Virus record (IMG/VR): IMGVR_UViG_3300035703_000312
Location: 1-31,489 of that record
Direction: 5' to 3' (one strand)
DNA length: 31,489 bases
Source: a virus
Shown here: positions 1 to 31,489 of the stretch, piece by piece
Layout of the letters: each line of letters opens with the position of its first letter
Position numbering within the stretch: position 1 is the first letter of the stretch
The notes under the pieces: model-generated
Told to the model about the DNA's origin: nothing
The model's input: the letters and a program-made list of their open reading frames with translations, nothing else
The model's database searches: none
Program-made: the position numbers and the translations under genes

Positions 1-127
1 ATGGCGCGAATAAACGTGTTCGCCGCCGTGTTCAACGCTGTGATAACACCGTTCATAGCGTCGATAAAGAAAACCCTGATTCCGCTGACGATTTCACCCA
101 ACCCGTTAGCCCACGTCGCTGTCGCTT
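1..127. repeat. Terminal direct repeat, left copy (circular-contig overlap)
   Basis: These 127 bases are identical to 31363-31489. The tape-measure reading frame is continuous when one copy is removed, which shows the repeat is the overlap of a circular assembly rather than two biological copies. A length of exactly 127 equals a k-mer size commonly used by assemblers, so it is most likely an assembly signature; a true short terminal redundancy cannot be excluded from sequence alone. Confidence 0.93.
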
Positions 128-1412
128 CCAATGATGGTGCCAAGCCGAGCGATTGAAACAAATCGAACGCGGCCGGTAACGCGACGGCGAGCATATCGGC
201 GAACAACTGCAAAACTGGGAGCATCAGTTCGATACCCAACATAAAGAGCGGCATAAGTTCTTCGATAAGCGGCAGGAACGCTTCGATAACTTCCAGGATT
301 GTCGGCGCGAGCGCTTCAAACAAAGTTACGAGGATCGGTAAGACACCTTCGATGATTGGCAAAAGAACCGCCATCGCTAGTTCTAGTAGGCGAACGAAAA
401 TCGGTAACGCCATCTCGATAATCGGCATGATAGCGTCCACGACCATCATAATTATCGGGATTAGTGAATCCATCAAATTGACGAACACCGGTAAGACAGC
501 GATAAGCACGTCGGCAAACAATTCGGCCAGCCGCCCGATAACAGGTAGCAAAGGCATGAACGCTCTCAGCAAACCAGGAATAACGCCGGCCAGTTCAGCG
601 ATCGTCGGCGCTAATTCCTCAAAAACCTCCGACAACATTGGGGCGAGTTCTTCCACAATCGGAATCAAAGATTGGGCGAGAGAAGCCAACACCGGAAGTA
701 ACGCCGCGCCGATCGTTGCCTTGGCGTCCTCAAATGTGGCAGTCAAAATCCTCATAGTGTTCGCCAAGCCATCTGACGTGTTAGCGAAGTCGCCGGCAGT
801 ATTGGCCGTAGCCTCCATGAGAAGGCCGTAGCGCGCCTGAACTTTCTGTTCCTCAGTCATTTGTTGGCCGACAGCGATAATTCCTTCACGGAGCGCGTAA
901 GCCTGAACTTCTGACTGGAGAAGGTTTATACCGAAACGCTTTAGAGGCTCGGCTTCGCCGGCCAGACCGGATTGAAATACTTGTAACGCTTCCGCGACAT
1001 CGATGTTGAACACGGACGCAAAATCGGCGGCGCGAGTAGTTACGTCGTCGACGAAGCCGGTGACATTGCCGCCCTCGCCTACGACGCGGCTTGCGAAAGC
1101 AGAGAATCTTACAGCGGCCGCGTTGAACGCTGATTGTGTAACACCGAGCCGGCTGGCCGCGTCCTCCCCAAGTTTTGCGATGCTCGCAGAAGCCGACCCG
1201 TAAGAAACCGATACAGCGTTGAGTGATTCTTCCAACGTGGACGCCGCTTTGATGCTGCCTTTGACGAAACTGGTTATGGCCGTGACAGAGAAGGCTGTAC
1301 CGATCGCCGCGCCGATACCTAGCAGACTCTTTTTGAAGCCGCCGAGAGCGCCCTCCGCCTGGGTAAGGCCGGACTTATCGGACTTGTAAAGAATCGGTAT
1401 AACGACGGGCAT
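1..1412 (-). CDS. Tape measure protein, N-terminal part (continues across the circle junction)
   Basis: This is the N-terminal 470 codons of the tail length ruler; the C-terminal part is the minus-strand frame ending at 30855. ATG at 1412 overlaps the TAA of the preceding gene as TAATG. The N-terminus MPVVIPILYKSDKSGL is followed by a hydrophobic Gly/Ala segment (about residues 30-50), which is typical of tape measures. Most of the rest is a long series of amphipathic helices rich in Leu, Ile, Pro and Glu, with recurring phrases such as LPIIE, LPVLQ and LAPTI. The minus frame is open throughout, and removing one 127-bp repeat joins it in frame to give 639 residues. At roughly 0.15 nm per residue this would predict a tail near 95 nm, which is an inference from the family rule. 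It follows the chaperone genes, the usual tape-measure position. No lytic domain was seen. Confidence 0.93.
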   Translation of the reverse strand, partial: MPVVIPILYKSDKSGLTQAEGALGGFKKSLLGIGAAIGTAFSVTAITSFVKGSIKAASTLEESLNAVSVSYGSASASIAKLGEDAASRLGVTQSAFNAAAVRFSAFASRVVGEGGNVTGFVDDVTTRAADFASVFNIDVAEALQVFQSGLAGEAEPLKRFGINLLQSEVQAYALREGIIAVGQQMTEEQKVQARYGLLMEATANTAGDFANTSDGLANTMRILTATFEDAKATIGAALLPVLASLAQSLIPIVEELAPMLSEVFEELAPTIAELAGVIPGLLRAFMPLLPVIGRLAELFADVLIAVLPVFVNLMDSLIPIIMMVVDAIMPIIEMALPIFVRLLELAMAVLLPIIEGVLPILVTLFEALAPTILEVIEAFLPLIEELMPLFMLGIELMLPVLQLFADMLAVALPAAFDLFQSLGLAPSLEATATWANGLGEIVSGIRVFFIDAMNGVITALNTAANTFIRA

Positions 1413-1933
1413 TAGTGCGACAACCTAACATTTACTTGGTCAAGGTGCTTGTTGAGAACAGAAATAGCGATAACAAAAATCTGGTTCTTGTTGCGGCGGA
1501 AAGTGTCGTAAATGAAACGGCCGGCCGGCACCCTCATCTGCCTACGTTCGTTTAGGACAGCGATAAGGTTGCGGCCTTGTGGCGTGTAACCGTTAGAGCG
1601 AGTACCAGCCAGCTCAGCCAAATAAAGGCCGCGACTCTTATTCCGAGGTGTTACGCGGATCGATGCTAACGCCGAAAGGGTTGGGTGCTTCTTTGAGCGG
1701 CCGGTCGTTAGGGAAACGGTGACTGTGGAAGGTAGGTAACGTGTGTCGCCGTTATGATCCATGCCGGAAAGGGGAGCGGTCATCGGCAACGCTTCTTTGA
1801 TTTCCTGAGCGAAAGGCTTTAGCGAAGAACGCATATCTTTACGGAGGGCCGAAACAAGGCCAGGGTCAAGTTTCCTTAGCTCGGCGATTGTTTCGCGGAC
1901 GCCTTGCGCGTCGATACTTGGATATATGGGCAT
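1412..1933 (-). CDS. HK97 gp10-like head-tail/tail component
   Basis: This 173-residue basic protein is probably a neck or tail-completion protein of the HK97 gp10 type. The N-terminal half (VRETIAELRKLDPGL, then a K/R-rich helix through about residue 50) resembles the helical start of gp10-like proteins. The C-terminal half carries RVPAGRFIYDTF, a phrase often seen near their end. Family assignment is by general resemblance only. The position is unusual: gp10-like genes normally sit between the adaptor and the tail terminator, but this one lies between the frameshifted chaperones and the tape measure. It could instead be a tail protein that acts with the tape measure. Its TAA overlaps the tape-measure ATG by one base, indicating translational coupling. 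Confidence 0.55.
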   Translation of the reverse strand: MPIYPSIDAQGVRETIAELRKLDPGLVSALRKDMRSSLKPFAQEIKEALPMTAPLSGMDHNGDTRYLPSTVTVSLTTGRSKKHPTLSALASIRVTPRNKSRGLYLAELAGTRSNGYTPQGRNLIAVLNERRQMRVPAGRFIYDTFRRNKNQIFVIAISVLNKHLDQVNVRLSH

Positions 1934-1957
1934 CGGCCGAACTCCTCTCGATACAGT

Positions 1958-2367
1958 TTACCGCTTCCGGTTCATCTGCTGAGAACGAGCAACCACGTAA
2001 CGGGCCATAGTCCACAACATTCTTGGCTCTAACTCGATGAGATCCGTCGGACTAATACCGGTTTCGACCGCCAAGGCCGCGATTTGCCAATGGAGGCTGC
2101 TCTCGCCGAGCCCTGCTATTTTTTTTGGGAAGCCTCGGTGACGGCTGAAACGCTTTCGGCCCAATTCTCGAACTCCACATCGGTTTGGCTAGTCCGTTTC
2201 AGGACGTGCCAAGCGAGGAAGAACATGTGAGTCAGCCGGATTTCTGATTCCAACTTGACGATGCTCAAATCGAACTTCGCCTCGAAAGCAATCAGATCGG
2301 CCGCTACCGCCGTAACAGTATTTTCTGAACCGTCGATGAAGGTTATGCGTAGGTTTATCGGATTCAT
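1958..2367 (-). CDS. Tail assembly chaperone, predicted -1 frameshift fusion (gpGT-like)
   Basis: Predicted extended chaperone made when ribosomes slip back one base on the A-run at 2119-2126. It shares 83 codons with the shorter product and then adds about 53 residues beginning IAGLGESSLHWQIA and ending near QQMNRKR, for about 136 residues in total. The downstream segment has a pattern often seen in GT-type C-terminal domains of actinophages (ETGISPTDLIELEP followed by a Trp-containing helix). An internal ATG at 2164 exists in the -1 frame but lies far inside the upstream gene with no clear ribosome site. Expression by frameshifting is therefore the better model. In lambda the fusion is the minor product that links the chaperone to the tape measure. 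Confidence 0.78.
2116..2367 (-). CDS. Tail assembly chaperone, zero-frame product (gpG-like)
   Basis: This 83-residue protein has a beta-rich start (MNPINLRITFIDGSE) and an acidic helical body, as in siphophage tail-assembly chaperones that bind the tape measure before tail-tube polymerisation. It lies directly between the major tail protein and the tape measure, where the lambda G/GT-like pair is always found. The frame ends ...ASQKK-TAG immediately after a run of eight adenines, and a second frame offset by -1 continues the reading. The ATG at 2367 follows the TAA of the major tail gene within three bases. The assignment rests on position, size and the frameshift signal; chaperone sequences are poorly conserved. 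Confidence 0.8.
   Translation of the reverse strand: MNPINLRITFIDGSENTVTAVAADLIAFEAKFDLSIVKLESEIRLTHMFFLAWHVLKRTSQTDVEFENWAESVSAVTEASQKK
2119..2125 (-). promoter_or_regulatory. Programmed -1 ribosomal frameshift site (A AAA AAA)
   Basis: On the minus strand the upstream gene ends TCC CAA AAA AAA TAG. The heptamer A AAA AAA fits the X XXY YYZ rule in the zero frame and is the same slippery heptamer as in E. coli dnaX. Slipping back one base reads ATA GCA and enters the downstream chaperone frame directly at the stop codon. The eight-base A-run could also be a sequencing-error site, but the position between major tail protein and tape measure strongly favours programmed frameshifting. Confidence 0.8.
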
Positions 2368-2369
2368 TG

Positions 2370-2786
2370 TTACGCGGTTCCTCTGACGATACCGGCAGTT
2401 CCAGCGAGAGGCCAGGTGACAGAGAGGGTTGCCAGGTCGCCAACATTGGAAGCGAAAGGCTGATACTCGGTCACAAGGAAAACACCGGTGTATGTCGGGT
2501 TAGTCGCGCTCACGGTACCGGACGTCGGCTTCACGACAACGGTTGCCTGGCTACCCAGAAGGGGGAACAGAACTGAGTCGATCGCGCCGGATCCGAAGTC
2601 TTGGTGGAAGTCCAGCGAAATGCTGGCGTCCTTTAGGCCGCCGATGCGTGTGCGGTAACCCGATCCGCCGAAAGCGGTAGTTTCTTGTTCCTCCGCAGAG
2701 ATATCAAGAGTAACGGCAGCAAGGCTCGTGCTATACGAGGAGCCGTTGATTGTAATGTTGTAGTCGGTTGCGACAAACTTTGTCAC
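2370..2786 (-). CDS. Major tail protein (tail tube)
   Basis: This 138-residue protein is predicted to polymerise into the tail tube. It is rich in Thr, Ser, Gly and Val with alternating beta-strand patterns. Near the centre it has FGGSGYRTRIGGLKDASISL, a phrase typical of actinophage tail-tube proteins of the lambda gpV-like fold. The GTG at 2786 is chosen because AAGGAG lies seven bases upstream; an in-frame ATG 27 bases further upstream has no comparable site. It is flanked by tail terminator and chaperones, the conserved order. Confidence 0.85.
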   Translation of the reverse strand: MTKFVATDYNITINGSSYSTSLAAVTLDISAEEQETTAFGGSGYRTRIGGLKDASISLDFHQDFGSGAIDSVLFPLLGSQATVVVKPTSGTVSATNPTYTGVFLVTEYQPFASNVGDLATLSVTWPLAGTAGIVRGTA

Positions 2787-2796
2787 AGTATTCTCC

Positions 2797-3201
2797 TTAT
2801 TCTGCGTACACACTCACAGCAAAGTCGGCTGCAAGATAGGTTACATCTCCACCTAATAGTACCGCACCGATGTTTGTCATCTCCGATACGCGGACGTCAT
2901 ACGCGGCGGAGCCGAGGGTGCGATCGCTTTCGATGGCGGATTTGACGGAGGCGGACCCGTTGGAGGCGTAAGTGTCTAGGCGGCGTTGCGCTTCCCGTTC
3001 CGCGACCCGACCGACGATCGTGGATACGACGAAGTTGTATTGCGTAAGGCCTCTTTGGAAGGACTCGTCGTAAAGGATATTGGAAAGGCTTATCACAGCG
3101 ATCGGAGGAGAAAAGTTGTCGGGGATAGTTTCCGTCACGCGCAAACCAGATATCGTGCGCAGATTTGTCCCTATGCCGTTCCGAATGTCAGCGATACTCA
3201 C
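2797..3201 (-). CDS. Tail terminator protein
   Basis: This 134-residue protein has the length and layout of siphophage tail terminators, which cap the tail tube and join it to the head. An N-terminal helix (MSIADIRNGIGTNLRTI) is followed by a strand with the PPIAVIS phrase, a helix carrying EREAQRRLDTYA, and C-terminal strands. The phrases around residues 30-40 and 68-78 resemble those of gpU-like proteins in actinophages. It overlaps the adaptor gene by four bases and sits just before the major tail gene, which supports the call. Confidence 0.75.
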   Translation of the reverse strand: MSIADIRNGIGTNLRTISGLRVTETIPDNFSPPIAVISLSNILYDESFQRGLTQYNFVVSTIVGRVAEREAQRRLDTYASNGSASVKSAIESDRTLGSAAYDVRVSEMTNIGAVLLGGDVTYLAADFAVSVYAE

Positions 3202-3818
3202 GCCATACGCACCTTACGGTAAGGAGAAACCAAAGATTCTACGTCGGGGTCGAAGCGGCCGACACGCACCACACCGATGTCGCCAAAGCCGGCAACGCCC
3301 AACGGGGAGTCGTAACGCTTAAACTGTCGTAAAGAAAGAAGCAACGTCGCCTGCTTGATGGCTTTCGGGACGCTGGCCCAACCGTAAACACCGGTCACTT
3401 GTACAGTCGCTTCGTGAGCGTTGACATTCCTCGGATCCCAAACGGGGAAAAGATAGTCGCCTATTGCTCTGAGTCGCGTATACGGTTGGACCAACCCTCC
3501 GGTGACACCATTTAGCGGCTCCAACTGAACGTCGGTGCTGAGATTCCATGTTGTGTCAAAAGTGTCGCCGGTCGATGACGTCTTCAACTGTGTGACGCTA
3601 ACTAGATCGTCAGTTTCGGTTAGAAAGTTGTCGGTCGGTATGTAGACGCGGCTAACAGCGGTAGCGCCGGTTGTGTAAAAGACGCGCTCACAATAACCAT
3701 CGATCTCACGGGAGGCGGCTTCGATACTAAGTTCCAGCAGGTCATCGTCCGCCGAATCGTTGATTCTTAGCGCCGCCTTCACCTCAGAAAGTGAAACGTA
3801 ACCGTTGACAATCGCCAT
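3198..3818 (-). CDS. Head-tail connector / adaptor (gp6-like)
   Basis: This 206-residue protein begins with YVSLSEVKAALRINDSADDDLL followed by an amphipathic helix ending REIDGYCERVFY. This is the signature start of HK97 gp6-like adaptors that dock under the portal ring. The later segment with QATLLLSLRQFKRYDSPLG and the C-terminal RFDPDVESLVSPYR are also typical of actinophage adaptors. GAGGCTC lies just upstream of the ATG. It is the first recognisable structural gene after the sugar-transfer cassette, so the cassette interrupts the usual capsid-to-adaptor adjacency. No separate stopper gene was recognised. Confidence 0.85.
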   Translation of the reverse strand: MAIVNGYVSLSEVKAALRINDSADDDLLELSIEAASREIDGYCERVFYTTGATAVSRVYIPTDNFLTETDDLVSVTQLKTSSTGDTFDTTWNLSTDVQLEPLNGVTGGLVQPYTRLRAIGDYLFPVWDPRNVNAHEATVQVTGVYGWASVPKAIKQATLLLSLRQFKRYDSPLGVAGFGDIGVVRVGRFDPDVESLVSPYRKVRMA

Positions 3819-3845
3819 ATGAGCCTCCAGGTTTATTGTACCTGG

Positions 3846-4505
3846 CTAATCCCAAGAGTTCTGCCGTCTACGCTCCACAGACCAGTATCCCGAACCGTAA
3901 TCGTCGTTTAGTTCTTTATCGCCGAAATATATTTGGTTGGAACGAAAAGTCGCTTCGTTTCTGCCCGTATAAAGCGAAGACGATCTAATCGTTGAACTGT
4001 TGTCGTGGTTAATCAAAATATCGAGCTTGCGGATGTTCACGCCGGCGCGGATCGCCCTCCGCTGATAATCGTTGTCCTCAAAATAGGCTGGGTAGAACCC
4101 TTCGTCGAACAAACCGATACGCTTGACAGCTTCGTAGCCGAGCGAAAACGCTTGCCAGAAGGGAAAGGCCGCGCACAAGGTTATCTCGTCGCTACGCGCC
4201 TCTGAGAGCCTCCCAATGGCTCCTGGGCCAAACTCCACATCGTTCGACGCGAAAAACCAGGCGTCGTCATGCGGAAAACACTTTATCCCTAAGTTCCAGG
4301 AAGCCGCGACACCGAGATTCGCAGGCATCGGCAGGTAAGTTGTTACTTCCACATAATCGGAAACGCTCACCTCCGTTGCGATCGGATTGACGCTAGAACC
4401 GTTGTCCACAATCAGCAAATGTTTCACGGGAAAATCGATGGACATTAGGCAACGCTGTAGAAGGTCGTACCGATTCAAAACAGGAATAATTAAGTTAGGA
4501 ATCAT
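3846..4505 (-). CDS. Family 2 (GT-A fold) glycosyltransferase
   Basis: This 219-residue protein should transfer a sugar from a nucleotide-sugar donor. The N-terminus IPVLNRYDLLQRCL and the strand LLIVDNGSS are the classic GT2 nucleotide-binding start. ASNDVEFG near residue 100 takes the place of the metal-binding DxD. GLFDEGFYPAYFEDNDYQRR carries the ED motif that supplies the catalytic base in GT2 enzymes. No membrane segment is visible, so it is likely cytosolic. ATG at 4505 overlaps the TGA of the previous gene as ATGA and is preferred over an upstream in-frame codon inside that gene. It is the last of four coupled sugar genes and is followed by the adaptor gene after 27 bases. The acceptor is unknown: virion protein, DNA base or a sugar chain are all possible. 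Confidence 0.82.
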   Translation of the reverse strand: MIPNLIIPVLNRYDLLQRCLMSIDFPVKHLLIVDNGSSVNPIATEVSVSDYVEVTTYLPMPANLGVAASWNLGIKCFPHDDAWFFASNDVEFGPGAIGRLSEARSDEITLCAAFPFWQAFSLGYEAVKRIGLFDEGFYPAYFEDNDYQRRAIRAGVNIRKLDILINHDNSSTIRSSSLYTGRNEATFRSNQIYFGDKELNDDYGSGYWSVERRRQNSWD

Positions 4506-5014
4506 AGTTGGTCGTAACTCCACGTCCCCTTATATTTTTTGATGTAATCGTTCTCGATAACCATGTTCATTCTGCCGTGATGTACCTCAAATTGTTCACC
4601 GTCCCTAAGCGTCGGGAACAAAACCGGCACGATACCGCCTACCTGAATATAACGCCGCGCCCAATCGACTTCGTGCGTCACAGCGTCCCGTTTCGTTTCC
4701 ATGACCGGTAAGTCCAAATGCTTCAGAATATTGCGCTCGTAAACGCCCATATAAGAACCGTAATATGTGGGATCCTGGTTTATCGAAACAGATCCGGTAT
4801 AACCCTCCAACAAATCCCAGAAAGCGTCAGACTTAATAATTACGGAGTCCTGTAAAAACAAGAAACGCTCGATGTTGGTGTTCTCCATAACCCAACGGAT
4901 TTTGCCCAACTCGTAACCATAGTTAGATACCGCTATAAACGGCCTACGGATCGAACCGGCACATTCCGCCAACCAGTTAGACCGATCCGGCGTCGTTCCT
5001 ATGACTATTTGCAC
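4502..5014 (-). CDS. Small GT-A-like protein, probable glycosyltransferase
   Basis: This 170-residue cytosolic protein is not firmly recognised. The segment IERFLFLQDSVIIKSDAFWD around residues 48-67 looks like the strand and acidic turn of a GT-A fold, with QDS in place of DxD. Conserved-looking Tyr, Trp and His residues follow (YYGSYMGVYER; FEVHHGRMNM). It begins with GTG at 5014 preceded by GAAGGTG, overlaps the cytidylyltransferase by 38 bases and overlaps the GT2 gene by four. The tight coupling argues for one pathway. It is short for a full GT-A enzyme, so it may be a minimal transferase or an accessory subunit. Confidence 0.5.
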   Translation of the reverse strand: MQIVIGTTPDRSNWLAECAGSIRRPFIAVSNYGYELGKIRWVMENTNIERFLFLQDSVIIKSDAFWDLLEGYTGSVSINQDPTYYGSYMGVYERNILKHLDLPVMETKRDAVTHEVDWARRYIQVGGIVPVLFPTLRDGEQFEVHHGRMNMVIENDYIKKYKGTWSYDQL

Positions 5015-5429
5015 TACGCACCTTCAATTCTGTTGTAGATATGCTCCACGTATACGGCACGTAGATTAGAGAAATGTCGCGATCGTCAAGATACTGTTGG
5101 TCGAAACCCATCTGAGTGTAATAATCTTTGCGAGCCCAATCCGTACCTATCGCGATGATATCCGGTTTGACTTCATCGATGGTGACTTTAGAATCAGCGC
5201 CGCCAATATTTTCGACGACTTCATCAACATATCGGCAAGCCCACAACACTTCGGCCCGTTCCTCGAACGAACACACCGGCGTCTTGCCCTTGTAATGATA
5301 GATAAACTCGTCCGTGTTCAACGCCACCACGACGCGGCCCAACTGCCGGCACTTTCGCAACAAGTTCACATGACCGGCGTGAAACAAATCAAAAGTGCCG
5401 CCGGTGTAAACACGCAACTTATTTAGCAT
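4977..5429 (-). CDS. Glycerol-3-phosphate cytidylyltransferase-like nucleotidyltransferase
   Basis: This 150-residue protein has all the landmarks of the TagD/GCT group, which makes CDP-glycerol from CTP and glycerol 3-phosphate. These are GTFDLFHAGH at about residues 11-20, a CSFEERAEVLWACRYVDEV helix, IAIGTDWARK near residue 94, and the C-terminal SISTTELKVR with the ISTT signature. The match to GCT is better than to the heptose-adenylyltransferase or pantetheine-phosphate branches because of the paired GTDW and ISTTELK motifs. Known members act in wall teichoic-acid synthesis. Here it lies between glycosyltransferases in a phage late region. It therefore probably makes a CDP-activated polyol for a transferase in this cassette. 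No dedicated glycerophosphotransferase is present, so the final acceptor is open. Confidence 0.83.
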   Translation of the reverse strand: MLNKLRVYTGGTFDLFHAGHVNLLRKCRQLGRVVVALNTDEFIYHYKGKTPVCSFEERAEVLWACRYVDEVVENIGGADSKVTIDEVKPDIIAIGTDWARKDYYTQMGFDQQYLDDRDISLIYVPYTWSISTTELKVRSANSHRNDAGSV

Positions 5430-6612
5430 CGAAAACTCCTCTTAGGAACGGTAACCAATACTTTTCCCAAACAGTTTCCACATCAAAATCCAACGCAAAC
5501 TTTCGTGACGCCGTAGAGAAGCCGCGCTCCGCCTTATACGCCAGCTCCAACGCTTCCACCATCGATCCGATACTAGGAATGTGGTAAAACGCTTTCTGTG
5601 GTTCGTCCCAGAACGGCTGACCTTCCACAAGGAAGGAATCTTCCCCAACCAAATCTTGCGTAGCCGCCCAGTTGGACGTGATAACCCTAGTTCCGCAGGC
5701 TTGGGCTTCGATAACAGGCACACCAAACCCTTCGCCGTAAGTCGCCGCCAATAACACATCGGAGGCCGTGTAAATCGCGGCTAAGGTTTGTGTTGGGTAT
5801 CCGATCCGTAACTGGTTGCTGTCAGCGATCGTGACCGTCCCATCGCCCAAGCCGACAGCCTGTAACAGAAGTTCCACAGAGAAGCCGCCCATAATCGGAG
5901 CCGGCTCCATGTGAAGATACAAGTGGGAATCGGGATACTTCTTGTGGAACATCGCGAACGCCATTATCTGTTCTGATAATGCTTTCCGATGAAGAATCCC
6001 GTTAGCTTTGTTAGCGGCGACCATCGACACCAGGAAAGTATCTTCCGCGATCCCCATAAACTTGCGAGTCGGAACACCTTCGATAGTTGTCGTCTTGCCC
6101 ATTATTTGCGTGTCAACGGCGTGCGGAATATAAACCGATTCTATATTCGCCTTCGCCAGCTGCCGATAACCGTGAGGCGACATCGTGATTGGTTTCACAT
6201 TCTCACGCGAAAGGAACTCCCCTACAGCCGGAGGGAGCGTAACGTGGTCGAGAGGAACCCAAGGATATATCGGGTGTTCAAACTTTAGTTTGTTGTAAAC
6301 CCAGGCATCGTAAATCGGCATGAGCAAATGTTTTTGGTTAGGCTTCTCCGCGATGTGTTTCTCATACCAAACAGGGATAACGTCCTCGCCGTAAAGGGTC
6401 ATACCCCTCGGGTAGTGGGCCGCGTTTCCGTGCTTAGTTTTGATTGTGTCGATCGCACCTTCTAAGCCGTAGTTGGAAATAACGGCCGTGTGGAGCCCGT
6501 GACGGATTAGTCGTTCCACTAATAGTTGGACTTGAACACCGTACCCTGTGGCGGCGTGGGGAGAGTTTGACGCGATGGCGACGGATCCGGCGATTTTTTC
6601 GTAGGTTGGCAT
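5419..6612 (-). CDS. Family 4 (GT-B fold) glycosyltransferase
   Basis: This 397-residue protein has two Rossmann-like halves. The N-terminal half has SPHAATGYGVQVQLLVERL, the acceptor-side glycine-rich start. The C-terminal donor domain includes YGEGFGVPVIEAQACG at about residues 292-307, with E294 and E302 forming the EX7E motif of retaining GT4 enzymes. It opens the leftward operon below the divergent control region, and its end overlaps the cytidylyltransferase by 11 bases. No signal peptide is visible. Phage GT4 enzymes of this size can decorate capsid or tail proteins or modified DNA bases; the sequence does not decide. The donor is not predicted. Confidence 0.85.
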   Translation of the reverse strand: MPTYEKIAGSVAIASNSPHAATGYGVQVQLLVERLIRHGLHTAVISNYGLEGAIDTIKTKHGNAAHYPRGMTLYGEDVIPVWYEKHIAEKPNQKHLLMPIYDAWVYNKLKFEHPIYPWVPLDHVTLPPAVGEFLSRENVKPITMSPHGYRQLAKANIESVYIPHAVDTQIMGKTTTIEGVPTRKFMGIAEDTFLVSMVAANKANGILHRKALSEQIMAFAMFHKKYPDSHLYLHMEPAPIMGGFSVELLLQAVGLGDGTVTIADSNQLRIGYPTQTLAAIYTASDVLLAATYGEGFGVPVIEAQACGTRVITSNWAATQDLVGEDSFLVEGQPFWDEPQKAFYHIPSIGSMVEALELAYKAERGFSTASRKFALDFDVETVWEKYWLPFLRGVFDAK

Positions 6613-6702
6613 GTGCTTAGCGTAGCAAAAAAAGTCAAAAAAAGTTTCTGAAAAGTTCGGTTTTGTTTAGGACAACCGGAGGGATACCGGTATCCTTATC
6701 TT
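6613..6702. promoter_or_regulatory. Divergent control region with A-tracts and 14-bp palindrome
   Basis: This region separates the leftward GT4 gene from the rightward small-protein operon. It contains a tandem 10-bp repeat CAAAAAAAGT at 6626-6645, likely curved DNA or an UP element, then GTTTAGG at 6665-6671. The perfect palindrome GGATACCGGTATCC lies at 6682-6695, seven bases before an ATG at 6703. The hexamer TATCCT at 6691-6696 could be a -10 box for a transcript starting near 6703. The same layout with the same spacings is found at 25266-25303. No convincing leftward promoter was identified. Confidence 0.65.
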
Positions 6703-6735
6703 ATGAACGATTCCACCGATACTAAGGAAACTAAA

Positions 6736-6921
6736 ATGAAAATCAACTTCAGCAACCTCAAAGGCGACAACCAGCAAAAGTTGGAAACCTTAAGCCACCT
6801 CCGCGCTAACGCTAGTCGCGCGATTGACCGCCTGGAGCGCGCCGGTAGCGTCACCAAGCTCCAGGAAGCGATCGATTCCTACGAAGCGATTTGCTACGAA
6901 ATCAACAAGTTCGCCCGATAG
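6736..6921 (+). CDS. Small helical protein of unknown function
   Basis: A 61-residue basic, helical protein that I do not recognise, with a heptad-like pattern through SHLRANASRAIDRLERAG and EAIDSYEAICYEINKF. The ATG at 6736 is preferred because AAGGA lies seven bases upstream, as for the other genes of this strand. An in-frame ATG at 6703 would add 11 residues but has no ribosome site and sits seven bases from the palindrome. It is the first gene of a two-gene rightward operon that interrupts the leftward structural genes. The control region matches that of the 25.3 kb operon, so it is probably expressed at the same time as those genes. Confidence 0.6.
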   Translation: MKINFSNLKGDNQQKLETLSHLRANASRAIDRLERAGSVTKLQEAIDSYEAICYEINKFAR

Positions 6922-6935
6922 AAAGGAAAACCCTA

Positions 6936-7112
6936 ATGAACACAAAAACCCACTCCGTCTACATCGAAGACAAGAAGAAAGGCCACCAGTCCGAGATCTT
7001 CTGCAACTCTCTGACCGCAGCCGTCGAACTCCTAGAGGAACTTCACCAATGGGCTCGCGATAACGACTACGCACCCGGTCGCGACTACGCTCTAACGCTT
7101 TCCAAGATCTAA
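6936..7112 (+). CDS. Small protein of unknown function
   Basis: A 58-residue protein, mixed charge, not recognised. The start MNTKTHSVYIEDKKK is preceded by AGAAAGGA with eight bases of spacing. An upstream in-frame start at 6891 would overlap the previous gene and is rejected. The C-terminal half has a helix (LTAAVELLEELHQWA) followed by DNDYAPGRDYAL, suggesting a small alpha-beta fold. It is the last gene before the bidirectional hairpin at 7129-7160. Confidence 0.6.
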   Translation: MNTKTHSVYIEDKKKGHQSEIFCNSLTAAVELLEELHQWARDNDYAPGRDYALTLSKI

Positions 7113-7128
7113 CTCCCAGAAAAAGGGC

Positions 7129-7160
7129 GGAGCCCCAGGAAACCTACAACCTGGGGCTCC
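7129..7160. terminator. Bidirectional intrinsic terminator
   Basis: Perfect 11-bp stem GGAGCCCCAGG / CCTGGGGCTCC with a 10-base loop. On the plus strand it is followed by ACTTCTTT; on the minus strand by GCCCTTTTTC. It lies between the end of the rightward small-gene pair and the end of the leftward capsid gene, where it can stop both. This would separate capsid transcription from the sugar-transfer cassette downstream. Confidence 0.8.
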
Positions 7161-7179
7161 ACTTCTTTGCGGTTAGTAC

Positions 7180-8298
7180 TTAGGCGAGAGCCAAGTACTT
7201 GACGTGGCTTGCGTGAGTCAAACCAGCGTCCAGACGGTACACGAACCGGTAAGCGGTCACGTCGTTCTCGAAGTAAGCGTCCGTAGAGGTCGCAACTTCC
7301 AGACCGGTCGTCGTCACCTTGACCGAAGGCCAGTGTCCGAAGAAGACGGCCTTGTTGCCAGTAGCGATCGCGGCGACTGCTGGGTTCTCGAAGATTTCGT
7401 AACCGAGAACACGGTCTGGGCCGCCGACCTGTGGATCGTAAATGTAGGATCCATCGTTGTCCTTCAAACGGCGGATCGCTCCGACGGTCTGAGTGTTAGC
7501 CATGTAGCCGACACCAGGAAGGCGACGAGCGGCACCATCGAGGCTGTAAGCCAAGGTGATGAGATCGTCAGCGGTAAACGCGTTAGTCGTACCAGCGGTG
7601 ACACCGGAACCAGCGGCCGTACCCACGATAGCGTGAATGTAGGAGTTGGCTTTGGTGCCGATCGCGTTACCGGCCTGCTCAGCGATGACACTCTGAATGT
7701 CGAAGCCGGCGTCAGTCAACAGTTCGTTAGCGATCTGTACGATAAAGGCCTGCTTCTTCGGGGACAGAAGGATCGAGCTGAAGGTTGGGACGGATTCTGC
7801 GATTGCGGAACCGGCGGCGTACTCTGTTGCGGTGCTGTAAGCGGTCATGGTTGGGATACGAAGATCCGAACCGGAAGAACGCTCGATAACATCGGCGACG
7901 TCCAAGTATGGGCCGACAAGACGGGCAATCATCATTACCTGGTCGAAGAACTCGACAGGAACGGTGTTCGCGGAGTTGACGAGAGCGCGCTTCTCAAAAG
8001 TGTGAGAGCGAACTTCGCCACGAGCCATAGCGCGGAAGATTTCTGCGTCGGACCGTGATTCACCTACAGGCACGAAACCGCGAGCGGCCTCTGCTGCCTC
8101 CAAAGAACGCTCCTCGTTGCGCTGAGCGACCTCGATGGCCTCAGACGCGCGACGAATGTCGTCTTCGATTTTGTTGATTTTCTCAATCTCAGCAACGTCA
8201 AGTCCACGCTTGTCTGCCTCAGCACCGTCGATAACATCGCGGATCTGGTGGGTCAAATTAGCACGGATTTCTTGCTGAGTCTTAATGAACTCAGACAT
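7180..8298 (-). CDS. Major capsid protein, HK97 fold
   Basis: This 372-residue protein builds the capsid shell. Residues 1-75 form an acidic coiled coil (IRANLTHQIRDVIDGAEADK onward), the expected delta-domain scaffold removed by the neighbouring protease. From about residue 105 the N-arm, E-loop and P-domain order of HK97-like capsids can be followed, including SGSDLRIPTMT, a long spine helix near NELLTDAGFDIQSVIAEQ, and the late FFGHWPSVKVTTTGLEV phrase. AAGGAGAATA lies directly before the ATG. The 203-base leader upstream holds a tRNA-like structure, and a strong hairpin follows the stop. Both could help give this gene its own stable transcript. Confidence 0.93.
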   Translation of the reverse strand: MSEFIKTQQEIRANLTHQIRDVIDGAEADKRGLDVAEIEKINKIEDDIRRASEAIEVAQRNEERSLEAAEAARGFVPVGESRSDAEIFRAMARGEVRSHTFEKRALVNSANTVPVEFFDQVMMIARLVGPYLDVADVIERSSGSDLRIPTMTAYSTATEYAAGSAIAESVPTFSSILLSPKKQAFIVQIANELLTDAGFDIQSVIAEQAGNAIGTKANSYIHAIVGTAAGSGVTAGTTNAFTADDLITLAYSLDGAARRLPGVGYMANTQTVGAIRRLKDNDGSYIYDPQVGGPDRVLGYEIFENPAVAAIATGNKAVFFGHWPSVKVTTTGLEVATSTDAYFENDVTAYRFVYRLDAGLTHASHVKYLALA

Positions 8299-8501
8299 TA
8301 TTCTCCTTAGTTAGTTTGTTTGTGACCAGCGGCGGTAACGCTCAACTGTGCCGGCAGCGGTAACGCACGAATCCGATACCTCAATGGTATCAAACCGTTA
8401 TTCATCGGCTTTGTGGAAGCGTCGGGAATCGAACCCGATTCTTACTCGTTCCGCTAGCGGCCTTCGAGTAATCGACACCATTGCGCTCCCCGAAGCACAG
8501 T
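8299..8501 (-). other. Structured untranslated leader before the capsid gene
   Basis: This gap without a gene contains several ordered elements. These are the capsid ribosome site at its left end, a direct repeat GCGGTAACGC at 8332-8341 and 8357-8366, a small hairpin GATACC-TCAAT-GGTATC at 8375-8391, and a tRNA-like element at 8414-8490 read on the minus strand. No coding frame was supported. It may act in mRNA processing or stability for the capsid message; that is inference. Confidence 0.55.
8414..8490 (-). other. tRNA-like element (acceptor stem and T arm, no normal anticodon arm)
   Basis: Read on the minus strand, GGGAGCG at the 5' end pairs with CGCTTCC at the 3' end through seven pairs, one of them G-T. 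Between them, directly before the 3' strand, is a perfect T arm: TCGGG, loop TTCGATT, CCCGA, with the hallmark GGTTCGATTCC. The total length is 77 nt with a discriminator-position A but no encoded CCA. The middle 43 bases do not form D and anticodon arms. Instead GATTACTCG pairs with CGAGT-AAG-AATC around CCGCTAGCGG. It is either a decayed tRNA, a tRNA mimic or an attachment-site relic. A functional tRNA is unlikely. Confidence 0.45.
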
Positions 8502-8699
8502 TTAGCGCGTTTCGTATGCGTTCAGAACGCGCGTTTCTTTGTTGTCCGCTAGTTCCGCAGAATATTTGATGGCGCGCTTAGGGTTGCCTAAGTTGGCTAC
8601 CGCTTCCGCCATCTGGTCAGCCATCTCAGCGATCGCTCCAACGGAAGGATTACCGGCGGCGTCCAACATCGCTTTCTTTATCGCTTCTTTATCGGTCAT
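8502..8699 (-). CDS. Small protein between protease and capsid genes
   Basis: A 65-residue Ala-rich helical protein starting MTDKEAIKKAML. ATG at 8699 overlaps the stop of the protease gene as TGATG, so it is translationally coupled. Its place directly before the capsid gene and its helical, charged character would fit an assembly helper. No family was recognised and this remains a guess. Confidence 0.55.
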   Translation of the reverse strand: MTDKEAIKKAMLDAAGNPSVGAIAEMADQMAEAVANLGNPKRAIKYSAELADNKETRVLNAYETR

Positions 8700-10255
8700 C
8701 ACAGGCCTAACAATAATTCGAGCTTCTTCTTCTTCAAAGCCAACATATCGAAGTCGCCTTTACTTTCCTCGACAACCGGTTCTTGTGGGGCGAGCCGGTC
8801 TATGACAGTTTTGAGGAGATCGCGGTCGTCAATCGTGATGTCTTCGCCGGCTTCAAGTTTTAGCAAAGCATCGGCAAGTGCGTCCACATCAACTTCGGCG
8901 CGCTCAGCGAGCCGGTCAAGGCCGCGAACGCTAGCCGTGCCAGCAGTCGCGGAATACGCTGGGAAAGCCACGATACTAACTTCGTGAAGATTGATTTTGC
9001 GTAGGGTGCGCTCCCGACCGTCGTCAGACCAGGATTCCCCGTCCCTCGCCACCGTGAAACCGAAAGACATAGAATCTACGTCGCCACGCTTGATAAGTTC
9101 CCGAGCGTCGCGGCCCAGAGTCGTGTTGGGCAACTGTGCCTCCACATAAAGGCCGCGCTCATCTTCGGTCAACTTCATAGTCTTCGCGCGTGTGGAGCCC
9201 AGCACAGCGCCGGTGTCATGATTCCACAACAGTTTGATGTCGTTGCGATTCTTCAAAGAGCCTCGGAAAGCGCCAGGAGCGATCCGTTCCGTAAACGGCA
9301 GAGGTTCGCTAGGTGAGTTGAACACGGCCGCGTAACCGGTGAAGGTCATTCCGCCTTCGGCGTCTTCCCTAATCTCAAAATCGACTACGTTGACTCGTGT
9401 TTCAAGTTTGCTCAATGCTTCGCCTTTCGCCCGTCCCTCGTTCTCGGCTTCCAGTCTACCAACCACACCGTCAGCATAGGCGAAAGTGCGTTGCGCTGAC
9501 CGTTTGGATCCTCCGCCGCCCCACAAAGCCATAGCGACCGCGCCAGAGCCAGGGTATCCGTCGTTTCCAGGGATATTGGCCGGCGCGTCCATGTCGACCA
9601 GGTGACGCGCGATCCACGCTCTCAATCGCACCCACTTATCGGCGGTGACATTTCCTTCCGCCATCGCGCGAGCTTCCCTAACCGTCGCGTCTACAAGACC
9701 ATCGCCCGACAAACCCTGTTCGTGCCAAGCCAAACCGCGCCTTGCCGAAGCGCGCATATAAGCCGGCGGCGTCAAATCAACTTGTCGTACCTCAGCGTCT
9801 TCCCCGTCGTCTAACCGGTCAATTTTTGTTAGAGTGGAAAGGCGATGCCCTACGACCGTTTCCGTTTCTTCCCACTCCATCTCGCCGTCTTCATCTTCTT
9901 CGCGCCTGTAAATGCGGATTAACGCGGCCGGATCCTCCTCAGAAGCGTTGATGGTCACTTCGCTGTCGGGAATGTTTAGAGAACCTTCGGTGATAATGCG
10001 TTCTATACGGCCGCGAGCCATACCGCCGGAAGAATCCCACTCCACAAAATCGCCCACAACGACTTCACCTGGTTCCGCCCTAGTAGAACGCTCACCCAAA
10101 AACTCCGTATCTTCACCGATCGAGATGGCGACAGCCTGGTCGATCGCGCCCTCTTTCGTGTCGAAGCAGCCCATAACTTCGCCGTCTTCTTTGACAGTCG
10201 CCCATTGACCTACCTCACACGTCGGATTTTCCTGCTCGATATAGTAAGGAGCCAT
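8699..10255 (-). CDS. Prohead protease with extra N-terminal domains
   Basis: This 518-residue capsid maturation protease is much longer than the usual 180-250 residues. Residues 1-60 hold a small module with CEVGQWATVKEDGEVMGCFD. Residues 65-147 look like an SH3-like module (GDFVEWDSSGGMARGRIERI to VGHRLSTL). Residues 160-270 contain RRGLAWHEQGLSGDGLVD and DKWVRLRAWIARH, a module seen in other actinophage head proteins. The HK97-type serine protease spans about 285-440. It includes GYAAVFNSPSEPLPF, the putative catalytic H346 in LLWNHD, S397 in DSMSFGF, and EVSIVAFPAY. The acidic helical C-terminus (440-518) could act as a scaffold. Portal and capsid genes flank it as expected. Confidence 0.88.
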   Translation of the reverse strand: MAPYYIEQENPTCEVGQWATVKEDGEVMGCFDTKEGAIDQAVAISIGEDTEFLGERSTRAEPGEVVVGDFVEWDSSGGMARGRIERIITEGSLNIPDSEVTINASEEDPAALIRIYRREEDEDGEMEWEETETVVGHRLSTLTKIDRLDDGEDAEVRQVDLTPPAYMRASARRGLAWHEQGLSGDGLVDATVREARAMAEGNVTADKWVRLRAWIARHLVDMDAPANIPGNDGYPGSGAVAMALWGGGGSKRSAQRTFAYADGVVGRLEAENEGRAKGEALSKLETRVNVVDFEIREDAEGGMTFTGYAAVFNSPSEPLPFTERIAPGAFRGSLKNRNDIKLLWNHDTGAVLGSTRAKTMKLTEDERGLYVEAQLPNTTLGRDARELIKRGDVDSMSFGFTVARDGESWSDDGRERTLRKINLHEVSIVAFPAYSATAGTASVRGLDRLAERAEVDVDALADALLKLEAGEDITIDDRDLLKTVIDRLAPQEPVVEESKGDFDMLALKKKKLELLLGL

Positions 10256-10530
10256 TAGTCTGCTTTCCTAATATCCAAGACACTTACAACGGTCGCTGTG
10301 TGGTTGGAAACGGCATACAAGCGATCCTCCGGCCCCAAATTCATTGTCAAAGTTTCCTGCGCGCCGAGACGTAACCCTGTAGAAGTGGTCACAGCCGAAC
10401 CACCCAGATAAAGAATGTGCGCGTTGTCACTGTTGTTGTTGTGGACGTGAACTTCGTGAATCATATTGTCGGAACCGACAATTTCTGCTACAGCCGTCCC
10501 GATGCTAACTTGACGATGCTCAATTGTCAT
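10255..10530 (-). CDS. Small beta-rich virion-associated protein, unknown
   Basis: A 91-residue protein with alternating strands, Asn- and Thr-rich turns and phrases such as VHVHNNNSDNAHILYLGGS and LTMNLGPEDRLYAVS. This pattern is common in small beta-sandwich proteins found between portal and protease in actinophages, which have been suspected to be minor head or decoration proteins. No function is proven by sequence. Its stop overlaps the protease ATG (TAATG), coupling it to head morphogenesis. Confidence 0.6.
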   Translation of the reverse strand: MTIEHRQVSIGTAVAEIVGSDNMIHEVHVHNNNSDNAHILYLGGSAVTTSTGLRLGAQETLTMNLGPEDRLYAVSNHTATVVSVLDIRKAD

Positions 10531-10532
10531 AA

Positions 10533-11885
10533 TTACACCTCGTAAACAGAAGCAGGGTCTTCTGGGTTTATATTTGCCACGTTCTGTAACTGACCGCTAG
10601 GGACGCCGGTGTGACGCATCGGAGCCAAACCTGCGACGACAAGCGCCTCCGCCGGATCGTAACCAGCCAAAACAAGAACCTGCGCTATGTTTACACGCTT
10701 CTCCTCGGCCACCAAATCAGCCGCTTCCACATTGACGTTCGCCAAAGGAACACGAACATTCTCGGCCGCCGGATCGTCGATAGGTCGCAAATCTTCCAAC
10801 CGTCGCACATCGTTGATAGAAAGATACCCGGCCTGTAATCCGATCGAATACGCGGAACTACGCGCCGCCAAATCAGTCCTCACAAGCGCGTTAGTGTTGA
10901 ACTTGACGTAAGCGTTCTCGCCCCCAGGCGATCTACTCATCATCGGTGTGAAAGCAGTTTCGATTTTTTCGATAATCGGCCTTAAGCCGTGAGCAAGCCA
11001 AGCGAGGTTCGTTTGCTCCACAGAAGCATAAGAGTTAGTTCCAGGCAAAGCGAGAAGATGTGGCGGCACATTGAACGCACGGGCAACATCAGCGATCGCC
11101 TGATTACGCGATTCGATAAGCGTCGACTTCTCTGGGTCAATCTGCGTTGTTTTGAAAGTCGCGCCGCCCGAAAGTACGCCGGTCTTGTGACCCTTCTTCC
11201 AACCTCTATGACGATTATCGAAGCCGTTAGCCAGCTCGCGAGCCTGCTCAGCGGTCAGATTACCTGGGAACTCGATAACGCCGGTCAAGTTTGTTCCAGC
11301 GCCGAAGAACTGACTGGCAAACTTCTCCAAAGCAAGAGCGAGGCCGAAGTTCTCTTTAAGTGCTTCTACCCTGGATACGCCGCGCACATCTCCAGGCCGT
11401 AACACGTCAGGGATAAAGATTATTTCTTCACCGGTCAGAGCGCCTTCCTGACCATCGATCTTGAACATTAGGCGGCCCAAAGCGCTACGCTGGATTTTCA
11501 CCGTCAACGGGTTTAGGACAACCAGGTTCACTACTTCGCCGCGAGGATTCGAGTAAACGCGCACGAAAGCGTTGCCGTCCAGCAACATACTCGTGATTAT
11601 TTGTGAGTAGAAGGCCGGCCTCGGGATATCTACGTCGGGTTTCTCCACCCACGCTGGCTTCGGCCGGAAAGGGTAGCGAGCGCCATCTCTGTTTATGAAA
11701 CAATCGATCGGTAAGGTGCTGATGGTGTCGCTGATAAGCGATACGGCGGAGAAAACAGCGTTGACCTGCCATATGGTGTATTCGTCAACTTTGGTCGCGG
11801 CTAGGGTGCCGAAAGCGATGTCGTCGCCGGACTCGAAAATGGTTTGGTAACTAATCGCGCGCGACTCAAACAATTTATCAAACAT
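10533..11885 (-). CDS. Portal protein
   Basis: This 450-residue protein is the dodecameric portal through which DNA enters the head. HK97 gp3-like landmarks include WQVNAVFSAVSLISDTISTLP near residues 39-59 and SMLLDGNAFVRVYSNPRGEV around 101-120. The long wing segment has LALEKFASQFFGAGTNLTGVI and DVARAFNVPPHLLALPGTNSY, followed by stem and crown helices. It follows the large terminase with only a small membrane peptide between, and is followed by the head assembly genes. No fused MuF domain is present. Confidence 0.92.
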   Translation of the reverse strand: MFDKLFESRAISYQTIFESGDDIAFGTLAATKVDEYTIWQVNAVFSAVSLISDTISTLPIDCFINRDGARYPFRPKPAWVEKPDVDIPRPAFYSQIITSMLLDGNAFVRVYSNPRGEVVNLVVLNPLTVKIQRSALGRLMFKIDGQEGALTGEEIIFIPDVLRPGDVRGVSRVEALKENFGLALALEKFASQFFGAGTNLTGVIEFPGNLTAEQARELANGFDNRHRGWKKGHKTGVLSGGATFKTTQIDPEKSTLIESRNQAIADVARAFNVPPHLLALPGTNSYASVEQTNLAWLAHGLRPIIEKIETAFTPMMSRSPGGENAYVKFNTNALVRTDLAARSSAYSIGLQAGYLSINDVRRLEDLRPIDDPAAENVRVPLANVNVEAADLVAEEKRVNIAQVLVLAGYDPAEALVVAGLAPMRHTGVPSGQLQNVANINPEDPASVYEV

Positions 11886-11887
11886 TG

Positions 11888-12016
11888 TTACTTCCTTATC
11901 GCGATGCCGAGAAGCATCAAAAGAATACCGCCAACGAGAAAGCCTGCCGGCAGCGACAGCATGGTCGCGCCGATCGTCACAGAAGCAGCGCCGACAAGTT
12001 GTAACGTATTAGCCAT
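11888..12016 (-). CDS. Small membrane protein between terminase and portal
   Basis: A 42-residue peptide starting MANTLQLVGAAS and ending GIAIRK. It has two short hydrophobic stretches (about 7-20 and 22-39) separated by SLPAG, which fits a helical hairpin in the membrane with a basic tail. Function unknown. The start is preceded by a purine-poor region, but the open frame exactly fills the gap between two known genes, and similar small membrane peptides occur here in some actinophages. Confidence 0.55.
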   Translation of the reverse strand: MANTLQLVGAASVTIGATMLSLPAGFLVGGILLMLLGIAIRK

Positions 12017-12022
12017 TATGCC

Positions 12023-13540
12023 CTATCCGAAAAACTGTGGTACGACTTCTTCCATTCTAGCGACCGTTGCCCTATCGACTGCGAGGATAGCGGCGACAGC
12101 GGCGTCGATTTTGCGCGGCGAATAACGGTTCTCCTTGACGATGCGCGGCCCATAAGAGTCTAGTTTAGTCACGCTATTCTCCAAATGTCTTGCAAGCAGC
12201 GGATCGCTGTCGTGAACCAGCCTTCTTTCCATAACCGCGTCATAGAATTTCGCGCAAGCCGGCACCATCCGGCGTGGACTAGTGGAAGGCCATTCCACAA
12301 TCGGCAGGCCGGCTTCCTCTAAAACCTGCATTGACCGTTGCCACCGGAACGGGTCGCACGCGATTTCACGCACTTTTGGGTGTTCCTGACAGAACTTGAT
12401 AATTGTTTGTTCCACATCAGCGATATCGACACGCCAGTTATCGTCGTCGTGCTCTAAATCTTTCTCCCACGCCTTCACCATGAAAACACGGACAGGGTCA
12501 TCCGTATTTTTAGGGACAGCGGCACCCACGATGACGGAGGCGTCACCGGAGAACGAACCATCGAAGCCCAAAATAATCTCATCGTCCGCCGTAATCTCAA
12601 AATCCTCGGCGCAGGCGTCCCAAGCGCCAGCAGGTAACCACGAGTATTGGGAAGACACCCATTGGTTACAGCGTTTCGTACGAAACTCCGGCTCGGGTGT
12701 TCTACGGACTGCTGATTGAAAGTCTGCCGGGTCGCTGAGATCGCCGAAGCCAGGATTCGCTCTACGCCAAGTAGTTTCCTCACGGTGGTCGCCGTCGTCT
12801 TCCCACCACGCCATGAAGAAAGACGGATCTTCCACTTCGCCTAGCGATACCTGCTTCCCGTAGTTGTATAGCGTGTAAGCGATGGAGTCGCGGCCGGTCG
12901 CGTCTGCTTTGACGCCTGCTGTTGTGATTGCGACCAAGGTGGCTAAGTTTCCTCTAGCACCCATAGCGAGGGACATAACATCGAACAGTTCGCGATTCGG
13001 TTGCGCGTGGAGTTCGTCGAACAAAACGAAGTGAGGGTTCAAACCTTCCTTCGAGTAGGCTTCCGCGGACAGGACGCGATAAACCGACTGGCCAGGCAGG
13101 TACTCAATCGCGTCGCGATAAGTCTTCGTTATCGCCGTAAGTTCAGGGCTGGCTTCGATGATACGTTTCGCGTCGGCGAAAACGATTCGGGCCTGCTCCT
13201 TCTCCGCCGCTACAGAATAAACTTCGCCTCCGCGCGGCCCAACCAACAAAGAATAAAGCGCAAGGACAGATCCGATAGCAGACTTCCCTGATTTTCGAGG
13301 CATACCGACAAGATTGACGCGGTTACGGAGCCCACCGTTTTCGTGGGCAAAAATATGACCGATAAGGTTTTGTTGCCAATCCCGCAGATTTAGCGGCTCC
13401 CCAGCCTTCCCAGCGACAGAATCCTTCGTAATAATGCCGAAGGCTTCAGCAAACTTCATCACCGATGGGCCTTCGCCGTTGACGATCGATTCTTCCGGCA
13501 CCGGTGTCAACCAACGAGGCGGCCAACTATCGTTTTGCAT
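12023..13540 (-). CDS. Terminase large subunit
   Basis: This 505-residue packaging motor has an N-terminal ATPase. LVGMPRKSGKSAIGS at about 77-90 is the Walker A region and HFVLFDELHA at 170-179 is Walker B followed by the catalytic Glu. The coupling region TLVAITTAG lies near 205. The C-terminal RNase H-like nuclease starts with LGFDGSFSGDAS, which carries the first metal Asp, and continues with IACDPFRWQ and the terminal DAAVAAILAVDRA. It overlaps the upstream small P-loop gene by 14 bases. The sequence is HK97-like; the HNH gene upstream in the same block suggests cohesive-end packaging, which is inference. Confidence 0.93.
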   Translation of the reverse strand: MQNDSWPPRWLTPVPEESIVNGEGPSVMKFAEAFGIITKDSVAGKAGEPLNLRDWQQNLIGHIFAHENGGLRNRVNLVGMPRKSGKSAIGSVLALYSLLVGPRGGEVYSVAAEKEQARIVFADAKRIIEASPELTAITKTYRDAIEYLPGQSVYRVLSAEAYSKEGLNPHFVLFDELHAQPNRELFDVMSLAMGARGNLATLVAITTAGVKADATGRDSIAYTLYNYGKQVSLGEVEDPSFFMAWWEDDGDHREETTWRRANPGFGDLSDPADFQSAVRRTPEPEFRTKRCNQWVSSQYSWLPAGAWDACAEDFEITADDEIILGFDGSFSGDASVIVGAAVPKNTDDPVRVFMVKAWEKDLEHDDDNWRVDIADVEQTIIKFCQEHPKVREIACDPFRWQRSMQVLEEAGLPIVEWPSTSPRRMVPACAKFYDAVMERRLVHDSDPLLARHLENSVTKLDSYGPRIVKENRYSPRKIDAAVAAILAVDRATVARMEEVVPQFFG

Positions 13541-13937
13541 AGTAGTCCTCGATAACTTTCCTCGCGACGATTTTGTTTCTTTCCGGCCGCTCCCCTAATC
13601 TTTCCAAGCAAATCTGTTTACCAGGATCGACTTCCATAATACGAGCGTTCATCGTGCGATACATTCGCCGATCGTTTGCGGAAGGATCCGTGTGAATAAT
13701 CCAAACATTTAGGTAGCGTTCCCCTTGTGCAACCGATAACGCTTGCTTCACGGCCGCGTTCCGAGCAGCCCTAGCGACGGAGCGCAGTTTCTCGTCGTAG
13801 TCGTGATGGGTTGCGCTGTCAACGGTCAGCGCTAAGGCGATTCTGTCCATGTCTATAACTATGTCGCCTAGTGTTGCGTGTTGCGCTACGTGCGTTGATT
13901 TGCCGGAGCATGGAGCGCCGGTCACAACCGTAATCAT
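13527..13937 (-). CDS. Small P-loop kinase-like protein
   Basis: This 136-residue protein begins MITVVTGAPCSGKSTHV, an ideal Walker A (residues 7-15), followed by DIVIDMDRIAL, which resembles the start of polynucleotide- or zeta-toxin-like kinases. A lid-like basic segment lies near NDRRMYRTMNAR, and LERLGERPER occurs late. It is too short for a motor and probably phosphorylates a small molecule or a nucleic-acid end. It is squeezed between small and large terminase, overlapping both. It may act on packaged DNA or belong to the modification pathway encoded just upstream. The substrate cannot be told from sequence. Confidence 0.7.
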   Translation of the reverse strand: MITVVTGAPCSGKSTHVAQHATLGDIVIDMDRIALALTVDSATHHDYDEKLRSVARAARNAAVKQALSVAQGERYLNVWIIHTDPSANDRRMYRTMNARIMEVDPGKQICLERLGERPERNKIVARKVIEDYYAKR

Positions 13938-14386
13938 TGCTTGTTGCGTAGCGCCAGGACTTCCTCCAACTTGGAAGCAGCCCGAACCTCCGCGACACCC
14001 AAGCGAGAACGGTCGGCAGGCGTGAAACCGAGCAAACTAAGATTACGTTCGATTTGTGCGTCTAACGATCTCAAACCACGCCGCTCCGTAGGGTCATTGT
14101 TCGTCATAACACGGATACGCAGGTTCCAGCGCTCGTCAACCATCTCACACGTCATCAACAGCAGTTCTTTATCGGTGACCGGACTAATCCAACTAATACC
14201 CGACGACCAAATATCTTGCCAAAGCTCGCCGCCGTAAGTCAGTAGCGGCCGGTGCGGATCCGGCACGTGAGAAGCCCCAGGTAATATTTCTACCGTCTTC
14301 GCGTCAGGTAAAGGTCGTTTCCCAGGATTACCGAGCATACGTTTCTGCTCAATCGGTTTCGGAGGCCTCCCTTGCTGAGCCATCAA
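13934..14386 (-). CDS. Terminase small subunit (P27-like)
   Basis: This 150-residue protein starts with MAQQGRPPKPIEQKRMLGNPGKRPLPD, the typical RPxKP...GNPGKRPLP opening of P27-family small terminases that recognise the packaging site. A helical body follows, containing LWQDIWSSGISWISPVTDKELLLM and ERNLSLLGFTPADRSRLGVAEV, the latter a strong family phrase. It overlaps the P-loop gene before it and the kinase gene after it by four bases each, so all are translated together. Confidence 0.88.
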   Translation of the reverse strand: MMAQQGRPPKPIEQKRMLGNPGKRPLPDAKTVEILPGASHVPDPHRPLLTYGGELWQDIWSSGISWISPVTDKELLLMTCEMVDERWNLRIRVMTNNDPTERRGLRSLDAQIERNLSLLGFTPADRSRLGVAEVRAASKLEEVLALRNKQ

Positions 14387-14952
14387 GCACCTGCTTCATC
14401 GGCCGGCAAGTCAATCGCCAAGCGAATCATTCTTGCGATGGCGGAAGGCTCTTCATAAGTTGTATCGATCGCGAAAGAAGGTATGCCGCTCTCAAACGCT
14501 TTATCGAACATACGGTGGCTCGCTGTGGCCCGTCCCTTTACCCACGAAGGGTTTTGTTCGGTGCCGCGTTTACGTCGCCTCTCAGGGGCATTAGAGGCCG
14601 TTAGAAGCACAAGTAGTAGGTCGGTTCGCGCCGCCAAAGTCAACAGGAACCTCTCGTTTGCTAAACGTGCGCCCTCCCCAAAAATAATCTGGGGGAGATC
14701 GTCCTCCGCCGCCCACGCCACAGCGTCAGGGTTTACGCTCATACCCAAAGCATCAGTCCCAGAGAAAGTGCCGCGCGTCCGGCCCAACCTAACGCCTGTC
14801 CAACGGCCGCCGGTCAACGGCTCCCCCCACAATTGCCCACGCAACCTTGCCGCGCCCCCCACGACGTATGGCGCGCACAACTCACCCATAACAGTTGTTT
14901 TGCCGACGCCAGGTTCCCCTATTAGATAAACCGCCACACTTGAATCCAACAA
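14383..14952 (-). CDS. P-loop NTPase/kinase linked to the TET/JBP gene
   Basis: This 189-residue protein has a Walker A GEPGVGKTT at residues 12-20 near its N-terminus. An acidic strand IIFGEGARLANERFL lies near 110. RRRKRGTEQNPSWVKGRATASHRM (about 144-167) is a basic lid-like segment that also resembles DNA-contact regions. P-loop kinases are known partners of TET/JBP-type genes in phages, where they can phosphorylate hydroxymethyl bases on DNA. This gene follows the dioxygenase directly and precedes small terminase with a four-base overlap. The start is uncertain: TTG at 14952 has GGAG ten bases upstream, and a GTG five codons later is an alternative. Kinase activity on 5-hydroxymethyluracil is inferred from context. 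Confidence 0.68.
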   Translation of the reverse strand: MLDSSVAVYLIGEPGVGKTTVMGELCAPYVVGGAARLRGQLWGEPLTGGRWTGVRLGRTRGTFSGTDALGMSVNPDAVAWAAEDDLPQIIFGEGARLANERFLLTLAARTDLLLVLLTASNAPERRRKRGTEQNPSWVKGRATASHRMFDKAFESGIPSFAIDTTYEEPSAIARMIRLAIDLPADEAGA

Positions 14953-14966
14953 AAAACAACTCCGCT

Positions 14967-15866
14967 CTAGGCGTTTGCCTTTTTCGCAACGATTTTCGTG
15001 TCACCGTTAGAACGGCCGCTAGTAATCTTCTGCTTCAAGATTTCGATACTGTCACCGACCATACCTGCCTCGCGATCGGCGCGGCGCTTACGAGCTTCCC
15101 CGATTTCCACAGCGTAAGTGTGACAATCCTTCATGCCCTTCTTGGCGTAGAAGACGATTGAGTAACGGTAGCCGTCCTTCTGACGCAAAGCCATCGGTGT
15201 CACGCCGTGAACATACCGGTACCCGTTGAACCACAAAGCCCAACCGTCCTTACACGCAATCGTCATGTCGTACTCCGGCATATGTAAGTTGCCGCCGTCC
15301 ATACCGCGCCTCACAACCGGCATAGCCGACCAAGTATCAAAGTTTGCGCCGTCCCGATGATACGGCAACGGGCTCGACTGATTGATGACGCCAGAAGTCC
15401 AAAGAGAATCCTCCGTCATCCGCCATTCCGGTAAAACTGCGTCGATTTTTTGATAATCCTCATCGAACACTTCTGGTAACTGTTCGCGCAGGTAAGACGC
15501 CAAAACATCGGCGGTATCGTTCAACGCCATCTGCGATTCAGGATCTTCGTAAGACAAAGATGTTGGCGTACAAGCTTCGCGTTGAAGAACAGCCGATCTT
15601 GTAGTCATACCGAACGTCCTAGAAACATTCCTCATACCCGAAGATCGCAAAGTAGTCGAATAATGTGTTTTCAAAACAGCGGCGCGTAACGGGGTTATCT
15701 TCTCTGGGTATGGGCCGTACATAAGAATCGCTTCGCCGGTAAAAGCGTCACGGTAAATACCAGCCTCCGTGATGTTCGGAATCAAATCCGGTACAGTTTC
15801 CCCAACGACCAGTTCCGCCTCCTTCTTTTCCAGCGAACGCGTTATTTCATATTCTGCGAGTTTCAC
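14967..15866 (-). CDS. TET/JBP-type 2-oxoglutarate/Fe(II) dioxygenase
   Basis: This 299-residue enzyme is predicted to hydroxylate the 5-methyl group of a DNA pyrimidine. The iron triad is visible: YHRDGANFD gives H170 and D172, and YRYVHGVTPM gives H220. R234 in GYRYSIVFY is placed to bind 2-oxoglutarate. HRD followed closely by N matches the TET/JBP arrangement, and GGNLHMPEYD before ALWFNG is typical of the phage and JBP branch. An N-terminal region of about 150 residues and a basic tail (KIVAKKANA) flank the core. No cytosine-5 methyltransferase is seen, so thymine is the likelier substrate. GTG at 15866 overlaps the ParB-like stop as GTGA. Confidence 0.82.
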   Translation of the reverse strand: MKLAEYEITRSLEKKEAELVVGETVPDLIPNITEAGIYRDAFTGEAILMYGPYPEKITPLRAAVLKTHYSTTLRSSGMRNVSRTFGMTTRSAVLQREACTPTSLSYEDPESQMALNDTADVLASYLREQLPEVFDEDYQKIDAVLPEWRMTEDSLWTSGVINQSSPLPYHRDGANFDTWSAMPVVRRGMDGGNLHMPEYDMTIACKDGWALWFNGYRYVHGVTPMALRQKDGYRYSIVFYAKKGMKDCHTYAVEIGEARKRRADREAGMVGDSIEILKQKITSGRSNGDTKIVAKKANA

Positions 15867-16552
15867 AATGCTTCCTCTACTAGTTTGCGAACCACATCGG
15901 CGTTATTGTCCACGCCGAACTTCTGTGCGAGCTGTGCCAACATGTCAACCATCTTCGCGTAATCGGTTTGTGGATAGTAAAGAAGGATTCCCCTCGTCGC
16001 CCGATTCACATACCGCTCCAAAAATTCTTGATAGGTTGCTTCCTTCTCGACCGACAACTCTAAGTTTCCTGACTTCTTGGAATCTCGTTCGCCAAGATCG
16101 CCGCCCTGGTTTGGGACAGCCGTAACGGTCATGGTGTGTTCATCGAGGAGCGCCCGAAAGTCCTCTACGTCGATATCTGCGAAACCGACCGACTCTAAAT
16201 CATCAGCGGATATTTCCTCAAACGCCGCCACCAATTCCTGGACGTCCCACTCCCCTAGCTGACCGATCCGGTTGTCCGCGATGGAATACGCTGTCGCCGT
16301 TTCCACGTCATCATCCACAAACACAACAGCAATCTTTTCCCAACCCAAAGCCAACGCCGCCTGGTACTGGTGGTTGCCAGCAATAATTTTTTTGGTTTCA
16401 CGGTGCGCGACAATCGGCTTCCGCTGACCGAACCGTTCGTAACTCTTACGGATCGCCTCCACGTCACCCTTACGAGCGTTCCGATCCGCCGGTTTCAGGT
16501 CTGCGATCGGCGTAGATAAGACAATCAAATCCTTTGCGATCTGTTCCGCCAT
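15863..16552 (-). CDS. ParB/Srx-fold protein
   Basis: This 229-residue protein has a ParB-like domain in its first 100 residues. IADLKPADRNARKGD is the first motif, then SYERFGQRKPIVAH, then IIAGNHQYQAALALGW, which carries the GNH signature at about 59-61. The last 120 residues are less conserved and include an acidic helical linker and a C-terminal helix. In phages, stand-alone ParB-like proteins are repeatedly found beside DNA methyltransferases or TET/JBP genes. They may be nucleotide-dependent DNA-binding switches or nucleases. Translation is coupled to the dioxygenase (GTGA). AGAAAGG precedes its ATG, so it appears to open this sub-operon. Confidence 0.8.
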   Translation of the reverse strand: MAEQIAKDLIVLSTPIADLKPADRNARKGDVEAIRKSYERFGQRKPIVAHRETKKIIAGNHQYQAALALGWEKIAVVFVDDDVETATAYSIADNRIGQLGEWDVQELVAAFEEISADDLESVGFADIDVEDFRALLDEHTMTVTAVPNQGGDLGERDSKKSGNLELSVEKEATYQEFLERYVNRATRGILLYYPQTDYAKMVDMLAQLAQKFGVDNNADVVRKLVEEAL

Positions 16553-16660
16553 CGGGAACCTTTCTATCGGTGTGAAACCACTATACCGAACCCACCAAAA
16601 AAATCCTGATTTTCGCGGTTATCTGCGTGAGGGTGGGCTGGAGGGTTGGACGCTGTTCCC
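16553..16660 (-). promoter_or_regulatory. Possible promoter region upstream of the modification and packaging genes
   Basis: A 108-base gap between the HNH gene and the ParB-like gene. On the minus strand it contains GGTATAGT (TATAGT at 16580-16585), a fair -10 box, followed by AGAAAGG just before the ParB ATG. No good -35 box is present at the usual spacing. An open frame through the gap looks like a chance shadow. Confidence 0.3.
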
Positions 16661-17023
16661 TTATGATTTCTGGACCCACTCCCCATATGTGCCTCCCCCC
16701 AACGGTTTATCGCCTCTACTGGCGTTACATGACCTGTGAGCTGGTAGTAATGCGCTGTTGGGATCGCCTGGTGTGACGTGGTCTGCTTGCCAGGGGTCAT
16801 TAGGGTTCGCGCCCTTACCGCAGAGGTGACAGATGACTGCCGTCGCCCTTATATGTTTCGCCCTTCGTCGATATTCCTTGTTGTAGTACATGGATTTTTT
16901 TGCGCGGCGATCGGGTGTGTCTTGTAATCTGTTTTGGATTCTGGAGCGCGCGGCCGCGCAGTTATCGCACCGGTTGTGCCGGGATAGTCCCCCACAGTCA
17001 AGACATGGTTTCATAAATCCCAT
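16661..17023 (-). CDS. HNH endonuclease upstream of the terminase block
   Basis: This 120-residue protein starts with a Cys-rich part (CLDCGG...CDNCAAARSRIQNR) and then the HNH core. The core comprises ICHLCGKGANPNDPWQADHVTPGDP and LLPAHRSCNASRGDK, giving paired Cys, the catalytic DH and the HxxCN motif. ATG at 17023 overlaps the stop of the preceding mini-gene as TAATG. HNH proteins next to terminases in HK97-like phages help terminase cut at cos. Here the modification genes lie between it and small terminase, so this role is inferred, and a homing or general nuclease is possible. Confidence 0.8.
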   Translation of the reverse strand: MGFMKPCLDCGGLSRHNRCDNCAAARSRIQNRLQDTPDRRAKKSMYYNKEYRRRAKHIRATAVICHLCGKGANPNDPWQADHVTPGDPNSALLPAHRSCNASRGDKPLGGGTYGEWVQKS

Positions 17024-17151
17024 TAGAGCTCGATTGTTTCCGTGGCTAACACTTGGTAACAGAGAGGGCAAAGCGCTTCTTCGTTGTCTAATATGCCGTG
17101 CGCTAGGTCTTCCTCATAGCCGCAAGCACAGTAATAGATGTTCGCGGTCAT
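17023..17151 (-). CDS. Mini zinc-ribbon protein
   Basis: A 42-residue peptide containing YYCACGYEED and LCPLCYQ, two cysteine pairs about 21 residues apart that should bind one zinc ion. AGGGAACAACCG precedes the ATG, and its TAA overlaps the HNH start, so it is well supported as a gene despite its size. Function unknown; it may be a small nucleic-acid or protein-binding knuckle made together with the HNH protein. Confidence 0.65.
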   Translation of the reverse strand: MTANIYYCACGYEEDLAHGILDNEEALCPLCYQVLATETIEL

Positions 17152-17161
17152 CGGTTGTTCC

Positions 17162-18328
17162 CTAGAGCTTATAGACGGTGCCTGTGAAGTCTTTGTTCTT
17201 TTCCAGTATAAGAGTCGCTAAGCCTGGGACTGAGTCTTCGCCTGTGATTAGGCGGAACCAGTTAGATCCGTTATCCATTGTCGGGGCCATAACGAGGAAC
17301 CGGCTTGTGCCGCGCGGCGTGGAACCTAGTTCTGTTATGCGGAGGTGATGGAAGTGACCGTGAATGAGTATGTTGGCGTCTGCTACTGGTTGGCGTCCGA
17401 ACGCTTGTTGCCGCCACCAAGTCCCCATCATGTCTGGTCGTTTCGCTTGATGACCGTGAACGATGCCGAGGATGTGGAAGCCGTCACCAAACACATCGAT
17501 CGCTAAAGATTCGTCGTGTGGTTGTGGTTCGAGGAACCGTATCTCTGTGAAGCCGGATTCCTGGGCGAGCCGCGCCAACTGACGGCCGATAAAGATTCCC
17601 CAGTCATCTGTTGCTTTGCCCAACGGTTTGCCGGCCGCCGAACGGAACTGACAATGGTTGGAGCCTACCGAGGCGTATGTGACCTCTGGAACCAAGTTAG
17701 CGATCGCCACAAGCGCCTGCCAAGCAAACGTCGTCGCAAGATCTACCTGCTCCATAATGCTTAAGTCATTCGTGTAGTGCTGTTGTGCTGACGCCGCGTT
17801 ATAGAAGTTCTCTACAGTATCCCCAAGGTCAGCAAAAATAACTTTCTCCGGCCTCTCCTTGCGGATTTGTTCCAGGACTCGCTCTTGTGTTTCCGCAACC
17901 CTTGCGATAAGCGTTTCCGTGTTACCCCGGTAATCGACCTTCCCGACCTGAAGATCTGACCAAAGAACTACCAAGCACTTCGGTTCCGTATTCTTCAACG
18001 GTTTCGTGCGCGGCTTATACGCTTTGATAAGGTTCGCTAATCGCAGCATATCCAGCGACTGTTGCTTCCGACGGAAAGTGAATCGGTAACTTGTCAACCA
18101 AACAAGATCGCCGTCCTGCTGCTGTTGCCAACGGGACGTGCGGACTGGTGGGATAACTTCGATATCGTCAGGGTTCAAACCAGCGTCGGTGAGGAACTCG
18201 TCAAAGTTTTCCGGCTCCGTCTGGTAACCAGGCGTCGTCGCTTCCCCCGTATCGCCATCAAACTGAACGCCTGGACGGTATTGGGTTTGAGTTCGCACAA
18301 TCGGCGCTGGTTCCAGATTTTCTAGCAA
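17162..18328 (-). CDS. Calcineurin-like metallophosphoesterase
   Basis: This 388-residue protein has a variable N-terminal part (about 1-115) followed by a metallophosphoesterase core. LWSDLQVGK gives the first metal Asp (D125) with Gln at the usual His place. FADLGDTVEN gives the GD motif, VGSNHC the GNH-like motif, and IVHGH and LIHGHFHH the later metal histidines. Proteins of this build are frequent in the early region of actinophages, where they are proposed nucleases or phosphatases. The Gln substitution in the first motif may alter metal use. Its start overlaps the upstream HTH gene by seven bases. Confidence 0.83.
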   Translation of the reverse strand: MLENLEPAPIVRTQTQYRPGVQFDGDTGEATTPGYQTEPENFDEFLTDAGLNPDDIEVIPPVRTSRWQQQQDGDLVWLTSYRFTFRRKQQSLDMLRLANLIKAYKPRTKPLKNTEPKCLVVLWSDLQVGKVDYRGNTETLIARVAETQERVLEQIRKERPEKVIFADLGDTVENFYNAASAQQHYTNDLSIMEQVDLATTFAWQALVAIANLVPEVTYASVGSNHCQFRSAAGKPLGKATDDWGIFIGRQLARLAQESGFTEIRFLEPQPHDESLAIDVFGDGFHILGIVHGHQAKRPDMMGTWWRQQAFGRQPVADANILIHGHFHHLRITELGSTPRGTSRFLVMAPTMDNGSNWFRLITGEDSVPGLATLILEKNKDFTGTVYKL

Positions 18329-18540
18329 GAACAGCCGCCCAATCGATGCTTCTGTAACGTGTTGGCTGAAACGTGAATATCGCGCGTCTTCAGCGCTTTT
18401 GCCAAAGAGTTAGAAGGCCAACGGTCAACGTCCACTAAATATTCTTCCAGCAACGCCGCGTCCGCCTTTTCTAACTGCCCGAGGATCGTGCGAACCTTAC
18501 AAGAGAGTTCTTTGCTTGTGGGTTGTAATCCTTCAAGCAT
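18322..18540 (-). CDS. Small helix-turn-helix protein with Cys tail
   Basis: A 72-residue protein with a helical body. The part from WPSNSLAKALKTRDIHVSANTLQKH reads as a helix-turn-helix with the recognition helix near SANTLQKHR, and it ends HRLGGCSC. This ending is a hallmark of a widespread actinophage protein with a compact DNA-binding domain. It may regulate early genes or bind DNA during replication; no target is known. Its ATG overlaps the previous stop as ATGCTTGA. Confidence 0.65.
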   Translation of the reverse strand: MLEGLQPTSKELSCKVRTILGQLEKADAALLEEYLVDVDRWPSNSLAKALKTRDIHVSANTLQKHRLGGCSC

Positions 18541-18700
18541 CGGTCTTCCCTTGCTTCGTCACTTGTACCAGGAGAGTTAGGGCCAGTATTGTCCCGAACA
18601 CGAAGCCGAAAGTCTTTGTAACTATCTCGGCTTGAATCGCGAGCAGAAAATAGGTGACGGACATCGCGAGAACCAAAACATTGACGATGATGTGTTTCAT
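18533..18700 (-). CDS. Small two-helix membrane protein
   Basis: A 55-residue peptide with two hydrophobic helices (about residues 4-22 and 30-46) and a basic tail ending QGKTDA. GGAGCCCAA precedes the ATG. It fills the gap between the SSB-like and HTH genes and overlaps the latter by eight bases. Function unknown; small membrane proteins of early regions sometimes modulate host defence or membrane state, but nothing here shows that. Confidence 0.6.
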   Translation of the reverse strand: MKHIIVNVLVLAMSVTYFLLAIQAEIVTKTFGFVFGTILALTLLVQVTKQGKTDA

Positions 18701-18709
18701 TTGGGCTCC

Positions 18710-19048
18710 TTAGAAGGGTGCTTCCGTGTCGATAACAACCGATCCTGGGAACGCTTTGCCGATCGGCGTCGGGCCTGCCTGGACGGATTCCAGCACCGGT
18801 TGGTTCACATGGATAGCGGCGTAGCGGATAAGTTCGCCCTTGTCGTTGGTAAACTCCTCCATCTTCACGCTTAGGTTTCCCGTAATGTTCAAAACATCGC
18901 CGGCGTGAACCTGGTCGTCAGACCACACCGTGTATTTCTGAACGGACGTTTCCCCGTTGCGGAGCTTGTATTGTGTTTGAGCGTTGAAGCCTTTGCCACC
19001 ACGCTGAACACGAGTCACCTCTGCGTTTTCGATAAATATTTTAGCCAT
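18710..19048 (-). CDS. SSB-like single-stranded DNA-binding protein
   Basis: This 112-residue protein is predicted to coat single-stranded DNA during replication. The strands fit an OB fold (KIFIENAEVTRVQ; TQYKLRNGETSVQKYTVWSD; GDVLNITGNLSVKMEEF; RYAAIHVNQPVLES). The C-terminal DTEAPF mimics the acidic, Phe-ending tip (DDDIPF type) by which SSBs recruit partner proteins. It lacks the standard bacterial SSB motifs, so it is a divergent or convergent form. It lies in the replication block between a zinc protein and a small membrane gene. Confidence 0.62.
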   Translation of the reverse strand: MAKIFIENAEVTRVQRGGKGFNAQTQYKLRNGETSVQKYTVWSDDQVHAGDVLNITGNLSVKMEEFTNDKGELIRYAAIHVNQPVLESVQAGPTPIGKAFPGSVVIDTEAPF

Positions 19049-19325
19049 TGCCCTGCCTTCCTTTCTTTCTTATTTTCAGATGTCGCGGATTCACGCAGTC
19101 AGAGTAACCGCATGAGCGCTCCCCAGGGAAAACTGGTTCGCCTTCAGAATCGACCGGTGTAACCCAATCGTCAGCGAACCTGCCTTGCCAGGGAACACAT
19201 TTGCCGTGCTTTGTTTGAACCGTGCGAACGGGGACAGCACGACACGAGGAGCATAAGACCGGATTTGCCCGGACGTTGGTGATTTGCCATTCGTAACCGC
19301 ACCGATCGCAAACGACCCTCGGCAT
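19041..19325 (-). CDS. Zinc-ribbon protein with HNH-like C-terminus
   Basis: A 94-residue protein. Its N-terminus carries CDRCGYEW and LCSSCRAV, a four-Cys zinc ribbon. The C-terminus has ERSCGYSDCVNPRHLKIRKK, the C-x4-C-x3-HL ending typical of one class of HNH nucleases. The middle lacks a clear catalytic DH, so it may be a non-catalytic DNA-binding relative or a degenerate nuclease. It overlaps the SSB-like gene by eight bases. Function is not assigned. Confidence 0.6.
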   Translation of the reverse strand: MPRVVCDRCGYEWQITNVRANPVLCSSCRAVPVRTVQTKHGKCVPWQGRFADDWVTPVDSEGEPVFPGERSCGYSDCVNPRHLKIRKKGRQGNG

Positions 19326-19331
19326 GACCCT

Positions 19332-19625
19332 CTATTCATCATTTCCCCTTTCACGGTTCCTCTCAACTATACCCGAAGGAAGCGGCTTACCCATATACTC
19401 AGCCATCTCGCGTGTCTTTTTTTCATAGTCTGCCCAATAAAGGCGTTCCGCTTCCAAATATCGTTCGAGAGCTATAAGTCGCCGGTACTCTTCGTAACGC
19501 GCGGCGCGCTCTTCGTGGAAGCGCATAATCTGTTTTTGACGAGGGTGGAATGGGCTTTCTTTTTCCACCTGCTTCTTATCGATGTTCATTTCTTTGTTCC
19601 AGTTCACCTTACGCGCGGTCATCAT
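19332..19625 (-). CDS. Charged coiled-coil protein, unknown
   Basis: A 97-residue protein dominated by Glu, Arg and Lys. It has a long predicted helix from about residue 28 to 80 (RQKQIMRFHEERAARYEEY and onward), probably a coiled coil. No conserved domain was recognised. ATG at 19625 overlaps the stop of the preceding zinc mini-gene by four bases, with a second ATG as the next codon. It lies in the early block and may be a structural or inhibitory small protein. Confidence 0.55.
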   Translation of the reverse strand: MMTARKVNWNKEMNIDKKQVEKESPFHPRQKQIMRFHEERAARYEEYRRLIALERYLEAERLYWADYEKKTREMAEYMGKPLPSGIVERNRERGNDE

Positions 19626-19789
19626 CGATCCTTCACAAGCGGCGATCCGTCAAAACTTGCTATACACGCCCAAGAGCAACCTTCGTGGTCGTGTTCAAAG
19701 TATGCGTTGGAACAGTCCAAGCACATACCTAGTTCCGCCTCGTGAATTTCCTCCGGTATCGGCTTGGAGCAATACTTACAAGGTTTCAT
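19622..19789 (-). CDS. Small CxxC protein
   Basis: A 55-residue peptide starting MKPCKYCSKPIPEE with a second pair CLDCSN about 20 residues later, a four-Cys zinc knuckle. Two further Cys follow in GCSWACIA. It is linked to both neighbours by ATGA overlaps, which strongly supports translation. Function is unknown; it is one of several mini zinc proteins in this phage. Confidence 0.62.
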   Translation of the reverse strand: MKPCKYCSKPIPEEIHEAELGMCLDCSNAYFEHDHEGCSWACIASFDGSPLVKDR

Positions 19790-20067
19790 GCCGACCACCC
19801 GACCGTTGGTGCCGAGAAGTCTGTCCCGTAACAGCAGAACACAAGATCGCGTATCGCAACGACCGCGTACTGGCCTGGCTTGAACCGGTAACGGAACTTA
19901 GCGATCTCGTAGGCTTGCGCGACGGTCATCAACTCCATGTTCGTTACTTCTTTCATAACGAAGTGGTATTCGTCTTGGTCGCACATACGATCAACGTAGG
20001 CATGATTCGTTTCCCCGTCGAACGGCATTAGTTCTTCCCACCATTCCAACCTATTTTTTTTCTTCAT
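19786..20067 (-). CDS. Hypothetical protein
   Basis: A 93-residue protein with a basic N-terminus (MKKKNRLEWWEE), an acidic central part and a C-terminal hydrophobic segment AVVAIRDLVFCCYG. I do not recognise it. AGAAAGGGAAACG lies right before the ATG, the same ribosome-site style as many genes here. It follows the replication initiator after a 20-base gap. Confidence 0.55.
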   Translation of the reverse strand: MKKKNRLEWWEELMPFDGETNHAYVDRMCDQDEYHFVMKEVTNMELMTVAQAYEIAKFRYRFKPGQYAVVAIRDLVFCCYGTDFSAPTVGWSA

Positions 20068-20087
20068 CGTTTCCCTTTCTGTTTGGA

Positions 20088-20879
20088 TTACTTACAACCG
20101 AACTCGCCAGGCTTACACTCAAAGTGCTCGCCCATATCGTGCATATCTTTTACCCACTCGCGAGGCCCACCGACATACGGCGAACGCGATACCCCACGAG
20201 CCACACCAGGGCCACCAGAAGGATCCTGGGCCGCGTAAGGGTCATCTTCCCATCGCTCCTGATTCAACCAGGTGGCGGCGCGAGGAACGAACTGCGCTGC
20301 TGGAAGATTAGGGTCAGCCGCCAACCGTCGCACACCGGCCATCACCACATCTAACCCGTGCTTTACAACAGCCTTACCGAACGCTTGCTTAGCCTCGCCC
20401 TTCCCTAGTTTCCTGGGGAAGATATCCCAAAACTCATTGAAGGAAACAAGCAAATCTTTATCTTGATTTTCTTCAAGATTAGTATTCTTAACAATAGTCT
20501 TCTTAAGTAGCGGATTTACCGCTGCCGGTTTGACCGGTGCCGGTTTCACCGATGCCGGTAAACCCGTCAACGGTGACTTCCCTGTAGGTTCGGCCGTCCA
20601 CCACACAACTTCAGCAAATTCGCCGCCTGTCGCACGACTCTGCTGACGCACAAGATAACCTGCCTCTTCAAGCTCCCGTACAGCGCCAGCGATAAGATCG
20701 CGGCCACAATTATTCGCCGTCGCCAGACTAGAAATTGTCACATTCCAGCCATCAGAGTGTGACAACAACTGTGCCAGCAAGCCAATACTTTTCAGCGACA
20801 ACCTGCCGTCGCGCACCCAATCGTTAGGTATCTGAGTAAACCGATACTCATGAGTTAGTTTCTTACGAACGATAGGCAT
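20088..20879 (-). CDS. Replication initiator / replisome-loading protein with winged helix
   Basis: This 263-residue protein likely starts phage DNA replication. Residues about 25-80 form a winged helix (LSLKSIGLLAQLLSHSDGW, then LATANNCGRDLIAGAVRELEEAGYL). A linker rich in Lys-Pro-Ala follows (about 105-125), then a C-terminal domain with FNEFWDIFPRKLGKGEAKQAFGKAV, widespread in phage replication proteins that load helicase. The linker DNA contains three 15-bp repeats next to an AT-rich stretch, resembling the lambda O gene in which the origin lies inside the initiator gene. GGAAGGGGACAT precedes the ATG. No helicase or primase gene was recognised, so host enzymes are probably recruited. Confidence 0.78.
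   Translation of the reverse strand: MPIVRKKLTHEYRFTQIPNDWVRDGRLSLKSIGLLAQLLSHSDGWNVTISSLATANNCGRDLIAGAVRELEEAGYLVRQQSRATGGEFAEVVWWTAEPTGKSPLTGLPASVKPAPVKPAAVNPLLKKTIVKNTNLEENQDKDLLVSFNEFWDIFPRKLGKGEAKQAFGKAVVKHGLDVVMAGVRRLAADPNLPAAQFVPRAATWLNQERWEDDPYAAQDPSGGPGVARGVSRSPYVGGPREWVKDMHDMGEHFECKPGEFGCK
20461..20562. other. Candidate replication origin (iterons and AT-rich stretch) inside the initiator gene
   Basis: Three tandem 15-bp units occupy 20518-20532, 20533-20547 and 20548-20562. The pattern is ACCG-n-TGCCGGTTT-n, with the third unit ending GGTAAA. Next to them, 20461-20507 contains 12 G/C in 47 bases, far below the genome average. Iterons beside an AT-rich unwinding region inside the initiator coding sequence is the lambda origin layout. 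The repeats also encode a Lys-Pro-Ala linker, so coding repetition is the competing explanation. Confidence 0.5.
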
Positions 20880-20904
20880 ATGTCCCCTTCCAAAGCAAGC
20901 CTAA

Positions 20905-21264
20905 CTAAAAATACTCCTTCAATTCTTCCGGTACAACAAAGTCCGGTAGTTCCTCCAAACCATACTTGTCATCGATCCGGCACCAAACATTCCGGCCGGC
21001 GTGCCAAAACGGAACCTCCGCCGGATCTTCCCAAGGCCGCATCTTCCACCCGTACAAGCGGCCCATCGTCGCGTAACGCTCGCTAGCCTCCATCGCCGTA
21101 TTCATCGATGAACACATGACCACGATGTTGCTGGGCCTATCCAAAATCTTTGAGCCGCCCATACCCCTGTTGACCCTGTGATGTGGCGCGACCGCTTCCA
21201 TCTCCCCACAATGAACACAGCCGCCGTCACGATCTAGAAACCTTCTGAATGATTTGATGTTCAT
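20905..21264 (-). CDS. HNH endonuclease
   Basis: This 119-residue protein starts with FLDRDGGCVHCGEMEAVAPHHRVNRGMGG, the HNH core with paired Cys and HH. It continues with RPSNIVVMCSSMNTAMEA, the N...C motif, and has a variable C-terminal part ending VVPEELKEYF. It overlaps the RusA gene by 38 bases and lies directly before the replication initiator. In recombination blocks such HNH genes may be nicking or homing nucleases. The CHC...HH layout is well kept, so it is probably active. Confidence 0.8.
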   Translation of the reverse strand: MNIKSFRRFLDRDGGCVHCGEMEAVAPHHRVNRGMGGSKILDRPSNIVVMCSSMNTAMEASERYATMGRLYGWKMRPWEDPAEVPFWHAGRNVWCRIDDKYGLEELPDFVVPEELKEYF

Positions 21265-21682
21265 GTGGCCACTCTATAACTTCCTCCAACGTTATTTCCA
21301 CACGAGCGCGTTCTGGGACGCAAAAAAACTTTCTCAACTGCAACGCGACGATTTGATGGTCGTCCGCGTAAGCAACCTTGTTCAGACCGTCAAGAACAAG
21401 CTTCGCCATGTTGTCCAGATCCCTGCGCCTTCGGTTTCCATTGAAAAAATCGATGCTCGCCACGACTTGATAAGTAAACGGTTCGGCTCCTGTTTTTTGC
21501 CAGGCCGCGCGAACCTTATGTTCGGCTTCCCTAGTTTCTTCTGGTGTGTAAGTGCCACGAGCTGTCACCCTTGGCCTCTGCTTGCTTTTAGGTTCGCCGT
21601 AAACGGTAAACCTGACCGTCTTGTTAGGCGTCACGCCGGCGACGAGGCTGCGAGCGAATTCGTTCGGTCGCGAATCAAACAT
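21227..21682 (-). CDS. RusA-like Holliday junction resolvase
   Basis: This 151-residue protein carries FTVYGEPKSKQRPRVTARG at about 26-44, the standard RusA opening (GxPxxKxRPR). The central acid motif RRRRDLDNMAKLVLDGLNKVAYADDHQIV provides the metal-binding Asp residues. The enzyme cuts four-way DNA junctions during replication and recombination. It fits beside the nuclease and annealing genes of this block. Its start lies within the end of the preceding gene by eight bases. Confidence 0.9.
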   Translation of the reverse strand: MFDSRPNEFARSLVAGVTPNKTVRFTVYGEPKSKQRPRVTARGTYTPEETREAEHKVRAAWQKTGAEPFTYQVVASIDFFNGNRRRRDLDNMAKLVLDGLNKVAYADDHQIVALQLRKFFCVPERARVEITLEEVIEWPHEHQIIQKVSRS

Positions 21683-22022
21683 CCTTATCCCGTCCTAACC
21701 GTTGCTTAGCGTTGGCATAAACATCTGAATAAGCATCGACAACCTGCTGTCGCTGCGCGGCCGTGTTATCCCACCAGGCAACCCTCCGAGCCCAAGCGAT
21801 ACCGCCTTGCGCGCGATCCGCCTCTATCCAATGATTACTGACCATATCGAAAGAAATAAGTTCAGGCCAAGACGCCAAAAGAACTTCCGCAACATCTTCC
21901 CCCGATACAACAGCGCCATAAACCCGTTGCCAAACCTCGCGCGCGCCCAACAAGGCCCATGCGTACGGCCCAACGAATAGTGTCGGATCGTCCAATAACT
22001 TTAGTGGTGGCTTTTCAATCAT
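21675..22022 (-). CDS. Hypothetical protein, first gene after an intergenic control region
   Basis: A 115-residue protein starting MIEKPPLKLLDDPTLFVG, Trp-rich and mostly helical, not recognised. ATG at 22022 is preferred because AAGGGGAAATA lies just upstream; the frame extends 33 codons further but through the putative promoter. It precedes RusA with an eight-base overlap. It stands first after a 200-base non-coding stretch with repeats, so it may open a separate leftward transcript. Confidence 0.58.
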   Translation of the reverse strand: MIEKPPLKLLDDPTLFVGPYAWALLGAREVWQRVYGAVVSGEDVAEVLLASWPELISFDMVSNHWIEADRAQGGIAWARRVAWWDNTAAQRQQVVDAYSDVYANAKQRLGRDKDV

Positions 22023-22046
22023 TATTTCCCCTTTTGTTTGGTATTT

Positions 22047-22190
22047 CGGTAGTGTATAAAGTGATAAAACGGTAGTGTAGCCGAACGCCGACAAACACCG
22101 AATGTGTGCGTACGCCGACATTCTGCGCGCTCACACACAATCAGGCCTGTTCACACGATGTAACCCGATGAAAGTTCCCTAATGTGTGCG
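22047..22190 (-). promoter_or_regulatory. Intergenic control region with paired repeats
   Basis: The 204-base gap between two leftward genes (22023-22226) contains two pairs of direct repeats. CGGTAGTGTA occurs at 22047-22056 and 22070-22079 (23-bp spacing, about two helical turns). AATGTGTGCG occurs at 22101-22110 and 22181-22190, with CGCTCACACA in reverse between them. On the minus strand TATACA lies inside the first pair and could be a -10 box. The arrangement looks like operator sites around a promoter. No gene was found in the gap. Confidence 0.5.
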
Positions 22191-22226
22191 AAAACGCAGA
22201 TTTGCTTAGGATAGGAACCGGCCTCA

Positions 22227-22421
22227 CTAGCGTTTATTCATCGCGCGCCAGCGATCCCGTGCTATCTCGTAAGCCTCCTTCAGCCCTTCTTCGCCGGCCT
22301 CAGACTTCAGTACCTTCAACGCTTCGTGCGACTTCTGCCAGATCGCTCCCGAATCCGAAAACGAATCCAACCACGTCGCCATAATCGCGTCGGCAAGGCG
22401 TTCTATATCTGTTCTACTCAC
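22227..22421 (-). CDS. Hypothetical small protein
   Basis: A 64-residue helical protein containing DIERLADAIMATWLDSF and ARDRWRAMNKR at its end, not recognised. GTG at 22421 is chosen because it overlaps the preceding TGA as GTGA and has GGGG six bases upstream. A GTG four codons earlier is an alternative. It is the last gene before the intergenic control region. Confidence 0.55.
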   Translation of the reverse strand: MSRTDIERLADAIMATWLDSFSDSGAIWQKSHEALKVLKSEAGEEGLKEAYEIARDRWRAMNKR

Positions 22422-22756
22422 GATTGACCCCACTCTAATCTGATAAGCGGCCCAAGCGAACGGCCAACTTCCAGCCGATCGCGGAGAGCCTTGATTTGAC
22501 CTACGGCCGCGCGAAGTTTTTGCTCAGCCAGTTCCAGATGAAGGTACGAATCACCGGTTTCCAAATCAGCCGTATATTTTCGTATATCCATCGCTCCCTC
22601 GGCGGTCAGGAAAGCACGCGCATAGTTCGTCTTGTGTGACGCCCTAGCGCGTACCGCCTGCTCGTCAAGTTCAGCGATCTCGTTAGTCGTTTCATCGATG
22701 TCTTTCGATATTTTCGATAACGTATCGATAACCTGTTGCGGTGTTAGGTTGCTCAT
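22418..22756 (-). CDS. Actinophage-type helical protein of the recombination block
   Basis: A 112-residue protein starting MSNLTPQQVIDTLSKI, helical and charged. The phrases YARAFLTAEGAMDIRKY and LRDRLEVGRSLGPLIRLEW match a protein often seen beside exonuclease and annealing genes in actinophages; its function has not been established to my knowledge. The start at 22756 follows the previous stop by one base. It may act as an accessory to recombination, on context alone. Confidence 0.6.
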   Translation of the reverse strand: MSNLTPQQVIDTLSKISKDIDETTNEIAELDEQAVRARASHKTNYARAFLTAEGAMDIRKYTADLETGDSYLHLELAEQKLRAAVGQIKALRDRLEVGRSLGPLIRLEWGQS

Positions 22757-22757
22757 G

Positions 22758-22946
22758 TTATCGCCCGAACAACCAAGTACCGGTTTCGTGAACCCACTCG
22801 ATAACCTCCCCATACGGGTCTGGGCTGTTCCTGTCGAACCGTTTATGCGGATCTAAGTCGGCGTGAATATCCGCCACGCGATTATGCGTAATTGAAGCCA
22901 TAAGCAGAACCCTTTCGTGATGTTCGTTGAGTTCGCGATTAGCCAT
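22758..22946 (-). CDS. Hypothetical small protein
   Basis: A 62-residue protein rich in His, Asp and Arg (NELNEHHERVLL; HADLDPHKRFDRNSPDPYGE), ending in an aromatic stretch VHETGTWLFGR. No family was recognised. It overlaps the end of the annealing-protein gene by eight bases and is therefore likely translated with it. Confidence 0.5.
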   Translation of the reverse strand: MANRELNEHHERVLLMASITHNRVADIHADLDPHKRFDRNSPDPYGEVIEWVHETGTWLFGR

Positions 22947-23463
22947 CAGACAAAGCCTTCCTCTTATCGGTAATAATCTTTTTGACGCGGCCGGAGAAGC
23001 CCAACCTAACGGAATCCTCCCACAACGCCTTTAGTTCTTCAACAGAAACGCTGGCGTCGATCTTGGTTAGGAACTCCTGCGGCACCTCTGGCTCAGCCGA
23101 TACAGCGACTGGGCCGCGCGCGACCTTCTCCATTTCCTCACGGGAAGCACGCTTGTTACCGGAGTATCCGGCGTTCGCCAAAGCTCGGCCGATCGCGCTG
23201 GTTTCGGCGTTCTCCAGAGCCGATGTTTTGTTTGCCCCAGAAGTGCCTTCAATCTCGAAAGCAAGACCGGAGGCCTTCGGGTTGTTGGTGTGCTGGTCTT
23301 CGTGGTCTGAAAACACCTGGGCGCGTACCACCCAGTAGCCTTTGGCACGATCCTGCTTACTAGTTAGTTCGTAAGCAACGATACGGCCATCAGGGTTGTC
23401 CTCATAGAACCGGCGGATCCGTTCCTCAACGGTTTCGTAATCCTCCAAGTTGAACATAGCCAT
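22939..23463 (-). CDS. Putative ssDNA-annealing/recombination protein
   Basis: A 174-residue protein with a compact N-terminal domain (about 1-115) and a helical C-terminal tail. The most telling phrase is KTSALENAETSAIGRALANAGY (about 78-99), followed by ASREEMEKV. This pattern recurs in phage proteins encoded next to YqaJ or lambda-type exonucleases and thought to be strand-annealing partners. It lies two bases downstream of a YqaJ-like exonuclease, which supports a Red-like pair. Assignment to a named family (ERF, Rad52 or other) is not possible by eye. Confidence 0.55.
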   Translation of the reverse strand: MAMFNLEDYETVEERIRRFYEDNPDGRIVAYELTSKQDRAKGYWVVRAQVFSDHEDQHTNNPKASGLAFEIEGTSGANKTSALENAETSAIGRALANAGYSGNKRASREEMEKVARGPVAVSAEPEVPQEFLTKIDASVSVEELKALWEDSVRLGFSGRVKKIITDKRKALSDG

Positions 23464-23464
23464 T

Positions 23465-24076
23465 TTAGTTTCCCTTCATTTCTAGTGAGATCTTCTCTGC
23501 CCAAAGCCTAGCCGCGACCTCTGACAGTTCATCAATCATCTTGGTGTCTGGTTTGATTTCTGTTACTTTCGGTTCCCACCAGGCCGGAACCATGCGACCG
23601 TCAACCTCGGCTCGCAACAACCAAGCGAACAAGCACACTTCTGCGCCTGTCACAAACAGTTGCCATTGAACCTGCCGACGATACTGTATGGGGATCGCGT
23701 TCTCTCCCCAATCTTTACCGGTGGTTTTGATTTCCGCAATACACCGGTGGTCGAGTGATAGGCCGTCCGGCGTAGCCAAAGGCCAAGGCTTCCGGTCAGG
23801 CGTTGCGGAGCCCTGCCGGATAAGCCACTCGTTAGGAAATATCCCGTAATGTTCCTTTATCCACAACGAAATATCTGCTTCCTGTTCGCGGCCGAACGCC
23901 ATATAAGGGTTATCGATTACCGTGCGCGGCTCCACAAGGTCAGCTACGGCCTCTTTGAACCCGGCAGGCGTAGATGCTTTAGCAACCTGTGTGGCGGTCA
24001 CGCCGAGCTTCCTAGCCTCGCGCCAACCATCGTAATCGAGCGCCTTATTAGCGACGAACAGTTCCGGCTTAAGCAT
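23465..24076 (-). CDS. YqaJ-like (lambda exonuclease family) recombination nuclease
   Basis: This 203-residue nuclease has the PD-(D/E)XK order: REARKLGVTATQVAKAS (helical entry), MAFGREQEADISLWI with the conserved Glu, WPLATPDGL with the metal Asp, and CIAEIKTTGKDW with the ExK pair. YRRQVQWQLFVTGAEVCLFAWL follows as the Q-rich helix and strand. It should degrade one strand from a double-strand end to feed the annealing protein. ATG at 24076 overlaps the previous gene by eight bases and is preferred to a longer form whose N-terminus has no homology-like pattern. Confidence 0.87.
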   Translation of the reverse strand: MLKPELFVANKALDYDGWREARKLGVTATQVAKASTPAGFKEAVADLVEPRTVIDNPYMAFGREQEADISLWIKEHYGIFPNEWLIRQGSATPDRKPWPLATPDGLSLDHRCIAEIKTTGKDWGENAIPIQYRRQVQWQLFVTGAEVCLFAWLLRAEVDGRMVPAWWEPKVTEIKPDTKMIDELSEVAARLWAEKISLEMKGN

Positions 24077-24356
24077 GGAGCGCCCAGACGATCGCGTTAC
24101 GACCGGAAGGTAGCACCTGCTTGACACCGGAATCCATAACCAGGCCTTTGCGAACCAGTTCCGCCCGACGCGAGCGTATACCGGACTCGCTGGCGCGCGG
24201 CGCTTTGCCGATTTTGGAGTAAGCCTCCACCAACTGAATATCGGTGCGAGGCCGGCGGAGAGCCTGAAGAATGTATAACTGTGTGTCAGTCACACGTTTC
24301 ACAGAGTCGGCGGCGTCGTGGCTTGTTTGCGGATCCGTTTTTCTTGCTTTAGGCAT
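24069..24356 (-). CDS. Winged-helix DNA-binding protein
   Basis: A 95-residue protein starting MPKARKTDPQTSHDAADSVKRV, a phrase common to phage winged-helix proteins. It continues through helices (QLYILQALRRPRTDIQLVEAYSKI), a recognition segment ASESGIRSRRAELVRKGLV, and a beta-wing with SGVKQVLPSGRNAIVWAL. It may regulate the early operon or act in recombination. It overlaps its neighbours on both sides by eight bases, indicating coupled expression. Confidence 0.75.
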   Translation of the reverse strand: MPKARKTDPQTSHDAADSVKRVTDTQLYILQALRRPRTDIQLVEAYSKIGKAPRASESGIRSRRAELVRKGLVMDSGVKQVLPSGRNAIVWALHA

Positions 24357-24474
24357 CTTTTTCCCCTTCTGTTACTTTCTCGATTACTTTGCCGATGATG
24401 GTTTGACGGAGCGCCTCATTTTGAGAATCCGAAAATCCGGTAACTATGAGGTGTTCGTCAAACCAGTTAGTCAT
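24349..24474 (-). CDS. Mini-gene, 41 residues
   Basis: A 41-residue peptide, MTNWFDEHLIVTGF...KVTEGEKDA, with a helical C-terminal half. GAGGA lies just upstream of the ATG at 24474. It overlaps the winged-helix gene by eight bases and the upstream mini-gene by eight bases. The longer upstream frame is rejected because it runs through that mini-gene. Function unknown. Confidence 0.55.
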   Translation of the reverse strand: MTNWFDEHLIVTGFSDSQNEALRQTIIGKVIEKVTEGEKDA

Positions 24475-24619
24475 CTTCCTCACTCCATTCAGCGTCGTGA
24501 AGTACCTCGGCACAATCCTCGCACTCGATAGAAGTGTCGTAGGTGTGACTTTCGCTGGCATACAGCACCACGCGAATATCGTGCCCAACGTGTTGCGCCA
24601 ATTCCCTGGCGCTAGGCAT
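24467..24619 (-). CDS. Small acidic CxxC protein
   Basis: A 50-residue peptide with IRVVLYASESHTYD and one ECEDCAEVL pair, ending in an acidic stretch EWSEEDD. A single CxxC pair is not enough to bind zinc alone, so it may dimerise. The ATG at 24619 and the stop overlap flanking genes, supporting translation. Function is unknown. Confidence 0.52.
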   Translation of the reverse strand: MPSARELAQHVGHDIRVVLYASESHTYDTSIECEDCAEVLHDAEWSEEDD

Positions 24620-24812
24620 CTTCGTCCTCCAAGTAAGTCATCGAAAGAGTCATCGTGACCTCCATCAAAACTTCGACAAGCGCGCGAGCTTCCGCCTTAT
24701 TTTCTATGACCAGCGCGTTGCCTTCCGCTGTAGTCACCCAGCGGCTACCATCCAGCCGGCGAACAACGATTTCCGGCCTACGAGGATCGATGTCCCTAAT
24801 GATTACGAACAT
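24612..24812 (-). CDS. Hypothetical small protein
   Basis: A 66-residue protein starting MFVIIRDIDPRRPEIVVRRL with an alpha-beta pattern: two strands, WVTTAEGNALVIENKAEARALVEVLMEV as a long helix, and an acidic end. GGAAGGG stands nine bases before the ATG. Not recognised. It overlaps the upstream membrane gene by 17 bases. Confidence 0.55.
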   Translation of the reverse strand: MFVIIRDIDPRRPEIVVRRLDGSRWVTTAEGNALVIENKAEARALVEVLMEVTMTLSMTYLEDEDA

Positions 24813-24948
24813 TTGTTCTATCCCTTCCATAAATAACAAATAACGTGATTAGTACAAGGCTGACTGAAAACAGTAGCCAGTTGGGGAGCGTTACCGCCTG
24901 GGCCAATAGTAGGAAGGCCGCAACGATAACTACAAGCAAACTAGTCAT
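24796..24948 (-). CDS. Small two-helix membrane protein
   Basis: A 50-residue peptide with hydrophobic stretches at about 3-19 and 22-40 separated by a Pro-Asn turn, ending RDRTNVRNH. GGAGGCGACCAA precedes the ATG at 24948, an excellent ribosome site. It is one of two membrane mini-proteins at the very start of the leftward early operon. Function unknown. Confidence 0.6.
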   Translation of the reverse strand: MTSLLVVIVAAFLLLAQAVTLPNWLLFSVSLVLITLFVIYGRDRTNVRNH

Positions 24949-24967
24949 TTGGTCGCCTCCGAAACAG

Positions 24968-25156
24968 TCATTTCGTCGCCCCGAAAACAAGCAAGCCGGC
25001 GATAATCAAAGTTTGCGCCCACATCGCGGAAAGCGCAGTTATTAGTAGCCGCCGGCTAATCACGACAACGCCGATTTGCTTTATGTAAGTGGATCGCCGA
25101 CGGCGATCGCCGACCTCCACTTGTTCACCTATTTCTAGGTTTTTGAAGTAACCCAT
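24968..25156 (-). CDS. Basic protein with C-terminal membrane helix, first early gene
   Basis: A 62-residue protein: a polar, basic N-terminal half (EIGEQVEVGDRRRRSTYIKQ) followed by a hydrophobic segment LLITALSAMWAQTLIIAGLLVFG. It is the first gene downstream of the divergent control region at 25157-25303, so it should be made very early. AAGGGAAAATC precedes the ATG. Function is not known; its place suggests host takeover or membrane action, which is inference. Confidence 0.58.
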   Translation of the reverse strand: MGYFKNLEIGEQVEVGDRRRRSTYIKQIGVVVISRRLLITALSAMWAQTLIIAGLLVFGATK

Positions 25157-25303
25157 GATTTTCCCTTCATTTTGGTTAGCGTCAATCGACGCGGCTTAAG
25201 CCTAACCGCGACCGGCGACATTGACCCAATATTTCTAAAAAAAACTTAAAAAAAAATATCGAATCGTTTAGGAAACCTAGACGGCTACCGGTAGCCTTGA
25301 GTC
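25157..25303. promoter_or_regulatory. Main divergent control region of the early operons
   Basis: This region separates the leftward early genes from the rightward small-protein operon. It contains a hairpin GCGTC-AATC-GACGC next to the palindrome GGCTTAAGCC (about 25179-25202), and two A-tracts near 25237-25258. GTTTAGG lies at 25266-25272, and the palindrome GGCTACCGGTAGCC at 25283-25296, seven bases before an ATG at 25304. The last three elements copy the 6.6 kb control region with identical spacings. A -10-like TAGCCT sits at 25292-25297. Confidence 0.65.
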
Positions 25304-25336
25304 ATGAATGAAACCACCCGATTGAAAGGAACCAAA

Positions 25337-25585
25337 ATGAAAGACGTAAGCGTTGTGGAAACTGCCCAAATGACCAAGTACTACCGAGGCGAGTTTTCCT
25401 ACCTAACGAACCGCACGATCCTCGATGTTCGCGCTATGTATCCAGAGGAAATGGAACTGTTTCTTTGGAGCGGAAAGCCTGGTGCCGTGTTTCTTCTAGA
25501 CGACGGAGGGTTATTTATCCCCACCTCTGACGTCGAAGGCAACGGTATCGGTCACCTGACGATCCAGCGAGGCAAAAAAGCGTGA
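25337..25585 (+). CDS. Hypothetical protein, first gene of rightward operon
   Basis: An 82-residue acidic alpha-beta protein starting MKDVSVVETAQMTKYYR and containing YPEEMELFLWSGKPGAVFLLDDGGLFIP, not recognised. ATG at 25337 is preferred since AAAGGAACC stands just upstream. An in-frame ATG at 25304 would add MNETTRLKGTK, eleven residues that parallel the eleven at 6703-6735, and lacks a ribosome site. It leads a six-gene operon of small proteins. Confidence 0.6.
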   Translation: MKDVSVVETAQMTKYYRGEFSYLTNRTILDVRAMYPEEMELFLWSGKPGAVFLLDDGGLFIPTSDVEGNGIGHLTIQRGKKA

Positions 25586-25623
25586 GCGCCCAAGCGACCG
25601 GCAACCACCCGAAAGGAACCGAA

Positions 25624-25941
25624 ATGATAGAAGAAACGCTATACAAGCCCTGGATAATCTTCGACCACGAGTACCAAGATTATTCTTGCGAAGAACACGC
25701 GATCGATTACGCAAACACCATCGATGCTCAAAAGTACGGTGACACCGCTTACGGTATCGCCAAAGAGGGTTACGGTATGGTCGCCGATATTTATGAGATC
25801 GCTTCGTTCGCTCGTGACGAAACCGATTACCCAGCCGCTTGCGTTTGCGGACGATACCTCGACATACGCTTGACCGCCGAGGGACAAAATTATCTGGCCG
25901 AAAACGACTTCCCTGCCTGGCTCAAAGCACTCCACCAATAG
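25624..25941 (+). CDS. Hypothetical acidic protein
   Basis: A 105-residue acidic protein starting MIEETLYKPWIIFDHEY, with CEEHAIDYANTI, a Gly/Tyr-rich central part and a C-terminal helix (LAENDFPAWLKAL). GAAAGGAACCGAA precedes the ATG. A GTG at 25582 overlapping the preceding stop is a weaker alternative. No family was recognised. Its high negative charge and small size are features often seen in DNA-mimic or inhibitor proteins; this is a loose inference. Confidence 0.58.
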   Translation: MIEETLYKPWIIFDHEYQDYSCEEHAIDYANTIDAQKYGDTAYGIAKEGYGMVADIYEIASFARDETDYPAACVCGRYLDIRLTAEGQNYLAENDFPAWLKALHQ

Positions 25942-25953
25942 AAAGGAAACACG

Positions 25954-26163
25954 ATGAGTATGTACCAACTAACCGCAAAAATCGAAGGCGGCACCAACGA
26001 AGCGTATTTGTTTGACGCTTTATCCGATGAGGAAGCAACCATGACCGCCATCGGTTACATAATGGACGCGGCCTACGCGCACAAGTCGGGTGCTTGGGCG
26101 AAGGGTGCTATATCCCTCAGCGATCCTGACGGCAACGTCATCCGCACTATGAACGCGAAGTAG
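25954..26163 (+). CDS. Hypothetical small protein
   Basis: A 69-residue protein, MSMYQLTAKIEGGTNEAYLFD..., with strands flanking a helix SDEEATMTAIGYIMDAAYA and ending in a strand ISLSDPDGNVIRTM. AAAGGAAACACG precedes the ATG. The fold pattern looks like a small alpha-beta sandwich. Not recognised. Third gene of the rightward operon. Confidence 0.6.
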   Translation: MSMYQLTAKIEGGTNEAYLFDALSDEEATMTAIGYIMDAAYAHKSGAWAKGAISLSDPDGNVIRTMNAK

Positions 26164-26175
26164 AAAGGAAACACG

Positions 26176-26340
26176 ATGAACCGCCCAACAGAGAAAGATA
26201 TCGACACCACCGCCTCCGGTTACTACCGGTTGCCCTGCGACGGTCGCCACGACCACTCGTACCACTTCTATATGTACTACACCAAGCGCGACATTATGAA
26301 AATGTGGCGCGAAGAACACCCGAAAGGAAAAAACAAATGA
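26176..26340 (+). CDS. Hypothetical mini-protein rich in Tyr and His
   Basis: A 54-residue protein beginning MNRPTEKDIDTTASGYYRL and containing CDGRHDHSYHFYMYYTKRD, unusually rich in aromatic and His residues. AGAAAGGAAACACG stands right before the ATG and its stop overlaps the next ATG as ATGA, so it is well supported despite its size. Function unknown. Confidence 0.62.
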   Translation: MNRPTEKDIDTTASGYYRLPCDGRHDHSYHFYMYYTKRDIMKMWREEHPKGKNK

Positions 26341-26639
26341 ACGACAAATGGCGTGAACTAATCGACAACCCACCTAAAGGCCTCGACGCCATCGCGGACT
26401 TATTTGACCTGTCGACCAACCACGAATACCCGACACCGGCAACCCTGTTCATCGATCTCATCGGATACACGACTGAGGAATACGGCTATGTGCTTGTGAA
26501 AGATATTAGCGTCTACGTCAGCCGGTTCAACTATCTTGAACTGGGCCGGCTCGGTCAAGCACTTGACGACTACACGGATCGCCCACAAGAGGGATTCCAA
26601 TACGTCAGCGACATTCTGGAAGCGGAGATGGACGACTAA
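26337..26639 (+). CDS. Hypothetical acidic protein
   Basis: A 100-residue acidic, mostly helical protein starting MNDKWRELIDNPPKGLDAIAD and ending ILEAEMDD. GAAAGGAAAAAACAA precedes ATG at 26337. The upstream extension of the frame is rejected because it runs inside the preceding gene. It overlaps the next gene by one base. No family was recognised. Confidence 0.6.
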   Translation: MNDKWRELIDNPPKGLDAIADLFDLSTNHEYPTPATLFIDLIGYTTEEYGYVLVKDISVYVSRFNYLELGRLGQALDDYTDRPQEGFQYVSDILEAEMDD

Positions 26640-26827
26640 TGGAAGAACTACTGGAAAAGATGCGCCGCGCAAAACAAGAACGCGAACACGTCACGAAACA
26701 GCTCAACCAAAACACGATCGCGATGCGCCAACTGGTTATCGCCGCTGTGAACGCAGGGTTATTCGCCCCGACGATCGCCCATCATCTAGGCGTAACGAAA
26801 AGAACGATCTACAAGTGGTCTAAATAA
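26639..26827 (+). CDS. Small helix-turn-helix protein
   Basis: A 62-residue protein with a coiled-coil-like N-terminal half (EELLEKMRRAKQEREHVTKQL) and a C-terminal helix-turn-helix: VNAGLFAPTIAHHLGVTKRTIYKW. This reads like the helix-turn-helix of resolvase or sigma-like DNA-binding domains. It is the last gene of the rightward operon before the hairpin. It is a candidate regulator of the operon, perhaps binding the shared palindrome, which is inference. Confidence 0.72.
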   Translation: MEELLEKMRRAKQEREHVTKQLNQNTIAMRQLVIAAVNAGLFAPTIAHHLGVTKRTIYKWSK

Positions 26828-26880
26828 CGGAACCACCGGCAGGGGAAGGGGGACTAAAACCTGCCGGTGGTATTTCCGTT
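26826..26880 (+). terminator. Long hairpin ending the rightward operon
   Basis: An 11-bp perfect stem CCACCGGCAGG (26833-26843) / CCTGCCGGTGG (26860-26870) is extended by AACGGAA (26826-26832) / TTCCGTT (26874-26880) with a TAT bulge. The loop is 16 bases. No long T-run follows, so it may be a weak intrinsic terminator or an mRNA 3'-protecting hairpin. It starts right at the stop of the HTH gene. Confidence 0.65.
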
Positions 26881-27054
26881 TCCACCCATTAGAAAGGATA
26901 AGAAAACTGTATCACCTATTGGCAACTCTCACAGGCAAGCAAATCCATCGGATCTACCGGCACAACACAACCGTCAACAACGTCACGCTCCACAATTACT
27001 CCTTACTTTCCCAGTATCGATTCGGTAATGGCATAGTACGACTGAAGTCGCCTA
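26881..27054. other. Convergent intergenic region without a supported gene
   Basis: This stretch separates the rightward operon from the leftward lysis genes. It contains an orphan AGAAAGGA at 26891-26898 that looks like the ribosome sites of the rightward operon. Only CTG and TTG codons follow in frame, and the frame runs into the antisense of the holin gene. It may be the remnant of a lost small gene. No strong hairpin, repeat or tRNA was found. Confidence 0.4.
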
Positions 27055-27288
27055 TTACTCTGTTCTCAAAGTTGGGTTGCCATACTTATCGAACGCCGGT
27101 TGCTTATCGTAGGTGAGAACGGAAGTCAGCAAGGACATCACGCCGGCCAGTAACGATACCGAAGCAATCTGAACCCAATCCACATCAAGGATTCCAGCGC
27201 CGGCAACCATCGCCGCTAACGAAACCTGAGTGACCGTCTTCACAGCGCGCTCCGTAGCGAACGCCCAATATTTTTTCCACTTATCCAT
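27055..27288 (-). CDS. Holin, r1t-like
   Basis: A 77-residue membrane protein starting MDKWKKYWAFATERAVKTVTQ, a phrase typical of r1t-type holins. It has two hydrophobic helices (about 20-36 and 41-60) separated by ILDVDWVQI, and a polar C-terminus ending NPTLRTE. Holins form the timed membrane lesion that releases or activates the endolysin. ATG at 27288 is chosen over an upstream in-frame codon inside the preceding gene. It is the last gene of the leftward lysis cluster. Confidence 0.8.
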   Translation of the reverse strand: MDKWKKYWAFATERAVKTVTQVSLAAMVAGAGILDVDWVQIASVSLLAGVMSLLTSVLTYDKQPAFDKYGNPTLRTE

Positions 27289-27499
27289 CACTGTTCTTCT
27301 CCTTAGATATGTCTTCCCAAGCGGCACCAAAAATGTAACTCGTCAAAATCAAAGTTATCAAAGCGACACCACCGGTCACTAAATCGCCGGCGCTAAGTTT
27401 GTCCGCCCAGACCGCCGCGACAGCGCTCACAATCATGCCTACACCCAACGCGAATCCGGCGAAAATATAGCGTCTACGAATCTGCCACGTCGGTTTCAT
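27281..27499 (-). CDS. Small two-helix membrane protein of the lysis cluster
   Basis: A 72-residue protein, MKPTWQIRRRYIF..., with basic residues at the N-terminus and two hydrophobic segments (about 12-30 and 38-60), ending ISKEKNSDG. ATG at 27499 overlaps the preceding stop as ATGA. It could be a second holin, an antiholin or a pinholin-like partner of the r1t-like protein. The sequence does not decide. Confidence 0.62.
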   Translation of the reverse strand: MKPTWQIRRRYIFAGFALGVGMIVSAVAAVWADKLSAGDLVTGGVALITLILTSYIFGAAWEDISKEKNSDG

Positions 27500-27735
27500 G
27501 TGAGGATCGCCACCAACGGGGAAATAATCGCCGCTAAGAACCCAAACACACCGATTGCTTGCCACATTCTCTGCTCCAGGCGGCGTATCCGAACCTCATG
27601 GTCATCGATCTTCTGTTCAGAATCAGGTAAAGAATTAGCGATCTTCTCTAAGAGGCGGCCTTGCCGTTGGACTTCTAAATAAATATCGCGCATGGAAACT
27701 TTAACGCCGGCCGTTTCTGTTGTGTCTTCGGTCAT
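27496..27735 (-). CDS. XhlA-like tail-anchored coiled-coil protein
   Basis: A 79-residue protein with a polar N-terminus, a coiled coil (about 18-58; VQRQGRLLEKIANSL and DDHEVRIRRLEQRM), and a C-terminal membrane helix (IGVFGFLAAIISPLVAIL). This is the layout of XhlA-type lysis accessory proteins, which sit in the inner membrane and help the holin. It overlaps the endolysin stop by one base and the next membrane gene by four. The role is by analogy of layout. Confidence 0.65.
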   Translation of the reverse strand: MTEDTTETAGVKVSMRDIYLEVQRQGRLLEKIANSLPDSEQKIDDHEVRIRRLEQRMWQAIGVFGFLAAIISPLVAILT

Positions 27736-28145
27736 CACGATTCCAAAAAATCGACGGGGTTCAACGTGTCGCCCCACTTCTTAGATTTACGACACTCGAA
27801 ATGTAAATGTGGGCCGGTGGAGGCTCCAGTATTTCCTGAGTAGGCTATGACGTCACCGACCTTGACTTTGTCGCCCACGCGGCCTTGTGCGCGCTTCTGA
27901 AGGTGATAGTAGACGGTGAACAAGTCCGCCGCGTGCTTCACGATAAGAGTATTGCCGCCGGAAGCACTTTTGCCTTTATGAACAATCTCACCGTCAGCCG
28001 GAGCCGTCAAAACTGTCCCGACCGGTAAGGCTACGTCTACTCCGTGATGGAAAGTTCGCCGCCGCGTTATCGGGTGAACACGCCAACCGAAAGGCGATCG
28101 CGCGTTGATCGCGTAACCGTCAGGCCAAGGCTTACAGAGCCTCAT
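27735..28145 (-). CDS. M23-family endolysin (zinc peptidase)
   Basis: A 136-residue peptidase that should cut peptide bridges in the host cell wall. After MRLCKPWPDGYAINARSPFGWRVHP come the zinc motifs: FHHGVDVALP with the His...Asp pair, and TGPHLHFE with the HxH pair. These are the full set of the M23/LytM family. There is no signal peptide or separate wall-binding domain, so export through the holin is expected. It is small, essentially only the catalytic domain. ATG at 28145 overlaps the preceding gene by 14 bases. It lies directly upstream of the membrane lysis genes. Confidence 0.87.
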   Translation of the reverse strand: MRLCKPWPDGYAINARSPFGWRVHPITRRRTFHHGVDVALPVGTVLTAPADGEIVHKGKSASGGNTLIVKHAADLFTVYYHLQKRAQGRVGDKVKVGDVIAYSGNTGASTGPHLHFECRKSKKWGDTLNPVDFLES

Positions 28146-28395
28146 CAGGCACCTCGGGAGCAATAAACACATCAGTCACTCGGTCGTAACTGTAACCAAC
28201 CCCAGGGTAGATGCCCCGAAAGTTTCCGTTGTACGAGCATTGGACCAACTCGTCAGGGTTGTAGCCATGCAAATCTGCGAGGAACGCTTGTCCAAGCGCC
28301 TCCTGCTCCACACCATCATCATCGGTGATGACAGGGTTTGCTAAGACATGAACCTTCTGAACCACACCGTGAACCACATAAGCGTAATGAGCCAT
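28132..28395 (-). CDS. Small fibre-associated protein
   Basis: An 87-residue protein starting MAHYAYVVHGVVQKVHVLAN. The phrase VQCSYNGNFRGIYPGVGYSYDRVTDVFIAPEVP matches a small protein found beside tail-fibre genes in many marine and freshwater phages (SYN...R...GIGYTYD...FI). It is probably a tail-tip or fibre-attachment component. Its start overlaps the glycine-rich fibre stop by one base, and the endolysin begins inside its 3' end. Confidence 0.68.
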   Translation of the reverse strand: MAHYAYVVHGVVQKVHVLANPVITDDDGVEQEALGQAFLADLHGYNPDELVQCSYNGNFRGIYPGVGYSYDRVTDVFIAPEVPDEAL

Positions 28396-29435
28396 TAGAT
28401 TTTCACTCTCACAATAACAACACCAGCCGAACCGTTACCGCCGTTAGTAGAACCAGTGTCATTCCAGGCTCCACCACCACCAGAGCCCCTGTTTGCTACA
28501 GCGTTACCAGCGTTGGTGGTCGCGCCACCAGCGCCACCAACAGAAGAACCGCCCACAGCAGGAGTGCCACCACGCTGACCACCACCACCTCCACCAGCAT
28601 AGAAAAGACTGGTGCCTGTAATGTCTGAGGCAACACCAGCACCACCAGCACCGCCGACACTGTTTGTTCCGGTTCCGCCGACAGCTCCCTGACCACCGCC
28701 GCCACCACCAGACCTTTGTGAACCTGTGCTTGAACCAAAACCAGCGCCAGCGTTATTACCGATAGCCGGAGAAACTGTAATTCCCTGTCGGTTTGCTAGA
28801 GTTTCTGCACCACCCCCACCACCCGAAGCCCCGTCTCTAGCGGCAATATTTCCATTAGCACCACCACCGCCACCAGGCATAACAACACCGCTAAAAATAC
28901 TTTGGCCTCCCATAGCGCCCAAGTTAGCCCCCACACCACCGGCACCACCAGCACCCACAGTTACAGTCACGGTTCCAGCAGACACAAAAAAATTAGGTAA
29001 GCGCACCCAACCGCCAGCACCACCACCGCCACAGCCCATAGCGCCGCTAGAACCAGCGCCACCAGCACCACCACCCAACACCAAAACATCAACCGTTCCG
29101 GCACTACTGAAAGTAATCGACCCGTCACCCGTATAAGAGTAGGTGTCGAAAGTATCCCCACCTGAAACCACCGTTCCCAAGGTTGGTGTTCCCGAAGTCG
29201 CGGACACAACCGCTGATGGAATCGAAGCCAACTCCTCCCACGCAGTACCGGAATAATAGGTGAGCGTGTCAGTGTCTTTCAAGAACGCAAACTGGCCCTC
29301 CACAGCTGTCCCAATCGCTGACCCACGCGCAGCAGTCCCAGCGAAGACGAGGACACCCTGCATGAGGTAATCGTTGATGTCATCCTCGTCAAGGACTTCA
29401 CCGGCAACGAACTCTTTGAAACCGCCTGCAGCCAT
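28395..29435 (-). CDS. Glycine-rich tail fibre or adhesin
   Basis: A 346-residue protein. Residues 1-70 form an attachment-like domain shared with the preceding small gene (GGFKEFVAGEVLDEDDINDYL; QFAFLKDTDTLTYYSG). From about 85 to 110 there is a strand-rich stem (SYTGDGSITFSSAGTVDVLVL). The rest, about 115-335, is a chain of glycine-rich segments such as GGGAGGAGSSGAMG, separated by short variable loops, ending VVIVRVKI. Repeated poly-Gly runs with variable loops resemble the poly-Gly type II sandwich of T-even-like gp38 adhesins, where loops bind receptors. ATG at 29435 overlaps the preceding TAA. The receptor is unknown. Confidence 0.75.
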   Translation of the reverse strand: MAAGGFKEFVAGEVLDEDDINDYLMQGVLVFAGTAARGSAIGTAVEGQFAFLKDTDTLTYYSGTAWEELASIPSAVVSATSGTPTLGTVVSGGDTFDTYSYTGDGSITFSSAGTVDVLVLGGGAGGAGSSGAMGCGGGGAGGWVRLPNFFVSAGTVTVTVGAGGAGGVGANLGAMGGQSIFSGVVMPGGGGGANGNIAARDGASGGGGGAETLANRQGITVSPAIGNNAGAGFGSSTGSQRSGGGGGGQGAVGGTGTNSVGGAGGAGVASDITGTSLFYAGGGGGGQRGGTPAVGGSSVGGAGGATTNAGNAVANRGSGGGGAWNDTGSTNGGNGSAGVVIVRVKI

Positions 29436-29644
29436 TAGAAATCTCCCCAACTAGTTTTGAAAACCGTCAACTTATCTACATCCTTTAGAAACGCGAACAT
29501 CCCCTCAGAAGGCGAAAGAATCGCAGCATCCCGAGCCGCAGCATCCGCAAACACCATAATCTGCTGTTGCATCATGTATTCGTTGACCTCCGAAGCGAGA
29601 AGCACATTCCCATCAGCGAAAAGCTTGAAACCAGCACCAGCCAT
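29435..29644 (-). CDS. Short paralogue of the fibre N-terminal domain
   Basis: A 69-residue protein, MAGAGFKLFADGNVLLASEVN..., that aligns along its length with residues 1-70 of the next gene. Shared landmarks are GFK-F-G-VL, the Y-M/L-Q-V/I-VFA phrase, and EG-FAFLKD-D-LT. It looks like an attachment domain without the glycine-rich adhesin part. This could come from tandem duplication and loss, or it could be a partner subunit. GGAGG lies four bases before ATG at 29644. It is translationally coupled to the long fibre gene. Confidence 0.72.
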   Translation of the reverse strand: MAGAGFKLFADGNVLLASEVNEYMMQQQIMVFADAAARDAAILSPSEGMFAFLKDVDKLTVFKTSWGDF

Positions 29645-29652
29645 CACGCCTC

Positions 29653-30855
29653 CTAGAAACCAAGAACGCCCGGAGCGCCCACACCTATTGTACCGAACTC
29701 CGAGTCACCGATAACAAAAAGAGATGTCTGTAGCGAACCGAGGCCGAAAGTAATCTCGTGCGCTTCCGGCGCGATCTCATGCTTTATGGAAATAATCAAC
29801 CCGTATCGTTCGATACTTGGGCCGACGGGTGGGTTTCCTGGCGATAGTTTCACTTGTGCCACGTCGCCGATCTCCAAAGCCAAGACCGCCGCGCGATCTG
29901 ATGACCCTAAACCGTTGACCGTGACACGTATAGCATCGAAGCGGAGATCCGGTTCCTTGTAACGGGAAACCAACAAGTCGGCCAAGCCTTCAGCAGTCGC
30001 GCCATCAGAAATAAGTGTGTCAACGGAAACGGCCGCGATACCGTAACGTGTTTGAGATAAAGCGTCGGAGGCTACAGCAGTTCCGGCCGGAGCCGTGACC
30101 GTGACAACATTATAAAGTTGCTCCGTGCCGTAATCGAAGCCGGCAGGAGCGTAAGGTATACCGGATCCGTCATCAGCAAAAACAGTCACATTATCGACCG
30201 TCGGCGTTGTCAAGCGATCGCGGAATACGACGTCGCCAGATTTGCTGATGAAGAACAGGCCGGCCTCCGATTGTTCCACTTTCTGTAAATACGATAAAGC
30301 GTTACCGGTGAAAACGTCTGTACCGAGTTGACTATTGCCCGTATCGATGACACGGTCGCTTATAGGCCAATCGACTGATGGTTGCGAAAGTACGGCGTTG
30401 ACCCGTGCGCCGGTCAGTTCGGCAGTAGCTGTGCCAAACGTCAAGTCTTGCTGAGCGAAGAACGTTAAAGCGTCGGCCGCGTCCAGGGAGGCCGTTTGCC
30501 GGCCGTTCGGTTCGTATTGGAAGTTCCAGTCCAAAATCTTGCCCACGTAAAGAGCCGTACCGTCCGCCGAAACCCTGACATCGCGGCGCGGAACGATGTT
30601 CCCTGCGAACGGCGAGGAAGCGTATAACGGGTCAAACGCGCGATCTTCGTTATTCAGTTCGACGGAAAGATTACCTGCGTTGAACCGGTCAAGGTCACGG
30701 TTCTTACCACGATTGACGCTGATGGTGCGTACGCGCGAACTAATATCCGTGAAAGAAACGCCGCCGATAACGAATTCTGTCGAACCGATAATACCGGCGA
30801 CCGGATCGTCGAGTGTGAAAGATTTACTTAGGCCGAGTTCTACGGTTATCGTCAT
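29653..30855 (-). CDS. Minor tail protein (tail-tip / distal-tail type)
   Basis: A 400-residue protein with beta-rich regions. RVRTISVNRGKNRDLDRFNAG and LSVELNNEDRAFDPLYASSPF near residues 41-82 are hallmark phrases of actinophage minor tail proteins that follow the tape measure. The middle includes EQSEAGLFFISKSGDVVFRDR. The C-terminal half carries LEIGDVAQVKLSPG and EITFGLGSL. It probably forms the tail tip or hub that holds the fibres encoded next. Its ATG overlaps the tape-measure stop as TAATG. Confidence 0.85.
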   Translation of the reverse strand: MTITVELGLSKSFTLDDPVAGIIGSTEFVIGGVSFTDISSRVRTISVNRGKNRDLDRFNAGNLSVELNNEDRAFDPLYASSPFAGNIVPRRDVRVSADGTALYVGKILDWNFQYEPNGRQTASLDAADALTFFAQQDLTFGTATAELTGARVNAVLSQPSVDWPISDRVIDTGNSQLGTDVFTGNALSYLQKVEQSEAGLFFISKSGDVVFRDRLTTPTVDNVTVFADDGSGIPYAPAGFDYGTEQLYNVVTVTAPAGTAVASDALSQTRYGIAAVSVDTLISDGATAEGLADLLVSRYKEPDLRFDAIRVTVNGLGSSDRAAVLALEIGDVAQVKLSPGNPPVGPSIERYGLIISIKHEIAPEAHEITFGLGSLQTSLFVIGDSEFGTIGVGAPGVLGF

Positions 30856-31489
30856 TACGCCCTCGCAAATACTGGGCCTGAAGTGCGCTCATACTTCCTA
30901 ATAGCGTTGACTATTTGTTCGCCTATCTGAGCGCCGTTAGTACCCATTCCGGCGTTGACGGTGATGTTGTAGGTTCCCCCCATCGAACCCATCTTGTTGA
31001 GAGGAATAATCGCCTCCGGCCCAGCCTCACCGATAAGCGCTGTAGTCGGCCCCATAACAATTCCGCCGCTAGCCATCGCAGGAATGTTACCGAAAATCTG
31101 CCTGCCGAAGCGATCGGTGTAGAAACCTCGTTGCTGTTGCGTTCCGCTGATGAAGGAATCAGAAGCGCCGAAACTAGTAGAGCCTTGCGTTCTGCCAGGC
31201 CGGTCGAAGATGTCGGATATTCCTGTGACATCGACCTCGGGAAAAACCATACCGTCGTACAAGCCGATAAGGTTTAGCGGTATTTCTTGTAGGTTACCGA
31301 TTCCTCGATAAATCGCTCCCAACGCGCCAGGTAATTTTCTGCCTTGTTCTAAGATGCCGTTTATGGCGCGAATAAACGTGTTCGCCGCCGTGTTCAACGC
31401 TGTGATAACACCGTTCATAGCGTCGATAAAGAAAACCCTGATTCCGCTGACGATTTCACCCAACCCGTTAGCCCACGTCGCTGTCGCTT
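30855..31489 (-). CDS. Tape measure protein, C-terminal part (runs off the right edge)
   Basis: This minus-strand frame is open to the right edge and continues in frame into the 5' part at 1-1412 once one 127-bp repeat is removed. It has a long amphipathic and hydrophobic helix region, then a Gly/Ser-rich linker around the segment with FDRPGRTQGSTSFGASDS. The C-terminal domain has MASGGIVMGPTTALIGEAGPEAIIPLNK, a phrase found at the end of very many tape-measure proteins, and finishes IVNAIRKYERTSGPVFARA. An ATG at 31463 is internal and not the gene start. Its TAA overlaps the minor tail ATG. Confidence 0.92.
   Translation of the reverse strand, partial: ATATWANGLGEIVSGIRVFFIDAMNGVITALNTAANTFIRAINGILEQGRKLPGALGAIYRGIGNLQEIPLNLIGLYDGMVFPEVDVTGISDIFDRPGRTQGSTSFGASDSFISGTQQQRGFYTDRFGRQIFGNIPAMASGGIVMGPTTALIGEAGPEAIIPLNKMGSMGGTYNITVNAGMGTNGAQIGEQIVNAIRKYERTSGPVFARA
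31363..31489. repeat. Terminal direct repeat, right copy (circular-contig overlap)
   Basis: Exact duplicate of bases 1-127. Dropping one copy leaves a 31,362-bp circle. It lies inside the tape-measure gene, so the left edge of the window is not a biological genome end. Confidence 0.93.

Follow-up and report, generated by a model that had tools for sequence, protein, structure and literature searches.

An uncultured phage, IMG/VR virus record IMGVR_UViG_3300035703_000312, raises the question of what is encoded by two similar stretches of intergenic DNA, each of which precedes a small rightward operon and ends in two in-frame ATG codons. The whole record, 31,489 bases, was analysed and is referred to below as the window. 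These two operons, op1 and op2, stand against a leftward remainder, in which the gene families include tape measure, neck, capsid, protease, portal, terminase, ParB-like and exonuclease, as well as replication initiator, RusA, RecE-like exonuclease, holin and endolysin; no integrase or CI-like repressor was recognised among the window proteins scanned. Op1 (6703-7112) is flanked by the capsid gene and a glycosyltransferase gene (GT); op2 (25304-26827) is bordered by an early gene, e1, on one side and the holin gene on the other, and has a small helix-turn-helix (HTH) gene, r5, as its last member. The best annotated relative by DNA is the Pontimonas phage phiPsal1 (67% identity over 37% of a 5.5-kb query), which was found with a marine Microbacteriaceae actinobacterium and is described by its authors as lytic (PMC6106888).

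Two copies of one probable control element

The earlier note on this DNA had proposed a duplicated control element, and each part of it was located at the positions given there. The elements at 6668-6738 and 25269-25339 agree at 51/74 positions in an ungapped comparison; the next most similar place in the window, with both strands considered, reaches 35/74. GTTTAGG is present at 6665-6671 and 25266-25272, followed by a perfect 14-bp palindrome, GGATACCGGTATCC at 6682-6695 (op1) and GGCTACCGGTAGCC at 25283-25296 (op2). The first ATG codons, at 6703 and 25304, are in both cases followed 33 nt later by a second (6736 and 25337), in frame and without an intervening stop, with a Shine-Dalgarno (SD) sequence between the two. 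The features of both promoter regions are given below, along with their retention in the contigs found to carry close copies, namely L003 (op2), L004 (op1) and L020 (op1).

6619..6624, minus strand: -10-like TACGCT of the GT gene, its first T 12 nt before the GT ATG; leaderless-type
6627..6643, unstranded: paired A-tracts separating the divergent promoters of GT and op1; they could be a UP element or a bend and are not found in every relative
6668..6673, plus strand: op1 -35-like TAGGAC, 17 bp from the -10, with TAG at equal distance in 5/5 distinct elements; a weak match to TTGACA
6682..6695, unstranded: op1 operator-like dyad GGATA-CCGG-TATCC, arms kept in L004 and L020
6691..6696, plus strand: op1 -10 TATCCT
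6703..6735, plus strand: op1 leader MNDSTDTKETK, a putative 5'-terminal ATG and 10 open codons, with SD AAGGAA at 6724-6729; identical in L004 with a different gene behind it
25199..25204, minus strand: putative -10 TAGGCT of e1, the early gene divergent from op2; it overlaps GGCTTAAGCC and shares TAGSCTTRAG with the op2 promoter
25237..25256, unstranded: paired A-tracts upstream of op2
25269..25274, plus strand: op2 -35-like TAGGAA, 17 bp from the -10
25283..25296, unstranded: op2 operator-like dyad GGCTA-CCGG-TAGCC, kept in L003
25292..25297, plus strand: op2 -10 TAGCCT
25304..25336, plus strand: op2 leader MNETTRLKGTK, a putative 5'-terminal ATG and 10 open codons, with SD AAAGGA at 25325-25330

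The combination GTTTAGG-N10-GGNTACCGGTANCCT, with up to 3 mismatches, occurs in the window only at these two places (0.00 expected), and TAnnnT-N6-ATG followed by an SD and a second in-frame, open ATG within 18-39 nt occurs exactly twice, against 0.02 expected. The palindrome alone, allowing 3 mismatches, was found 17 times where 10.5 were expected, which is not strongly unusual; hence it is the exact copies, set in constant surroundings, that carry the significance. With at most one mismatch, GGATA-N4-TATCC is present at 6682 and once inside the capsid gene, at 7854, and GGCTA-N4-TAGCC at 25283 only.

Related phages modify two details of this description. The spacing from GTTTAGG onward is identical between the window copies, as the earlier note had it, but GTTTAGG itself is not conserved in L020 or in G001, a distant relative of 28,964 bp (capsid 56% identical); these instead retain the trinucleotide TAG, located 17 bp (plus hexamer) before TAnCCT. 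The A-tracts are likewise real in both copies, with four of the 12 runs of at least 7 A or T in the window falling here as two pairs (starts 10 and 11 bp apart), but their distance to the element is not fixed and they are missing upstream of one G001 copy, the second.

This genome, which was recovered with the op2 protein r3b as query, has two elements of its own. The op2 orthologue is preceded by TAGATA-N17-TATCCT-N6-ATG and a 24-nt open leader, whilst the second copy, TAGCGC-N17-TATCCT-N6-ATG with a 21-nt open leader, is found on the opposite strand between the protease and capsid genes, a junction different from that occupied in the window. Elsewhere, looser searches of viral contigs with the dyad met mostly unrelated DNA, the architecture being found only in L003, L004 and L020/L128; in these the palindrome is kept upstream of a different first gene in each, with one centre base differing in L020. 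Bacterial genome contigs contained no exact match to GTTTAGG-N10-dyad-T (one dyad base left open) and no capsid relative, phage records queried with window positions 6600-6740 returned only short matches (E about 5), and tblastn of the HTH protein found none in phage records. Some of the contigs are identical (L003, L074, L131, L132 and L145; L004, L019, L119 and L144; L020, L120, L128, L143 and L147) and many of the L082-L099 rows nearly so, such that the relatives are fewer than the locus count suggests.

Cargo genes and their exchange

Pfam and PHROGs gave no function for the cargo genes behind the two elements, except for weak matches.

6736..6921, plus strand: c1, first cargo gene of op1, 61 aa; no confident family, weak sub-threshold MarR match
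6936..7112, plus strand: c2, second cargo gene of op1, 58 aa; a homologue is the cargo driven by the second G001 element (56% identity, E 5e-19)
7129..7160, unstranded: GC-rich inverted repeat, terminator-like, between the converging op1 and capsid gene; a related hairpin follows the capsid gene in relatives
25337-25585, plus strand: op2 cargo r1, no function assigned
25624-25941, plus strand: op2 cargo r2, no function assigned
25954-26163, plus strand: op2 cargo r3, no function assigned
26176-26340, plus strand: op2 cargo r3b, no function assigned
26337-26639, plus strand: op2 cargo r4, no function assigned (r1-r4 together span 25337..26639)
26639..26827, plus strand: r5, small HTH protein that ends op2; candidate autoregulator binding the dyads
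26833..26870, unstranded: inverted repeat CCACCGGCAGG...CCTGCCGGTGG, terminator-like, after op2; not listed by the T-run scan

Comparison of the loci indicates that op1 is an insertion, forming a counter-oriented cassette, because the gap between the capsid (MCP) and GT genes is just 38-75 bp in 39 of 42 loci; it measures 567 bp in the window, about 650-671 bp in L020 and L019 and 181 bp in L059. This count covers loci with usable MCP and GT matches, those without either being unscored and L001, L004 and the window being left out by name. The op1 cassette is absent from 40 of the 42 scored relatives. The op2 copy (25269) is probably ancestral and that at 6668 a duplicate, since those relatives whose sequence extends over the e1/HTH-operon promoter region have a counterpart of it, several with leaderless-type starts; in several groups, e1 (MGYFK...) diverges from an operon of which the HTH gene is the very first.

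The genes directly behind the element have been exchanged. In L003, r1 is missing from op2 and r2 follows the leader directly, whilst the first gene of op1 in L004 and L020 differs from that of the window, with c2 still kept behind it. The seven first genes behind seven element copies have no meaningful homology with one another. Queries with c2 and r4 retrieved only contigs already found by other queries.

Counter-oriented islands of small genes were also observed between the protease and capsid genes of L034, L035 (5224-5890), L054, L139 (2720-4160), L140 and L141; these appear to lack the element, as judged by eye in the first three and in L139. The islands include homologues of the window gene r3b, and the junction seems to be a repeated insertion site. 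In L137/L138 the r3b homologue is on the same strand as the exonuclease gene, and no element copy was found there in a search of the L138 contig.

A proposed promoter, operator and two possible starts

Leaderless genes, common in Actinobacteria, are marked by a TANNNT motif about 12 bp upstream (Zheng et al., PMC3160421). All five distinct elements have the first T of TAnCCT 12 nt ahead of the first ATG, and in both window copies the 15 nt before this codon, when read by eye, consist of the dyad and -10 region and contain no SD. The suggestion in the earlier note that transcription starts near the first ATG is supported by comparison with relatives in which the HTH gene comes first in the orthologous operon (phiPsal1, the L083-type group, L097, L093 and L096): these have TAnnnT 12-13 nt before a start codon that lacks an SD, this codon being GTG in L096 and ATG in the other groups. 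The op2-equivalent operon of L076, L078 and L081 looks SD-led, not leaderless. Upstream of 56 annotated phiPsal1 CDSs, TAnnnT is found five times at an offset of 12 nt and twice at 13 nt, with no more than two instances at any other offset from 8 to 35.

The same arrangement recurs at the GT gene, where TAnnnT lies 12-13 nt before an in-frame ATG in 41 of 42 scored loci (a set including the window and L004/L019, and skipping loci in which the GT match begins after residue 8) and in all 17 distinct upstream sequences, 12 having it at 12 nt and five at 13 nt. As a separate observation, this gene, lying after the capsid terminator, appears to have its own leaderless-type promoter both in the window (6610-6624, minus strand) and in relatives. 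In phiPsal1 (L005, 8162-8698), two divergent genes, a counter-oriented methyltransferase gene and a GT2 gene, have overlapping leaderless-type -10 sequences, TATCCT and TAGGAT, on opposite strands.

The element is therefore best read as a promoter, an operator and a leaderless start combined, with a weak -35-like TAG, 17 bp, TAnCCT, 6 bp and an ATG at +1. The message would probably begin right at the start codon, and each copy would probably be a regulated promoter. A sigma-70 promoter scan called no promoter at either element, the -35 being poor.

In each of the five distinct elements, the first ATG is also followed by an SD and a further start codon; the leaders between the two starts, of 33, 33, 33, 24 and 21 nt, are all in frame and stop-free. 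Such open leaders are expected at a rate of 19% from composition alone, making this weak evidence; to account for the lengths, a minimum of two changes is required, each by a multiple of three, and this is no more than suggestive. For the cargo, the second ATG is clearly the proper start, because it is exactly there that the cargo has been exchanged, and the leader would then be part of the control element. With the frame preserved across all five leaders, initiation may occur at both ATGs. In E. coli, AUGs at the 5' end of SD-led mRNAs can bind ribosomes, be translated or aid the downstream start (Beck et al., PMC4965119), and by analogy the same options may apply to these leaders.

The leader might instead be an ordinary 5' untranslated region, in which the first ATG is incidental and the SD-led second ATG alone is used, the promoter and operator being as proposed. 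The exchange of cargo at precisely the second ATG favours this, and r2, an internal SD-led gene in the window, stands first behind the leader in L003, implying that the extension is not part of the r2 protein; between L003 and the window the leader has two amino-acid changes and one silent change. However, an incidental ATG would not account for its position at exactly the leaderless distance in 5/5 distinct elements, nor for leaders that are invariably open multiples of three, and both the orthologous operons and the GT gene appear truly to start at the leaderless position. We regard the ordinary untranslated region as a serious competitor, at a little under even odds.

The proposal that the palindrome is an operator over the -10 box likewise gains support from comparison, the dyad being kept in L003, L004 and L020. 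Dyad spacing is equal within a phage and differs between phages: N4 in both window copies and N5 in both of G001, in the 28,964 bp of which GGATA-N5-TATCC, with up to one mismatch, occurs only at the two elements. A single phage-encoded binder would most simply explain this matching within each phage, although the shared spacing in G001 could result from descent of the copies rather than selection. G006, G007 and phiPsal1, which are records holding the HTH promoter, each have one copy of the corresponding motif, and other clades have different dyads, or none, at the HTH-operon promoter.

These patterns also bear on whether a repressor is needed at all. The element could be a strong shared promoter only, conserved on account of a host or phage RNA polymerase factor, with the dyad as a by-product. 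The -10 and -35 spacing is indeed its most constant feature, the binder of the dyad is putative, and there are HTH-first relatives without this dyad. Yet the left arm, which lies in the spacer and is not needed by a promoter, tracks the right arm (GGAT/ATCC versus GGCT/AGCC), the dyad spacing is matched within each phage, and both divergent -10 regions have a clade-specific sequence in common, such as GGACTAGACTC in L078. A promoter without a phage repressor thus seems to us improbable.

A dyad acting as an RNA hairpin upstream of the first ATG, as a translational control or processing site on a transcript originating further upstream, is more improbable still, indeed very much so. Arms around a variable centre of 4-5 nt would also give a 5-bp stem-loop, and the change from A/T to C/G preserves pairing, but folding is no better than for shuffled sequences (z -0.06 and -0.21), on which ground the hairpin was rejected, and the best op1 structure does not use the dyad. 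Moreover, TAnnnT at 12 nt fits a promoter at this position, and no promoter-like site was called on the plus strand upstream.

If the dyads are operators, as we prefer to read them, the best candidate for their binder is r5, on the basis of its position and the matching of dyads within genomes. It matches PHROG 686 (HTH DNA binding; E 2e-7), with Pfam HTH_23 below the cut-off, and its AlphaFold model consists of one long helix followed by an HTH (mean pLDDT 95.5), for which Foldseek found no significant structural match (best E 0.41). Relatives have orthologous HTH genes of this type at the equivalent position. The window and G001 proteins both have TIYKW at the end of the presumed recognition helix, which, from two phages, proves nothing.

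In several groups, reading by eye showed clade-specific sequence common to the two divergent -10 regions: TAGSCTTRAG in the window, GGACTAGACTC in L078, and GTGTA-Y both in phiPsal1 and in the L083-type group. A single regulator of the two divergent promoters would be consistent with this. A further palindrome in the window, GGCTTAAGCC at 25193-25202, overlaps the putative e1 -10 and resembles half of the op2 dyad region. Divergent regions were also noted in L076 and in L078 (about 2120-2230); in the latter, the 11-bp GGACTAGACTC is present as an inverted pair, one at each divergent -10 region, and is likely to be the operator pair of another phage group.

Proposed working and known systems

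Taken together, the comparisons favour, with a probability of roughly two in three, each element being a compact phage promoter-operator with a leaderless start, the copy at 6668 bringing the cassette under the same regulator. RNA polymerase would recognise the weak -35 and the TAnCCT -10, and a dimeric regulator, with r5 as the best candidate, would block the promoter by binding the dyad (arms GGATA/TATCC or GGCTA/TAGCC) over the -10. We infer that the 5' end of the transcript would coincide with the first ATG or fall no more than a base or two away; at this ATG ribosomes could start without an SD, in addition to loading at the SD-led second ATG 33 nt on; as both starts share one open frame, the first protein would perhaps be made in two forms. 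The 25269 copy would be the original promoter of the HTH operon, and its duplicate at 6668 would have put the counter-oriented cassette inserted at the capsid/GT junction under the same regulator.

A wider reading is that this is a portable unit of actinobacterial phages, in which operator, promoter, leaderless AUG and in-frame SD start form a socket for unrelated small genes at the second ATG. Copies of it would be placed in counter-oriented positions among late genes, with phage-specific dyad spacing keeping them under the HTH regulator encoded by the same phage, and the first gene would be made both with and without a short polar N-terminal tag. In this full form the idea is speculative, and we think it on the unlikely side. 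If true, a small phage could gain genes without disturbing its late operon, by copying its own regulated promoter and start region and swapping the gene behind; the element would provide a sequence signature by which such accessory genes could be recognised in uncultured actinobacterial phages. It would also constitute a natural test of whether one mRNA can initiate in a single frame both at a 5'-terminal AUG and at an SD-led one, and of how a small HTH regulator and operators change together between phages.

The nearest published elements are the ESAS and SAS sequences of Cluster K mycobacteriophages (PMC3203893, PMC11373665, PMC12699233). They too are repeated intergenic elements before selected genes of actinobacterial phages, in which a SigA-like promoter is accompanied by an inverted repeat and which are possibly under repressor control; Adephagia has seven copies, with imperfect repeats of 15-17 bp and the 13-bp SAS by the start codon (PMC3203893, PMC11373665). 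The window likewise has a predicted promoter and inverted repeat recurring between genes, but it differs in copy number (two), in the dyad, which is short, perfect and placed over the -10, and in the leaderless-type character of the first ATG; with up to 2 mismatches allowed, the 13-bp SAS GGGATAGGAGCCC had no match. The leaderless, TA-led genes described in Actinobacteria (PMC3160421) are alike in having TAnnnT about 12 nt before the start codon; the present elements differ by a further start, in frame and SD-led, 21-33 nt downstream. E. coli 5'-uAUG mRNAs also combine a 5'-terminal AUG, which may serve as a start or ribosome standby site, with an SD-led gene (PMC4965119); in the present case, however, the upstream frame runs open into the gene, and the arrangement occurs as two copies per phage, with exchanged genes, in an actinobacterial phage.

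Morons of tailed phages are extra genes with their own promoter and terminator, inserted between late genes. Op1 resembles them in that it lies on the other strand between two late genes that are adjacent in relatives; it is accompanied by a promoter-like element and a GC-rich inverted repeat, which may act as its own promoter and terminator. It is unlike them in that its promoter-operator has apparently been copied from the phage's own HTH operon, and in that a gene of the cassette is found at two different junctions. In the PRM-PR region of lambda, a leaderless regulator transcript is divergent from the early genes and shared operators lie over the promoters, features with putative counterparts here, but the small HTH protein of the window is of another type and no CI-like repressor was recognised among the proteins scanned. 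The lambda cI mRNA has itself been called naturally leaderless (PMC4965119). Within a partial coverage of the literature, no title or abstract was found that described a leaderless and SD-led double start common to duplicated phage promoters. The duplication itself is sound, and its proposed reading as a promoter-operator with a leaderless start is supported by comparison and extends to a second genome, G001.

What the first reader, a model, noticed from the sequence alone, without database searches (positions are those of the whole stretch)
12023..16552. TET/JBP dioxygenase, ParB-like protein and two P-loop proteins interleaved with the terminase genes
In transcription order the genes are ParB-like, TET/JBP-type dioxygenase, P-loop NTPase, small terminase, second P-loop kinase and large terminase. 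From the ParB-like gene to the large terminase all junctions overlap, except the 14-base gap between dioxygenase and first P-loop gene. The dioxygenase shows H170-x-D172, H220 and R234. Associations of TET/JBP genes with ParB-like and P-loop genes have been described in phages, and P-loop kinases phosphorylating hydroxymethyluracil in DNA are known. What stands out here is the weave with the packaging genes in a small 31-kb genome lacking any visible cytosine methyltransferase. I infer oxidation of thymine in phage DNA, possibly phosphorylated and modified further, timed to or read by packaging.
Basis: partly seen in the sequence, partly recalled or inferred. Interest (0 to 1): 0.86.

Follow-up and report, generated by a model that had tools for sequence, protein, structure and literature searches.

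The report
Phage thymine-oxidising DNA-modification cassette
A small virus of water-dwelling actinobacteria carries, beside its DNA-packaging genes, a ParB-like protein, a TET-family enzyme that probably oxidises thymine in its DNA and a kinase that may phosphorylate the product; the layout is known from other actinobacterial viruses, and relatives swap the kinase for sugar-adding enzymes.

Summary
In detail: every gene, junction and catalytic residue is as described, and the window is a complete circular genome (127-bp terminal repeat). The 14967-15866 protein is a TET/JBP dioxygenase by profile, by 32 homologues with invariant HxD, H and R, and by fold: the first 26 PDB hits are TET or CMD1, with AlkB far behind. 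The first P-loop protein is an NMP/shikimate-kinase-like kinase, distantly related to the phage M6 5-hmdU DNA kinase; 31 of 39 environmental relatives lie near a TET gene. Best explanation: post-replicative oxidation of thymine to 5-hydroxymethyl-U, then phosphorylation, with the ParB-like protein as accessory. Corrections: the weave with packaging genes is the normal layout in actinophages (KayaCho: ParB-TET-kinase-TerL; Tonitrus published as a thymidine hypermodification system). The second P-loop protein resembles terminase-linked kinases of phages where no TET was detected, so it is probably not part of the pathway. A link to packaging beyond co-expression is untested. Added here: the TET-terminase slot is swappable (kinase, glycosyltransferases or nothing; at least 9 changes on the TET tree), the same ParB family partners DpdA in the same position, and phiPsal1 shows the empty site. 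New member of a known kind; modification chemistry unproven.

The parts
15863..16552 (-). ParB-like (ParB_N/Srx-fold) protein, 229 aa; accessory of the cassette
   Evidence: PHROG 620 1.8e-33, Pfam ParB_N 7.5e-4; directly upstream of TET in 40 of 42 loci; same family as the ParB partner of DpdA in phage CRB2, hhalign 100%, 2.9e-40
14967..15866 (-). TET/JBP-family 2OG-Fe(II) dioxygenase, 299 aa
   Evidence: Pfam Tet_JBP 4.9e-8; AlphaFold model pLDDT 84, pTM 0.78; Foldseek first 26 PDB hits all TET or CMD1, best 1.6e-11
15351..15359 (-). codons H170-R171-D172, the HxD iron-binding motif
   Evidence: H170 and D172 invariant in 32 homologues
15207..15209 (-). codon H220, third iron ligand
   Evidence: invariant in 32 homologues; aligns with the distal His of NgTET1
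15165..15167 (-). codon R234, 2-oxoglutarate-binding arginine
   Evidence: invariant in 32 homologues; aligns with the Arg of NgTET1
14383..14952 (-). P-loop nucleotide kinase 3 (PF18751), candidate 5-hydroxymethylpyrimidine DNA kinase, 189 aa
   Evidence: Pfam 2.8e-25; invariant GxPGxGK, GTD and EGxRL motifs in 38 homologues; kinase fold; shares PHROG 800 with the M6 5-hmdU DNA kinase
13934..14386 (-). terminase small subunit
   Evidence: Pfam Terminase_7 7.7e-9; 40% identical to phiPsal1 TerS
13527..13937 (-). second P-loop protein, AAA_33 / polynucleotide-kinase-like, 136 aa; probably packaging-linked, not part of the base chemistry
   Evidence: Pfam AAA_33 4.8e-8, PHROG 4581 3e-35; relatives beside terminases; among fetched loci only L005 has it
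12023..13540 (-). terminase large subunit
   Evidence: TerL_ATPase 8.2e-21, TerL_nuclease 1.2e-17; 63% identical to phiPsal1 TerL
16661..17071 (-). HNH endonuclease, upstream border of the cassette
   Evidence: PHROG HNH 5.9e-8; 45% identical homologue between PDE and TerS in phiPsal1, which lacks the cassette
1..127 (.). first copy of the 127-bp direct terminal repeat (circular genome)
   Evidence: exact match to 31363-31489
31363..31489 (.). second copy of the 127-bp direct terminal repeat

Best explanation
The ParB-like, dioxygenase and first P-loop genes form a DNA-base hypermodification cassette. The TET/JBP dioxygenase oxidises the 5-methyl group of thymine in newly replicated phage DNA to 5-hydroxymethyl-U. 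The P-loop kinase then phosphorylates that hydroxyl, giving 5-phosphomethyl-U either as the final base or as an activated intermediate for an unidentified step. The ParB-like protein loads or positions the enzymes on phage DNA. The modified DNA is packaged by the terminase made from the same transcript and resists host restriction. Shown by computation: enzyme families, intact catalytic residues, folds, conserved order, complete genome without C5-methyltransferase, dUMP hydroxymethylase or amino acid:DNA transferase. Inferred: thymine as substrate, phosphate as product, the ParB role, co-transcription, anti-restriction function.
For: TET fold and invariant HxD/H/R. Kinase family PF18751: in environmental viral contigs with at least 4 kb upstream, 31 of 39 members have a TET, 26 a ParB and 19 an amino acid:DNA transferase in the held region, against 89 TET-bearing records of 50,697 phages. 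Relation to M6 gp54, which Pfam-hmdU DNA kinase: shared PHROG 800 and hhalign 83%, 8e-6. Kinase fold. Close TET relatives carry TET-associated glycosyltransferases in the same slot, i.e. another way to tailor a hydroxymethyl group. No C5-methyltransferase in the window and none in 33 of 37 TET contigs. Genomes with reported thymidine hypermodification (M6, ViI, phiW-14) have a dUMP-hydroxymethylase family member and no TET match; the TET phages tested have the reverse. Kinase treatment of 5hmdU DNA blocks many restriction enzymes (PMC7653180). Cassette absent from phiPsal1 between HNH and TerS.
Against: Kinase-family members also sit before TerL in phages with no TET match (Colbert, Imvubu, Zenteno07, CRB2), so kinase and TET are not obligate partners. 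One of the three nearest relatives (L007) has a C5-methyltransferase on its contig, so 5-methylcytosine is not excluded. No amino acid:DNA transferase or glycosyltransferase of the TET-associated kind was found with the cassette. No phage of this TET clade has published base-composition data in the papers I could read.
Confidence: 0.6

Rival explanations
1. The dioxygenase acts on 5-methylcytosine made by a host or co-infecting methyltransferase, so the modified base is a 5-hydroxymethylcytosine derivative.
For: The nearest solved structures are 5mC enzymes (TET2, NgTET1, CcTet, CMD1). 4 of 37 TET contigs, one of them a close relative, encode a C5-methyltransferase. TET-associated glycosyltransferase also works on hydroxymethylcytosine in T6-like phages (PMC13390438).
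Against: No methyltransferase in this complete genome nor in the four TET phage records tested; the cassette-linked kinase and amino acid:DNA transferase belong to 5hmU chemistry.
Confidence: 0.17
2. The first P-loop protein is a packaging-associated nucleotide kinase or small-terminase substitute, unrelated to base chemistry; the dioxygenase alone leaves plain 5hmU.
For: PHROG 800 is named 'terminase small subunit'; in most of the 393 phage records with this family it lies just before TerL, and most of them show no TET match. Some close TET relatives have nothing between TET and TerS (L030-L036), so TET does not need a partner.
Against: The window has a separate small terminase. The model is an NMP/shikimate-kinase-like fold. 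In environmental contigs the family tracks TET and amino acid:DNA transferase, often away from TerL. M6 gp54, a 5-hmdU DNA kinase by Pfam, carries the same 'terminase' label.
Confidence: 0.2
3. The position beside the terminase is only a convenient insertion site at the start of the late operon; the ParB-like protein and the modification have no functional link to packaging.
For: phiPsal1 lacks the cassette at the same site and keeps HNH-TerS-TerL. DpdA/preQ0 cassettes occupy the same position in CRB2 (PMC6392294). Arthrobacter TET genes lie late in the record (about 40-44 kb).
Against: TerS/TerL follows in 31 of 36 TET loci with enough flank, more constant than a random insertion site would suggest.
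Confidence: 0.5

Closest known systems
ParB-TET-kinase-TerL left end of Mycobacterium phage KayaCho (similar: Acadian, Adawi)
   Same: Same order ParB, TET, PF18751 kinase, TerL; TET 44% identical; no C5-methyltransferase in KayaCho or Acadian
   Different: KayaCho has the kinase directly before TerL, with no separate small terminase or second P-loop gene between them; 70-kb genomes; TET often annotated as queuine tRNA-ribosyltransferase
Thymidine hypermodification system of Rhodococcus phage Tonitrus / Gordonia phage Wooper
   Same: ParB, TET (Tonitrus 48% identical, the best isolate match) and PF18751 kinase, before TerL (PMC11955845)
   Different: They also encode an amino acid:DNA transferase (PF18724 in Tonitrus) and a further protein; the window has none
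5-hmdU pathway of Pseudomonas phage M6, Salmonella ViI, Delftia phiW-14
   Same: A P-loop kinase of the same remote-homology family in M6 (PHROG 800) acting on a 5-hydroxymethyl base
   Different: They make 5hmdU as a nucleotide with a thymidylate-synthase-like enzyme and have no TET match; the window has TET and no such enzyme
ParB-DpdA-QueCDE cassette of Mycobacterium phage CRB2 (Rosebush type)
   Same: Same ParB family, same position before PF18751 kinase and TerL
   Different: The writer is DpdA (7-deazaguanine insertion; dPreQ0 measured in Rosebush, PMC6884629), not a dioxygenase
JBP1/JBP2 thymidine hydroxylases and base J
   Same: TET/JBP superfamily; proposed thymine to 5hmU step, with glycosyltransferases in close relatives
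   Different: The window has a kinase instead of a glucosyltransferase in the slot; substrate not tested
Pontimonas phage phiPsal1
   Same: Same phage group: 31 kb circular, TerL 63%, portal 62%, PDE 66% identical
   Different: Lacks ParB, TET, PL1 and PL2; has an N6 DNA methylase that the window lacks

Membership tests
TET/JBP dioxygenases (PF12851) | sequence profile match | tested here: inconclusive
   4.9e-8, 32.8 bits against a curated cut-off of 34.9; related phages also fall under it
TET/JBP dioxygenases (PF12851) | HxD...H iron ligands and 2OG-binding Arg | tested here: met
   H170, D172, H220, R234 invariant in 32 sequences
TET/JBP dioxygenases (PF12851) | fold closer to TET than to AlkB or other 2OG oxygenases | tested here: met
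   first 26 PDB hits TET or CMD1 (1.6e-11 to 3.8e-9); AlkB from 3e-7
TET/JBP dioxygenases (PF12851) | oxidises 5-methylpyrimidine in DNA | not testable with these tools
   needs enzyme assay or virion mass spectrometry
P-loop nucleotide kinase 3 (PF18751) | profile match over the cut-off | tested here: met
   89.4 bits, cut-off 27
5-hmdU DNA kinase (PF18748) | profile match over the cut-off | tested here: not met
   no PF18748 match for PL1 at E 0.1; only a remote relation to M6 gp54
5-hmdU DNA kinase (PF18748) | phosphorylates 5hmU in DNA | not testable with these tools
   needs assay
ParB-TET hypermodification cassette of actinophages | ParB directly 5' of TET, terminase downstream | tested here: met
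   window; 40 of 42 and 31 of 36 related loci
ParB-TET hypermodification cassette of actinophages | tailoring enzyme downstream of TET | tested here: met
   PF18751 kinase in the window; glycosyltransferases, other enzymes or nothing in relatives
Amino acid:DNA transferase branch (Tonitrus type) | ADDT (PF18724) present | tested here: not met
   no match in the window, found in Tonitrus as control
dUMP-hydroxymethylase route (M6, ViI, phiW-14) | thymidylate-synthase-like enzyme PF00303 | tested here: not met
   absent in the window, present in M6, ViI, phiW-14
TET plus C5-methyltransferase route (5mC oxidation) | PF00145 methyltransferase in the genome | tested here: not met
   none in the complete genome
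Second P-loop as 5hmU kinase | co-occurrence with TET | tested here: not met
   only L005 among fetched contigs; isolate relatives beside terminases in phages outside the TET list

The most novel reading that the evidence does not exclude
One ParB-type loader serves several base chemistries. The same ParB family, in the same position before the terminase, is paired with a TET oxidiser here and with DpdA in CRB2, and the gene behind TET is swapped among kinase, glycosyltransferases and nothing. In this genome, which has no transferase of the known kind, the end product would be 5-phosphomethyl-U itself, a negatively charged base not known to me as a final modification in any virion.
Probability: 0.2. 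Interest if true: 0.75.

Novelty: new member of a known kind. Interest (0 to 1): 0.45.

Why it matters
It gives a minimal, complete and small example of a TET-based hypermodification cassette, with close relatives in which only the tailoring enzyme differs and a related cultured phage (phiPsal1) with the empty site. That makes two open questions testable: what the kinase branch makes, and whether the ParB-like protein is a general loader for phage DNA-modifying enzymes. It also shows that public labels ('queuine tRNA-ribosyltransferase', 'terminase small subunit') hide a base-modification system in many actinophage genomes.

Tried and rejected
(1) Reading PL1 as a terminase small subunit, from the PHROG 800 label: weakened, because M6 gp54, a 5-hmdU DNA kinase by Pfam, is in the same PHROG, a separate TerS exists, and the fold is a small-molecule kinase. 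(2) Reading the dioxygenase as queuine tRNA-ribosyltransferase, from the PHROG 6059 label: rejected by fold and motif. (3) Both P-loop proteins as base kinases: kept for PL1, rejected for PL2. (4) 'PF18751 implies TET': rejected, TET-less phages carry it. (5) 'No C5-methyltransferase in the whole group': not quite, 4 of 37 contigs have one. (6) Sequence search of the PDB with the TET profile found the right family, but only at E 0.04-0.12, so the fold search was needed. (7) Promoter and terminator scans around the cassette were at or near chance level; no Rfam match and no tRNA. (8) Iyer 2013, Burke 2021 and Lee 2018/2022 are not held and are cited from memory only. (9) Orion and Rosebush records are not in the collection, so CRB2 was used as the DpdA example. 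CRB2's DpdA gave no Pfam TGT match, so that label rests on the record and PMC6392294.
Full report
CHECK OF THE OBSERVATION. Overlaps are 4 bases (ParB/TET, PL1/TerS, TerS/PL2) and 14 bases (PL2/TerL), with the stated 14-base gap between TET and PL1. The window carries an exact 127-bp direct repeat at its ends, so it is a complete circular genome of 31,362 bp, cut inside the tape-measure gene. Statements about absence therefore have weight. The nearest annotated phage is Pontimonas phage phiPsal1 (31,069 bp, circular; TerL 63%, portal 62%, PDE 66% identical), so the host is probably a freshwater or marine actinobacterium (inference).

THE DIOXYGENASE. Pfam Tet_JBP matches at 4.9e-8, just under the curated cut-off; four related actinophage records also fall under it, so this is a divergent branch. 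50 viral contigs and 89 phage records hold relatives. In 32 aligned sequences H170, D172, H220 and R234 never vary. An AlphaFold model (pLDDT 84, pTM 0.78) finds in the PDB first 26 chains of TET or CMD1 (CcTet 1.6e-11, TET2 3.5e-11, CMD1 1e-10, NgTET1 1.7e-10); AlkB appears only from 3e-7.

THE FIRST P-LOOP PROTEIN. It belongs to PF18751, P-loop nucleotide kinase 3, with invariant GxPGxGK, GTD and EGxRL motifs in 38 homologues. Its model (pLDDT 93.5) resembles Fap7/hCINAP, shikimate kinase, PSTK and adenylate kinase, not a terminase small subunit. PHROG 800 labels the family 'terminase small subunit', but the same PHROG holds M6 gp54 (2e-39), which Pfam-hmdU DNA kinase; profile comparison gives 83%, 8e-6. 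Among environmental contigs of this family with at least 4 kb upstream, 31 of 39 have a TET, 26 a ParB and 19 an amino acid:DNA transferase nearby. Against this, the family also sits before TerL in phages without a TET match: Colbert, Imvubu, Zenteno07 and the DpdA phage CRB2. The kinase reading is therefore likely, not proven.

THE SECOND P-LOOP PROTEIN. It is an AAA_33, polynucleotide-kinase-like protein. Among the fetched loci only the 98%-identical contig L005 shares it; L006 and L007 lack it. Relatives in Gordonia phages and Mycobacterium prophages, which are not among the TET-bearing records, sit near the terminase or at the end of the record, and one is fused to an HNH domain. It most likely belongs to DNA-end or packaging functions.

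THE PARB-LIKE PROTEIN. It lies directly upstream of TET in 40 of 42 loci. The same family (hhalign 100%, 2.9e-40) is the first gene of the DpdA-QueCDE cassette of CRB2, also before PF18751 and TerL (PMC6392294). A ParB domain of this kind also matches a 'DNA methyltransferase' PHROG (498). One ParB type thus accompanies different DNA-modification chemistries; that it acts as a loader is inference.

THE SLOT BETWEEN TET AND TERMINASE. In the window and L005-L007 it holds the kinase. In other relatives it holds a TET-associated glycosyltransferase (Pfam PF20691, 6.5e-38 for the Acadian member), a second family related to it (hhalign 96%, 8.8e-9), several such genes in a row, sometimes an NAD-dependent epimerase, or nothing at all (6 loci). 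On the TET tree the label needs 9 changes, where 6 is the least possible; the kinase group is one clade with 100/100 support. The same oxidised base is apparently finished in different ways by close relatives.

THE EMPTY SITE. phiPsal1 has PDE, an HNH gene 45% identical to the window's, then TerS and TerL, with no ParB, TET, PL1 or PL2. The cassette sits cleanly between HNH and TerS. phiPsal1 has instead an N6 DNA methylase with no counterpart in the window.

SUBSTRATE. The window has no C5-methyltransferase, no thymidylate-synthase-like dUMP hydroxymethylase and no amino acid:DNA transferase. M6, ViI and phiW-14, described as thymidine-hypermodified in PMC6449724, have the dUMP-hydroxymethylase family and no TET match; the window, Acadian, KayaCho and Tonitrus have TET and no such enzyme. 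The simplest reading is post-replicative oxidation of thymine. A C5-methyltransferase does occur in 4 of 37 TET contigs, including the close relative L007, so cytosine is not excluded.

WHAT IS KNOWN. Tonitrus has been published as encoding a thymidine hypermodification system with ParB, TET-like protein, aGPT-Pplase2 and 5-hmU DNA kinase (PMC11955845). Wooper is annotated likewise. KayaCho has the same ParB-TET-kinase-TerL order as the window. Prediction of TET/JBP operons with P-loop kinases in phages goes back to Iyer et al. 2013 (from memory; the paper is not held). In vitro, phosphorylation of 5hmU DNA by a 5hmdU DNA kinase blocks many restriction enzymes (PMC7653180). The gene order is therefore not the novelty; the new points are the swap series in the slot, the shared ParB with DpdA, the empty site, and a complete minimal genome without a transferase of the known kind.

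VERDICT. Real, well identified, and a new member of a known kind. Confidence is 0.6 in the full thymine-to-phosphate mechanism. The TET identity itself is near certain.

Noticed in passing
phage records, e.g. L003:813-1691, L059:810-1766: Gene 2 of KayaCho, Acadian and many cluster B phages, and PHROG 6059, are named 'queuine tRNA-ribosyltransferase' although they match Tet_JBP; the label probably came from the DpdA gene in the same position of Rosebush-type phages.
   Followed up: yes
L072:15686-16249 (M6 gp54), window:14383-14952: PHROG 800 'terminase small subunit' contains the M6 5-hmdU DNA kinase (PF18748) and PF18751 kinases; the name looks like an adjacency artefact.
   Followed up: yes
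window:3846-6612: GT2 glycosyltransferase, unknown protein, cytidylyltransferase-like protein and GT1 glycosyltransferase between major capsid and neck genes; the GT1 and GT2 are shared with phiPsal1, which has no TET, so probably virion rather than DNA glycosylation.
   Followed up: partly
L060 (Microbacterium phage Kozie) 1-3273: TET gene annotated as hypothetical, followed by an unknown gene, a FAD-dependent amine-oxidase-like protein (DAO, 5e-20) and the PF18751 kinase: a possibly different tailoring chemistry.
   Followed up: no
L055 (phiPsal1) 25118-26392: phiPsal1 has an N6 DNA methylase without a homologue in the window, while the window has the TET cassette: related phages with different DNA-modification genes.
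   Followed up: partly
L065, L094, L067, L056: TET-less cluster B phages keep a PF18751 kinase with all key motifs directly before TerL; its substrate there is unexplained.
   Followed up: partly
L008:2567-3577, L010:2539-3546, L016:2604-3611: NAD-dependent sugar epimerase/dehydratase inserted behind the glycosyltransferase in the TET slot, suggesting a dedicated sugar donor.
   Followed up: no
L127: 32-kb contig in an Actinomycetota MAG carries ParB-TET-...-PF18751 kinase-TerL, probably a co-binned phage.
   Followed up: partly
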